Notes under the pieces: generated by a model
The model's input: the letters and a program-made list of their open reading frames with translations, nothing else
The model's database searches: none
Told to the model about the DNA's origin: nothing
Made by a program: the position numbers and the translations under genes
Source: Chloroflexota bacterium
GTDB taxonomy: Bacteria; Chloroflexota; Anaerolineae; UBA2200; JACIWT01
Assembly (NCBI GenBank): GCA_014360825.1
Contig: JACIWT010000016.1
Location: 1 to 49,560, forward strand
DNA length: 49,560 nt
Direction of reading: 5' to 3'
In this document: piece after piece, positions 1 to 49,560 of the stretch
Layout of the letters: each line of letters starts with the position of its first letter
Numbering within the stretch: the stretch's first letter is position 1

Positions 1-150
1 TCGTTCACTCGGTGGTATCCTTTCCATGGCGTGTGGTCCTTTCTACCCTTCCGGGATGGTGATGGGTTTGTTCGCCATAGTGTACCACACGCCGTTTGAT
101 TTTACAGGAGTGTACTGCCATCACCTTCCCCGGTTTTGCGATACGTATAC
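1..150. other. Left-edge upstream region without a complete gene
   Basis: I see no complete gene here. On the minus strand an ATG at 27-25 is preceded by an AAAGGA-like ribosome site and stays open for nine codons to the window edge, so a divergent gene may begin here. The stretch is too short to judge, and the regulatory DNA between two divergent genes is the safest description. Confidence 0.3.
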
Positions 151-179
151 TTGACAAAGAAAACTGAATCTGCTATAAT
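151..179 (+). promoter_or_regulatory. Consensus sigma-70-type promoter of the lacI-type/sugar transporter operon
   Basis: TTGACA at 151-156 and TATAAT at 174-179 are separated by exactly 17 bp; both hexamers are perfect. It lies about 75 bp upstream of the regulator start at 252 and no other promoter of this quality is visible before the transporter genes. It probably drives the regulator and, by read-through, the ABC genes and trehalose synthase. Confidence 0.85.
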
Positions 180-185
180 AACATG

Positions 186-205
186 TGTTAGTAACATAGT
201 TTACT
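186..205. promoter_or_regulatory. Probable LacI-family operator
   Basis: Directly downstream of the -10 box there are two overlapping dyads: TGTTAGTAACA (186-196, perfect palindrome) and AGTAACATAGTTTACT (190-205, AGTAA/TTACT half sites). The position, over the transcription start and early transcribed region, suits repression by the LacI-family protein encoded next. Autoregulation is an inference from position and symmetry. Confidence 0.5.
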
Positions 206-251
206 GAACGCTGTTAGTCTTTTGTAATCGGTCAACGGAGAAAGGGATGCT

Positions 252-1271
252 ATGGCCAAGAAGCGCGCGACCAGCAAGGAAGTGGCCGAGCGGGCGGATG
301 TCTCGCGGACAACGGTCTCCCTCGTCCTCAATCGCGTTCGTGGCACCAATATCCCCGAGGAGACCCGCCAGCGGGTCCTGGAAGTCGCCCGCGAACTCAA
401 CTATCATCCCACCCGCACCGTTGGCCTAGTCCTCTGCCAGAGCCCCGATCGCATCTTCGCCGATGCCTTCTTACCTGACGTACTGCGCGGTCTCAGCAAT
501 CGCCTCGAGCGCCAGGATTTCCGCGTCATCGTGCACTCCGTCGAAGACGTCTCCGCGCCAGAAGCCTACATTGGCCTGGCTGAAGAAAAACAGATCGCCG
601 GCATCATCCTCTCCGGCCCTCGCTCCGACGACCAACAGTTGCCTCGCCTTCATGAAGGGGGCTTTCCTATCGTTCTTTTGGGCCAACTTCGTGACTCCAG
701 CGTTCCCTTCGTAGATGTGGACAACAAGGAGGGCGCGCGTCGAGCTGTCTCTCACCTCATCGGTCTGGGACACCGCCGCATTGCCCACATCACCAACGCT
801 CCCCTGCAGTACACCGCGAGTGAAGACCGCTGGCGCGGCTATCAGGCTGCTCTCGCCGACGCAGGCATTGCTTATGACCCGGATCTGGTGCGCTATGGCG
901 ATTTCCTACAGGAAAGCGGCTACCGGGCCATGGTGGAACTCCTTGACCTGCGACCCTTGCCCACTGCTGCCTTCATCGCCAGCGACCTGGTCGCCTTCGG
1001 GGCAATGGTGGCCATTAAACAGCGTGGCCTACGTATCCCCGATGACATCGCTATCGTCGCCTTTGACGACGTGCGACTAGCCCACCACATTGACCCGCCC
1101 CTTACCACAGTCCGCTTGCCCGCTTACGATCTGGGCTGGAATGCCGGCGACATGCTGCTGAAGATCATCTACGGCCTGGACGTGCCGGAACCCCACATCC
1201 TCCTGCCCACCGAACTGGTGGTGCGGGAATCGTGCGGTGCAAGGCGGCTTGCACCGCACCGTAACAATTGA
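252..1271 (+). CDS. LacI/GalR-family transcriptional regulator
   Basis: 339 residues, normal for the family. Residues 5-55 form the LacI helix-turn-helix and hinge ([18 protein letters not shown], then [12 protein letters not shown]). The rest is a periplasmic-binding-protein-like sugar sensor with typical segments such as [18 protein letters not shown] and [18 protein letters not shown] near the C terminus. Family knowledge predicts a dimeric repressor released or activated by a sugar. It sits directly upstream of a sugar ABC importer and trehalose synthase on the same strand, so it most likely controls them in response to maltose, trehalose or a related glucoside. The ATG at 252 is chosen because the HTH begins at once and an AAAGGGA site lies just upstream. 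The specific ligand cannot be read from sequence. Confidence 0.9.
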
Positions 1272-1354
1272 AGAGGAGGTGATCTGCAAAAAGGAACAAG
1301 TTCGTTTTGGTCACTATTGAGAATGTAAAGGATGATTTTCTTAGGAGGAGAAAA

Positions 1355-2716
1355 ATGTTCACGAGTAAGAAACTCGCAGTCGCGATCAGCCTCGTCGCTG
1401 TGCTCAGCATGGTGCTCGGTGCTTGTGCTCCTGCCCCGACACCGACCCCACGTCCCTTCCCGCGGACGCCAACGCCCGCCCCAACCACACCCGAACCGAC
1501 TGTCCCGCCCAAGGACTTGGCTGGTCAGACGGTGAACGTGATGGGAGTGTGGGGTGGCGCTGAACTCGACACCTTCAAGGCCGCCTACGCCCCCTGGGAA
1601 GAGCGCACCGGCGCCAAAGTCGAGGGCGAGTTCACCCGCGACCTCATCGCCGTCCTCAAAACCCGCGTGGAGGCCGGCAACCCGCCCGACATCGCCATCC
1701 TCCCCAACCCGGGCGAAATGGTCACTTACGCCAAGGCCGGCAAACTCCAAGAACTCAACTTCCTCGACATGACCGCCCTCAAGAAAGACTACGCCCAGGC
1801 CTGGCTCGACGTCGGCTCCTACCAGGGCAAACTCTACGCCATCGCCTTCAAGGCCGCCAACAAGGGCACCGTCTGGTACAGCCCCAAAAACTTCGCCGCC
1901 AAGGGCTACTCCATCCCCACCACCTGGGATGAACTACTCGCCCTCTCCGATAAAATCGTCGCCGACGGCGCTACCCCCTGGTCCATCGCCACCGAGTCCG
2001 GCGCCGCTACCGGCTGGTCCCTCACCGACTGGATCGCCCAGATCGTGCTCACCCAGTCCGGCCCTGAGGTCTACGATAAGTGGGTCGCACACCAAATCCC
2101 CTGGACCGACCCCGCCATCAAGAAGGCCTTCCAAACCTTCGGCCAAATCGCTACAACCTCAGGCTATGTCCTCAACGGCGTAGATGGCATCATCGCCACC
2201 AACTTCATCAACGGCTCCTACGCCATCATGGACGGCACCGCCTACATGTACTTCCTCGGCGACTTCACCGAAGGCTTCATCCGCGACCAGTACCCGGAGG
2301 CTGTGCCCGGCCAGGACTACGCCTTCTTCCCCTGGCCCGATAAGGGCTGGCCAGGCTCCGGCGGCATCACCGGCGGCGTGGACGTGGTGGTCTGCTTCAA
2401 CGACAAACCCGCCACCAAGTCCTTCATGGCCTACCTGGCCTCGGCCGAACCGCAGACCATCTGGGCCAAGGCCGGCGGCTACACCTCGCCCAACAAGAGC
2501 GTCCCGCTGGATGCCTACCCCAACGCCGTGGCCCGCACCTCTGCCGAAATGCTCACCACCGCCACCTCCTTCCGCGTCGGCGCCGGGGACCTCATGGGCG
2601 GCGCTCTCCAGCAGGAGTTCTGGAAACAAGCCGTCGAGTTCGTCAAGAACCCCGCCAACCTCGACGCCTACCTGGCCGCTCTCGAAGCCAAGGCCATTGA
2701 ACAGATGGGCCAGTAG
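1355..2716 (+). CDS. Sugar ABC transporter substrate-binding lipoprotein
   Basis: 453 residues from ATG 1355, which has AGGAGGAG 5 bp upstream; an in-frame start at 1307 would place residues before the signal peptide and lacks a good ribosome site. The N terminus has Lys-Lys, a hydrophobic stretch and the lipobox VLGAC with Cys24, then a Pro/Thr-rich tether (about residues 25-55). The remainder is a family 1 (MalE/UgpB-like) solute-binding protein: NVMGVWGGAELDTFKAAYAPWEE, FKAANKGTVWYS, PTTWDELLAL, FPWPDKGWPG. It should capture a sugar outside the membrane and deliver it to the two permeases that follow. No ATP-binding subunit is encoded nearby, so a shared MsmK-like ATPase elsewhere in the genome is expected. 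A strong hairpin follows the stop codon. Confidence 0.92.
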   Translation: MFTSKKLAVAISLVAVLSMVLGACAPAPTPTPRPFPRTPTPAPTTPEPTVPPKDLAGQTVNVMGVWGGAELDTFKAAYAPWEERTGAKVEGEFTRDLIAVLKTRVEAGNPPDIAILPNPGEMVTYAKAGKLQELNFLDMTALKKDYAQAWLDVGSYQGKLYAIAFKAANKGTVWYSPKNFAAKGYSIPTTWDELLALSDKIVADGATPWSIATESGAATGWSLTDWIAQIVLTQSGPEVYDKWVAHQIPWTDPAIKKAFQTFGQIATTSGYVLNGVDGIIATNFINGSYAIMDGTAYMYFLGDFTEGFIRDQYPEAVPGQDYAFFPWPDKGWPGSGGITGGVDVVVCFNDKPATKSFMAYLASAEPQTIWAKAGGYTSPNKSVPLDAYPNAVARTSAEMLTTATSFRVGAGDLMGGALQQEFWKQAVEFVKNPANLDAYLAALEAKAIEQMGQ

Positions 2717-2730
2717 TCGCTGACTAACTC

Positions 2731-2766
2731 CCGAGGCAACCTGCCCTTGTAGGCGGGTTGCCTCGG
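2731..2766 (+). promoter_or_regulatory. Intercistronic hairpin after the binding-protein gene
   Basis: CCGAGGCAACCTGCC pairs with GGCGGGTTGCCTCGG to give a 15-bp stem (one G-U pair) and a six-base loop. It is not followed by a T-run, so it is not a standard terminator. In MalE-type operons such hairpins typically protect the upstream message and lower permease expression; that role is inferred here. Confidence 0.6.
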
Positions 2767-2800
2767 TCTGTGTAAGTATAACAACCCAGGAGGAATGCAT

Positions 2801-3736
2801 ATGTCCGGCAGAAAAGTCAGTATCGTACCCTGGTTGTGGGTAGCGCCTGCCGTCCTCATGCTACTGGTCTACCTGGTTTACCCGGTCATCAACACTGCGT
2901 ATCTCAGTTTCCTGGACAGGGATTCCAAGATCTACGTGGGTGGGCAGAACTACCAGTGGATTTTCGGGCAGGTCATCCGGGCGAATGAGCCACCAGAAAA
3001 CGCCCGTCATCTCATTGGTGACTTTTACTATTTGCCCGGCGATCGGGAGACCGGCAAGGCGCTACGGAACAACGCTTTGTGGCTCATCATTTTCACGACT
3101 TGCACGGTTGGCTTCGGCCTGGTGATCGCGGTGCTCTTCGATCGCGTGCGCTACGAGACATTGGTTAAGTCATTTATCTTCCTGCCACAGGCCATCTCCT
3201 TTGTAGCGGCAGGGGCCATCTGGAAGTTCATGATGGACTTCAATCCCAATATTGGGCTCGTCAACGCCGTCCTCAAGAACTTGCTACTTCGCAATCCGAT
3301 CGCTTGGCTGCAAAGAGAGCCGGTGAACAACTCCGTGCTCATCGTCGTTGGCATCTGGATGTGGACCGGGTTCTGCATGGTCATTTTGTCAGCGGCGCTC
3401 AAAAGCATCCCCAAGGAAATCATCGAGGCTGCACGTGTGGACGGAGCCAATGAGTGGCAGATATTCTGGCGGGTGACCGTGCCTATGCTGAGCACAACCA
3501 TCATCGTGGTCGCCACCACGATGATCATTAACGTACTCAAGGTATTCGATATCGTCTACGTGATGACCAGTGGTCGCAATGGAACCGACGTGATCGCTAA
3601 CCGGATGTATTTTCTGTTCTACGTGGATGGCCAGAATGGCCGGTCAGCAGCGGTCGCCGTGATCCTGCTTCTGGCTATCATCCCAATAATGCTGTTTAAT
3701 GTCCGCCGCTTCCGGGCGGAGGAGGCAATGCGATGA
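2801..3736 (+). CDS. Sugar ABC transporter permease (MalF-type)
   Basis: 311 residues from ATG 2801; an alternative in-frame ATG at 2795 is only 1 bp from the AGGAGG site, whereas 2801 has 7 bp spacing. About six membrane helices are visible (WLWVAPAVLMLLVYLVYPVI, ALWLIIFTTCTVGFGLVIAVLF, FIFLPQAISFVAAGAI, VVGIWMWTGFCMVILSAAL and others). The cytoplasmic EAA loop reads EIIEAARVDGANEWQIFWRVTVP, the docking site for the ATPase in binding-protein-dependent importers. It follows the binding protein and overlaps the second permease by 4 bp, so the two permeases are translationally coupled and should form the transmembrane heterodimer. Confidence 0.93.
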   Translation: MSGRKVSIVPWLWVAPAVLMLLVYLVYPVINTAYLSFLDRDSKIYVGGQNYQWIFGQVIRANEPPENARHLIGDFYYLPGDRETGKALRNNALWLIIFTTCTVGFGLVIAVLFDRVRYETLVKSFIFLPQAISFVAAGAIWKFMMDFNPNIGLVNAVLKNLLLRNPIAWLQREPVNNSVLIVVGIWMWTGFCMVILSAALKSIPKEIIEAARVDGANEWQIFWRVTVPMLSTTIIVVATTMIINVLKVFDIVYVMTSGRNGTDVIANRMYFLFYVDGQNGRSAAVAVILLLAIIPIMLFNVRRFRAEEAMR

Positions 3737-4584
3737 CCCAAAGAATTGTCAAAGCCCTGTCTACAGCACCTCTACACGCCGTCATTTTACTCATTACTTT
3801 CATCTGGACGTTGCCCTCGGTAGGCTTGCTCATCAGTTCATTCCGACCAGCACGGGCCGTCCGCGTCAGTGGCTGGTGGACCTCATTCCAAACACCGTTT
3901 CAGTACACACTGGACAACTATGTCAAAGTGCTCACTGAAGCCGGCATGGGCCAGGCTTTCATCAACAGCCTGAAGATCAGCATTCCCGCAACGATCATCC
4001 CCATCCTGGTTGCGGCCTTCGCTGCCTATGCTTTTGCCTGGATGCGTTTCCCGGGGCGAGATCTGCTCTTTATCATCGTGGTGGGGCTCCTGGTCGTCCC
4101 CCTGCAGATGACGCTGATCCCGATCCTCAGACTATACACCCAAATTGGCCTGACCGGGACGTTGCTTGGCATCTGGCTGGCTCACACAGCCTATGGGTTG
4201 CCGTATGCCATCTACTTACTGCGCAATTTCTTCGGGGCACTGCCCAAAGATTTGTTCGAGTCCGCTTACCTGGATGGCGCTTCCAATTTGACGGCGTTCT
4301 TCCGGCTCGCGCTGCCGCTTTCCGTGCCCTCGCTGGCCTCACTGGGCATCTTCCAGTTTCTGTGGGTATGGAACGACCTGCTGGTGGCCCTCACCTATCT
4401 GGGCGGCAGACCTAGCGTCGCGCCAATGACCGTGCCTATCAGCAATCTGGTGAGTTCGCTCGGCGCCGGATGGGAGTTGCTCACCGCGGCGGCCTTCATC
4501 TCGATGGCTTTGCCCCTCGTTGTCTTCTTCTTGCTGCAGCGGTACTTCATTCGCGGCATTCTGGCGGGCGCGGTGAAAGGATAG
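3733..4584 (+). CDS. Sugar ABC transporter permease (MalG-type)
   Basis: 283 residues. The start ATG overlaps the previous stop (ATGCGATGA). Membrane helices include HAVILLITFIWTLPSVGLLI, ILVAAFAAYAFAWM, LLFIIVVGLLVVPLQMTLIP and AAAFISMALPLVVFFLL. The EAA loop is LFESAYLDGASNLTAFFRLALPLSVPS, and the protein ends with YFIRGILAGAVKG, a common ending in CUT1-family MalG-type permeases. It completes the importer with the preceding permease and binding protein. The next gene starts 35 bp downstream with its own ribosome site, so trehalose synthase is probably on the same message. Confidence 0.93.
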   Translation: MTQRIVKALSTAPLHAVILLITFIWTLPSVGLLISSFRPARAVRVSGWWTSFQTPFQYTLDNYVKVLTEAGMGQAFINSLKISIPATIIPILVAAFAAYAFAWMRFPGRDLLFIIVVGLLVVPLQMTLIPILRLYTQIGLTGTLLGIWLAHTAYGLPYAIYLLRNFFGALPKDLFESAYLDGASNLTAFFRLALPLSVPSLASLGIFQFLWVWNDLLVALTYLGGRPSVAPMTVPISNLVSSLGAGWELLTAAAFISMALPLVVFFLLQRYFIRGILAGAVKG

Positions 4585-4619
4585 AGCCTGCAGACATATC
4601 GGTTACGTGAGGAGGTATT

Positions 4620-6254
4620 GTGCCTGCGCGTGAAAGCGATGGACTCTGGTATAAAGATGCCATTTTCTATGAACTGTACGTCCGTGCCTTTTGCGATGGC
4701 GACGGCGATGGTCATGGAGACTTCAAGGGGCTGATCAGCAAGTTAGACTACTTGCAGGGGTTGGGCGTGGATTGCATTTGGCTCTTGCCAATATACGAGT
4801 CGCCGTTGGTGGACGATGGCTATGATGTCTCCGACTATTACAAGCTCCTGAAAGAATATGGCACCCTGGCCGATTTCAAAGCCCTGATCGAAGAGGCTCA
4901 CCGGCGCGGCATACGTGTCATCACCGATCTGGTGATGAACCACACTTCGGATCAGCATCCGTGGTTTGTTGCCTCTCGCGCCTCAGTGGATTCACCGTTC
5001 CGGGATTTCTACGTCTGGAGCAAGACGGACCAGAGGTATAAAGATGCCCGTATCATTTTCATAGACACCGAGTCATCAAACTGGGAATACGACCCCCTGA
5101 GCGGCGAATACTACTGGCATCGCTTCTTCCGCCAGCAGCCCGACCTCAACTACGACAACCCCAAAGTCCAGCAAGCCATGTTGGACATCATGGCATACTG
5201 GTTGGACATAGGCATTGACGGTTTCCGCGCCGATGCGGTGCCCTATCTCTTCGAACGCGAAGGGACCAATTGCGAAAACCTGCCTGAGACCCACGCTTAT
5301 CTCAAACGCGTGCGCCGCTTCCTGGACGAACACTATCCCCAGGCTATCTTCCTCGCCGAGGCCAACCAGTGGCCTGAGAACGTACGGGCCTACTTCGGCG
5401 ACGGCGACGAGATGCACATGGCCTTCCACTTTCCGGTCATGCCACGCCTGTTCATGGCCCTCCAGTTGGCCGACCGTACACCCATCGTGAGAATTCTGGA
5501 ACGCACCCCTCCCATCCCCGACTCGTGCCAGTGGTGCATTTTCCTGCGCAACCACGACGAACTAACACTGGAGATGGTGAGCGAGGAAGAGCGCCAATTC
5601 ATGTGGCACGCCTACGCACCGGACCAGCGGATGAGGCTCAATCTGGGTATCCGCCGTCGGTTAGCCCCTTTACTAGACAACGACCATCGCCGGATCGGAC
5701 TCTTAAATTCCATCCTCTTCACTCTGCCTGGCTCACCGATCATCTACTACGGCGATGAAATCGGGATGGGTGACAACATCGCCCTCAAGGACCGTGATGG
5801 CGTCCGTACGCCAATGCAGTGGACTGCAGGCCCAGGCGCGGGCTTTTCCATTGCTGACCCGGCGCATTTCTACGCACCAGTGATTGACGATGAGGTTTTC
5901 GGCTACCGACAGGTGAACGTCGAAGCACAGCAGAACGATCCACAATCTCTTCTGAGTGTGATGAAGCGGATGATAGCCGTGCGCAAGCAACATCCGACCT
6001 TCGGGCGTGGTGACATGCGTTTCCTACTGCCAGACAATGTCGCCATACTGGCCTATATCCGTCAGTATCAGGCGGAGACGATCTTGGTCCTGCACAACTT
6101 GTCGCCGGCCCAGCAATCGGTTCCGCTCGACCTGGCTGACTTCACAGGGGTAACGCCCACCGAGCTCCTTTCGGGCCGCACCTTCCCACCCATCTCGGCA
6201 AGTCCCTATGTGCTGTCGCTGCCCCCATACGGGTACTGGTGGCTGCGGTTATAG
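4620..6254 (+). CDS. treS: Trehalose synthase (maltose alpha-D-glucosyltransferase), GH13
   Basis: 544 residues from GTG 4620 with GGAGG 4 bp upstream. The four GH13 regions are all present in the form typical of Tre[15 protein letters not shown] (about 100), [20 protein letters not shown] with the nucleophile Asp (about 200), FLAEANQWP with the acid/base Glu (about 243), and [13 protein letters not shown] with the third carboxylate (about 308). The opening [21 protein letters not shown] is also characteristic. The enzyme interconverts maltose and trehalose by intramolecular transglucosylation in the cytosol. Its place behind an alpha-glucoside importer and LacI regulator suggests that imported maltose or trehalose is its substrate. 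No fused maltokinase domain is present. Other GH13 enzymes are less likely because region II and III wording is TreS-specific. Confidence 0.9.
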
Positions 6255-6272
6255 ATCTCCCCTGGCTCCAGA

Positions 6273-6359
6273 CTTTTTGACACAAACCCCGCGACGTGAT
6301 ATACTCTATACCGATAGCGGAGCAGACATTGCGCGCGAGAAAGAGACAAGGCTGCCTGC
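6273..6359 (+). promoter_or_regulatory. Promoter-leader cassette, copy 1
   Basis: TTGACA (6277-6282) and TATACT (6300-6305) with 17 bp between them give a strong promoter. The surrounding 87 bp, including the transcribed part CCGATAGCGGAGC and GCGCGCGAGA, recur at 9434-9520 with 8 differences and no gaps. The secreted M23 protein starts about 150 bp downstream, so it has a long 5' leader. The gap 6255-6454 holds nothing else that I can identify. Confidence 0.8.
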
Positions 6360-6454
6360 TTCTTGAATTGAGAAGACAGGAGAGGTGGGGCAGTGCAAGA
6401 CCTGGCCGGTGGGTTGGGTAGCCCTCATCACGGACAACACGAGACAGTGTCACG

Positions 6455-9319
6455 ATGAGAAGAAATGCCCTGGTTATAACAGCAATTGCGTGCGTTCTGG
6501 TATTCACGGACATTGTGCCTACGACCCAGCCAGGGTCCACTGGCACGATTTGCTTACCACTCGTTTCGCCCAATCCCACTGCAGTACCCATGAAGCAAAA
6601 TGTAACTGGGCCCTCATCAGCCACCTATCCCACTGCGGACAACTTCCAGTTTCCACTGTCGGATTATGTGGTCAATGGCTACTACTTCGGGCAGGAAGTT
6701 GGCACAGACAGATACCACCTGGGGGAAGACGCTGGTAAGCCAGCCGGGACCCCAGTGTATGCAATCGGAAATGGCTACGTCCAGCGAATTTACGTTAACA
6801 CCGCATGTGGGGATTACGGGACAGCGGTCATTGTCGAACACCACCTCCCCGCTGGCGATCCAGCAGGTAGCTATGTAGTTTCGGTTTACGGTCACCTGCG
6901 CAGCAGAGACTTGCAAGTTGGCGTGGGCGAGGTCGCTAAAGGGCAACTCATCGGCTATCTGGGCAACTCGGATGAAAATGGTTGTTACGCACCACACCTT
7001 CATTTAGGGATCCGCAAGGGCGCTTACAGCAGCACTTGGGTGTATTGGGGCTATGGTAACGCTAGTGTGCTTGCCGATTGGCTACATCCCACCAACTTCA
7101 TCAACAGCCACCAGGGAGGTCCCACCCCTACCGCCACCCAACCCCCGCCTGGCTCGTGGCGAGTGGACTACTACAACGGCAGAAACTTCGAATCATATGC
7201 CTCCACAGACTACGAGACAAGCGCCTTTATCTCTCACAATTGGGGCACCAGTAGCCCAGGCCACAGCGTGGGCTTCGATAACTTCTCCATCCGCTACGAG
7301 CGCACCGCATACTTCGGCGAATCCGGGGATTGGAAGTTCACCATCCGCTCTGATGACGGCTTCCGGCTCTACATAGACGGCCAACTCGTGGCCCAGGAAT
7401 GGTGGGACGGCTGGCACGACGTAGGCCCTACCCGATACCTGACCGCCGGGAACCACCAGGTGAAGCTCGAATACTTTGAAGGCTCGGGCAACGCCAAGGT
7501 GGAACTGTCCTGGGCACGTTACACACCACCAGCAACACCTACTCGCACCGCCACCCAACCCCCACCAGGCTCGTGGCGAGTGGACTACTACAATGGCAGA
7601 AACTTTGACTCGTATGCCTCAACAGACTATGAGACAAGTGCCTTTATCTCTCACGACTGGGGTACCGGTAGCCCAGGCCACGGCGTGGGCTCCGATAACT
7701 TCTCCATCCGCTACGAGCGCACCGCGTCCTTTGGCGAGTCCGGGGATTGGAAGTTCACCGTCCGCTCCGACGATGGCTTCCGCCTGTACGTAGACGGCCA
7801 GCTCGTGGCCCAGGAATGGTGGGATGGCTGGCACGACGTGAGCCCTACCCGATACCTGAACGCCGGTAACCACCAGGTCAAACTCGAATACTTTGAAGGC
7901 TCAGGCAACGCCAAGGTGGAGTTGTCCTGGACACGTTACACGCCGCCGCCAACGCCTACTTCTCAGCCCGACACTGAAAAGCCCGTTGTGAACTGGGTTG
8001 CACCAGTTGGCAACGAACAAGTGTATCCCGTCAGAGACGAAGTAATCCTATTGGAGGTCAGTGCAACCGACAATGTGGCTGTTTCCAGAGTTCGATTCTA
8101 CCGCTGGGACGCAGTGAACCCGCGGTTCTGCGAAATTGGTGAAGACTACACTGCCCCCTACCAGGCGAGTCTTGATTGCCGTACGCTAAACTACGGCTGG
8201 AATCAGGTGTTTGCAGAGGCTTACGACACAGCTGGAAATGTGTCAGATTGGAAATGGATCTGGCTCGACCGAGCTAGTCCCAAGCCTGATCTACATCCTT
8301 ACGCCCCTGAGGGCTACCCCTATCCGGTTGTGCCCTCATCCATCCTGGGCACGCACGAGGTTAACACTCTTTATGCCGGCCGGCCCACCTACTTCGACTG
8401 GTATTTCATTAACAGCGGCAATGCAACCGCTTCGGGGGGCTTTTACGTAGAACTCTGGGTGGATAACACGAGACACATACGTTATCCTTATTCTGATTAC
8501 TGTGTCGGCTGCTGGGGAGGATTCGATGATTGGGCCATAGTCATCAACACATCCGGTTGGCACACGGTCCGGTTGAGCGTGGACCCCGACAACACAGTAC
8601 ATGAGTCAAACGAGAACAACAATGTCTGGGAAAGTCAATTCTACTGGGAAAGTGTAGCAACGCTAACCGCTACTCCCACTTGGACCCGGACGCCGACATC
8701 TACTCCAACCCGCACTCGGACACCAACAGTTACACCGACCAAAACAAATACCCCTACTCGTACACCGACCAACACGTCCACCCCCACGTTTACTCCGACC
8801 AAAACGCTCACGCACACACCAACGCGCACATCTACGCCGGTTAGGACTAATACGTCTACCTGCACACCGACCAAGACGTCCACCCCAATGTTTACTCCGA
8901 CTGCCACGCCCCCACAGACGCCAACACGCACATCTACACTAACCAGGACGCCCACGGTGACACCCACCTTGTCCAACCAGCCATACTATGTGGACGTGAT
9001 CGCCCATCCGTCGAACATACCCGCTGATGGCCTCTCCATATCCACAGTGTCGGCGTTGGTGCAAGATGAGGAAGGCAATTCTGTCCGAGATGGCACGCTT
9101 ATTGGGTTTACTACGAACTTTGGAATGTGGGTCGAGACTGGCACGACCGTTTACACCAGTGCGACCAAAAGCGGCATTGCGATCGCACATCTGCGGGCTG
9201 ACACGGTTCCGCGCACCGCCGAAGTCTGGGCCTATACAGAGAATGGTCGTGGCGATTTCACCTACGTGATCTTCCAAGCGTTGTTGAAGGTGTACCTGCC
9301 GGTTATCCTGCGTCCCTAA
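6455..9319 (+). CDS. Secreted multidomain protein: M23 peptidase, two PA14 domains, CARDB-like, Thr/Pro stalk, Ig-like
   Basis: 954 residues with an N-terminal signal sequence ([19 protein letters not shown]). Residues 60-210 form an M23 metallopeptidase domain whose zinc ligands are visible in [17 protein letters not shown] and HLHLGI, with YGHL between them; the known role of the family is cutting peptide cross-links of peptidoglycan or other proteins. Two nearly identical PA14 domains follow (about 230-355 and 370-495; likely glycan binding), then an Ig-like segment opening [14 protein letters not shown], a CARDB-like domain ([14 protein letters not shown]), a roughly 100-residue Thr/Pro stalk, and an invasin-like Ig domain ([22 protein letters not shown]). 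The last residues VYLPVILRP match a tail common on exported Chloroflexota proteins. The ribosome site before ATG 6455 is weak. Substrate and cell-surface attachment are unknown. Confidence 0.85.
7130..7958 (+). repeat. Tandem duplication encoding two PA14 domains
   Basis: Two units with a period of 417 bp (139 codons), 7130-7546 and 7547-about 7958, are nearly identical at the nucleotide level; for example GGCTCGTGGCGAGTGGACTA begins both. The differences are scattered single bases. The high identity suggests a recent duplication inside the gene or continuing gene conversion between units. Confidence 0.9.
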
Positions 9320-9396
9320 GGGGCTCGCCGTGCAGAGATGACCTCAATTCAAGATCCCAGATAGTGATAGTACAGCGCTTAGAGCAGTCTATATGT

Positions 9397-9419
9397 GGGG
9401 GTAGTGGTCATCTACCCCT
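9397..9419 (+). terminator. Weak terminator-like hairpin after the M23 gene
   Basis: GGGGTAG (9398-9404) pairs with CTACCCC (9412-9418) across a 7-base loop and is followed by TAGTTCATTTCTC, only modestly T-rich. It lies between the M23 stop and the second promoter cassette, so it may separate the two transcripts. Confidence 0.4.
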
Positions 9420-9433
9420 AGTTCATTTCTCAA

Positions 9434-9520
9434 CTTTTTGACACAAACTCCACGACGTGATATACTCTGCACCGATAGCGGAGCAAACATTGCGCGCGAG
9501 AAGGGGACAAGGCCGCCTGC
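9434..9520 (+). promoter_or_regulatory. Promoter-leader cassette, copy 2
   Basis: TTGACA (9438-9443), 17 bp, TATACT (9461-9466). The 87 bp align without gaps to 6273-6359 with 8 mismatches, so promoter and leader were duplicated together. It precedes the small membrane protein at 9555. A short similarity to the end of the cassette, GGCCGCCTG-CCTGTCTA, also occurs at 18862-18879 without a promoter. Confidence 0.8.
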
Positions 9521-9554
9521 CCTGTCTATGAAACCACAAGGAGGTCGAGACCAA

Positions 9555-10046
9555 ATGGACGCCGCACAGAAAAGTTCGATTCGGACCTGGGCAATCATCA
9601 TGATCGTGTACGTCATCGCGGCGGCTGTTGTGCTGTTTTTGCTGTGGCAGGTGTTGGTTCCGGCCTGGCCCAAGGCCTCCGTGTTTGCCAACGTGCTCAT
9701 CACGGCGGCAGCGGCCATTGCCTGCACCGCCTTCGGCTATTTCGCCGGCTTTTACCTGCTCAACGCGGAGAACATGCAGAAATTGGCCACCGCCATTGGC
9801 GGGTTCGTGAGTGGTATCACAGTGGCCAAGTTCGAGGAGTGGCGCAACGCCATCGCCGCAACCGTTAACCCCGAGATGTCCGCAGTCTTAGGGGCAATCA
9901 TCGTGTTGGGGGTGGGCGGCCTGGTGGTAGGCATCTGGGCGGGAGCCAACGCCAAGAAGCAAGTCGAAGGGGTCGAACGGGGTCTTGTTCCAGAACCCGG
10001 TCCCAGTCGTGGGTTGCTCGATATCACTCGCGAGGCCTTTCGCTAA
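9555..10046 (+). CDS. Small membrane protein of unknown function
   Basis: 163 residues from ATG 9555, with AAGGAGG about 10 bp upstream. In-frame ATGs further up (9528, and 9438 inside the -35 box of the promoter) are rejected because they precede the ribosome site or the transcription start. Three hydrophobic segments are visible: about residues 8-32 (WAIIMIVYVIAAAVVLFLLW), 37-62 (NVLITAAAAIACTAFGYFAG) and 110-132 (VLGAIIVLGVGGLVVGIW), with a charged C-terminal tail ending in LDITREAFR. I do not recognise a family. It shares the duplicated promoter-leader with the secreted M23 protein, so the two may be co-regulated, and it is followed by a good terminator, making it monocistronic. Confidence 0.65.
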   Translation: MDAAQKSSIRTWAIIMIVYVIAAAVVLFLLWQVLVPAWPKASVFANVLITAAAAIACTAFGYFAGFYLLNAENMQKLATAIGGFVSGITVAKFEEWRNAIAATVNPEMSAVLGAIIVLGVGGLVVGIWAGANAKKQVEGVERGLVPEPGPSRGLLDITREAFR

Positions 10047-10168
10047 ACACTATTTCTGCGAGGCACGGCAGAAGTCCCGTCGCGCTTATGGCATAGGCGC
10101 GATTTGTATCAGTCGTGGTGGGGGTCGCGGCTCAGCGTAGCATGGCCGGAGACGATCCGGAACATACG

Positions 10169-10206
10169 GCCCGCCGTTCTCTGATTGGAGAACGGCGGGC
10201 TTTCTC
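10169..10206 (+). terminator. Intrinsic terminator after the small membrane protein
   Basis: A perfect 13-bp stem, GCCCGCCGTTCTC (10169-10181) with GAGAACGGCGGGC (10188-10200), six-base loop, followed by TTTCTCGTT. It closes the region 2 transcripts. Confidence 0.75.
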
Positions 10207-10223
10207 GTTCCCGGGCGATGCCT

Positions 10224-10610
10224 GTAGGGGGGACAGGTCTGAGACCTGCCCCTACCTGGGCGATCGTTGCCAACCCATCTGCGTCGGATTTGTTTCTGTG
10301 CCTGGAAGGGCGGTGTAGGGGCATTCCTTGTGGATGCCTCTGTCCCCAGGGCAGGCACAAGGCCTGCCCCTACAGGCTACAGGCCCCGCCATCGAATGGA
10401 ATCGCCCGTGTGCGATGGATCGTATTATTAAACCCGCGGCGCGGGTTTCCCACCCCTTGCCGTCGGTTTCTAACCGACGACGCGTTCGCGGGATTCTTCA
10501 TTTCCACCTGCATCCCTTGTCGATGCCTCTGTCCCCCGGGCAGGCACAAGGCCTGCCCCTACCGTGTCCATTGTTCACCGGAGAGGCGACCCGGCGGGTC
10601 GCCCCTACCG
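10224..10610. repeat. Cluster of short GC-rich palindromic repeats
   Basis: This non-coding stretch holds at least six palindromes: 10224-10255 (GTAGGGG...CCCCTAC), 10349-10369 and 10538-10558 (both GGGCAGGC-ACAAG-GCCTGCCC followed by CCTAC), 10430-10448 (AAACCCGC-GGC-GCGGGTTT), 10461-10479 (CGTCGGTT-TCT-AACCGACG) and 10585-10603 (GGCGACCCG...CGGGTCGCC). A linker CGCGGGATTCTTCATTTCCACCTGC-like motif at 10487-10511 recurs at 45292-45316 with one change, and CCATCGAATGGAAT near 10389 recurs near 49482. Several in-frame open stretches here are by-products of the repeats; I see no gene between 10047 and 10883. Confidence 0.8.
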
Positions 10611-10706
10611 CCGTTTCCATCCCATCTAGTCGGGATTCTTTGTATTCATTAATAGCCCCGTCGCACGTGGAGGTCAAAACTGCGCATTTTATGAAGGGCG
10701 TTCAAT

Positions 10707-10735
10707 TTGCCAAAGCAGCATCCTTGTGCTATACT
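10707..10735 (+). promoter_or_regulatory. Promoter of the rpsB operon
   Basis: TTGCCA (10707-10712), 17 bp, TATACT (10730-10735). It is about 150 bp upstream of rpsB and the only good promoter before the translation and lipid genes, so it probably drives rpsB through cdsA. Confidence 0.75.
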
Positions 10736-10741
10736 ATTTTT

Positions 10742-10796
10742 GCAGATCCCCTGAGAGATCTGCTATCCAGCACGCCTCCTGACTAGCCAGGCGTGC
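10742..10796 (+). promoter_or_regulatory. Two hairpins in the rpsB 5' leader
   Basis: GCAGATC/GATCTGC (10742-10763) and GCACGCCT/AGGCGTGC (10770-10796) lie directly after the promoter, within the first 60 transcribed bases. No T-run follows. Ribosomal protein S2 is known to repress its own synthesis through leader RNA in several bacteria; whether this leader does so is an inference from position. Confidence 0.45.
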
Positions 10797-10883
10797 CACT
10801 TATTGTCTTGACGCTATGCGGAAAGCAAAGGTGGTTCCTGGTTGGGAAGAGGGTGGCGGACGAATAAAACGAAGGAGGATATC

Positions 10884-11783
10884 GTGACTGTTGTTTCCAT
10901 GAAGGCCCTGTTAGAAGCAGGCGTCCACTTTGGCCACCGCAGCCAGCGATGGCACCCCAAAATGCGCCCGTTCATTTTCACTGAGCGCAATGGCATCCAC
11001 ATCATTGATCTCCAGCAAACGTTGACTCGCTTGGAGGAGGCCTACAACTTCATCCGCGACCAGGCTGCCGAAGGCGGCACAGTGCTCTTCGTGGGCACGA
11101 AGAAACAGGCCCAGGAGACCATCGCCAGCGAGGCGCAACGCTGTGGGATGCCTTATGTCAACCAACGTTGGCTGGGCGGCACTTTAACCAACTTCCGCAC
11201 CATCCGGCAGCGGGCGGATTATCTGCTGGAGTTGGAAGCGCAAAAGGCACGGGGCGAGTTCGACCTGCTCCCAAAGAAAGAGGCCTTGTGGAAGGAGCGC
11301 GAACTCAGCAAACTGCAGCGGCGTTTGGGCGGGCTGAAGAACATGTACTATCTCCCCAGTGCTCTTTTCATCACGGACGTTCGCCGCGAGGCCATTGCCA
11401 TCAAAGAGGCAAACACCCTAGGCATTCCGGTTGTGGCTATGGTAGATACCAACTGTGACCCAGATCCCATTGATTATGTCATCCCTGCCAACGATGATGC
11501 GATCCGCGCCATCAGGTTAATCACCTCGGTCATAGCCAATGCGGTCATCGAGGGCCAGGGTATGCGCGGCGTCATCATGGCCGAGGAGGGCGCGGAAGCA
11601 GTGGAAGCGCCCGTCTCAGCAGAAGGGCTGCCCAGGGTTTTCTCGCCCGAGGAGGAGGTCATTGAAGAGGAGGTCCCCATCTCGATTGAGGGATTGCCCA
11701 GAGTCTTCTCGCCAGAGCCCGACGAAGAAGCGAATCCCCAAGACGAAGAGCAGGCCGAGAAAGAGCATTCCAGCCTGGCATAA
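10884..11783 (+). CDS. rpsB: Small ribosomal subunit protein S2
   Basis: 299 residues from GTG 10884, which has GAAGGAGG 5 bp upstream; an in-frame ATG at 10842 precedes the ribosome site. S2 hallmarks: [22 protein letters not shown] at the N terminus, [39 protein letters not shown] and [23 protein letters not shown]. The protein binds the 30S head late in assembly. It is longer than usual (S2 is commonly 230-260 residues): an acidic tail of about 60 residues carries two copies of [10 protein letters not shown] separated by a run of Glu. First gene of the conserved rpsB-tsf-pyrH-frr order. Confidence 0.96.
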
Positions 11784-11791
11784 TCTAAGAG

Positions 11792-11817
11792 GGCGGACTG
11801 TACTCATACAGTCCGCC
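11792..11817 (+). promoter_or_regulatory. Hairpin between rpsB and tsf
   Basis: A perfect 11-bp stem, GGCGGACTGTA (11792-11802) with TACAGTCCGCC (11807-11817), four-base loop. The following TTACAGTG is too poor in T for an efficient terminator, so partial attenuation or message stabilisation between rpsB and tsf is more likely. Confidence 0.55.
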
Positions 11818-11850
11818 TTACAGTGATAATATCGGAATCAAAGGAGAACG

Positions 11851-12444
11851 ATGAACATCACGACCGACATGGTCAAACAACTCCGCGAAATGACCGGCGC
11901 GGGGATTTTAGACTGCAAGAAAACGTTAGAGGCTACTAACGGCGATATGGAAAAGGCCGCCGCCATACTTTACAAAAAGGGATTGGCACAAGCCGCTAAG
12001 AAGGCCGATCGCGAGGCCAAAGACGGCGTGATTGGCGTCTATGTGCATAACACGCAGAAATTGGTGGGGTTGGTGGAATTGAACTGCGAGACCGATTTCG
12101 TCTCGCGCCTGGACGAGTTCCGCGCACTCGCCCGCGACCTGGCTATGCAGGTGGCAGGATACCATCCTCTCTACCTGCGCGTCGAGGATATACCAGAGGA
12201 GGTGCTCCTCGCCCAGCGGCAACTTATCCGCGCTGAGTTGGCAGATAGTTCCAAATCAGAGGGCGAAAAAGGCCTGCTTGTGGAAAGCCGCCTTAAGAAA
12301 TGGTTTGAGGAAGTGGTTCTCTTGGAGCAACACTTCTTCCGCGATGAGAACAAGACAGTGCGCGATGTCCTAAATGAGGCTATCGCCAAATTTGGTGAGA
12401 ATGTCGTGTTGCGCCGCTTCGTGCGCTTTGAGTTGGGCGAATAA
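11851..12444 (+). CDS. tsf: Elongation factor Ts
   Basis: 197 residues with AAGGAG 4-5 bp before ATG 11851. The N-terminal UBA-like domain (TTDMVKQLREMTGAGILDCKKTLEATNGDMEKA) and the core motif LNCETDFVSR identify EF-Ts, the nucleotide exchange factor that releases GDP from EF-Tu. Length matches the short type that has one core subdomain, as in Thermus, rather than the roughly 280-residue enterobacterial form. It follows rpsB as in most bacteria, with an 11-bp-stem hairpin between them. Confidence 0.96.
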   Translation: MNITTDMVKQLREMTGAGILDCKKTLEATNGDMEKAAAILYKKGLAQAAKKADREAKDGVIGVYVHNTQKLVGLVELNCETDFVSRLDEFRALARDLAMQVAGYHPLYLRVEDIPEEVLLAQRQLIRAELADSSKSEGEKGLLVESRLKKWFEEVVLLEQHFFRDENKTVRDVLNEAIAKFGENVVLRRFVRFELGE

Positions 12445-12474
12445 CGAAGCCAAGCACATGGGAGAATAACCCAC

Positions 12475-13191
12475 ATGGCGAAGGTCAAATACAGGCGCAT
12501 CTTGTTAAAGATGGGCGGCGAAGCCATGGCCGGTAAGTCAGGATATGGCATCGATCCAGTCGTCGTGGACGGAGTTTCCGCACAGATCAGGAACGTCCGC
12601 GACCTAGAAGTGCAAGTGGCTATTGTCGTCGGGGCTGGGAACATCTGGCGCGGCAGGGATGGCTTGGCCCGCGGGATGGACCGGGCTACCGCCGACTACA
12701 TTGGCATGCTGGCCACCGTGATGAATTCACTGGCCCTGCAGGATTCGCTGGAGCGCATGGGGGTCGAAACGCGGGTGCAGACAGCCATCGAGATGCGCGC
12801 GGTGGCAGAGCCATATATCCGGCGGCGGGCTATCCGGCATTTGGAGAAGGGTCGCGTGGTCATCTTCGGCGCGGGGACCGGTAACCCGTATTTCACTGCT
12901 GATACCGCTGCTGCTCTGCGGGCAATGGAAATTGACGCCGAAGTCCTACTGAAAGCCACCAAAGTAGATGGCATATACGACTGTGACCCGGTCACTAATC
13001 CGAACGCGAAACGGTTCGAACATCTGAGTTACATAGAGGCGCTGAATTTGGGCGTCCAGGTAATGGACTCGACTGCTCTATCGCTCTGCATGGACAATGA
13101 CCTACCCATCATCGTCTTCAAACTAAGCGAGCCACGTAGCATCGAGAGAGTAGTATTGGGTGACAACATCGGCACTATCGTCTGCCGATGA
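12475..13191 (+). CDS. pyrH: UMP kinase
   Basis: 238 residues, standard length. Amino-acid-kinase fold with [15 protein letters not shown] at the N terminus, [30 protein letters not shown] (UMP kinase signature), [20 protein letters not shown] and [11 protein letters not shown]. It phosphorylates UMP to UDP with ATP, the last shared step before UTP and CTP. Unlike eukaryotic UMP/CMP kinase it is hexameric. It sits 30 bp after tsf and 45 bp before frr in the usual order. Confidence 0.96.
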
Positions 13192-13236
13192 GGTAGCACG
13201 GAAACAACCCCTTACGATTCGAACACACGGAGACTG

Positions 13237-13806
13237 ATGATGAGCGATGAAGCCCTGCTCGTGCTAATGGAGGCCTCAGAACGCATGGAAAAGGCGGTCG
13301 AGGCACTGCGCGCGGATCTACTGAGCATCCGCACGGGGCGTGCCTCACCTGCCCTCGTCGAGCGCCTCAAAGTGGACTATTACGACTCTCCCACCCCGCT
13401 TAATCAGCTCGCTACTATCTCGGTGCCTGAACCGAGACTGATCGTCATCCGCCCGTGGGATCCCAACGTGATAAGCAATATCGAAAAGGCGATCCTGAAG
13501 TCCGATCTGGGACTCACGCCAATCAACGATGGGCGACTAATTCGTTTGAACATTCCTCCGCTCACCGAAGAGCGAAGGCAGGAACTGGTAAAACTCGTGA
13601 ATCGTCGTGTGGAAGAGGGGCGCGTGGCCATCCGCAACATCCGGCGCGACACCCTAGAGGACCTACGCAAGTTGGAAAAAGACAAACTCATCTCAGAGGA
13701 TGAGTTCTACAAGGCGAAGGACGACCTCCAAGAACTCACCGACGAATACATCGAGAAAATTGATACATTGGGCCAGCAGAAGCAAGACGAGATTATGGAA
13801 ATCTAA
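13237..13806 (+). CDS. frr: Ribosome recycling factor
   Basis: 189 residues. [51 protein letters not shown] near the N terminus and [21 protein letters not shown] further on are RRF signatures. With EF-G it splits post-termination ribosomes. Two consecutive ATGs exist (13237 and 13240); CGGAG lies 4 bp from the first and 7 bp from the second, so the second may be the real start. The gene follows pyrH and is 15 bp from uppS. Confidence 0.96.
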
Positions 13807-13821
13807 CCGAGTAGGAGGAGG

Positions 13822-14559
13822 ATGGGTTATCCAGAGGAAACGGCGTCGGCAAAAGAACTGAAGGTTGTCCCCGTTCATGTGGCCATCATCATGGACGGTA
13901 ACGGCCGTTGGGCCCAGCAGCGTGGCCTGCCCCGCACTGCAGGACACCGCGCCGGTACTGAGAACATCCGCACCGTCTTACAAGCCGCCGTTGATTTCGG
14001 CATCCAATATCTCACCTTATTCGCTTTCTCCACGGAGAACTGGGGACGCCCTGCGGAGGAAGTGCGGGCGTTGATGATGCTCTTGGAGCAGGTGATCGAT
14101 CGCGAGTTGGCTGAACTGCATGCCAAAGGGGTGCGATTGCGCCATCTGGGCCGGCTCGATGCCCTGCCCAGCAAACTGCAAGAGAAGATCCAGCATGCCT
14201 TGGAACTCACCAAAGACAATACGCGCATCAGCGTGAACATCGCCTTCAACTATGGAGGGCGGATGGAAATAGTGGAGGCGGTGCGCCGCATGATGCATGA
14301 GGGCGTGAGGCCTGATGAAGTGACAGAGGAGACTCTGAGCAAATACCTCTTCACTGCAGGTCTCCCTGACCCCGACCTTATCATCCGTACTGCCGGTGAG
14401 ATGCGCCTCAGCAATTTTCTCATCTGGCAGGCTGCGTACGCGGAATACTATTCCACCCCTACTTACTGGCCAGACTTTGGACGAGAGGAGCTTTACAAGG
14501 CATTGCTTGCTTATGCTCAACGCGACAGGCGTTTCGGGTTGCTCAAGCCTGCGTCTTAG
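13822..14559 (+). CDS. uppS: Isoprenyl (undecaprenyl) diphosphate synthase
   Basis: 245 residues. The cis-prenyltransferase signature [22 protein letters not shown] near residue 22 contains the catalytic Asp, and [22 protein letters not shown] near the C terminus holds the second conserved block. It condenses isopentenyl diphosphate onto farnesyl diphosphate to make the C55 carrier used for peptidoglycan and other cell-surface glycans. AGGAGG sits about 4 bp before the ATG. It joins the translation genes to cdsA, the order seen in many bacteria. Confidence 0.95.
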
Positions 14560-14581
14560 AAGCAGTGGGAAGGCTCTCGTT

Positions 14582-15382
14582 ATGCTACGCACGCGGGTTT
14601 TAACCGCCGTCATCGCCATACCCATAGTCCTCGCCGTTGCCTACCTGGGCGGTTGGTGGTTCTATCTGCCCTTGGCTGCTATTCTACTCCTAGGCGGACA
14701 TGAATTCTGCGCCCTGATGCGTTCCGCCGGTTACAATCCATCTGAACCCGCCTGTCTGGGCCTCATTGCCGCGCTCCTGATAGATGCTATTTTCCCTGGC
14801 TATCGGATTGGGCGCTTTGCATTAGTCGCCACCATTGCCATAGAGGCCACCCGACATATTGTCCGCAACCAAACGAAGGGCTTCTTGGTGAACTGGGCTC
14901 TCATGTTGACCGGAGCGCTTTATGTGGGCGGATTGGGCAGCCATTTCATCACGTTGCGGGCGTTGCCAGGTGGCTTTGGATGGCTGGCGTTGGCTGCCAT
15001 ACCCACCTGGGTATGCGATAGCGCTGCCTATTTTGTTGGCACCAGTAGGGGGAGACAAGGCTTCTTCACCACCATTAGCCCACACAAGACTTGGGAGGGT
15101 TTTATCGGAGGGTGGTTCAGCGGGGCGATAGCGGCTGTGGGAGCAGGGCTCTTTTTGAAACTGACGCTTGCGCAAGCCATTGTGCTAGGGTTAATACTTC
15201 CACTTGCGGCCACATTTGGCGATCTGGCCGAGTCGTTGCTGAAACGACAGGTAGGAGCCAAGGACTCCGGGACGTTTTTCCCGGGTCATGGGGGTGTGTT
15301 GGATCGAGCGGATAGTTTGCTGTTTGTAGTGCCCCTGGTCTATTATTATCTCATATGGATCGTGGGCATTACGGCAAGGTAG
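14582..15382 (+). CDS. cdsA: Phosphatidate cytidylyltransferase
   Basis: 266 residues from ATG 14582; open codons further upstream overlap uppS and lack a hydrophobic start. It is an integral membrane protein of about seven or eight helices, beginning LTAVIAIPIVLAVAYLGGWW. The CDP-diglyceride synthase signature is near the C terminus: KRQVGAKDSGTFFPGHGGVLDRADSL. It makes CDP-diacylglycerol from phosphatidate and CTP for phospholipid synthesis. It follows uppS by 22 bp. The genes that often come next (dxr, rseP) are missing; a sensor-like gene takes their place. Confidence 0.94.
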   Translation: MLRTRVLTAVIAIPIVLAVAYLGGWWFYLPLAAILLLGGHEFCALMRSAGYNPSEPACLGLIAALLIDAIFPGYRIGRFALVATIAIEATRHIVRNQTKGFLVNWALMLTGALYVGGLGSHFITLRALPGGFGWLALAAIPTWVCDSAAYFVGTSRGRQGFFTTISPHKTWEGFIGGWFSGAIAAVGAGLFLKLTLAQAIVLGLILPLAATFGDLAESLLKRQVGAKDSGTFFPGHGGVLDRADSLLFVVPLVYYYLIWIVGITAR

Positions 15383-15402
15383 TCTTTGGGTAGAAAAGGA
15401 CT

Positions 15403-17337
15403 ATGGTCATCGAAGGGATAACGCTCATCTCGATCCTCTCACTGCTGAACCTGATACTGGCTTCGGCCAACGTGATCATCGCCTTTTCACTGTTGGTCTA
15501 TATCCTGACGCAGAACTATCACAGCGCGGTGGCGAGAGCCTTCTGTGCGTTGATGACCTTCGTGCTGATCGTCTTCGCTGTGGATGTGATCACCCCGAAT
15601 GTGGTCTCCACAGAGGATATGATCCGTTGGATGCGCTTGCAATGGCTGGGTATCGCCTTCGTTCCCGCCGCGTGCTTGCATTTCTCCGATACCATGCTAC
15701 AAACGACCAACTCGATTTCCACTGTGCGCCGGGCTTTGGTGGTTCTGGGCTATCTGGCTAGTGGCGCTTTCTTCGCCTTGGCTGCCGGGAGCGATTTGAT
15801 CGTGCACGATGGCGTGCGTATGGGATACATTGACCATCTCGCTCCCGGACCACTGTTCAACCTATTTACCTTCTATTTCTTCACCTGCGTTTTGATTGGC
15901 GTGGTGAACATCTTTCGGGCCCGGCAACGGTGCCTTACCTCCACCTCCCGGCGTCGCATGGGCCGCCTGACGGTGGCAATTGCTGCACCAGGGTTGGGAG
16001 TTTTCCCTTACTTGCTGGTAGCCACCCTGGCTGGTCGGGTTCCAACTCAAATTGTGTTGGCCCTCGCCCTGCTCAGCAATGTGGGCATTGCTCTGATGAA
16101 CATCGTGATTGCCTACACCGTCGCCTTCCAGGGCGTATTCACCCCCGATCGGGTCATCAAGCACAACCTCATCCACTACCTCCTGCGCGGGCCATTGGTG
16201 GCCTCGGCTGTCATACTCGCTGTGCTGGTGATCCCCCGTGTGGAGCGTATCCTGGGTCTGCCGCGCGACACCGTGCTCATTTTCACCGTTGCCATTGGCA
16301 TCGTGCTCTTCCAGGTGTTTATTAACGTCGCCAAGCCTTATATTGATCGCCTTATCTATCGCAAAGATCGCGACGAGATCACCTGGATACAGCAATTGGA
16401 CACACGCCTGCTCACGAGTTCTGACCTGGAGCAGATTTTGGAGAACGTGCTCATCGCGTTATGCGATCTCCTGCGAGCACCGAGCGGTTTCGTTTTGGCT
16501 ATTGACGATGATGGGCCACGAATGCGCGTCTTTTGCGGCCCCCAACGCATCGCCAATGCTTTTATAGAGAAGAGCGATGTCCGGGCACTACTAGCGGAGT
16601 TCAACGCCCAGCCACGGGAAGAAGGAACCAGCCCAGTGGCGGAGATATTGATCCGTGACGGTTATTGGCTGCTACCTCTGCGGACCGAAAACGGCCAGGC
16701 TACTTTGGGCATTCTGGGGGTTCGTCGCCGAGGCGCGCCTGACCTGAGCGATGAACAGATGGAAATCGTGGCCGGATTGGTGGGACAGGCGGAGCTGGCT
16801 CTATATGATATTCAGTTGCAGCGCGAAGTATTTGATGCACTGCAACACATTGTCCCCGAAATCGACCAGTTGCAACGGCTGCGGAGTCTGCCGCCATACC
16901 TCAGTCCGGTGCCGGTGGGGCGCGGCGGAGGTAGTGTGATCTCGGATCCAGAGTTCCAGAAGATAGTGAAGGACGCACTCAGCCACTACTGGGGAGGCCC
17001 GCGACTTACGACAAGCCCGCTCCTGCAATTGCGCACAGTGCAAGAGGCGATGGAGAAAAGCGGCGGTGTACCGTCGCGTGCTCTGCGCGCCGTATTGAAA
17101 GAAGCCATCGAACGGCTGAAACCCGACGGTCCTCGCAGCATGACCGCCGCAGAATGGGTGCTGTACAACATCCTGGAGATGAAGTATATCCAGGGCCGAC
17201 GCATTCGAGAGATAGCAGATCGCATGGCGATCAGTGAGCCAGATTTCTATCGCAAGCAGCGCGCAGCCATCGAGGAATTAGCGAAGACCCTGGCAGCAAT
17301 GGAACTGGAACGCACCGGCCAGGCGTCGGCAAGTTAG
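15403..17337 (+). CDS. Membrane sensor: 7TM region, GAF domain, C-terminal HTH-like region
   Basis: 644 residues. About residues 1-300 contain eight or so hydrophobic helices resembling the 7TM sensor region found in front of some histidine kinases (LISILSLLNLILASANVIIAFSLLVYIL first). Residues about 325-475 look like a GAF domain (LLTSSDLEQILENVLIALCDLLRAPSGFVLAIDDDG; LLPLRTENGQATLGILGVRRRG). There is no HisKA or ATPase domain. The last 130 residues are helical and include IREIADRMAISEPDFYRKQRAAIEELAKTL, which reads like a helix-turn-helix of the sigma-region-4 type. That would make it a membrane-bound one-component regulator. It begins 20 bp after cdsA and probably shares its message. The HTH assignment is an inference. 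Confidence 0.65.
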   Translation: MVIEGITLISILSLLNLILASANVIIAFSLLVYILTQNYHSAVARAFCALMTFVLIVFAVDVITPNVVSTEDMIRWMRLQWLGIAFVPAACLHFSDTMLQTTNSISTVRRALVVLGYLASGAFFALAAGSDLIVHDGVRMGYIDHLAPGPLFNLFTFYFFTCVLIGVVNIFRARQRCLTSTSRRRMGRLTVAIAAPGLGVFPYLLVATLAGRVPTQIVLALALLSNVGIALMNIVIAYTVAFQGVFTPDRVIKHNLIHYLLRGPLVASAVILAVLVIPRVERILGLPRDTVLIFTVAIGIVLFQVFINVAKPYIDRLIYRKDRDEITWIQQLDTRLLTSSDLEQILENVLIALCDLLRAPSGFVLAIDDDGPRMRVFCGPQRIANAFIEKSDVRALLAEFNAQPREEGTSPVAEILIRDGYWLLPLRTENGQATLGILGVRRRGAPDLSDEQMEIVAGLVGQAELALYDIQLQREVFDALQHIVPEIDQLQRLRSLPPYLSPVPVGRGGGSVISDPEFQKIVKDALSHYWGGPRLTTSPLLQLRTVQEAMEKSGGVPSRALRAVLKEAIERLKPDGPRSMTAAEWVLYNILEMKYIQGRRIREIADRMAISEPDFYRKQRAAIEELAKTLAAMELERTGQASAS

Positions 17338-17359
17338 ACCTGTGCCAGGAGCGCTGCTC

Positions 17360-17387
17360 TTGACAGACTACGGAGAATCGCTATACT
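17360..17387 (+). promoter_or_regulatory. Promoter of the cyclase-family gene
   Basis: TTGACA (17360-17365), 16 bp, TATACT (17382-17387). Transcription would begin only about 10 bases before the ATG at 17404, giving a very short leader. Confidence 0.75.
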
Positions 17388-17403
17388 TCGCAGGTAATTG
17401 GCT

Positions 17404-18051
17404 ATGGGCATTTACGATCTGACTGTCACGATCTGGCCGGGAATGCCAACCTGGCCAGGAGAGGAGGACATTCGCCTGGATCCGGTGTCCCGCATATCGC
17501 TTGGTGATGTAGCCAATGTCTCTCGATTAGCCCTTGGGACGCACACCGGCACGCACGTAGATGCACCCTGGCACTTTCACGACGCAGGCCCTACAGTAGA
17601 CCAACTGCCCTTGGAGGTACTGGTAGGAGAAGGGTACGTGGCAGATATGGGTCAGACTGCGCAGATAGGGCCAGAGGAATTGAGACAGGCCAAGATCCCG
17701 GCAGGTGTCACGCGACTCCTGCTTAAAACCACGAATTCGAGGTACTGGGCTCATGACAAAGGGGGGTTTCAGAAGGACTTCGTTGCTGTCACTCCAGAGG
17801 GAGCGCAGTGGATTGTAGAGCGGGGTATCCGCCTGATCGGGATCGATTATCTTTCTGTTGAGCGCTTTGGTTCTTTGGACCACGCTGTCCATCGCACTTT
17901 CGCCACACAGGGCGTGATCGCAATCGAGGGGCTGAATTTAGGTGAAATACCGGCTGGCTGGTATCAGATTCTGTGCTTGCCACTCAAGATCGCGGGCGCA
18001 GATGGCGCGCCAGCCCGGGTAATCGCTGTGGGCCCCTTGAACAGGAAATAA
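17404..18051 (+). CDS. Cyclase-family metal hydrolase (kynurenine formamidase-like)
   Basis: 215 residues from ATG 17404; a TTG at 17398 in the same frame is an alternative but lies closer to the transcription start. The metal motif [12 protein letters not shown] (His47, His51, Asp53) defines the PF04199 cyclase family, which includes kynurenine formamidase, isatin hydrolase and polyketide cyclases. The closing part [21 protein letters not shown] and [21 protein letters not shown] is typical of the formamidase-like branch. No other tryptophan catabolic gene is nearby, so the true substrate is open; a cyclic or N-formyl amide is likely. The gene has its own promoter and precedes a ferredoxin by 31 bp. 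Confidence 0.8.
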
Positions 18052-18082
18052 GAGTCAAACAACCAGAAGGAGGCAAAGGAAA

Positions 18083-18343
18083 ATGGCTTTCAAAATCACA
18101 GAGGACTGCATTTCTTGTGCCGCATGCGAATCCGAGTGCCCCAACCAAGCCATCAGCGAGGGCGACGAGATCTTCGTGATTGACCCGAACAAGTGCACGG
18201 AATGCGTGGGCTTCTTCGAGACGCAGCAGTGCGCGGCTGTGTGTCCTGTGGACGCCTGTGTGCCTGACCCGGCCCACGAGGAAACACACGAGCAATTGCT
18301 GGCCAAGTTCAAGAAATTGCATCCCGATAAACAACCGAAATAG
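18083..18343 (+). CDS. 2[4Fe-4S] ferredoxin, YfhL type
   Basis: 86 residues with AAGGAGG upstream. First cluster motif C9-x2-C12-x2-C15-x3-C19-P; second C38-x2-C41-x8-C50-x3-C54-P, the eight-residue insertion being typical of YfhL/Allochromatium-type low-potential ferredoxins. A helical charged tail follows (residues 65-86). It should carry electrons for cytosolic enzymes; the aldehyde:ferredoxin oxidoreductase and the molybdenum hydroxylase in this window are possible partners, but nothing in the sequence links them directly. A strong terminator follows the gene. Confidence 0.93.
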
Positions 18344-18353
18344 GGTGCCCAAG

Positions 18354-18397
18354 GTGGGTGGTCCTGAATGCAGCGGGCCACCCACTTTTTGTTGTTT
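18354..18397 (+). terminator. Intrinsic terminator after the ferredoxin gene
   Basis: GTGGGTGGTCC (18354-18364) pairs with GGGCCACCCAC (18375-18385), 11 bp with one G-U pair and a ten-base loop, followed by TTTTTGTTGTTTT. Confidence 0.9.
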
Positions 18398-18468
18398 TCT
18401 CGAAAGGGTTTTGTTGATGTGTGCAAACTTCGCTTCCAGATCGCGCATAAGAACTCTGTCAACACGGC

Positions 18469-18497
18469 TTGTGCACGGGCAGAAATGCGACTATAAT
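18469..18497 (+). promoter_or_regulatory. Promoter of the CBM48 gene
   Basis: TTGTGC (18469-18474), 17 bp, TATAAT (18492-18497), about 40 bp before the start codon and after the ferredoxin terminator. Confidence 0.7.
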
Positions 18498-18538
18498 AGA
18501 AAGTAAGATGTGAAACCATTGCCCTGCGGAGGGTGGTG

Positions 18539-18838
18539 ATGATTAAGAAAAGACCTTCGGGCAAAAAGAACACCGTGTTGGTCACCTTCGAACTCCCCCC
18601 TGCAATCTGGGCCGAGACCGTTCACCTGGTCGGTGACTTCAATGATTGGAATCAAACCTCGCACCCTCTCAAACGAGGCCGCGACGACGATACCTGGCAG
18701 ATCACCCTAGAATTGGAGCGTGGGCGCGAATATCAGTTCCGCTATTTGGTTAACGGCACCGACTGGCACAACGACTGGGACGCAGATAAATATGTGCCCA
18801 ATCCCTTTGGCGGAGATAACTCAGTTGTCGTAACATAG
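18539..18838 (+). CDS. Stand-alone CBM48 (AMPK-type glycogen-binding) domain protein
   Basis: 99 residues from ATG 18539, 5 bp after GGAGGG; two GTG codons just before it overlap the ribosome site. Nearly the whole protein is one CBM48/E-set domain: VTFELPPAIWAETVHLVGDFNDWNQ, then DDTWQITLELERGREYQFRYLVNGTDWHND and ADKYVPNPFGGDNSVV. In other proteins this domain binds glycogen or alpha-glucans and precedes branching or debranching catalytic domains; here none is attached. It has its own promoter. It may tether to stored glycogen or act with a partner; trehalose synthase in this window is the only alpha-glucan-related enzyme. Confidence 0.85.
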   Translation: MIKKRPSGKKNTVLVTFELPPAIWAETVHLVGDFNDWNQTSHPLKRGRDDDTWQITLELERGREYQFRYLVNGTDWHNDWDADKYVPNPFGGDNSVVVT

Positions 18839-18907
18839 CCCACATCTCCACCACTTCACTAGGCCGCCTGGCCTGTCTAACGAGATCTTAGGCTCTTGGG
18901 CATCGGC

Positions 18908-20707
18908 ATGGGGCTAAAGATGAACACCTTGCAGCGCACCATCGCCCGGATGGCGCAGTTCCTGGCCGACACGCTGGCTGCGCTCACCGGACTCTACTAC
19001 TCAAAAAAATACGCTGCTATCGTGAAGCGATTGGGCCTGGCAGGGCCTGGCGAGGCAGCGGATGGACGGCGCGGTTTCATCATCATCCAGATTGACGGCC
19101 TCTCCCACGAGGCCCTGCAAGCAGCGCTGGAAGCCGGCATCATGCCACACACGAGGAAAATGCTGGAGCGCGGCCACTTGCGTTTGAGTCGCTGGCGCTG
19201 TGGACTGCCCAGCACCACTCCCGCGGCCCAGGCTGGCATCCTATTTGGCAACAACGAGGACATCCCCGGTTACCGATGGTATGACAAGCGTCGTCGTACG
19301 CCAGTGGTAGCGAAAAGCCCGAACGATATGGGTGAGGTACAAGCACGCCTCTCCGCGAGCCGTCCGGGTATTCTCCAGGGGGGCCTCAGTTCTGGCAACG
19401 TTTTCGATGGCGATGCCAGCGTCTCTCTCTCCACGTTGGGGGCTATCAACGAGCGCCGCTTGTTTGAGAGCGTACGCGGGTTGGGGTTCTTGATGCTTTT
19501 CCTGCTCAACCCCTGGCGTGCGCTGAGGATGGGGTTCCTGAGCGTTCGGGAGTATGTGGTGGCGGCTTTGGAGCGTATCAAAGCCCGGTTCCGCCTAGGT
19601 CGCCCAGTGCCTCTCGTGGACCTTCATCCCTGGGTGCGAGTTTTCAGCAACGTTATTCTCTCCGAATTGCAGACCTTCGCAGTGCAGATCGATATCTACC
19701 GGGGCACACCCGCAATTTACAGCACCTACTACGGCTACGACGAGACGGCACATCACCACGAAGTCAGTTCCACAGCGGCCCGCCGCTCCCTACGCGACAT
19801 TGATGCCCACATCCATCAGATTGACCGCTTGCGCCGCGCCCGATTGAATCGCGATTACGACTTATACATTCTCTCCGATCACGGGCTCACTCCGGCGCAT
19901 CCCTTCGCCTGGCTCTATGGCGAAACGTTAGGCCAGTTCATCGCCCGTCAAATCGGCAAACCCATGCGCCTAGCAGAAACAGACGACGGAGAAAACCAGG
20001 CTGGGGTACACGCACAGTACCTTCTGGAAGAACTGCGGGCCATCGAGGCTAACCTTGGAGAACGGGGAGCCATCATCGCGCACGCACTGTATCGGCTGGC
20101 CGAAAAGCGTCTCACCCAACCCGGAGACCAAACGACCCGGCATGTCGATCGGGCCAATGACATTGTGGTGAGAAACTCTGGCTCGCTTTCCCACGTGTAC
20201 TTCAATGTCACGGATGCACAGATGGAGTTGAGCCAGGTGATGGAGGTCTTCCCTGAACTCATCCCGCGCTTGGTGCTGCACGAAGGGATCTGGTTGGTGG
20301 CCGGACGCGAGGGAAACGAGGTAGTGGTCATAGGAAAAGAAGGCATCCTGCGCCTCGGCGTCGGCTATCGTGTTCACGGCCAAAATCCGCTACGCCTCCT
20401 ACCTGAACCGGAATGGGCAGCGGATCAGATCCGGCGACTGCTGTTCTTCCCACACAGTGGCGATCTCATTGTCTTCGGGCACTATGACCCCGCGACGAAC
20501 ACGGTCGTGTCTTTCGAGGAGCAGTGGGCAGCACACGGCGGATTGGGTGGGCCACAAGACTACCCTTTCATCATGTACCCTGATAGGGTGCAATGGGATT
20601 TCGAAGGCGTGCGGAATGCCGAAGAACTATACGGTTACTTCGCCAGTAGGTATGGTATTGCAGAACCTCTCGCGATGAGCATAGCGACCCCCATTCCGGC
20701 AACGTAA
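18908..20707 (+). CDS. Alkaline-phosphatase-superfamily phosphodiesterase/nucleotide pyrophosphatase-like protein
   Basis: About 599 residues. FIIIQIDGLSHEALQAALEAGIMP (metal Asp), GLPSTTPAAQAGILFG (nucleophile Thr region), YYGYDETAHHHEVSS and LYILSDHGLTPAHPF (metal Asp/His pairs) match type I phosphodiesterases (PF01663). An insertion at about residues 170-250 has a hydrophobic stretch (LGFLMLFLLNPWRALRMGFLS) that may lie on the membrane. There is no signal peptide, so the location is uncertain. The substrate could be a nucleotide, phospholipid head group or glycan phosphate. The start is unclear: ATG 18908 and ATG 18920 are both possible, the second having GGGG 6 bp upstream. TrmO follows after 24 bp. 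Confidence 0.8.
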   Translation: MGLKMNTLQRTIARMAQFLADTLAALTGLYYSKKYAAIVKRLGLAGPGEAADGRRGFIIIQIDGLSHEALQAALEAGIMPHTRKMLERGHLRLSRWRCGLPSTTPAAQAGILFGNNEDIPGYRWYDKRRRTPVVAKSPNDMGEVQARLSASRPGILQGGLSSGNVFDGDASVSLSTLGAINERRLFESVRGLGFLMLFLLNPWRALRMGFLSVREYVVAALERIKARFRLGRPVPLVDLHPWVRVFSNVILSELQTFAVQIDIYRGTPAIYSTYYGYDETAHHHEVSSTAARRSLRDIDAHIHQIDRLRRARLNRDYDLYILSDHGLTPAHPFAWLYGETLGQFIARQIGKPMRLAETDDGENQAGVHAQYLLEELRAIEANLGERGAIIAHALYRLAEKRLTQPGDQTTRHVDRANDIVVRNSGSLSHVYFNVTDAQMELSQVMEVFPELIPRLVLHEGIWLVAGREGNEVVVIGKEGILRLGVGYRVHGQNPLRLLPEPEWAADQIRRLLFFPHSGDLIVFGHYDPATNTVVSFEEQWAAHGGLGGPQDYPFIMYPDRVQWDFEGVRNAEELYGYFASRYGIAEPLAMSIATPIPAT

Positions 20708-20731
20708 GGCGGGACTGGAGAAAGATATGGC

Positions 20732-21265
20732 ATGCAAGAGACCATTATTCTGACAGCAATTGGCACTGTGGAGAACGATTTCACGGACGAGGTGCCGGAG
20801 GATTGGGAAACCCGTCCCAGCCGCATCGTGATCCGGCCCGACCTGGAGCCGGCTTTGGATGGCATAGAGGGCTTCTCCCATCTGATTATCCTCTGGTGGC
20901 TGCACCGTGCCCATGGACCATTCCAGTTGCGGGTTCATCCCGAACAGCGCGAGGATACGCCCCTGGTGGGCTTTTTCGCCACCCGCACACCTAACCGCCC
21001 TAACCCCATTGCCATCAAGCCCGTACGCCTCCTGCGCCGCGAGGGGAACGTGCTCATCGTCGAGGGACTGGACGCATTGGACGGCAGCCCGGTGATAGAT
21101 ATCAAACCCTACCTGGTGCGTGGCGATCTCGTGCCCGAGGCTACGGTGCCGCGGTGGCTGCGCGAGTTGTGGGCAGCACATGATGCGGAGAGAAGCCAAC
21201 AGGGGCTTAACAAGGGGCTTAAGCCCCTTGTTGGGCATGGTTGCTATAAGAGGAGGTTCATCTGA
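20732..21265 (+). CDS. trmO: tRNA (t6A37) methyltransferase TrmO
   Basis: 177 residues. IGTVENDFTDEVPEDWETRPSRIVIRPDLEPALDGIEGFSHLIILWWLHRA is the SPOUT-like beta-barrel core of the TsaA/TrmO family, and FFATRTPNRPNPIAIKPVRLL is its signature. Known members N6-methylate threonylcarbamoyl-adenosine 37 of threonine tRNAs using S-adenosylmethionine. The last 20 residues (QQGLNKGLKPLVGHGCYKRRFI region) are encoded by a palindromic repeat and look like a recent replacement of the native end. The stop overlaps the next start (TGATG), so translation is coupled to the molybdenum hydroxylase, although the functions seem unrelated. Confidence 0.88.
   Translation: MQETIILTAIGTVENDFTDEVPEDWETRPSRIVIRPDLEPALDGIEGFSHLIILWWLHRAHGPFQLRVHPEQREDTPLVGFFATRTPNRPNPIAIKPVRLLRREGNVLIVEGLDALDGSPVIDIKPYLVRGDLVPEATVPRWLRELWAAHDAERSQQGLNKGLKPLVGHGCYKRRFI
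21209..21232. repeat. 24-bp perfect palindrome inside the trmO 3' end
   Basis: AACAAGGGGCTT followed by AAGCCCCTTGTT, a perfect inverted repeat with no loop; GGGGCTTAACAAGGGGCTTAA also shows a short direct repeat. It encodes part of the TrmO tail and lies 30 bp before the next start. Confidence 0.85.
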
Positions 21266-24027
21266 TGCCAACGGATCGAGTGAGTTTCTACGTCAACGAT
21301 GAACTCTGCGAGGTGGAAATTGGTCCACACACCACCCTCTTGGAGATACTGCGCGACCGATTACACCTCACAGGGACCAAGGAAGGCTGTGGACAGGGAC
21401 ATTGCGGAACGTGCACGGTCATCGTGAACGGCAAAGCGGTGCGATCGTGCACCTTCTTGGCGAAGCGCCTGGAGGGTGCGCGAGTGCGCACCATTGAGGG
21501 CCTGGCCAAAGGGGGTGAACTACACCCTGTCCAGCGGGCTTTTGTCGAGCACGGGGCGGTCCATTGCGGCTTCTGTACCCCCGGGGCGATTATGTCCGCG
21601 GTGGCACTTCTGGAGGCCAATCCCCATCCGTCCGAAGAAGATATCAAGAAGGCGCTGGAACGCAACCTATGTCGCTGCACCGGCTACGTGCGGATCATCC
21701 GCGCAATTGAGGCAGCGGCACAGGCGCAGCGTGCCATGCCCCTACCGCCCTCCATTCCAGAGATCAAGCCTCCGTTACGCACAGTCGGACGTCCTCTGCC
21801 GCGCCCGGATGCCGAAGCCAAAGTGAAGGGCGAGGCGCTCTTCGCCGCTGACCTGTACTTCGATAATATGCTCTACGCTGCGGTGCTGCGGAGCGCTTAC
21901 GCCCACGCCCGACTGCTGAAGGTGGATACGTCCAGGGCGAAAAGCATGCCCGGCGTGGTAGCGGTGCTCACGGCAGAGGACGTGCCGGGCTCAAAGGTGC
22001 ACGGTGTCTCACGGCCCGACTGGCCTGTGCTGGCCTACGACAAGGTTCGTTACGTGGGTGATGCGGTGGCATTGGTACTCGCGGAGACAGAGGCCCAGGC
22101 GCGGGCAGCCACAGAGGCGATTGCCGTGGAGTACGAGCCCCTGCCAGTGGTATCCTCGCCTGAGGAGGCAATAGCCCCCGACGCTCCGCAGATCCACGAA
22201 GGCGGCAACCTGCTCAAACACATCGAAGTGCGACGCGGAGACGTGGCGGCGGGCTTCGCCAGTGCCGATGTGGTGATCGAGCGCGAGTACCGCACCCCCA
22301 CCACTGAGCACGCTTTCCTGGAGCCAGAGGCGGCTGTGGCCCGCTTGGATGAGCATGGGACGCTGGTGCTCTATGTCGGCTCACAGATACCCTTTGCGGA
22401 CCGGCGCCAGGTGGCAGCATCGCTGGGCATCCCCGAAGAGCAGGTGCGCGTGGTGCACACCTGGGTAGGTGGTGCCTTCGGCGGCAAGGAGGATATCGCG
22501 GGCCAGATTCACGCTGCACTCGGGGCCTGGGTTACTCACCGCCCGGTCAAATTGGTCTATTCGCGCCAGGAGTCTATCATCAGCCATCCCAAACGCCACG
22601 CCACTGTGATCCGGCTTAAGACAGGCGCAAGGCGAGACGGCAGGCTAGTCGCCCTGGAAGCCCACATCTTGGGTGATACGGGGGCATACGCCTCTCTGGG
22701 CGAACACGTCATGACTCGCACCGCCACCCATGCCGCCGGGCCCTATGATGTCCCTAACGTTTTCATCGAGTGCAATGCGATGTACACCAATAACCCTCCC
22801 GCTGGGGCCTTCCGCGGCTTCGGCGTGCCCCAGTCGAATTTTGCCATCGAGAGCCAGATGGACATCTTAGCGGAGGAATTGGGCCTCTCGCCGTTTGCTA
22901 TCCGGCGCATCAACGCCCTGCGCGTTGGGGGGACGACGGCGACCGGCCAGGTACTTCGAGAGAGCGTGGGCCTTATGGAGACGATAGACCGGGTCGAGGC
23001 AGAGATGGCGAAATATCCCACACCGGAGCCGAACGGTGAGTGGCGACGAGGGTGGGGCATAGCCTGTGCCTACAAAAATGTGGGGTTAGGCGGTGGCGTG
23101 GATGACAGCGCAGGGGCTGTGGTAGAGATTGATGAGGAAGGGAACGTATCCATATATACCGGAGCCGCCGAAGTAGGCCAGGGATTGCCGGTCATATTAC
23201 CGCAGATTGTGGCCGAAGAATTGGGCGTGGATTACCGCCAGGTCAAGGTCGTCCTGGGCGACACCGCGCTGACGCCCGACGGTGGTCCCACCACCGCCTC
23301 GCGCCAGAGCTTCATCACCGGCAATGCCGTGCGCAGGGCCGCCATTCAGGCCCGCGAATCGTTGTCCGGCGCAGTGGCAGAGGCCTGGGATGTGCCGCCA
23401 GCGATGTTGGTCTTCGCTGACGGACAGGTGCGGGCCGGGGAGCGGACGATGTCGCTGGCCGAGGCAGCCAGGTTGGCCAAGGCCGAGGGCCGGTCCCTGC
23501 GCGCCCATGCCTCTTATACCCCGCCCAAGACGGTCCCCCTGGGTCAGCCAGGCGATATGCATTTCGCCTTTGGCTACGCCACCCAGGCTGCTGAGGTGGA
23601 GGTCAACGTCCGAACCGGCGAGGTGCGTGTGCGGCGGGTCATCGCCGCCCACGACGTAGGTCGGGCGCTCAATCCCATAGCAGTGAGCGGACAGATTGAG
23701 GGGGGTGTGGTGATGGGCATTGGCCAGGCGCTATTGGAAGAACTGGTGTTGCACCAAGGAGTGCCTCAGAACACCAACCTGCGGACTTACCGCATTCCCA
23801 CTGTCACAGATGTGCCGGAAATAGTCCCCATCCTGGTCGAAGATCCCGCTGCCGATGGGCCCTACGGGGCGAAAGGCGTGGGGGAGATACCCTCCATCCC
23901 CACCGCAGCCGCGATCATCAACGCCATTTACCACGCTTGCGGGGCCCGGGTGTACCGCTTGCCCGCCACGCCAGAACGAGTGCGAGAGGCGCTATCCGCT
24001 GCGGGAGCAAGGTCCAAACCAGCATAG
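21265..24027 (+). CDS. Fused 2Fe-2S / molybdopterin hydroxylase (xanthine dehydrogenase family, aldehyde-oxidoreductase-like)
   Basis: 920 residues, AGAGGAGG 8 bp before ATG. Residues 1-85 are a plant-type 2Fe-2S domain (Cys42, Cys47, Cys50, Cys62); 90-155 hold the second 2Fe-2S cluster (Cys101, Cys104, Cys136, Cys138). From about 175 on is the molybdopterin subunit, with GGAFGGKEDIAGQIHAALGAW, PPAGAFRGFG, TGAAEVGQGLPVILPQIVAEELG and, near the end, GAKGVGEIPSIPTAAAI with the catalytic Glu. No FAD domain is present. The layout and length resemble the Desulfovibrio aldehyde oxidoreductase Mop (about 907 residues) rather than three-subunit xanthine dehydrogenase. The substrate (aldehyde, purine or another heterocycle) cannot be told from this. 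DUF503 follows after 13 bp. Confidence 0.88.
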   Translation: MPTDRVSFYVNDELCEVEIGPHTTLLEILRDRLHLTGTKEGCGQGHCGTCTVIVNGKAVRSCTFLAKRLEGARVRTIEGLAKGGELHPVQRAFVEHGAVHCGFCTPGAIMSAVALLEANPHPSEEDIKKALERNLCRCTGYVRIIRAIEAAAQAQRAMPLPPSIPEIKPPLRTVGRPLPRPDAEAKVKGEALFAADLYFDNMLYAAVLRSAYAHARLLKVDTSRAKSMPGVVAVLTAEDVPGSKVHGVSRPDWPVLAYDKVRYVGDAVALVLAETEAQARAATEAIAVEYEPLPVVSSPEEAIAPDAPQIHEGGNLLKHIEVRRGDVAAGFASADVVIEREYRTPTTEHAFLEPEAAVARLDEHGTLVLYVGSQIPFADRRQVAASLGIPEEQVRVVHTWVGGAFGGKEDIAGQIHAALGAWVTHRPVKLVYSRQESIISHPKRHATVIRLKTGARRDGRLVALEAHILGDTGAYASLGEHVMTRTATHAAGPYDVPNVFIECNAMYTNNPPAGAFRGFGVPQSNFAIESQMDILAEELGLSPFAIRRINALRVGGTTATGQVLRESVGLMETIDRVEAEMAKYPTPEPNGEWRRGWGIACAYKNVGLGGGVDDSAGAVVEIDEEGNVSIYTGAAEVGQGLPVILPQIVAEELGVDYRQVKVVLGDTALTPDGGPTTASRQSFITGNAVRRAAIQARESLSGAVAEAWDVPPAMLVFADGQVRAGERTMSLAEAARLAKAEGRSLRAHASYTPPKTVPLGQPGDMHFAFGYATQAAEVEVNVRTGEVRVRRVIAAHDVGRALNPIAVSGQIEGGVVMGIGQALLEELVLHQGVPQNTNLRTYRIPTVTDVPEIVPILVEDPAADGPYGAKGVGEIPSIPTAAAIINAIYHACGARVYRLPATPERVREALSAAGARSKPA

Positions 24028-24040
24028 GAGAGAGGCGACC

Positions 24041-24325
24041 ATCGTCGTTGGCATCTGCACGATCAAACTGCATATCCCCGGCAACCACTCGCTCAAGGAC
24101 AAGCGTCAGGTGCTCAAGTCGCTCCTGGCACGGGTGCGCAAGGAGTTCAACGTCTCCATCGCCGAGGTGGAAGGCAACGACCTGTGGCAGATGGCAGTGA
24201 TCGGCGTGGCCTGCGTGAGCAACGATGCTTCTCACGCCCATGCCACGCTGACCAAAGTGGTGGAGTTCATCGAGCGCGTCCGCCCGGACGTGCAGGTGGT
24301 GGATTTCACGACGGAGATTATGTAA
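24041..24325 (+). CDS. DUF503 protein, apparently starting at ATC
   Basis: About 94 residues. IKLHIPGNHSLKDKRQVLKSLLARVRKEFNVSIAEVEGNDLWQMAVIGVACVS is the DUF503 (YlxP-like) family; function poorly known, in many genomes next to rbfA. Homologues generally begin Met-Val-Val-Gly; here that Met codon is ATC at 24041, followed by GTC GTT GGC, and AGGAGAGAGG lies 4-5 bp upstream at the right place. No ATG, GTG or TTG is in frame near it. So either ATC is used as a near-cognate start or the gene lost its start. The 3' half (24185-24328) is repeated at 25213-25356. Lies 13 bp after the molybdenum hydroxylase gene. Confidence 0.75.
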   Translation: MVVGICTIKLHIPGNHSLKDKRQVLKSLLARVRKEFNVSIAEVEGNDLWQMAVIGVACVSNDASHAHATLTKVVEFIERVRPDVQVVDFTTEIM

Positions 24326-24361
24326 AATAGAGCCGCAGACCACCTCGAGAACACGTCGCAA

Positions 24362-24391
24362 TTGGGCAAAGGACCGCCAAAATGGTATAAT
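24362..24391 (+). promoter_or_regulatory. Promoter of the toxin-antitoxin-like pair
   Basis: TTGGGC (24362-24367), 18 bp, TATAAT (24386-24391), about 40 bp before the first gene of the pair. It means that the pair can be expressed independently of the molybdenum hydroxylase. Confidence 0.6.
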
Positions 24392-24429
24392 TGATTGCAA
24401 AACCAGTCATTCCCATGGAGGGGCAGAAG

Positions 24430-24699
24430 ATGGAAATTCACGAACTGATTGTCGAGATGAAATTGCTTGAGCGTCGCTTGACCCTCTATGAAGAGAAGTA
24501 TGGCGTTCTCAGCGAAGACTTCTACGCTGCCCTCATGGCAGGAGAGTTGGAACGCTACGACGCTTTCGATGAGACGCGTGCCGATTTCAGCCGGTGGAAG
24601 GGGATTTACGAGACATGGCTACGCCGCAAAGAAGCCTACACCGAGCAAATCCGGCAACGTGAACTGGCTGAGGCTCTGCGTGTTCAGCCTGCCTACTGA
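24430..24699 (+). CDS. Small helical protein, probable antitoxin partner
   Basis: 89 residues from ATG 24430 with GGAGGGG 6 bp upstream; an earlier in-frame ATG at 24391 falls inside the -10 box. The sequence is entirely helical and charged: [32 protein letters not shown], then [25 protein letters not shown]. The pattern of a long helix, 'EKYG-x-x-SEDFY' and a Gly-Glu-Leu turn recurs in small proteins encoded just before TumE/DUF6516-like toxins, as recalled from other genomes. The next gene starts 2 bp after the stop. Role as antitoxin is inferred from the pairing; no DNA-binding motif is visible. Confidence 0.65.
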
Positions 24700-24701
24700 A
24701 G

Positions 24702-25160
24702 ATGACTGACAATCCCCTGAAGTCACTGACCAACTACAGTCGCTTTGTAGCCGAGTTGCTTCATCGTCCCACTGTGGAGCGCTCCACGGTGGCAGTTTGG
24801 TCTGACAGTCGGTACACGGGTGTGGCTGAAGGAGAGGTGTTTTTCTCGAACGGCATCCGGTTACGTTTGCGGGAGGAACTGGATTTCGACGCGGGTTTGA
24901 TCACGGCGTATGGTTATGAAGTCTATCGGGGCGCAGAACGGCTGTATTGGTACGATGACTTTCCCCATCCGCATGATCCAGATTTGGCTTCGACGTTTCC
25001 CCATCACAAGCATGTGCCCCCTGACATCAAGCACCACCGCGTTCCTGCGCCGGAGATGAGTTTCACTCAGCCCAATCTACCTGCGCTCATTCGCGAGATC
25101 GAAGAGCTCAGGGGGCTTAAGCAGAGAGCACCAAATTCGTCGCCGGGAGCATGGGCCTAA
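24702..25160 (+). CDS. TumE/DUF6516-like protein, putative toxin
   Basis: 152 residues. The core is [55 protein letters not shown], in which YDDxPH and TFPHHKH are the hallmark motifs of DUF6516/TumE-type proteins, followed by ALIREIEEL. Members are annotated as toxins of two-gene toxin-antitoxin systems; the His-rich motif would suit a nuclease, but that is inference. It forms a 2-bp-spaced pair with the helical protein upstream and has the pair's own promoter. The pair lies between the DUF503 gene and a partial second copy of its 3' end, pointing to acquisition by recombination. Confidence 0.65.
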
Positions 25161-25212
25161 CCTGCCTTCGACGGTAGGTACCACGGGGCCTTGTGCAGAG
25201 TTTGACTCTGGT

Positions 25213-25353
25213 TGGCAGATGGCAGTGGTCGGCGTGGCCTGCGTGAGCAATGACGCTTCTCACGCCCATGCCACATTAACCAAAGTCGTGGAGTTCATCG
25301 AGCGCGTCCGCCCGGACGTGCAGGTGGTGGATTTCTCGACGGAGATTATGTAA
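25213..25353 (+). pseudogene. 3' fragment of a second DUF503 gene
   Basis: 144 bp (25213-25356) match 24185-24328 with 8 substitutions and no gaps. The reading frame is intact from Trp-Gln-Met-Ala-Val to the stop, and six of the eight changes are synonymous (others Ile to Val, Thr to Ser). The 5' half is missing; upstream sequence is unrelated. The rest of the gap 25161-25624 shows no gene that I would accept. Confidence 0.85.
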
Positions 25354-25624
25354 AATATGGCCGGGTTAGATTCTCTTCACAGTGGTACTACCCTAGGCAG
25401 CTCCCCAGAGCTCCGGAGGGATGCAGACAAGGGACAGCAGAACTGAGAATTCTCGTGGAGATCACTGGCATAGCCCTCCAGGCAGACAGCGCCTAACCGC
25501 TCACCGCAGCCAACCACGCTAATCGCGCGCCGAATTCGAAACTTGTTGTTGTGGACTGCTTTGTACTTAGAGAGTACGCTGCTAATCCGGTGGCAGCTGA
25601 GTTCGCCGCGGTTAGCCGACGAAT

Positions 25625-26257
25625 TCACTCCTCAGCGCTGCCCCTCCGCCCCAACCCACTAGAAAATCGCTCCTCCCTCCACGGATCACCGCGTATGTGG
25701 TAGCCCCTGCTCTCCCAGAAACCGGGCCGGTTCTCGGCCATGAATTCCAGCCGGCGCACCCACTTGGCGCTCTTCCAGAAGTACAGGTGGGGTACCACCA
25801 GGCGTAAGGGGTAGCCGTGCTCCGGTGCGAGGGGCTTATCATCGTAACGCCAGGCAAAGAGCACATCCTCGTGTAGGAAGTCATCCAGCGACAGGTTGGT
25901 GGTGTAGCCGTGCTCGGCGTGGACCATAATGTAGCGAGCCTCGGGCAGGGGCTTGATCAAGCGCATGAGTTCGCGACTGGGCACGCCCTCCCATACCGTG
26001 TCTAGTTTCGTCCAGCGCGTCACGCAGTGGATGTCCACCACGATGCGCCGCGTTGGCAGGGCGGTGAACTGCTCGTAGGTGAGGACTAACGGCTCTTCGA
26101 CCAGGCCAGTAACCCGGAAGTCCCACTCTGTTAGGTTCACGCGGGGCACAGGGCCCTCGTGCAGGACGGGGAACTTCTCGGTGAGCACCTGGCCAGGCGG
26201 GATGCGGGCTCCGATTTCATCGGATAAACGCTTATCACTTGTCGCGCCGGTTGTCAT
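25625..26257 (-). CDS. Sulfite-oxidase-fold molybdopterin oxidoreductase
   Basis: 210 residues, no signal peptide. WDFRVTGLVEEPLVLTYEQFTALPTRRIVVDIHCVTRWTKLDTVWEGV contains Cys78, the expected molybdenum ligand, and GYTTNLSLDDFLHEDVLFAWRYDDKPLAPEHGYPLRLVVPHLYFWKSAKWVRRLEF is the conserved second half of the SUOX/YedY Mo-binding domain. It lacks the dimerisation domain of sulfite oxidase and the Tat signal of MsrP, so it is a short, apparently cytoplasmic version. The physiological substrate of such forms is generally unknown. Last gene of a four-gene operon with a DUF3343 carrier and a cysteine-desulfurase-like enzyme, 13 bp after DUF3343. Confidence 0.88.
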   Translation of the reverse strand: MTTGATSDKRLSDEIGARIPPGQVLTEKFPVLHEGPVPRVNLTEWDFRVTGLVEEPLVLTYEQFTALPTRRIVVDIHCVTRWTKLDTVWEGVPSRELMRLIKPLPEARYIMVHAEHGYTTNLSLDDFLHEDVLFAWRYDDKPLAPEHGYPLRLVVPHLYFWKSAKWVRRLEFMAENRPGFWESRGYHIRGDPWREERFSSGLGRRGSAEE

Positions 26258-26270
26258 TTGATTGTACCCC

Positions 26271-26567
26271 CTACTCTGTCACCACGATGTCTTCGCCAGA
26301 GTGAATGGCGTCCACCGGGATTTCCTTAGAGCGCGAGTTACCCAGGTGATACAAGCCAGCGATGTCCACGCCCGCCTCCGTCAGCAGTTGGCACACCTCT
26401 TCCACCTCGCTCCATGGAAAGCGCAGCGCCGAGCCGCAGTCCGAACTGAGGTGGCGAGGCGTTGGTATCAGGCGTGCGTCTAGGCCACTTTTCGCCAAGG
26501 CGCGCTCCGCCTTGATCGCACTCTGAGTCGAATGGAACAAAATCACACCGTAGTCGTTCCTGACCAT
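26271..26567 (-). CDS. DUF3343 putative sulfur/selenium carrier
   Basis: 98 residues. YGVILFHSTQSAIKAERALAKSGLDARLIPTPRHLSSDCGSALRFPWSE is the DUF3343 pattern, with a single conserved Cys44 in SSDCGSAL. The family is described as a putative Se/S carrier and often occurs with cysteine desulfurase-like enzymes and molybdenum hydroxylases. Fold expected is a small ferredoxin-like alpha/beta sandwich. Here it lies between a desulfurase-like gene (15 bp upstream) and a Mo oxidoreductase (13 bp downstream), so it may accept persulfide on Cys44 and pass it on. That function is inferred. Confidence 0.85.
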   Translation of the reverse strand: MVRNDYGVILFHSTQSAIKAERALAKSGLDARLIPTPRHLSSDCGSALRFPWSEVEEVCQLLTEAGVDIAGLYHLGNSRSKEIPVDAIHSGEDIVVTE

Positions 26568-26582
26568 CCGGTAGCGGTCCCC

Positions 26583-27731
26583 TTATGCTTTTGCAATATG
26601 GCGCAGGGCCTCTACTGCGGCGTCAATTTCTCCTTCGGTGCTGAATACACTCAGGCCCCAGCGCACTGTGCCGTGTGGGAAGGTGCCGATGGTGCGATGG
26701 GCGGCCGGGGCGCAGTGCAGTCCCACTCGGCATAGTACCCCGTACTCTTCATCCAGCCGCTGCCCCACCTCCGACGGTTCCATACCCGCCACGTTGAAAC
26801 TGATTGTAGCCACCTGCTGCCTCGGGTCACGCGGGCCATACACCGTAACCTTTGGGATCGCCGCCAAGCCCGCCAGCAAGCGTGCGGTCAACGCAGTCTC
26901 GTATTCCTGGATCTCAGACACGCCACGACCGAGTACGAAGCGCACCCCCGCGCCCAAGCCAGCGATACCCACCGCGTTCAGCGTCCCGCTCTCGTATTTG
27001 TCGGGCAGGAACTCCGGCTGCTCCTCGAACTCCGAGCGGCTGCCCGTGCCACCACGGACCAAGGGACGCAGCCTCTCCAGGTCCACCCGCGGGCCGATGT
27101 AAAGCCCACCCGTCCCCATTGGCCCCAGCAGGGCTTTATGCCCGGTGAAGGCTAGAAAGTCAATGCCCATCTCTTCGACGTCTAAGGGGATCGCGCCCGC
27201 GGTCTGGGCCGCGTCCACGAGCAGTGGGATACCGTGTCGCCGGGCGATCTCGCCCACCTGGGCGACCGGCAGGATGGTGCCCACCACATTCGAGGCGTGG
27301 TTGATGGCAATGAGAGCGGTGTTCAGGCGAATGGCCTCCTCAATCCCTGCCGGATCTAAGACCCCTTCTGACGAGCAGGGCACGACGGTTAGGGCCACTC
27401 CTTGGCGTTCCAGGGCACGCAGGGGTCGCATCAGGGCGTTATGCTCCATGGAACTCGTAACCACGTGGTCTCCGGGGCGCAGGTAGCCGTTCACCACCAG
27501 GTTGATGGCCTCGGTGGCATCCGGGGTGAAGATGATGCGCAGCGGGTCACCCACGCCGAACAGTTCCGCCAACGCCTCACGGGTGTCATAGACGATGCGC
27601 GCTGCCTGGACAGACTGGCGATGGCCAGAGCGGCCCGGATTGCCACCCACCTCGGTCATAAAGGCCACCATCGCCTGGACAACGGAGTCGGGCTTAGGCC
27701 AAGAGGTGGCAGGGTTGTCGAAATAGATCAT
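26583..27731 (-). CDS. Class V aminotransferase, cysteine desulfurase-like
   Basis: 382 residues. PLP-binding lysine is Lys199 in FLAFTGHKALLGPMGTGGLY; other marks are YFDNPATSWPKP at the N terminus, MEHNALMRPLRALE, INHASNVVGTILPV and VDAAQTAGAIPLDV. A Cys near the C terminus (GLHCAPAAH) sits where cysteine desulfurases carry the persulfide Cys. The short N terminus and the wording suit the TIGR01977-type subfamily, which is related to but distinct from SufS/IscS and whose function is unproven. It should draw sulfur (or selenium) from cysteine (selenocysteine). Placed 12 bp after the CcdA fusion and 15 bp before DUF3343. Confidence 0.88.
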   Translation of the reverse strand: MIYFDNPATSWPKPDSVVQAMVAFMTEVGGNPGRSGHRQSVQAARIVYDTREALAELFGVGDPLRIIFTPDATEAINLVVNGYLRPGDHVVTSSMEHNALMRPLRALERQGVALTVVPCSSEGVLDPAGIEEAIRLNTALIAINHASNVVGTILPVAQVGEIARRHGIPLLVDAAQTAGAIPLDVEEMGIDFLAFTGHKALLGPMGTGGLYIGPRVDLERLRPLVRGGTGSRSEFEEQPEFLPDKYESGTLNAVGIAGLGAGVRFVLGRGVSEIQEYETALTARLLAGLAAIPKVTVYGPRDPRQQVATISFNVAGMEPSEVGQRLDEEYGVLCRVGLHCAPAAHRTIGTFPHGTVRWGLSVFSTEGEIDAAVEALRHIAKA

Positions 27732-27743
27732 CTTGCCATCTCC

Positions 27744-29390
27744 TCAATACAGCAGGCTGGCAAATAGCCACACGGCCAGCACAGCGAATAGGGCGGCAGT
27801 GAGTAGTTTGACCGTCGCCACGTGTCGCTCCAGGAAAGCACCCAACTGCCGCGAAGTAGTGCCACAAAAGGCCAGTAAGAAGACAACTACCAACGGCGCA
27901 ATGAACATGAGATTATAGAGCACCAGATAGAAAACCCCGTGGGCGCGCAATTCCGGCACCTTTGTGACAAAGATGATGGTGGGCAAATACACCTGGCCAG
28001 TGCAAGCCAGTTCCAATAGTGAGACGACCACGCCCGTGCCTAGCGCCCCCCACATGAAACCCCTCAACCGCGAATGCTGGCGAATCGTCTGGTGCATTTG
28101 CTGGTGAACGCGTCTGGGCAGCCGCAGGCGCATCTCTTCCGGGCGGCCACGCCGAGCCTGGATGAAATCATAGAGACTCAGCACGGCCAATGCGGCGCAC
28201 AGGACAGCCGTCGCCAGGTATACCAGACGGGACAGGGTTTTCAGGAAAGCCAGCGTACTGAGGAATGAGAGCACCCCCAAACCCACCAGAAGATAAGTCG
28301 CGAATACGCCTAAGGTGAAAGCCCCACCTACAAGAAGGATATCGCGCCCTTTGCGCCCGATGAGAGCCAAGTAGGAGACGAAGAAGACAATGGTAGTGAA
28401 AGCACAGGGGTTCACCCCATCAATCAAGCCTGCGCCAATTACCGTGAGTGCGCTGAAGGAGAGGAACCGCTGGACAATACTCTGCTCACTCTGGCCCAAA
28501 TCGAGCCCCTCCCAGGGTGGCTTTGTGCCCGTGGTGGCGTATCGTTCGAAGAGCGCGGCCAACTTGACATGGGTAACATTGGCTGGCCCTACCAGGGCCT
28601 CATCGCCCACGAAAATCGTCGGCGCCACCAGCCGCTCGTTCTGAGGTAGGCCATACTTCAGGCCCAACGCCTCGCCGATTTCCGCATCCGCTGTCACATC
28701 CCAAGCCCGAACGTAGAGATTGGGATAGACCTCTTTGAAGTAATCCAGTTCGTAAGAGACCCGGTCACACTCACGACAGGTAGTGTCATATAGATAAGCG
28801 ACATACAGAATGGGGCCTGGGCCTCCTGCCTCGCGTCCGCACCAGCGGCAACCCTCCTCGGGCAGACGAGTGATGTCAACGGTGGGAGTGGCCGTAGGAC
28901 GCGCGAGCGTGGGGGTAGGTTGAGGGGTAGTCGTCGGCACGGCGCTGGGAGAGATTGCTGGTGTCGGACCACCCTCTGGGGTAGGCACGGGGACAAGACT
29001 AGGGTCAGGCCAATCGCAGCCGCCACTCTGGAAGCAGGCTTCGATGATGCCAGGTAATTCCTGCTCGATCTCCTCCTGGTTGATGAGCACCCGGTCGCCA
29101 ATGAAAATCTCCGGCAATCCTGGCCAAGTGACACGGAAGCGGGACTCCAGGTCCAGGAGCATCAGGTAGTTCTCGGGAACGGCGATCTCGAAGTAACGCG
29201 CCTGCAAGCGGTCTCCGTATTTCTCGAACAGAGGTGGCAAGACCTCACGCATCACCCACTGGCAATGGTCACACTCCGCGGAATAGAAAAAGAAGAACCG
29301 CACCACGGGTTCCTGGGCCCAGGCATGGGACAGGACCAGGGTCCAGAGTACCAATATCAAGGATAAGGACACGACGCGACGCAATCTCAT
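27744..29390 (-). CDS. Double-thioredoxin / CcdA-DsbD membrane fusion
   Basis: 548 residues. Signal sequence (1-25, ending SHAWAQ), then a thioredoxin-like domain with Cys40-x2-Cys43 (CDHC), a Pro/Thr linker (about 135-172), a CRWC motif, a second thioredoxin-like domain with CREC and a cis-Pro segment VAPTIFVGDEALVG, and from about 310 a CcdA/DsbD-type channel of six helices. The two channel cysteines are in GVNPCAFTTIVFFVSYL and LELACTGQVYLPTI. The fusion should carry electrons from cytosolic thioredoxin through the membrane to the two outside domains, reducing disulfides or sulfenic acids there. It heads the operon with the desulfurase-like, DUF3343 and Mo genes, suggesting a link between outside thiol redox and sulfur use. 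Confidence 0.87.
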   Translation of the reverse strand: MRLRRVVSLSLILVLWTLVLSHAWAQEPVVRFFFFYSAECDHCQWVMREVLPPLFEKYGDRLQARYFEIAVPENYLMLLDLESRFRVTWPGLPEIFIGDRVLINQEEIEQELPGIIEACFQSGGCDWPDPSLVPVPTPEGGPTPAISPSAVPTTTPQPTPTLARPTATPTVDITRLPEEGCRWCGREAGGPGPILYVAYLYDTTCRECDRVSYELDYFKEVYPNLYVRAWDVTADAEIGEALGLKYGLPQNERLVAPTIFVGDEALVGPANVTHVKLAALFERYATTGTKPPWEGLDLGQSEQSIVQRFLSFSALTVIGAGLIDGVNPCAFTTIVFFVSYLALIGRKGRDILLVGGAFTLGVFATYLLVGLGVLSFLSTLAFLKTLSRLVYLATAVLCAALAVLSLYDFIQARRGRPEEMRLRLPRRVHQQMHQTIRQHSRLRGFMWGALGTGVVVSLLELACTGQVYLPTIIFVTKVPELRAHGVFYLVLYNLMFIAPLVVVFLLAFCGTTSRQLGAFLERHVATVKLLTAALFAVLAVWLFASLLY

Positions 29391-29422
29391 TTCCTTTCTT
29401 GCTCGTCTTCAGATGGGAATAT

Positions 29423-29451
29423 ATTGTATCACCATCTATCTGGGGGAACAA
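29423..29451 (-). promoter_or_regulatory. Promoter of the CcdA-fusion operon
   Basis: On the minus strand TTGTTC (29451-29446), 17 bp, TACAAT (29428-29423), about 33 bp before the start codon at 29390. The gap 29391-29535 holds nothing else that I recognise. Confidence 0.6.
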
Positions 29452-29535
29452 ACGCGCTCAGAGGGTATGCCCGAGCCAGGGGCAGAATCCTGATGGAAGG
29501 CTATGGATGCCGAACTGGTCTTGAGCGCTCAAACG

Positions 29536-29967
29536 TTATTCGCCCAGCACCTGCACGCAATACGTCCGGCATAGGGGGCCATCATATTCGGCGAAGTAGA
29601 TGCGCTGCCGCGAGCCCTTGACGATAGCGCCCTCGTGGATGGGGAAGAAGACCTGGAATCCCCCCAGCACGCTTTTCAGATGCGCGCCAGCGTTGAAGCC
29701 CAGCCGCCCATCAATGTCCAGGTAACGGTTGTGATAATAATCGCCGTCATCGGGGGCCATCGCTTCCAGGTGATTCATGATGTCACGCTCCAGGCATGGT
29801 AGCCCTTCCGTCACGAACAGGCCGGATGAGGTGTGCATAGTCATCACGTTCACCACGCCCTCGCGGACCCCGCTCTCACGAACGATGCGCTCCACCTCTG
29901 GCGTGATATCAATCAGTTCCTTGTCGCGTCGCGTTTGTAGTTCGATCTTCTGAAGGAAGACTTTCAT
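29536..29967 (-). CDS. UPF0047/YjbQ-family protein
   Basis: 143 residues, usual family length. TPEVERIVRESGVREGVVNVMTMHTSSGLFVTE, DDGDYYHN and the C-terminal GFQVFFPIHEGAIVKGSRQRIYFAEYDGP carry the conserved His, Asp and Glu-containing motifs (PF01894). E. coli YjbQ has weak thiamine-phosphate synthase activity; the physiological role in most bacteria is not settled. The start is 1 bp after the stop of the amidohydrolase gene, so the two are translationally coupled and probably act together. Confidence 0.9.
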   Translation of the reverse strand: MKVFLQKIELQTRRDKELIDITPEVERIVRESGVREGVVNVMTMHTSSGLFVTEGLPCLERDIMNHLEAMAPDDGDYYHNRYLDIDGRLGFNAGAHLKSVLGGFQVFFPIHEGAIVKGSRQRIYFAEYDGPLCRTYCVQVLGE

Positions 29968-29968
29968 G

Positions 29969-30814
29969 CTACACCTCTCCCAGCAAGTGGCGCGCGTTGT
30001 CGCGGAAGATCAGTTCCAGGCAACCTTCGCTTAGGCCTAGCCCGCGCACTGCTCGGGCCATATTCTTGATTTCCACGCGAGGATAGTTGGAACCGAACAC
30101 AATTTTGTGGCGCAAACTCTTCTCTATGAGGCTCAATGGCACCTGTCCACCGATCACAAAACGCAGGAAATCGGCAGGATTGTCAAAATAAAGGCATGAC
30201 GTGTCAATATACACGTTCGGGTATTTCAGCGCCAGCATCACTGCTTCGAGGACCCAGGGCCAGGCGAAGTGAGCGATCACAATGTTCAGTTCTGGGAAAT
30301 CAGCAGCGACGTTCTCTATACGCAGTGGCTGTCCGTAGATCGCCTTGCTTCCCGGCTCCCACGACATGCCCGCATGAATCACTACCGGTATGCCCAGCGC
30401 CTGGGCTACCCCATAAAGAGGGTAGGCAAGGGCCCGGTCATCGAGGTAGAACTCTTGCATAGGGGGTGCAAGTTTGAGGCCTCGTAGCCCGAGTTTCTCC
30501 ACTGCACGTCGCAGCTCTCTCGGCGCTTCTGGGTCATGGGGGTCCACACTGGCGAATCCTATGAAACGATCGCTCATAGCGCAAAGTTCTGCAACCTGGT
30601 CGTTGGAATAAAGGCGACAGCCCCGAGTCGAAGAGGCATCAATGGGCAATAGCACAGCCCGCTCCAATCCAGAGACATCTAACTCCAGCAAGAAGGTCTC
30701 CAGAGGCTGCGGGATGTTTCGGATGAAGAACACATCACGGGCTGCAGTCTGGAGTTCAGGGTATTTCTCCATCATCTCGCGGACGAGTAGCGGGTGGGTG
30801 TGGAAATCAATCAT
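29969..30814 (-). CDS. Amidohydrolase-family TIM-barrel protein (PF04909-like)
   Basis: 281 residues. IDFHTHPLL gives the metal-binding His-x-His, RGLKLAPPMQEFYLDD and VVIHAGMSWEPG the next ligands, and NIVIAHFAWPW the fourth His. The position of the usual catalytic Asp (FGSDYP in most members) reads VFGSNYPRVE, an Asn instead. Relatives are decarboxylases and hydrolases such as ACMSD and 2-pyrone dicarboxylate hydrolase. With Asn the activity may be altered. It follows three SIS-domain genes and NagA in the same orientation, separated from them by a palindromic repeat, so membership of the sugar operon is uncertain. Confidence 0.82.
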   Translation of the reverse strand: MIDFHTHPLLVREMMEKYPELQTAARDVFFIRNIPQPLETFLLELDVSGLERAVLLPIDASSTRGCRLYSNDQVAELCAMSDRFIGFASVDPHDPEAPRELRRAVEKLGLRGLKLAPPMQEFYLDDRALAYPLYGVAQALGIPVVIHAGMSWEPGSKAIYGQPLRIENVAADFPELNIVIAHFAWPWVLEAVMLALKYPNVYIDTSCLYFDNPADFLRFVIGGQVPLSLIEKSLRHKIVFGSNYPRVEIKNMARAVRGLGLSEGCLELIFRDNARHLLGEV

Positions 30815-30856
30815 GTTGGCTCCTTCATCTTGCGCATAACACGTACATGTAAGCGG

Positions 30857-30885
30857 GTAGGGGCGCGGTGGTGCTGCGCCCCTAC
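30857..30885. repeat. Palindromic repeat GTAGGGGCGC...GCGCCCCTAC
   Basis: A perfect 10-bp stem (30857-30866 with 30876-30885) of the same family as the repeats at 10224-10610 and 45321-45342. It lies between the SIS gene stop (30891) and the amidohydrolase start and may separate or process the message. Confidence 0.75.
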
Positions 30886-30890
30886 ACCGA

Positions 30891-31949
30891 TTATATGTAG
30901 ATCACAGCCTCGACATTGGCGGGCCGATCGGGGTTCAGGCCTTTGCGCATGGCCCGATGGTAGGCCAGGAATTGCATAGGCGGCAGGTAAAGGGGGCCAC
31001 GGAGTGTCTCCGATAGTCCCGACCTGACCCAGACTGCGTATTCGGGCTTCAGTGCACCGATTTGGGATGGCTCCTCTCCGACGACCAACAGATGTGCGCC
31101 TAACGCCTGTGTTTCTGCCAGCACTGCTACCTCTTCCTGTGTCGCGCGATCCGAGAGCAGTCCCACTGCCAGGGTGTGGTCATCCACCATGGAGCGTGGG
31201 CCATGCCGGAACTCCAGAAAGTGATAGGCTTCGGAGTAAGAAAGCGACATTTCTTTCATCTTGAGCATGCCTTCGCAAGCCAAGCCGTAGTTGGGTCCCG
31301 AACCGAGGAAGAAAAAGCGCTGGTATCGGTCATCCTCGCCTGGTCGGCGCATCGCCTCTTCGCACTCCCGGACTACATTTCCACCGTGTTCGGGGAGCAT
31401 TTGCAAAGCCTGTAAAACAGACGTCTGTCCGGCCAACTCCCCCATCAAGTGAAGAGCCAGCACCAGCATAGAAGAGAAAGAAGCAGTCTGAGCATAACTT
31501 TGCTCCTGGGCGGCGCTGGCCACGAGCGGCGCTTGGGTCAGACCGGCGAGAGTGCTATTGGCATAGCAGGTGATAACGAACACGTGGTCCCCGCCCTTGT
31601 GTTCAGCAAAGGCTTTGGCGGCCCGTACGGTCTCGGTAGTTTCTCCCGAACGGGAAATGGCCACCAGCGAGCACTCGCCTGGGGGCATAGCAATCTCAGG
31701 GAACAAGAAGATTTCGGACGATGGGAAGGCACGGGCACGAATGCCGGTCTCGGCTTGGAACACCGCCGCGGCGGTTAGAGAAAGGTAATGAGTTGAACCG
31801 CAGCCGCAAAATACCATCTCGGCTACGTTGCGGCGAGACCAAGACTCGCGAATACGGGGTAGGACGATCCGGGCCTCTTGTATGGCTTGGGCCCAGGCCT
31901 TGACCTGCCCACGGATTTCCCTCAGTGTGTGCTCCCCTCGCTCAGCCAT
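30891..31949 (-). CDS. SIS-domain sugar-phosphate isomerase/deaminase-like protein (GlmS isomerase-type)
   Basis: 352 residues from ATG 31949, 8 bp after GGAGGAG. Two SIS domains as in the isomerase half of GlmS, FrlB and AgaS: VFCGCGSTHYLSLTAAAVFQAE, AISRSGETTETVRAAKAFAEH, VITCYANSTLAG, then FFLGSGPNYGLACEGMLKMKEMSLSYSEAYHFLEFRHGPRSMVDDHTL. There is no glutaminase domain. Such proteins isomerise or deaminate amino-sugar phosphates. In a cluster with NagA it is the natural candidate for converting glucosamine- (or related hexosamine-) 6-phosphate to a ketose phosphate with release of ammonia, in the place of NagB. Substrate unproven. Confidence 0.85.
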   Translation of the reverse strand: MAERGEHTLREIRGQVKAWAQAIQEARIVLPRIRESWSRRNVAEMVFCGCGSTHYLSLTAAAVFQAETGIRARAFPSSEIFLFPEIAMPPGECSLVAISRSGETTETVRAAKAFAEHKGGDHVFVITCYANSTLAGLTQAPLVASAAQEQSYAQTASFSSMLVLALHLMGELAGQTSVLQALQMLPEHGGNVVRECEEAMRRPGEDDRYQRFFFLGSGPNYGLACEGMLKMKEMSLSYSEAYHFLEFRHGPRSMVDDHTLAVGLLSDRATQEEVAVLAETQALGAHLLVVGEEPSQIGALKPEYAVWVRSGLSETLRGPLYLPPMQFLAYHRAMRKGLNPDRPANVEAVIYI

Positions 31950-32006
31950 AAAGTATTCTCCTCCACCCCCATTTGAGAGTAAGATGTGCCAACCCAGCAC
32001 GAGTGA

Positions 32007-32744
32007 TCACAGAAAATGCATCCGGTCTTTGTATTGCTCCATCATCCGGCGATTGTATTCAGTGCCTCCATCTATGTTGGCGGCCAGGTATACAGGTGGC
32101 GTGAATCCTTTGGCCAGCAATTTCTCTACTGTGGCGGCGATTATGGCGTGCAGAAGGGCACAACCGACTGCGCCCGAGGTCGGGCAGATCTTCTGCGGCA
32201 CGCCCTCCACCTCCAGCACCGCATCTCCCGGCACTGCCAAATTGTCCACGACTAGATCGACGAGTTCGTACATCTTCTTGCCGCTGGGATGGCGTGAAGT
32301 CACGGCGCTTGTGTATTGCATCGAAGTGATGCCGATCACCTTCATGCCCTTTTCCTTCGCGGCCATGGCCATCTCGATGGGCACGTGGTTGCGACCGGAG
32401 ACTGAAACCAAAATGAGTACATCTCCAGGCGCAGTGGGCAGGCGATCGAGCAGGATCTTGGCATAGCCAGAGAGTTGTTCCATCTTGGAAGTGATGGTCG
32501 GCGGATGGATGTCCAGCGTCAAGCCCGGGCCAAAAATGGGATTGACGAGCATCAAGCCGCCAGCGCGGTAATAGATGTCCTCGACAGGCACCGCGGAATG
32601 GCTACAACCGAAGGCGAACAATGAGTGTCCATCCACGATGGCCTGGGCGATCATTTCCCCAGCCTGGTTGATGGCCTCCAACTGTGTATCACGCAGCGTT
32701 CTCATGACGTCAATCACTTTGTCTAAGTAATCGCGTGCTAGCAT
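32007..32744 (-). CDS. UPF0309-like SIS-domain protein, copy A
   Basis: 245 residues. Single SIS domain: LFAFGCSHSAVPVEDIYYRAGG, DVLILVSVSGRNHVPIEMAMAAKEKGMKVIGITS, SRHPSGKKMYELVDLVVDNLAVPGDAVLEVEGVP, PTSGAVGCALLHAI, DGGTEYNRRMMEQYKDRMHFL. The Ser-rich loops bind a sugar phosphate. The family has no established reaction; relatives bind amino-sugar or acylated sugar phosphates. It is clearly paralogous to the protein encoded at 36691-37437. It lies 18 bp after nagA. A role in isomerisation, dephosphorylation or ether cleavage (compare MurQ) is open. Confidence 0.85.
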   Translation of the reverse strand: MLARDYLDKVIDVMRTLRDTQLEAINQAGEMIAQAIVDGHSLFAFGCSHSAVPVEDIYYRAGGLMLVNPIFGPGLTLDIHPPTITSKMEQLSGYAKILLDRLPTAPGDVLILVSVSGRNHVPIEMAMAAKEKGMKVIGITSMQYTSAVTSRHPSGKKMYELVDLVVDNLAVPGDAVLEVEGVPQKICPTSGAVGCALLHAIIAATVEKLLAKGFTPPVYLAANIDGGTEYNRRMMEQYKDRMHFL

Positions 32745-32762
32745 TTTGTCCTCCTTAGTAAT

Positions 32763-33929
32763 TTATGTTTCGCTGGCCTGGTAGACAACCTGGCCTCCTA
32801 CCATGGTCATAACCACGCGGTAGTCGGGGGTCAATAGGACTATGTCCGCTGCCTTGCCGGGCGCGATCGAGCCCACCTGGTCACCCAAGCCAATAGACTC
32901 CGCGGGCACACTGGTAGCCATAGGCAGGGCTTCTTCGAAGGTGAGGCCTGCATCCATCATCACATTGCGCACCGCCTGATCTATAGTCAACGTGCTGCCC
33001 GCCAACGTTCCCGAAGGCAAGCGTGCCTCACCTCGGGAAACTATCACCTTCTGACCACCCAGATCGTATTCCCCGTCAGACATTCCTGTGGCCCGCATGG
33101 CATCCGTGATCAGCAGTGTGCGCTTCGTTCCTTTGGCGCGCACGAGGATTTTCACTACCGCCGGGTGAATGTGGACGTTGTCCACGATTACCTGGGCGTA
33201 AATCTCGTCCAGAGCCAAGCAAGCCCCCGCCGTCCCTGGTTGGCGATGGTGGAGGCCCACCATGCCGTTAAAGGTGTGGCTGCTTTGAGTAAGGCCCGAC
33301 GCCACCGCATCCACCAATTCCTCATAACTGGCCGCGGAGTGGCCGACAGCCACCGCTGCGCCTCGGCTCACCGCGTAGGGGATGAAGGCCGAATTCTCGG
33401 GGATCTCTGGAGCCAGAGTAATCAATTTGATGTTATCCCAGGCGAAGAACTGCGGGTATTCCTGGGGGTCGGCAGGCCGGATATATTGGGGAGGCTGAGC
33501 ACCAGGCTGGCTGGGGCTGATATAGGGCCCCTCCAAATGTACTCCCAGCACCCGTGCGCCACCCGTTCCCTCCCGTTGGCACAGAGCCGCGTTCTCGATA
33601 GCAGCAAGAATGGCTCCCTGGGGTGCTGTGATGGTGGTGGGCAGGAAGCCGGTTACGCCGTGGCTGGCGAAAAAGCGCGCCATCCCTTGGATCGCCTGGG
33701 GAGTGGCGTCCATGGTGTCATAGCCAGCCGCGCCGTGGACATGGATGTCAATGTAGCCAGGGCTCACTATCTTGCCGGCAGCGTCTATCACAGTGGCCTT
33801 CGGGTCTGGCGGTCCGGAACCTTCTCGGACTGCGACGATTTTGCCCTCCTCGACGACCACCGTGCCTTTCTCTAATACCTGCCACGGGGTGATCACCCGT
33901 CCATTGGTGATGATAAGTCTACTCATCAT
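32763..33929 (-). CDS. nagA: N-acetylglucosamine-6-phosphate deacetylase
   Basis: 388 residues. SPGYIDIHVHGAAGYDTMDA at the barrel entrance, HLEGPYISPSQPGAQPP (metal Glu), VGHSAASYEELVDA and HTFNGMVGLHHRQPG (metal His residues), and LLITDAMRATGMSDGEYDLGG (catalytic Asp) are NagA motifs. It removes acetate from GlcNAc-6-P (or GalNAc-6-P) in the cytosol. HTFNGM replaces the more usual H-L-F-N-A-M. Placed between the TIM-barrel-like gene and SIS copy A in the PTS cluster, so the PTS substrate is probably an N-acetylated amino sugar. A second ATG three bases on (33926) is equally possible. Confidence 0.9.
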   Translation of the reverse strand: MMSRLIITNGRVITPWQVLEKGTVVVEEGKIVAVREGSGPPDPKATVIDAAGKIVSPGYIDIHVHGAAGYDTMDATPQAIQGMARFFASHGVTGFLPTTITAPQGAILAAIENAALCQREGTGGARVLGVHLEGPYISPSQPGAQPPQYIRPADPQEYPQFFAWDNIKLITLAPEIPENSAFIPYAVSRGAAVAVGHSAASYEELVDAVASGLTQSSHTFNGMVGLHHRQPGTAGACLALDEIYAQVIVDNVHIHPAVVKILVRAKGTKRTLLITDAMRATGMSDGEYDLGGQKVIVSRGEARLPSGTLAGSTLTIDQAVRNVMMDAGLTFEEALPMATSVPAESIGLGDQVGSIAPGKAADIVLLTPDYRVVMTMVGGQVVYQASET

Positions 33930-33938
33930 AGAAACCTT

Positions 33939-34883
33939 TCAGCGTAGAGGCGACATAGCCATTCTTCGGTAAGTGTGTCTTCTGCCGCGCAACGCAATAG
34001 AATATTCCATAATATTCTCGGGCACCGCAATGGATATTGAGAAGCCCCCCTCACCGATTTCGTGAACATCCGCGCCAGTCATCTTGGCTTCCAGGGCGAT
34101 TCGATGGATAACATCCGCTGAGCTGCCTTCCACCGAACCAATCATAACTAACCAAGCGAGTGCACCTTGCCTATGTACCAATGAAACTAACTCCCGAACA
34201 GCCTCTGTGGTCCACCCTGGTGAGGCTCCAGGCATTGGCAAGGCTATTGCATCGCATCCAGCCGCACAGAATGCTTTAATGGCGTCGGGCGTAATCAAAT
34301 GCGCACCCGTCTCGCTAGCGATACCAGATCCCACGGGCTTCCCCGAAACAATGAACACCCGATCCCCTAACCTATCTCTTATGGCCTGCGTAGCACTTGC
34401 GATTGCCTCATTGGTCACTCCAGTACCTGGAGTTCCGGTAATGAATAGGATGTCGGCCCCCTGTGCAACAGCCTTCCGAGCGTTATCTGGGGTGGCCAAA
34501 CGCCCATGATCCTCCTCGGTGAAATTCCTGGCGGGCTCTAAGTTGACCCCCACAGGGCGGCCAATCAGACGTTTAACCTCTCGTATTGTAACCCCGATCC
34601 CGCGGGGTGCTGCCCCAGCCGATTCAGCGTCAGGTTCCTCAGAAGCAGAGGGCAGACCGTATATTACAGGATGGTCCACATTGTAGCGATTCAGGATGAT
34701 GATATCTGCTCCCATGGCAGCAGCGAGCTCTGCATTGGTGACCCCATCAACCAATGGGGGTGCGCTGCACACCACTTCAGCGGCTATAGTTCTCCCCTCC
34801 GCTGCCCTTATGCTCCCCGCCAATTCCTTAGCATCCATCCTTTGGAATTCTGAGGCGGTTATATCTGTTATGCGCTTGATCAT
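33939..34883 (-). CDS. Conserved TIM-barrel-like protein of PTS clusters (DUF7916-type)
   Basis: 314 residues. ITASEFQRMDAKELAGSIRAAEGRTIAAEVVCSAPPLVDGVTNAELAAAMGADIIILNRYNVDHPVIYGLP, VGVNLEP, GADILFITGTPGTGVTNEAI, and CAAGCDAIALPMPGASPG suggest an alternating beta/alpha barrel. Similar proteins occur beside PTS genes in Firmicutes under various automatic names (haloacid dehalogenase-like, phosphonomutase-like); I believe this is the DUF7916 group, from memory and not checked. No HAD motif (DxDxT) is present, so that name would be wrong. Close-packed between RmlD-like (15 bp) and nagA (9 bp). Function unknown; an aldolase or lyase acting on the sugar phosphate is possible. Confidence 0.7.
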   Translation of the reverse strand: MIKRITDITASEFQRMDAKELAGSIRAAEGRTIAAEVVCSAPPLVDGVTNAELAAAMGADIIILNRYNVDHPVIYGLPSASEEPDAESAGAAPRGIGVTIREVKRLIGRPVGVNLEPARNFTEEDHGRLATPDNARKAVAQGADILFITGTPGTGVTNEAIASATQAIRDRLGDRVFIVSGKPVGSGIASETGAHLITPDAIKAFCAAGCDAIALPMPGASPGWTTEAVRELVSLVHRQGALAWLVMIGSVEGSSADVIHRIALEAKMTGADVHEIGEGGFSISIAVPENIMEYSIALRGRRHTYRRMAMSPLR

Positions 34884-34898
34884 CTCACCTCCGTTTAG

Positions 34899-35819
34899 TC
34901 AGAGTGCTGGCTGCTTGCTGGAAAAACCAACGATGGAATTCTCACTTCCTGCCACTCCGACTCCTAAGGGTGAGATGGCCTGGAGGCATTCTTGTAGAGC
35001 TGCGCGCCAAGATGGCAGGGAAGGCCCGAGACTAGATTCGAGACAAAAGTTTCTCAGAATGCAATAGCGCCCCCTATCGGCAGGCCGATTCAGATCCGCG
35101 GATGCAATAGGTCTAATCCTGACGCCCTCGAGGCCTGCCTGCTTGATTACCTCTTCCACAAACTCGTAACGAGAGCAACTTCCTTCATTGGACATATGAT
35201 AAACGCCATAGAGTTCCGACTCAACCAATTGAGCCATAGTTCGTGCTATATGCACCGTGTAGCCCATTGAGCCGATTTGATCTACTATGCCCGTGATTTC
35301 ACCTTTCTCTTGAACTGTCATCAAGATGTCTACCACAGGGTTCCGCTGGCGTTCTCCGTGTCTTCCGAAGAGCATGGGAAGTCGCACGATAAAATACTTG
35401 TTAAGTAGAGATTCCACCACCCTTTCCGCAAATAATTTGCTTTTCCCATACACATTAATTGGGCCAGTTTCATCAAACTCTGTGTAAGGCTCTCGTTTGT
35501 CCGCTGGATAAACGTATCCCGAACTAGAATAAAGCATGACCGCACCCGCTTTTTGGCATCCCACTGCTACGTTTCTCGTCCCCAGCGTGTTGACCAGATA
35601 CGCTTTATCGGGATTTGATTCGCACTGGTCCAAATCACGAAAACCCGCAAAATGCAATACCAAATCAGGTTTTGCGTCCTGAATAGTGGCAATTGTTGCC
35701 ACAGCATCGGTTACATCTAATTCTTCGTAATCAAGGGGAATAACTTCGTGCTTCTTGGAAAAGACTTCCACTGCATCCAGCCCAAGCAGCCCGCGGGCGC
35801 CGGTGATCAGAACCCTCAT
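34899..35819 (-). CDS. RmlD-like NAD(P)-dependent sugar reductase (short-chain dehydrogenase fold)
   Basis: 306 residues from ATG 35819, with GGGAG 7 bp upstream; codons further up are a basic, Cys-rich stretch unlike the family. RVLITGARGLLGLDAVEVF is the Rossmann Gly-rich loop, and LYSSSGYVYPADKREPYTEFDETGPINVYGKSKLFAERVV supplies the Ser and Tyr-x3-Lys catalytic residues. RmlD reduces dTDP-4-dehydrorhamnose, but no rmlABC genes are near. In this catabolic setting it could oxidise or reduce another sugar or nucleotide sugar. The reading frame is distinctly richer in A and T than genes on either side. Confidence 0.82.
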   Translation of the reverse strand: MRVLITGARGLLGLDAVEVFSKKHEVIPLDYEELDVTDAVATIATIQDAKPDLVLHFAGFRDLDQCESNPDKAYLVNTLGTRNVAVGCQKAGAVMLYSSSGYVYPADKREPYTEFDETGPINVYGKSKLFAERVVESLLNKYFIVRLPMLFGRHGERQRNPVVDILMTVQEKGEITGIVDQIGSMGYTVHIARTMAQLVESELYGVYHMSNEGSCSRYEFVEEVIKQAGLEGVRIRPIASADLNRPADRGRYCILRNFCLESSLGPSLPSWRAALQECLQAISPLGVGVAGSENSIVGFSSKQPAL

Positions 35820-35928
35820 TATGACGCTCCCTTTTGCCAGCAACACCCAGTTACAACAACCCAGACGGCGCGGTGCATAATCTCTCCTCAAAGCACAGCA
35901 GAGAGACTCACTCTTCGGACGCCCCAGG

Positions 35929-36675
35929 CTACATCGCCAGCAGTCTCTCCTTATCTTCCTCAACAGCGCGCAGAATTTTTACAATGTTTGACACAATAAC
36001 ATCCACCATTTTCTTGCCCTTCTCCGCACTGGCTGCCGTAGCATCGCCGTACGTTCCCGTTCTTACAATTCCCTTTGTTGAAAGTGGAACGTAATCATAC
36101 CAAACAGGGAAATCTGGGTACTCGACTTTCGCTTTGTCCATCTGACAGAGATCAGGCCTCAGGGCCAGCATCAACGAAGTCTCAACCTCTGCTGCGTGGA
36201 CCACGCGAGGATGGGCGCGTTTAGTTTCACATATATGCTTGAGGATATAATCCAGTCCCGGATGGAATAGATATAGAACTAGCATTCCCTCTTCGCGCAA
36301 GTTCCTGGCCGCAAACTGAACTGGAGGGACATCTGTCAAATGCCCTATGATCACCGCCACAATATCAATGCCCTGACCCTTAACGCTCCTGCATACATCC
36401 TCCACCATTATTTGGAGGGTCTCCGGACGTATTCCTATGGTCCCCGCATAATGCCTAAACGTGTACACTGGACCATACGGAATGCCGGGAAGCACGAGGG
36501 CATTGACCTGTTCGGCGACCTTCTTTGCGATCTCTTCTGCCAGGATGTAGTCTGTAGCAAGGGGTAGATGATGGCCGTGTTGCTCTGTCGAGCCGACAGG
36601 CAAAAGCGCGATCCTTCTGGTCTTGAGCGCCTCTTCTGCCTCTACCCAAGTCATCTCTCCCAGTACATTTGCCAT
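35929..36675 (-). CDS. Creatininase-family amidohydrolase
   Basis: 248 residues. ALLPVGSTEQHGHHLPLATDYILAEEIAKKVAEQ holds the metal-binding Glu, His and Asp of the family, GPVYTFRHYAGTIGIRPETLQIMVEDVCRSV is the central block, and HAAEVETSLMLALRPDL the closing Glu motif. The usual Asn-Gly-His-Gly-Gly-Asn segment is instead IGHLTDVPP, so the active site differs from creatininase proper. Members act on cyclic or linear amides (creatinine, formamidopyrimidines, mycofactocin precursors). Here it is between SIS copy B (15 bp) and the RmlD-like gene (109 bp), in an amino-sugar setting; it may remove an N-acyl group or open a lactam. Confidence 0.85.
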   Translation of the reverse strand: MANVLGEMTWVEAEEALKTRRIALLPVGSTEQHGHHLPLATDYILAEEIAKKVAEQVNALVLPGIPYGPVYTFRHYAGTIGIRPETLQIMVEDVCRSVKGQGIDIVAVIIGHLTDVPPVQFAARNLREEGMLVLYLFHPGLDYILKHICETKRAHPRVVHAAEVETSLMLALRPDLCQMDKAKVEYPDFPVWYDYVPLSTKGIVRTGTYGDATAASAEKGKKMVDVIVSNIVKILRAVEEDKERLLAM

Positions 36676-36690
36676 TTCTACCCCTTTTTC

Positions 36691-37437
36691 TTACAAATGT
36701 TTGATCCTATCCTTGTACCTCTCGAGGTATTTGGCATTGATTTCAGCCCCACCGGGCACATTTACGGAAACCCAAATGGGGGGTTCCACGCCTCTTTCAG
36801 CCAACATTTGGGCGACCTGAACCATCAGTGCTTGAAGGATAGCCGCGCCGATAACCCCAGAGGTGGGGCCCACTTTGTAAGGTATGCCCTCGAGTTCTAT
36901 GGCCGCATCCCCCAACACCGCCCCGTTATCCAGAACCACATCGGCTACATCCGGGAGCTTCTTGCCACTGGAGTGGCGCGCCTCGACATTGGCACAATAA
37001 AGTAGCGAGAGCAAAGCGATCACTTTCAATCCCCGTGCTTTTGCCTGGATCGCCACTTCCACAGGTACTTCGTTGCGTCCCGACGTGGAGATAATGAGAA
37101 TAACGTCGCCTGGTGTGGTATGATAAGAGTCCAGAATGATTTTGCCATAGGCCTCTTGACGTTCATACCAGTAACAGTTCTCACTCGCCTTGCGCAGTCC
37201 GAGCGTCGGTTCGATCATTGCGTTGGTTGGGGCGAGGCAGCCTGCACGGTAGAAGATTTCCTGCGCCAACAACTGGGAGTGGGAAGTGCCAAAAACATGA
37301 AGGATACCACCCCGAGCCACAGATTGAGCGATGATCTCGGCTGCTTTCAGGATGTTCTCCTTCTGTTTCTCACGAACATCTTTCAGCATGCTCTGAATCT
37401 CGGCCAGGTAAAGTTCAAACGCTTTTTTCTCCGTCAC
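36691..37437 (-). CDS. UPF0309-like SIS-domain protein, copy B
   Basis: 248 residues, paralogous to the protein at 32007-32744: LHVFGTSHSQLLAQEIFYRAGC, DVILIISTSGRNEVPVEVAIQAKARGLKVIALLS, ARHSSGKKLPDVADVVLDNGAVLGDAAIELEGIPYKVGPTSGVIGAAILQA, GGAEINAKYLERYKDRIKHL. The binding-loop Ser residues are kept in both. It starts 12 bp after the EIIA gene, so it is translated with the transporter subunits. Two copies in one cluster suggest either two successive reactions, two substrates or a heteromeric enzyme. Confidence 0.85.
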   Translation of the reverse strand: MTEKKAFELYLAEIQSMLKDVREKQKENILKAAEIIAQSVARGGILHVFGTSHSQLLAQEIFYRAGCLAPTNAMIEPTLGLRKASENCYWYERQEAYGKIILDSYHTTPGDVILIISTSGRNEVPVEVAIQAKARGLKVIALLSLLYCANVEARHSSGKKLPDVADVVLDNGAVLGDAAIELEGIPYKVGPTSGVIGAAILQALMVQVAQMLAERGVEPPIWVSVNVPGGAEINAKYLERYKDRIKHL

Positions 37438-37449
37438 CCCACCCCCTAT

Positions 37450-37947
37450 TCAATGCCCACCGGCGTGTCGGTCTTCTGTGCGCTCATCCGTGTACTTTCT
37501 GATCAGCTGAATAGCCTTTTTGACGTTACTACAGCGGCGAAGAGCGGTTACTGCCTCCTCTTTTCCCAAGAAAGTAGCCAATTCTCTCAAAGCCTGGAGG
37601 TGGGTTTCTTTGTCCACAGCCCCGAACGCGACAACCAAATCCACCGGGTCATTGGCCTCTGAGCCGAATTCGACCGGAGAGGTCAACCTCACCAGACTCA
37701 TACACGCTCGCTTCACCCCATCTTCAGGTCTGGCGTGGGCCAAGGCGATGCCAGGAGCCACCACCATATAAGGGCCATACTCTTCAACGACCTTCACCAT
37801 GGCGTCAATATACCCCGGGGTGATGGACCCTGTCTCCAGAAGAAGTTGCCCTGCCAAGCGGACTGCATGTCGCCAATCCTCAGCCGACAGGCCCAATCGG
37901 ATAGTTCTCTCATTCAGAAGATCGAGTAAGCGGATAGCCGTGTCCAA
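37450..37947 (-). CDS. PTS EIIA component (mannitol/fructose/ascorbate type)
   Basis: About 165 residues from a TTG at 37947 preceded by GGAG; an upstream in-frame ATG (38064) would make the coding region cross a terminator hairpin and add residues absent from the family. RLGLSAEDWRHAVRLAGQLLLETGSITPGYIDAMVKVVEEYGPYMVVAPGIALAHARPEDGV is the EIIA-2 fold with the phosphorylated His in ALAHARPEDG (about residue 71). It receives phosphate from HPr and passes it to the Cys of EIIB. It lies downstream of EIIB and EIIC, separated by a hairpin, and 12 bp before SIS copy B. Confidence 0.85.
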   Translation of the reverse strand: MDTAIRLLDLLNERTIRLGLSAEDWRHAVRLAGQLLLETGSITPGYIDAMVKVVEEYGPYMVVAPGIALAHARPEDGVKRACMSLVRLTSPVEFGSEANDPVDLVVAFGAVDKETHLQALRELATFLGKEEAVTALRRCSNVKKAIQLIRKYTDERTEDRHAGGH

Positions 37948-37990
37948 CGTCGTCTCGCTCCATTCCTCACAATGGTCAGGCTTATCAAAT

Positions 37991-38030
37991 AGAGAGAAAA
38001 GGGGGCCAGTTACACATTGTACTGGCCCCC
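37991..38030 (-). terminator. Intrinsic terminator or attenuator between EIIC and EIIA
   Basis: Read on the minus strand, GGGGGCCAGT (38030-38021) pairs with ACTGGCCCCC (38010-38001), and TTTTCTCTCT follows. It lies 64 bp after the EIIC stop. It could end the DeoR-EIIB-EIIC message or let only part of transcription pass into the EIIA-catabolic genes; no clear new promoter is visible after it. Confidence 0.8.
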
Positions 38031-38093
38031 AGTCCCCTGTGTCAAGTACTCGATAGCCTCTCACTCAGGTGGAGAGGGCACCTACCCCGACTA

Positions 38094-39383
38094 TCAGGGA
38101 AGCCCCAGGAGTTTGGCAATGCCCCAAATGGCAAAGGATGGCACTATGACATCAGGGCAGGTCCAGAACAGGCCCTCTGCGCCCATGCCTGCGAGGTTAC
38201 CAGTGATCTGGAGTTTGTAGCCCAGGCTGATCATGATCCAAGCGGCGAAACACCACCAGAAGCCGCCGAGGACAGCCCCTCGCCTGCCACCGTAGGCGTT
38301 GCCGAAGATGGCCCCCGACCCGCTGGCAAAGAAAGCGGCGATCATGCTGGGGATGGGAATCGGCCAGCCAATAGCCGCCAGGAGAGCAATGGCGACCACC
38401 TGAGCAATACTGCCGGTGATAAGCCCGATCATCAGGGAAGTAGGAGCATAGGGATAGATCACCGGGCAGTCAAGGGCTGGCTTCGAGCCAGGCGCGACCA
38501 CGTCCGCAATGCCCTTAAATGCGGGAACGATCTCTGCAATGAGCATGCGCACACCCTGGATCAAGACGAGCACGCCCGCGGTGAAGCCCAAGGCTTGCAG
38601 GATAGAGAAGACGATCCAGTTTTGGCCGCCACTGAGCTCAGTCACGTAGGCCGGCCCCGCGAAGATCATGGCTAAGATGACGATAACCAGCATGACCAAG
38701 GAGATGGAGATGGACATATCGCGGAAGAAAGCCAAGCCCTCGGGCAACTTCAGGGCCTCGGCACTGTCCTCAGGGTTGCCGACTAGCCTGGCCAGCCACC
38801 CAGCAGTTACGTTTAGCAAAGTCTGGCCGTGACCGAAGGCGATCTCATCCGAGCCAGTGATCTTGCGCATAAAGGGTTGGGCCAGTGCCGGGGCCAAGGT
38901 CATATACAGTCCGTCGGTAATGGAGGCCAGGGCTACCACCAGCCAGAAGGGCAAGCCGAAGGAATGGTAGAGGATGGCGAAAGCGCCGGCGTGGATCCAG
39001 ATCATGTGGCCGGTGAGGTAGATGTACTTCCAAGGCGTGAAACGGGCCAGGAGGATGTGGATGATGTAGCCGAAGAGCATGGTAAGCGAGATCTCGGCAG
39101 CGACTCCGGCGACATTAGCCGCCTGCACTGCGCCCAGACAGCCCTCATCATAGGTCACGAAGCCCTCGACGTGGAAGGCATGGGTGAACATCTGCTGAAT
39201 GGGTACCAAAGCATTGATCAACGCTCCGATACCCACGATCATAATGAGCACCCCCAGGACGGTCTTGAGCACGCCGCTGATGACCTCGCCTGCTGTTTTG
39301 CGCTGGATGAGCAACCCTACCAGCGCAATCAGGCCAAGGATCACAGCCGGTAATCGGATCAATTCGAAAATCAACTCGACCAT
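38094..39383 (-). CDS. PTS EIIC permease, ascorbate/galactitol (UlaA) superfamily
   Basis: 429 residues with about eleven hydrophobic helices. KTAGEVISGVLKTVLGVLIMIVGIGALINAL near the N terminus and DEIAFGHGQTLLNVTAGWLA in the middle match UlaA/SgcC-like EIIC_SGAT proteins. It should move a sugar across the membrane while EIIB phosphorylates it. GGAGG lies 8 bp before ATG 39383. Although relatives import ascorbate or galactitol, the presence of nagA and SIS genes suggests another, N-acetylated substrate here. PTS permeases are not widespread in Chloroflexota, so horizontal gain is plausible. Confidence 0.9.
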   Translation of the reverse strand: MVELIFELIRLPAVILGLIALVGLLIQRKTAGEVISGVLKTVLGVLIMIVGIGALINALVPIQQMFTHAFHVEGFVTYDEGCLGAVQAANVAGVAAEISLTMLFGYIIHILLARFTPWKYIYLTGHMIWIHAGAFAILYHSFGLPFWLVVALASITDGLYMTLAPALAQPFMRKITGSDEIAFGHGQTLLNVTAGWLARLVGNPEDSAEALKLPEGLAFFRDMSISISLVMLVIVILAMIFAGPAYVTELSGGQNWIVFSILQALGFTAGVLVLIQGVRMLIAEIVPAFKGIADVVAPGSKPALDCPVIYPYAPTSLMIGLITGSIAQVVAIALLAAIGWPIPIPSMIAAFFASGSGAIFGNAYGGRRGAVLGGFWWCFAAWIMISLGYKLQITGNLAGMGAEGLFWTCPDVIVPSFAIWGIAKLLGLP

Positions 39384-39504
39384 TGGTTTTTCCTCCTTAA
39401 CTTAGTGAAACGGAAAAATTTCCATACCCAACAGCCTCATTGTCCTACCCTCCCTCTATCACCTCCTTTCTACCATCGGGCTTCGAGCACAGTGCACGGG
39501 CATG

Positions 39505-39786
39505 CTATTTGCCTTGGTACTCTTGCAGAACAGGCACGAGTTTTTCGCGCAACTCCTTCTTGTCAACCAAGTTTCTAATCAGTACCACCTTGGCCGACGT
39601 GCTCTTCAAGTGCATTTCCATGTCGGTAGGAGCCACTACGATGTCTGCCTGTTGGGCCTTGAACGTGCCCAGATCCCACGGCACTACCTCGGCTTTTACC
39701 TGAAGGTCCTTCAGGATCTCCTCAATAAACATCTTGAGCATCATGCTGCTGCCGAAGCCCATCCCGCACAAAGTGGCGATTTTCAT
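39505..39786 (-). CDS. PTS EIIB component (lactose/ascorbate-galactitol type)
   Basis: 93 residues from ATG 39786; an in-frame ATG at 39840 would add an 18-residue stretch lacking similarity to the family. MKIATLCGMGFGSSMMLKMFIEEIL has the phosphocysteine Cys7 and the P-loop-like turn typical of SgaB/GatB subunits; IVVAPTDMEMHL and VVLIRNLVDKKEL follow. It takes phosphate from EIIA-His and gives it to the sugar bound by EIIC. GGAGG is 11 bp upstream. It lies 73 bp after the regulator gene and 121 bp before EIIC. Confidence 0.88.
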   Translation of the reverse strand: MKIATLCGMGFGSSMMLKMFIEEILKDLQVKAEVVPWDLGTFKAQQADIVVAPTDMEMHLKSTSAKVVLIRNLVDKKELREKLVPVLQEYQGK

Positions 39787-39859
39787 GGCAATGATTTCCT
39801 CCTTAACCGCGCCTCTATGCAAATCCCAATTGTAGGGCACCCGCAGGTGATCGTTTTGC

Positions 39860-40621
39860 TTAGGTTAGGATCACCTCTATGCCCAACCTCCTCAGTTCTG
39901 CTACGATGTCCGATGGGGCAGCCGAGTCGGTCACTACTTTGTGAACGGCCGTGACAGGAGCCACCAGAACCGTAGATACCTTTCCAAATTTGCTGTGGTC
40001 GGCTACGAGAATCACCTCTGAGGCGGATTGGATGATAGCCCTGTCGGTCATCGTTTCAGGCAGATAATCGCTCGTTAGACCATCCTGAACGCTGATAGCC
40101 CGCATACCCATGATCACTTTGTTAGCCCGCAACTCTTTCAGGGTCTGCTCTGTGATATGGCCGATCATGGATAATTCTGAGTGGCGCAACAATCCACCTG
40201 TGACTACAACGGTGATCTCCGGCTGGTCTGCCAAGAGGTTAACAATGTTGAGGGCATTGGTAATCACGGTGAGATTCTTCTTGCCGGTGAGGTGGCGAGC
40301 CACTTCGAAGGTTGTCGTCCCTGAGCCCAGGAAAATCGTTTCGCCATCCTGAATCAGTTTTGCGGCTGCCTGTCCGATTCTGCGTTTCTCTTCTTCATTC
40401 TCCATCATTCTCTGGATGATAGGTGGTTCGGGAGTGGCGCGCTCGGCGACGACGGCCCCGCCGTGGGATCGGCGAATGACTCCTTCATCTTCCAGCGCAT
40501 CCAGATCGCGCCGCACAGTCGCCGGGCTGACACCAAATCGCTCGCTTAATTCGGCCACCGTCGCCCGCCGGCGTTCACGGATCAGACGCAATATCTCTCG
40601 TTGACGTTCAGCACTCAGCAT
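39860..40621 (-). CDS. DeoR/GlpR-family transcriptional regulator
   Basis: 253 residues. MLSAERQREILRLIRERRRATVAELSERFGVSPATVRRDLDALEDEGVIRRSHGGAVV is the DeoR-type HTH, and FLGSGTTTFEVARHLTGKKNLTVITNALNIV starts the sugar-phosphate sensing domain. Members are usually repressors lifted by a phosphorylated sugar. As first gene of the PTS cluster with an operator-like inverted repeat over its promoter (40690-40723), it most likely represses its own operon until the PTS product or a later intermediate accumulates. Confidence 0.93.
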   Translation of the reverse strand: MLSAERQREILRLIRERRRATVAELSERFGVSPATVRRDLDALEDEGVIRRSHGGAVVAERATPEPPIIQRMMENEEEKRRIGQAAAKLIQDGETIFLGSGTTTFEVARHLTGKKNLTVITNALNIVNLLADQPEITVVVTGGLLRHSELSMIGHITEQTLKELRANKVIMGMRAISVQDGLTSDYLPETMTDRAIIQSASEVILVADHSKFGKVSTVLVAPVTAVHKVVTDSAAPSDIVAELRRLGIEVILT

Positions 40622-40689
40622 AGTGTGTGCATACCTGCAGGATGGACTTCTTGGATGGGGAGAAAAGAGCCGTATTTGAGCAAATTAGT

Positions 40690-40734
40690 GCTCATTTCTG
40701 CTCTTATTATAGCAGAAATATGCTCGTTTGTCAA
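40690..40734 (-). promoter_or_regulatory. Consensus promoter with DeoR-type operator
   Basis: Minus strand TTGACA (40734-40729), 17 bp, TATAAT (40711-40706): both perfect. An inverted repeat, GCTCATTTCTGCT (40690-40702) and AGCAGAAATATGC (40711-40723), 11 of 13 positions matching across an 8-bp spacer, covers the -10 box and the spacer. Repressor binding there would block RNA polymerase. Confidence 0.85.
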
Positions 40735-40814
40735 TAGGAAACGAGAGAAAATTTGCACACAAACCCAGAAAGTGTAATTTGGTAAACCCAGGGAGTTGGG
40801 AGGGGACAAAGGGC

Positions 40815-40840
40815 TAGGAGCGTATAGCCGTACGCTCCTA
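40815..40840 (-). terminator. Hairpin directly after the LuxR-Kelch gene
   Basis: Perfect 10-bp stem TAGGAGCGTA/TACGCTCCTA with a six-base loop, touching the stop codon at 40841-40843. On the minus strand it is followed by GCCCTTTGT, a weak T-run. Probably ends the region 8 transcript. Confidence 0.6.
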
Positions 40841-42160
40841 TTACAGCCGCGGCAGGTAGATGCGGAAGAAAGTCTGGAAGACGCGGTTCGTGTTCAGATA
40901 GTCGCCACTGAAGCCCCCGACCGCGTAGATCACTGGGCCATCGCCTGTCTGGATGGTGGCTGCGCCCAAGGTGCGCCACTGTTCCAAGACCGGGGTCTCG
41001 AAAGGAGACCAGGTATCTTGCGCCACGTCGTATCGCTCGTTGAAGGATAGGCGGTTGATCCATCCGCCACCGATGGCGTAGAGGCTGCCGTCGGCGGCAG
41101 CCAAGGCCAGCCCGCCCCGACCCTGGGCCATCGGCGCGCGGGATGACCAGGGATTGCTCCCGGCAGCCTCTGCCGCTGGGTCGTACACCTCGCAGAGATC
41201 GAATTCCGTAGCCCCATTGTAGCCGCCCACCACGTAGATCAGTCCGTCGAATTCGACGGCGCTGGCAAAGCCCCGCGCCGTGCTCATAGGCGTGCCCAGA
41301 CTCCAAGTGTCCGCCTCTGGATCGTAGATGTACACCGTGTTCACGTACTGCATCCCATTGTGACCACCGAAAACGTAGAGCCGCCCACCCTCAGCCGCCA
41401 CTGCCGCGGCGAAGAGAGGTTCGGGCAGCGGCGCACCTTGAGACCAGGCATCCTGCAAGGGATCATATATCTCGAGGGCAGCGACGGGTTGTTGAGCCGC
41501 ATCATAGCCCCCGGGGACGTAGATCCTGTCGCCGATAACCGCGGCGGCGATGTTCAGCACCGGCGTGGGCTTGTCTGCTCGCCGAGTCCACGAGTCCGTC
41601 TCGGGGTCGTAAACCTCCACCGCGCCGGTTGCTCCCGTCGGTGTATCGCCTCCGATGGCGTAGATCTGGTCTCGGTAGGCTACAACCGCCAGGCGGGCAC
41701 GGGGGATGGACATAGGCGTGCGCTCCGACCAGCGCGACACAGGGCCTGGTGTGGTGACCACTCCGGCCTGCCACCCTTGGTCACTGAACTGACGGTCGGG
41801 GACCAGCGATTCACTTCCGCGGGGAGGCAGGAGGACGATGACCGCGAGGACGAGCGCAAGGAGTACGAAGGCCACGCGCTGCCAGCCGGCAATGCGCCGG
41901 ATGACGACGGGCTCTGCTGGCATCTCCGCGGGTGGAGGGGCGACTTCGACCCACCCCTCGTGGATAGCGCGGAGCGTGGCCTCGGTGCGCGACTCGACGC
42001 CCAACTTGGCGAAGATATTGCGCAGGTGCACCTTCACCGTGTTGTGGCTGATATGCAGTTGGCGGGCGATCTGGCGGTTGGAAGCGCCGGTAGCCACCAG
42101 ACGCAGGACTTCCAACTCGCGCTCGCTCAGTTCGGCATTGCCCTCAATCTCGGTCATCAT
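40841..42160 (-). CDS. Membrane-anchored LuxR-type regulator with extracytoplasmic Kelch propeller
   Basis: 439 residues. Residues 8-70 are a LuxR/FixJ HTH (LSERELEVLRLVATGASNRQIARQLHISHNTVKVHLRNIFAKLGVESRTEA). Residues about 93-113 form one membrane helix (RVAFVLLALVLAVIVLLPP). From about 145 to 430 there are some six Kelch units, each with Ile/Leu-Tyr-x-(Ile/Val/Phe)-Gly-Gly and 'YDP...W' marks, expected to close into a beta-propeller. The chain ends in FRIYLPRL, like the end of the secreted M23 protein. It should place the DNA-binding domain inside and the propeller outside: a one-component sensor. No receiver or kinase domain. A second ATG at 42157 is an alternative start. It follows the AOR gene by 50 bp. 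Confidence 0.87.
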   Translation of the reverse strand: MMTEIEGNAELSERELEVLRLVATGASNRQIARQLHISHNTVKVHLRNIFAKLGVESRTEATLRAIHEGWVEVAPPPAEMPAEPVVIRRIAGWQRVAFVLLALVLAVIVLLPPRGSESLVPDRQFSDQGWQAGVVTTPGPVSRWSERTPMSIPRARLAVVAYRDQIYAIGGDTPTGATGAVEVYDPETDSWTRRADKPTPVLNIAAAVIGDRIYVPGGYDAAQQPVAALEIYDPLQDAWSQGAPLPEPLFAAAVAAEGGRLYVFGGHNGMQYVNTVYIYDPEADTWSLGTPMSTARGFASAVEFDGLIYVVGGYNGATEFDLCEVYDPAAEAAGSNPWSSRAPMAQGRGGLALAAADGSLYAIGGGWINRLSFNERYDVAQDTWSPFETPVLEQWRTLGAATIQTGDGPVIYAVGGFSGDYLNTNRVFQTFFRIYLPRL

Positions 42161-42210
42161 CCGGCTCGTAGTGTCTCGCTGAGGAAGTCGGCCCCCACAG
42201 AATCATCACA

Positions 42211-44052
42211 TCACACCCGCCAGAGGTCTTCGGCCACATCCTCCAAATCCAGGCTCACCAGCCGCTCATTCGATGGCTTTCCGGTGGCCGGGTCCCAACC
42301 ACGAAGGGCATAGTACTCGGCCAGCATCTTCTCCATATTCGGCACATGGCCCTCGGTGCCGCCGTCGGGCAACGGGCGCATCAGGATATCGGGCAGGCGA
42401 TCGTCTCTGGCCGTCACGCCCAGGCGGCAATTCAGCGCCCGTTGGAGTTGGAAGATGCGCTCGCCCGCACGCATCATATCCTCTGCACCTATATCCCAAC
42501 CTGCCGCCGCGCGGATCATCTCTGATATTTCCTGCAATGGCACCACGGCGAAATGGCACAACCCCAGAGAATCGGTGAAGGCCCGCCAATTCTGGCTGGT
42601 CACCACCATCGCTGCTTTATCATCGGCAAAGCGATCCCCGGGCACCAGGCCCAGGTCGGGGTTGCCCATACCCATCTCCACCAAGTAGGCATCGCTTTTG
42701 TTATGACAAGCTCCACGCGGCGAAGTGGCATACACCAGGCCCATAGCGGCGTAGGCGCGGGGGTCATGCATGGGGATCTCCAGCCCTTTGACATGCGCGG
42801 CCTCGTCTGGCCGGCCATAGCGCTCGCCCATCCGCCGCACACCCTCCACGACGATGGCACCAAAGCCTTCCCGTCGCCCCATCTGGTGCAAAAGGGCGAT
42901 GGCAGCCTCTGCGTCGCCCCAGCGCAATTCCAAACCGCCGGTATCCTGCGCCGTAATCACGCCGAGGTCGTAGAGATAGAAAGCGAAGGAGGCACTCACC
43001 CCAGCGCTGATAGTATCCAGCCCGTAGGCGTTGCACAGGTGGTTGAGATAGTTCACTGCTGCCAAATCCGCAATGAGCAGCATACTGCCCCAGGCAGCGA
43101 TTGTCTCGTACTCTGGCCCTTCTCCCTCTGGCAACGCATAAGGGCCATCTTTCACATGCACCACACGCCCGCAGCGGATGGGGCACCCGTAGCAGCCGCT
43201 GACGCCGGTCAGGATAGTCTCGCCCATGGTGACGCCGCTGATGACGGTGGCCTCGGGGAACAGGCCCTGGGTGTAGTATTTGTTGGGCATGTCGCCGAAA
43301 GCAATGCCCGTGTCCACCCAGCCGGCTGTGCCGGTATCGTGGAAGACCTGGCTGACGAACGCTTCCCGCAGGCCCTTCATAGACTGGCGTCCGATCTCCT
43401 GGAACCGTTGCCGGTCGGCCATAGGCCACCTGCCCTTGCCTCGAACGGCGATGGCTTTGAGGTTTTTCGAGCCCATCACTGCGCCCAAGCCAGTGCGCCC
43501 GGCAGCGCGTCCTTTCTCGGAGAGAATAGCGGCGCAGGGAACGAGGTACTCTCCAGCCGGGCCAATGCAGATCACCCGGGTGCGAGCGTCGGCGCACTCA
43601 TCCTTGAGGGCGGCGATGGTGGAATACGTGTCCTGGCCCCACAGGTGAGCCGCGTCGCGGACCTCTGCCCGGCCATCGGCGACGTGAAGATACACTGGTG
43701 CGGACGAGCGTCCTTTCAGGATCAGGCCGTCGTAGCCAGCGAAGCGCAATTCTGCGCCGAAAAAGGCACCGCAATTGGCCTCACCGTAGATGCCGGTCAG
43801 AGGCGAGCGCGCCGCAATCACCCACCGGCTGGCGCTCGGGGCGTTGGTCCCAGCCAGAAAGCCGGTCATGAGCACGAGCGGGTTCTCCGGCCCCAGGGGA
43901 TCGGTGTCCGCGTCAATCAGATCGTAGAGGTAGCGACAGGCCAGCCCGGCCCCGCCGATGAATTGCCGGGCGTACTCCTCGTTGAGCGGCTCGTCGTGGA
44001 CCTCATTAGCCGACAAGTCCACGACCAGCACTTTGCCCGTGTAACCGTCCAT
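42211..44052 (-). CDS. aor: Tungsten-containing aldehyde:ferredoxin oxidoreductase
   Basis: 613 residues, standard length. MDGYTGKVLVVDLSANEV, FIGGAGLACRYLYDLID, GEANCGAFFGAELRFAGYDGLILKGRS and KGRAAGRTGLGAVMGSKNLKAIAVRGKG are AOR N-terminal motifs for the bis-pterin cofactor. The 4Fe-4S ligands are in GCYGCPIRCGR (near residue 290), with a further Cys in DSLGLCHF (near 500). It oxidises aldehydes to acids with ferredoxin, and in some organisms runs backwards to reduce acids. It lies 27 bp after the Fe-alcohol dehydrogenase gene, so alcohol, aldehyde and acid can be interconverted. A YfhL-type ferredoxin is encoded at 18083. Confidence 0.93.
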   Translation of the reverse strand: MDGYTGKVLVVDLSANEVHDEPLNEEYARQFIGGAGLACRYLYDLIDADTDPLGPENPLVLMTGFLAGTNAPSASRWVIAARSPLTGIYGEANCGAFFGAELRFAGYDGLILKGRSSAPVYLHVADGRAEVRDAAHLWGQDTYSTIAALKDECADARTRVICIGPAGEYLVPCAAILSEKGRAAGRTGLGAVMGSKNLKAIAVRGKGRWPMADRQRFQEIGRQSMKGLREAFVSQVFHDTGTAGWVDTGIAFGDMPNKYYTQGLFPEATVISGVTMGETILTGVSGCYGCPIRCGRVVHVKDGPYALPEGEGPEYETIAAWGSMLLIADLAAVNYLNHLCNAYGLDTISAGVSASFAFYLYDLGVITAQDTGGLELRWGDAEAAIALLHQMGRREGFGAIVVEGVRRMGERYGRPDEAAHVKGLEIPMHDPRAYAAMGLVYATSPRGACHNKSDAYLVEMGMGNPDLGLVPGDRFADDKAAMVVTSQNWRAFTDSLGLCHFAVVPLQEISEMIRAAAGWDIGAEDMMRAGERIFQLQRALNCRLGVTARDDRLPDILMRPLPDGGTEGHVPNMEKMLAEYYALRGWDPATGKPSNERLVSLDLEDVAEDLWRV

Positions 44053-44079
44053 GCGGTCTCCTATCTGGTGAATTTGGTC

Positions 44080-45243
44080 TTAGAAGTCCACGGTCATGCC
44101 CTGGTAGGCATAGCGGAACAAGCGCTCCAAGTCGGCGCTGTCGGGAATACGCGCCACCGTGATGGTAGTGGCCTCGTTCTCGGCCCGTTCGACCAGCGCG
44201 GACAACGCTTTTTCGTATGCCGCCTGCTCGATGCCCGCCTCGCGCACCGATAGCGGCTGGCCCACGCGCTTTGCCAATGCACGCACCCGGGCGGTCAGTT
44301 CCCGCGTGACTTCGAGGTCTGAGCCATCGCCGATGCCAATGAAGTGGGCGATGTCGGCATAGAGTGGCGCTGCTGCTTCGGCCAGATATTCCATTGTGTA
44401 GGGCAAGAAGAGGCCCACCGCGCGACCGTGTGGGACGTGGAAAAGGCCTCCCAGGGCATGGCCCATGCTATGGCCCAAGCCGGCCATGGCGTTGCCAAAG
44501 GACATACTGGCCAGCGTCGCCGCGTGCATCATGTGAGTGCGTGCTTCGACATCAGACCCATCCTCATAGACGCGGGGCAAACACTCGAAGATACGTTTGA
44601 TGGCGATGAGGGCGGGCCCATCGGTGAAGTCGCTGCGCCAGTTAGAGGTATAGCCCTCGATGGCGTGACAGAGAGCATCCATGCCCGTGTCGCCGGTGAT
44701 CTGCGGCGGCAAGTTCATCACGAAGAAGGGATCGAGAATGGCCACGTCGGGCATAGTCTCGCGGGAGCCGACGCCGATCTTGCGTTGACCTTCCACATCG
44801 GTGACCACGATCATCCACGTAACTTCCGCTCCAGTGCCACTGGTGGTGGGGATGGCGATCAGGTGGGCCTTCTGGCGCAAGTTGAGTACCTCGGAGGGGT
44901 TGATGGCGTCTGGTTCTATGTCAGGGCGGGCATAGAGCACCCAGATGCCCTTGGCCGCATCCATCGAAGAGCCGCCGCCCAGGCCGATGAGCCAGTCGGG
45001 CTGGTAGTCGAGAGCCACCTGGGCCCCGCGTTTGATCGTCTGCAGGGAAGGATCGGGTTCCACTTCATCGTAGACGCGGTACTCGAGGCCCGCCCTTGCC
45101 AATTCGCGGCCCACGCGCTTGGCGAAGCCTAATTCCACCATTTTGCGATCCGTAACAATCAGAGCACGCTGGCCCTGGATTCCGCGGAGATATTCCAGGG
45201 CGTCGTCGCCAAACACGATCAGTGGGTTAGCGAAAAACCACAT
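44080..45243 (-). CDS. Iron-containing alcohol dehydrogenase
   Basis: 387 residues from ATG 45243, 6 bp after GGAGG; an in-frame ATG at 45282 lies before the ribosome site. GGGSSMDAAKGIWVLY binds NAD(P), IPTTSGTGAEVTWM follows, and the metal ligands are in MDALCHAIEGYTSNW and GLGHSMGHALGGLFHVPHGRAVG (group III Fe-ADH). It interconverts alcohols and aldehydes or ketones. It is coupled to the AOR gene downstream, which suggests that the aldehyde is shared. Confidence 0.92.
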   Translation of the reverse strand: MWFFANPLIVFGDDALEYLRGIQGQRALIVTDRKMVELGFAKRVGRELARAGLEYRVYDEVEPDPSLQTIKRGAQVALDYQPDWLIGLGGGSSMDAAKGIWVLYARPDIEPDAINPSEVLNLRQKAHLIAIPTTSGTGAEVTWMIVVTDVEGQRKIGVGSRETMPDVAILDPFFVMNLPPQITGDTGMDALCHAIEGYTSNWRSDFTDGPALIAIKRIFECLPRVYEDGSDVEARTHMMHAATLASMSFGNAMAGLGHSMGHALGGLFHVPHGRAVGLFLPYTMEYLAEAAAPLYADIAHFIGIGDGSDLEVTRELTARVRALAKRVGQPLSVREAGIEQAAYEKALSALVERAENEATTITVARIPDSADLERLFRYAYQGMTVDF

Positions 45244-45291
45244 GGGGACCCTCCTGCGTGAAAATGCCCGCCACCTGGCCATTTACGCCCA

Positions 45292-45342
45292 CGCGGGATT
45301 CTTTATTTCCACCTGCCTCGGGGGCAGGTATCCACCTGCCCC
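45292..45342. repeat. Dispersed repeat: linker motif plus palindrome
   Basis: 45292-45316 matches 10487-10511 in 24 of 25 bases. It is followed by the palindrome GGGGCAGGT-ATCC-ACCTGCCCC (45321-45342). The last bases of the palindrome with the next two give the stop codon (CTA on the plus strand, 45342-45344) of the small gene downstream on the minus strand. Confidence 0.75.
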
Positions 45343-45554
45343 TACTTGTACCACTCCGGGTTCACGTACACCACCTCGTGTACTACCTCAATCGGCCAAA
45401 GCGACATCGCGTCTTTGAGGGCGGAACGCACCGCCCCTTCGCTCGCCGCCTCCCATTCACAGATCAGCCGATTCTCGCTCGGCACGTACCAACTATTGAG
45501 CCACTTCACCTCTGGGGGCAGTGAACGCTCAACCTTCTTCGCCACCTCGACCAC
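45342..45554 (-). CDS. Small alpha/beta protein, DUF4242/DUF3303-like; start uncertain
   Basis: 70 residues from GTG 45554, but coding sequence seems to extend upstream: codons for Arg-Phe-Ile-Val-Phe-His-Lys-Gly-Pro-Glu-Asp precede it in frame with no ATG, GTG or TTG, back to a stop near 45620. AGGAGAGGAGGAGA lies upstream, and ATT at 45596-45594 is a possible near-cognate start. PPEVKWLNSWYVPSENRLICEWEAASEGAVRSAL and PIEVVHEVVYVNPEWYK resemble small ferredoxin-fold proteins (DUF4242 or DUF3303-like); assignment is tentative. Lies between the SCP2 and Fe-ADH genes. Function unknown. Confidence 0.6.
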   Translation of the reverse strand: MVEVAKKVERSLPPEVKWLNSWYVPSENRLICEWEAASEGAVRSALKDAMSLWPIEVVHEVVYVNPEWYK

Positions 45555-45626
45555 GAGTTCTTGCGAAACGTCCTCCGGACCCTTGTGAAAGACAATAAAC
45601 CGGGCCCTGTGTCTCCTCCTCTCCTG

Positions 45627-46034
45627 CTATGCAGGAAACTCTGTGGGCACCTTGGTGGTGCAGTTCACCAGTTCCTGGGCGGCCTTCACGGCGCGCATGA
45701 TCTTGCCCATGTTACCCTTCAGTTTGAGTTGCCGCGTCACGAGCCCCTGGATGGGATCCAGTTTCTTCTCGATGACCTTTCTCCAGACGCTGGGCGGCGC
45801 AGAAATGACGAATTCCGGCTGCATCTCGGATTCGTCCTTGACTATGAATGCTCTCCGGCTTTTGCCATGCCAGAGGTCCACGTAATAGTAGACCGGCTCG
45901 GTCTGGGATGCCTCGGGTTCCACGACGAAGTAGAAATCACCCTCCCAGGTCTTGGCCGCCTCTTCGTAGGACTTGCTGGCATTGATGGCCTCGTGGAAGG
46001 CTTGCAACCATTCGGCTGATCCAAAAATGGCCAT
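45627..46034 (-). CDS. SCP2 sterol-binding-domain protein
   Basis: 135 residues, one SCP2 domain: SAEWLQAFHEAINASKSYEEAAKTWEGDFYFVVEPE, YYYVDLWHGKSRRAFIVKDES, FVISAPPSVWRKVIEKKLDPIQGLVTRQLKLKGNMGKIMRAVKAAQELV. The fold has a hydrophobic tunnel that binds fatty acyl chains, acyl-CoA or sterols. Ribosome site AGGAGAG is about 8 bp upstream. Between a transporter-like gene and the alcohol and aldehyde enzymes, it may hold or present a lipophilic acid, aldehyde or CoA ester. That role is inferred. Confidence 0.9.
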   Translation of the reverse strand: MAIFGSAEWLQAFHEAINASKSYEEAAKTWEGDFYFVVEPEASQTEPVYYYVDLWHGKSRRAFIVKDESEMQPEFVISAPPSVWRKVIEKKLDPIQGLVTRQLKLKGNMGKIMRAVKAAQELVNCTTKVPTEFPA

Positions 46035-46097
46035 GTCTTGTCTCTCCTTTCATTTGACCTCGTGCGATGGAAATTATAACTGCTCCGTATAGTCGCG

Positions 46098-47243
46098 TCA
46101 ACTGCCCAGCCAGTAGCGTAACCAACCGATGATGGCGCCGCCAGCAATGACCCAGACGACATCGAGTTCAGTGCGCCATAAGATACCCAGGCTGGCGATA
46201 GCCAGCAATGCCGTCCAGATGTCCACCACGGCTGCTCGGGCCAGCAGCAAACCAGTCCCGAGAATTAAAGCCAGCGCCCCCGCGGTAACCCCGCGCAAGA
46301 AAGCGTAGGCCCCTTTAGAATCGCGCAGCCGCGGTATCCACGGTCCGGTGAGAGATACGATCAGGAACGACGGCAGAAAGACGGCGATCGTCGCCACCAC
46401 CGCGCCTGGCGTTCCCTCCAACAAATAGCCGATGAACGTAGCAGAGGAAAGCACGGGCCCAGGCGTTACCTGGCCCGCGGCTATGGCGTCCACCAGTTGC
46501 TGCGGCGTGAGCCAGCCATAGGACTCGACCACATCGTGTTGGACGAAAGCGAAGAGCAGAAGCCCGCTGCCGAAGAGCAGGGAACCTACCTTCAGGAAAT
46601 ACAGTCCGATCTGCAGCAGGCGGCTGGGCAATACACCTGACAGACTCGGCAACGAAAATCCCAGGCCCATCCCTGCGGTCATCCACGGTCGTAGCGAGGG
46701 AGGCGTGTAGAGGAGAACCCCTGCCACGCCTGATGCCAAAAGTAATGCCACCTCATTCAGGCGAAAAAACGACAAGATGAGCACCGCGACGAAGAGCAGG
46801 CCAGCCTTCAGTTCAGTCAAGGCTGCCTTGCCCAGGCGATAGACGGCCACCGCCACGATCCCCACGACCACGGGTTTGATGCCGTACAAGATCGCCCCCA
46901 CCTGGGGAAGGGCCCCGTACTCCACATAGGCCCACGCCAAGGCCAGGGTGATAAAGAAGGCGGGCAAGATGAACGCCGCCCCACTTACCACCAGACCCGG
47001 CCATCCAGCGCGCACGTAACCAATGTGGATGGCCATCTCGGTGGCGTTGGGGCCAGGGACGAGGTTGGTGGCGGCCAGGAGGTCGAGGAAGTACTCACGG
47101 GACAGCCATCGTCGCTTATGGACTGCTTCGTTCTCCATCAGCGCGATGTGGCCGACCGGCCCACCGAAACTGGTGAGTCCTAACTTCACGAAAAGGCCCG
47201 CGAGTTCCAAGAGGCGATGCAAGCGGGGCTGTGGCGAGTCCAT
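46098..47243 (-). CDS. chrA: ChrA-type chromate/anion transporter
   Basis: 381 residues with two homologous CHR halves. First half: FVKLGLTSFGGPVGHIALMENEAVHKRRWLSREYFLDLLAATNLVPGPNATEMAIHIGY; second: FLKVGSLLFGSGLLLFAFVQHDVVESYGWLTPQQLVDAIAAGQVTPGPVLSSATFIGYL. About ten helices. ChrA exports chromate using the proton gradient; many family members have no proven chromate role and may carry other oxyanions such as sulfate. It starts 3 bp after gctB, so it is translated with the CoA-transferase. In a tungsten-enzyme operon a role for a related oxyanion (tungstate, molybdate) is conceivable but unproven. Confidence 0.88.
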   Translation of the reverse strand: MDSPQPRLHRLLELAGLFVKLGLTSFGGPVGHIALMENEAVHKRRWLSREYFLDLLAATNLVPGPNATEMAIHIGYVRAGWPGLVVSGAAFILPAFFITLALAWAYVEYGALPQVGAILYGIKPVVVGIVAVAVYRLGKAALTELKAGLLFVAVLILSFFRLNEVALLLASGVAGVLLYTPPSLRPWMTAGMGLGFSLPSLSGVLPSRLLQIGLYFLKVGSLLFGSGLLLFAFVQHDVVESYGWLTPQQLVDAIAAGQVTPGPVLSSATFIGYLLEGTPGAVVATIAVFLPSFLIVSLTGPWIPRLRDSKGAYAFLRGVTAGALALILGTGLLLARAAVVDIWTALLAIASLGILWRTELDVVWVIAGGAIIGWLRYWLGS

Positions 47244-47246
47244 CTG

Positions 47247-48023
47247 TTATTTCCCGATGGCCATGCCCGTGGGGTCAATCTCGCGCAGGAGGCGACGCTC
47301 TTCGGGCGTTGGTGGTGTCGTGGTGATCAGGTCATCGGCCACCAGCACCTCGAAGCCGGAGTTCGCCTGCACGTCCTCCACCGTGACGCCGGGGTGCAAA
47401 GCCAGCAGTTTCAGGCGCTTGGTTGCCTCATCGAATCCGTACACGCCCAGTTGGGTGATGACGCGATACGGCCCGGTCCCCCCGGCCAGCCCGGCTGCCT
47501 CCCGCGCCCCAGGCCCACTCAAGTAGCCAGGTGTGGTGATGAAATCCACCTTCTTTACAAAGCGGCGCCGGTCCTGGCGCATGAGAATGATGGTCTTCCA
47601 GCAGAAGGAGCCGATGTCGTTGGCCCCGCCACTACCGGGCAGGCGCGCCGTTGGGTGGTCGTGGTCGCCAATGACGGTGGTGTTGATGTTGCCGTACTGG
47701 TCAATCATCGCCGCGCCCAAAAAGCCGTAGTCCACGTAGCCGTTCTGACAAGCCGACATCACATCGTGCATCGAGGACGCACCCACGGCGCGGTAGAAGG
47801 TGCGCGAATCGCCCACCGAAATGGGCAGGACCGGCACGATGGGCCCTATGCCCCCGGCCTCGAAAATGATGAGCAGGTTAGGCGCGTGGGTGCGTTGAGC
47901 CAGCATAGCGGCGATCATAGGCAGTCCTGTGCCCACAAAAACCGACTTGCCGTCCTCCAACAGTTTGGACGCCACGCAGGCCAAGAGTTCGGTTGGTGTA
48001 TAGGTTGCCTCCTCAGCCATCAT
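47247..48023 (-). CDS. CoA-transferase beta subunit (glutaconate CoA-transferase-like)
   Basis: 258 residues from ATG 48023, 5 bp after AAGGAG; ATG 48020 is also possible. LLACVASKLLEDGKSVFVGTGLPMIAAMLAQRTHAPNLLIIFEAGGIGP contains the Glu (FEAGG) at the position of the catalytic Glu that forms the CoA thioester in family I enzymes. YVDYGFLGAAMIDQYGNINTTVIG and GSGGANDIGSF are also GctB-like. It begins 2 bp after the alpha subunit stop. An IpdB-like hydrolase acting on ring-derived CoA esters is an alternative. It should move CoA between acids, supplying free acids to or taking them from the AOR/ADH pair. Confidence 0.88.
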   Translation of the reverse strand: MMAEEATYTPTELLACVASKLLEDGKSVFVGTGLPMIAAMLAQRTHAPNLLIIFEAGGIGPIVPVLPISVGDSRTFYRAVGASSMHDVMSACQNGYVDYGFLGAAMIDQYGNINTTVIGDHDHPTARLPGSGGANDIGSFCWKTIILMRQDRRRFVKKVDFITTPGYLSGPGAREAAGLAGGTGPYRVITQLGVYGFDEATKRLKLLALHPGVTVEDVQANSGFEVLVADDLITTTPPTPEERRLLREIDPTGMAIGK

Positions 48024-48025
48024 CC

Positions 48026-49045
48026 TCACTCCTTGTTCTTCATCCACGGGGCCACCATGGGCATGCGCAAATGTTCCACCTCGCGCAGATAGTGTAGTTT
48101 CTTCTCCCCGCCGATCAGTTCCAGATACGCGGAAAAATCAGGCACACTGTGGACGTATTTGTCGAAGTAGGTCTGGACTCCTTCGTCGGTACGCGATAAC
48201 TGCAGCCACTCGGCGATGTGTTCTTCATCGAAGAAGTAGAGGTAGGGCATCTCGCAAGGATGCGCGCCATAAGGGACGTGGACCACAGCGTCCACAACGA
48301 AGAAGGGGATACTGGTACGCCAGGGCTGAGAACGTATTACTTCCTCATCCACGATCTCCTCGGTGGTGATGATCAGCCGGCGCGCCGCCCGTGACAGTTC
48401 GAAATCCTCGATCAGGATGCCGTCAATCTGCGCGTTGCCGTATTTATCGCAGCGGGGCACGTGAATGAAGGCCACGTCAGGTTGACAGGCTGGCACCAGG
48501 CAGATGGGCTTGCCGCTGAAGGGGTCTTTCACCACGACGGCGGAACTATATTCGAAGGTGTCTGTGCCCAGGAGATTCCGCGTAGGGATGAAAGGCAAGC
48601 CCATCATCCCAGCAAGGAAACGCCATTGGTAGCCAGCGTTGGAGGTCTCGGCCACCACCCGGCAGCGGCCTGTCTCCACGGCGCGGCGGCTGGCCGGAGA
48701 GAGACCTCGCAATTCGTGGCCAAAGGAGTAGGCCACCTCCACCCTGTCCACGCACCCGGCTCCCACCAGGATGTCCAGGTCGTGGACGGCTGTCTTCCCG
48801 GCCATAGTCAGGTGCTTGCGCCCCTGGCGGATGATCTCGTAGACCACGGCCATCGCGACGCGCACATGGCCGAAGCCGCCGGAGGCGATGAAGTCGCCGT
48901 CGTGGACAAAGCGCGAGACTGCCTCGGCCACGGTCATGCGCTTGTCGCGCAGTTCGCGCGACTTGTTCGCCTGGATCCAGCGGCGGTTCTCATCCGGGTC
49001 ATACCAGCCGACCAGTTCCCCCCGGCCTCTGCGTAACACTTCCAT
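48026..49045 (-). CDS. CoA-transferase alpha subunit (glutaconate CoA-transferase-like)
   Basis: 339 residues, GAGGAGG 7 bp before ATG 49045. DKRMTVAEAVSRFVHDGDFIASGGFGHVRVAMAVVYEIIRQGRKHLTM is the family I alpha-subunit start, followed by GLPFIPTRNLLGTD, VPACQPDVAFIHVPRCDKYGNAQIDG and DFELSRAARRLIITTEEIVDEEVI. It pairs with the beta subunit next to it. Its length is closer to GctA (about 320) than to short ketoacid CoA-transferases (about 220). First gene of the region 8 operon, with a strong promoter upstream. Confidence 0.88.
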   Translation of the reverse strand: MEVLRRGRGELVGWYDPDENRRWIQANKSRELRDKRMTVAEAVSRFVHDGDFIASGGFGHVRVAMAVVYEIIRQGRKHLTMAGKTAVHDLDILVGAGCVDRVEVAYSFGHELRGLSPASRRAVETGRCRVVAETSNAGYQWRFLAGMMGLPFIPTRNLLGTDTFEYSSAVVVKDPFSGKPICLVPACQPDVAFIHVPRCDKYGNAQIDGILIEDFELSRAARRLIITTEEIVDEEVIRSQPWRTSIPFFVVDAVVHVPYGAHPCEMPYLYFFDEEHIAEWLQLSRTDEGVQTYFDKYVHSVPDFSAYLELIGGEKKLHYLREVEHLRMPMVAPWMKNKE

Positions 49046-49116
49046 GTGTTTTCCTCCTCAGATGTTCTATGGATGACGCTTTCCCTAACCGGCCGATGTG
49101 AGCCGGGCATGCCTGC

Positions 49117-49145
49117 ATTGTACTACTCGAGGCTGGGACTGTCAA
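49117..49145 (-). promoter_or_regulatory. Promoter of the CoA-transferase/AOR operon
   Basis: Minus strand TTGACA (49145-49140), 17 bp, TACAAT (49122-49117), about 70 bp before the alpha-subunit start. Likely drives the genes to 40841. Confidence 0.8.
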
Positions 49146-49233
49146 CAGGCGTTTGCGGTGATTATTTATTTGACGAACAGTGCAAAACCAATCTGAGTTC
49201 TTGCGCATTCGCTTATCCATGCCCGAAGATGGC

Positions 49234-49262
49234 TTGTCCAAAGTAACCTGCGGCGCTATAAT
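49234..49262 (+). promoter_or_regulatory. Promoter at the right edge
   Basis: TTGTCC (49234-49239), 17 bp, TATAAT (49257-49262), divergent from the promoter at 49117-49145 and about 45 bp before the GTG at 49309. Confidence 0.65.
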
Positions 49263-49308
49263 GTGTGCAGTGAAAAACATCATCGCCAAGGTTTGGGGGA
49301 GGGATAAA

Positions 49309-49560
49309 GTGAGCGCTGGTGTGAGAATGAAAATGGCCTTAGCGGCCATCATCGTGATGCTGGCGTCATATGCCCCCTTGAGCGCTGTGCCCGCCTTGGC
49401 TGGCCAGTCGTGGGAGCAATCTCCAGATTGCGATCGGCGCATCGCCGTCTGGAGACGGCTCCCACTTGTGAATACCCGCCATCGAATGGAATTCGGTGGC
49501 TACGCCTGCGAAGTCCCGGCGGGACTTCGTGACCGTAGCCCGGAAATTTCATTTCCGTGC
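49309..49560 (+). CDS. Start of a secreted protein, cut by the window edge
   Basis: Open from GTG 49309 (GGGAGGG 5 bp upstream; ATG 49327 is an alternative) to the right edge, 84 codons. The first 35 residues are a good signal peptide (KMALAAIIVMLASYAPLSAVPALA, then Gly-Gln). After that the frame runs through palindromic repeats (49410-49528), and the translation (SWEQSPDCDRRIAVWRRLPL and on) is unlike any family that I know. Either repeats have been taken into the gene just after the signal peptide or they have broken it. Confidence 0.4.
   Translation, partial: MSAGVRMKMALAAIIVMLASYAPLSAVPALAGQSWEQSPDCDRRIAVWRRLPLVNTRHRMEFGGYACEVPAGLRDRSPEISFPC
49410..49528. repeat. Palindromic repeats at the right edge
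   Basis: GTGGGAGC (49410-49417) with GCTCCCAC (49458-49465) encloses smaller dyads with CTCCAGATTG and CGTCTGGAGACG. GAAGTCCC/GGGACTTC (49510-49528) follows. The stretch CGCCATCGAATGGAAT near 49480 also occurs near 10387, tying these to the repeat cluster at 10224-10610. Confidence 0.7.

Follow-up and report, generated by a model that had tools for sequence, protein, structure and literature searches.

The gene at positions 15403–17337 (+ strand) of the window, the 49,560-nucleotide stretch of DNA analyzed here, encodes a 644-residue protein that is probably a membrane-anchored one-component transcription regulator. From N to C terminus it is built from a core of seven membrane helices, a further pair of them, a GAF domain and a long helix, and it ends in a sigma4-like helix-turn-helix (HTH) tail. 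The protein represents a widely conserved, previously undescribed regulator of Chloroflexota, and no description of such an architecture was found in the literature searched. With a predicted DNA-binding tail of its own, it probably acts on its genes directly at the cell membrane. The family provides a nearly universal membrane regulator for a group in which few transcription factors have been studied, and its near-invariant recognition helix makes the DNA target findable by one in-vitro experiment.

The reading frame is intact and open from an ATG start. A seven-helix membrane core (residues 8–244; 15424–16134, +) was recognized by Pfam, by the structure model and by hydropathy with loop charges, and is followed by two extra membrane helices (residues 249–318; 16147–16356, +) seen in hydropathy and in the model, which place the C-terminal half in the cytoplasm by prediction. 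The core matched HisKA_7TM (PF16927) over residues 24–224 (4.5e-13, 50 bits versus a Pfam cut-off of 28.6), which bears out the proposal of a first-pass annotation that the sensor half is of histidine-kinase type. The full-length structure model (mean pLDDT 89.9) contained nine membrane helices, seven between residues 8 and 244 and then 249–284 and 288–318, with a beta hairpin (134–148) joining helix 4 to helix 5. The mean hydropathy of 81 sequences and the loop charges, judged by eye, fit nine helices with the N terminus outside and the C terminus inside; here 12 peaks above 1.3 were merged with the model helices into nine, and a peak at 358, inside the GAF domain, was set aside. The GAF domain (residues 340–467; 16420–16803, +) was identified by Pfam (GAF_2, 4.1e-6, 27.5 bits, just under the cut-off of 28.6), the model, and GAF-domain rows in Foldseek, and the model shows a long helix leaving it (residues 450–495; 16750–16887, +), which is probably a signalling or dimer helix. 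The chain ends in a tail domain common to other Chloroflexota proteins (residues 517–643; 16951–17331, +), whose last part is an HTH resembling sigma-70 region 4 (helices 586–596, 601–608 and 612–643; 17158–17331, +). The whole protein gave no Pfam match to HisKA, HATPase_c or Response_reg at E up to 10, and the modelled order of GAF, helix and tail contained no kinase core (HisKA + HATPase_c), so the kinase domains are missing, as had been noted before. The nine predicted helices and the HTH-type tail likewise support the earlier description of the product as a putative membrane-bound regulator.

Modelled alone, the tail reached a mean pLDDT of 83.2, with 91–96 over its residues 91–140, the HTH. 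Foldseek against the PDB returned sigma factors or their complexes in 17 of the 20 best rows, counting BldN and WhiG as sigma factors, and DosR, a model titled RPSB-RPOC and a mycobacterial initiation complex in the other three; no row reached E 0.001 (best 0.062). VIA-align put the phage antiterminator Q21 first (Z 7.6, 97 residues, 3.5 Å) and ECF sigma domain 4 at Z of about 6–7, a BldN chain aligning over 59 residues at 1.5 Å with 27% identity; Q21 and several sigma domains were tied within 1 Z unit, all below Z 8, a level that helical domains reach by arrangement alone. At the sequence level, the tail matched phage families in PHROGs, a transcriptional activator (7.5e-8) and a transcriptional regulator (1.1e-7). 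Pfam DUF1492 scored 20.4 bits on the whole protein (cut-off 21.5) and 23.1–23.4 bits on the tail alone, and Sigma70_r4_2 stayed under its cut-off on the query protein; at E up to 1, the two models matched 70 and 44 of the 81 tails, respectively. No Pfam match over cut-off spanned the whole tail, and a PDB sequence search with the tail profile gave nothing significant (best E 0.21). An NCBIfam ECF sigma model matched only at its positions 124–164 of 165, and sigma region 2, which binds the -10 element, had no match in Pfam or NCBIfam, the remaining protein being 7TM and GAF; because it lacks region 2, the protein cannot be a sigma factor.

Conservation by region, expressed as mean majority-residue identity over 81 sequences, was 0.589 in the 7TM part, 0.499 in the GAF domain, 0.521 in the linker, 0.672 in the first half of the tail and 0.763 in the HTH, and was highest, at 0.931, in residues 611–622 (17233–17268, +), the start of the near-invariant recognition helix, which carries basic residues. 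Judged from the sigma-4-like models, the similarity to PHROGs and Pfam families and this peak of conservation, the C terminus is most likely DNA-binding. The HTH-like C terminus first read from the sequence was confirmed by the models and PHROGs, though weakly in Pfam, and the region models as a sigma-70 region-4-like HTH and not as a non-DNA-binding helical bundle. Since the recognition helix begins with residues that hardly vary within the family, the DNA target, too, is probably conserved. Against the reading as a one-component regulator stand the Z values below 8, Pfam HTH matches at or below cut-off on the whole protein, the outcome of the operator search, one genome without a match (G050), and the fact that HTH-like domains can serve protein contacts.

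In the mechanism that we propose, the nine membrane helices are predicted to hold the GAF domain and the tail on the cytoplasmic side, and the chain is predicted to pass from the GAF domain through a 46-residue helix to the C-terminal domain with its sigma-region-4-like HTH, with no kinase or receiver module. The 7TM bundle would sense a ligand outside the cell or dissolved in the membrane, and the GAF domain one in the cytoplasm. The signal would travel down the helix that leaves the GAF domain, in what is probably a dimer, and would change the DNA binding or RNA polymerase contact of the HTH, so that transcription would be altered at the membrane without phosphotransfer. The evidence does not single out the gene's own operon as its target.

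A search with the tail profile (E up to 1e-5) found one copy in the genome of the window and at least one in 58 of 60 genomes, that genome included; 17 copies in a single genome (G034) look like a lineage-specific regulator expansion. We examined 20 loci whose match was confined to the tail, together with six full-length-type paralogue loci. In 15 of the 20 tail-only loci, the tail began the protein or lay close to its N terminus, and all four of these 15 that were scanned (L034, L035, L038 and L044) carried a C-terminal REC domain. It also ended an nSTAND ATPase (L040:1602-2960), a HisKA_7TM protein (L045) and a GAF-containing paralogue (L101), and made up almost the entire protein at L043; L037 and L106 gave no Pfam match. 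A solute-binding-protein gene lay divergent from the tail gene in six of the 20 tail-only loci (L033, L034, L035, L036, L038 and L042), all among the 15 with an N-terminal tail. This count includes only the six of nine candidates (five by short motif and four by phmmer) that Pfam confirmed; the neighbours at L032, L048 and L049 had no match at 1e-5 and were dropped. The tail, of about 125 residues, looks like an output module common to REC proteins encoded next to sugar-transporter-type genes, an nSTAND ATPase, 7TM proteins and small stand-alone proteins, which points to an undescribed output domain serving several signalling architectures within one phylum. In viral contigs, 10 stretches fitted a pattern but none was confirmed as a relative of the tail, which lends no support to a phage origin. 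A wider picture, unlikely as a whole, is that a seven-helix GPCR-like prokaryotic receptor relays through the GAF domain to a sigma-4/antiterminator-like module acting on RNA polymerase or DNA at the membrane. The protein would then be a core regulator conserved in this Chloroflexota class, and the tail a phylum-wide output domain also used by REC and STAND proteins.

The tail might instead be a sigma-4- or antiterminator-like module that mainly touches RNA polymerase in the style of phage Q or ArpU, making the protein a membrane-tethered polymerase modulator and not a classical operator-binding factor. Q21 was the best whole-tail structural match, weaker PHROGs rows included a Q-like antiterminator family (0.021) and sigma families (0.004 and 0.061), and Pfam Phage_antitermQ matched weakly (0.15–0.19). 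However, the tie of Q21 with sigma domains, the Foldseek ranking, in which sigma domains come first with no significant row, and the resemblance to ordinary regulators of REC-linked relatives divergent from transporter-type genes make this unlikely.

As a membrane-anchored one-component regulator, the protein would resemble the transmembrane transcription regulators (TTRs) CadC, ToxR and TcpP, which likewise combine one or more membrane segments and a DNA-binding domain in one polypeptide without a phosphorelay, an arrangement that is predicted here. A TTR survey puts single-pass proteins at about 56%, with up to 22 membrane regions in some, and reports that hybrid TTRs, which contain a kinase or receiver, make up a high fraction in Chloroflexota; CadC/ToxR-type regulators show that DNA is reachable from the membrane (PMC10269533). 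The present protein differs from TTRs in its nine predicted membrane helices, its GAF domain and its near-universal presence in a class, and its sigma-4-like HTH sits in a domain for which Pfam has no dedicated model. With HisKA_7TM sensor histidine kinases (PF16927), a domain mentioned in archaeal kinases in part of one paper (PMC5847659), it has the 7TM sensor domain in common but an HTH output in place of HisKA/HATPase_c. Region 4 of the ECF sigma factors SigL, SigW, SigR and BldN resembles the modelled HTH, which here belongs to a membrane-bound protein. Phage late regulators have some similarity in HTH sequence (ArpU/DUF1492, phrog_248 and phrog_36) or, for Q21, in the modelled overall tail fold, but are phage proteins without this sensor. 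GPCRs resemble the protein in arrangement only, with a seven-helix bundle, an N terminus outside and a hairpin between helices 4 and 5, which presumably recalls GPCR loop 2. Comparison of the 7TM part with PDB GPCRs gave a best Foldseek value of 1.9e-4 and VIA Z up to 17.1 (225 residues, 4.1 Å), with 7–12% identity among the 50 matches listed, and this protein is prokaryotic. We claim no GPCR kinship, since arrangement alone lets helical bundles score high and the structure library abounds in GPCRs; the likeness may reflect a common seven-helix arrangement.

In the window, rpsB, tsf, pyrH, frr, uppS and cdsA (10842–15382, +) lie upstream of the 7TM gene and are co-directional with it. The cdsA ORF (14396–15382), in which the gene itself appears to start at about 14582, ends 20 nt before the ATG of the 7TM gene. 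Promoter-like sites were located before rpsB (10707–10735) and just after the 7TM gene (17360–17387, +; 11 of 12), the second of which weakly suggests that the 7TM gene ends the operon; such sites prove nothing alone, since five were found where shuffles give 4.5. Neighbours, assigned by match midpoints, were compared in a named set of loci (best 80 of 562) and a second set (49), which share genomes, so that their counts are not additive. The upstream neighbour was most commonly a GNAT acetyltransferase gene (43 of the 78 named loci with upstream data; 26/48 in the second set), followed by cdsA (20/78 and 15/48) and other genes (15/78 and 7/48). Downstream, an S1-domain or FtsK gene was present in 34 of 73 named loci and 16 of 47 second-set loci with downstream data, including 27 of the 43 named GNAT loci and none of the cdsA group. 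The order GNAT acetyltransferase, 7TM regulator, triple-S1 protein and FtsK recurred, for example at L062 and L064.

On a tree, one change suffices for the 21 cdsA rows, the window among them, compared with a shuffled mean of 18.8 (0/500 as low; support 85), which fits one relocation of the gene to the cdsA position; the tree is a quick one with long branches, and the direction of change rests on its midpoint root. Note that loci with an S1-domain or FtsK gene downstream and an unrecognised upstream gene were placed in the GNAT group, and two rows without upstream data were omitted. The location next to ribosome and lipid genes seems to be peculiar to one side branch, a caution against inferring function from a place in an operon that was apparently acquired once.

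The head of the operon carries an rpsB leader RNA (10766–10862, +), conserved and covarying with three helices, which starts about 30 nt past the promoter-like site before rpsB. Across 14 sequences, 14 of 21 pairs changed on both sides with pairing kept, and leader cells paired at 91.8% versus 77.5% in shuffles (0/500) and at most 57.8% when slid. A covariance model, whose training sequences came from about ten of the genomes that it hit, found the leader once per genome in 31 of 60, that of the window included. In 23 of the 31 hits, uppS followed on the same contig and strand at a distance of 2.9–4.0 kb, which is what an rpsB leader would show. Rfam 15 contained no family matching the leader, the sole row (E 1.2, other strand) being a chance match, and no known counterpart was found in the literature searched; it is probably an S2-type autoregulatory leader.

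These data bear on the first-pass proposal that the gene, as part of the rpsB–cdsA operon, is a dedicated regulator connecting membrane state to growth. The co-directional order and the 20-nt gap after the cdsA ORF stand, and the position after cdsA, whose conservation had been suggested as a check, is kept through one tree group. However, only a minority of loci in either set show this position, the gene lies elsewhere in most relatives with a single change on the tree, and the leader is also present where the 7TM gene is elsewhere (e.g. G007, G015 and G019). Co-transcription is weakened as a clue to function, and a dedicated role in this operon is improbable.

The same annotation put the gene at a site often occupied by dxr and rseP, which the relatives did not support. 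The first sizeable same-strand ORF after cdsA was scanned in 10 of 16 uppS loci fetched, and none was dxr or an RseP-type peptidase; the ORF was taken after uppS in L228, where cdsA was not found, and lay 1,350 nt away in L222. These ORFs encoded Rho (2), fructose bisphosphatase (3, two types), an MFS/Atg22-like transporter, a phosphodiesterase, a class I release factor, argininosuccinate synthase and a P-type ATPase. A search for dxr (PF02670) found none in the genome of the window (G000, 98% complete) and was positive in 10 of 14 control genomes, so isoprenoids may be made there by another route. The genome also contains a second uppS-like gene with 55% identity (G000:C8:128770-129441).

For operators, gapped dyads of 4-mers with gaps of 0–18 were counted in upstream stretches of rpsB (23), GNAT (56), FtsK (26) and S1 (32) genes, with order-1 Markov resampling as control; the S1 set reaches into the coding sequence of the preceding gene. 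No credible operator was found upstream of the rpsB, GNAT or FtsK genes, where the best signals were an ordinary promoter and the rpsB leader. The top GNAT dyad was sigma-70 promoter-like (TTGCC, then TAGAAT) and read towards the GNAT gene in 16 of 17 occurrences. A tRNA D-arm was ruled out as its source, as aragorn finds no tRNA in the 56 stretches. The dyad result would suit a C-terminal domain that is a protein–protein module (adaptor or dimer) with an HTH-like shape and no DNA function, and HTH folds are reused; the near-invariant basic recognition helix and the significant PHROGs matches to transcription regulators argue against such a module, which we consider quite improbable.

The family matched 59 of 60 genomes searched (that of the window included; relatives of at least the same class), mostly over near the whole length, with exactly one match in 36 of 60; the exception was G050 (94% completeness). 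In a phylum sample of 251 genomes, that of the window included, 72 matched. The best match exceeded 500 of 628 profile positions in 56 of 251, comprising 31 of the same class (own included) and 25 from five other families, and the remaining 16 of the 72 lie in the tail. It is likely that all same-class genomes of the sample match (31 of 31): the 20 non-matches listed are all of the same phylum only, and the other 159 are taken to be so from the sort order. A contig scan confirmed 562 stretches, of which the best 80, a choice biased to good ones, all have a full-length open frame. Decay of a hybrid histidine kinase with loss of its kinase domains and function, for which the name and description of HisKA_7TM would speak, is hardly credible given these open frames, a tail more conserved than the sensor and near-universal presence in the class. 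The titles of the best 80 of 562 name Chloroflexota/Chloroflexi or their subgroups, and such titles suggest that the class is Anaerolineae; the one exception, labelled Campylobacteraceae, branches within the family on the tree and probably reflects a binning error.
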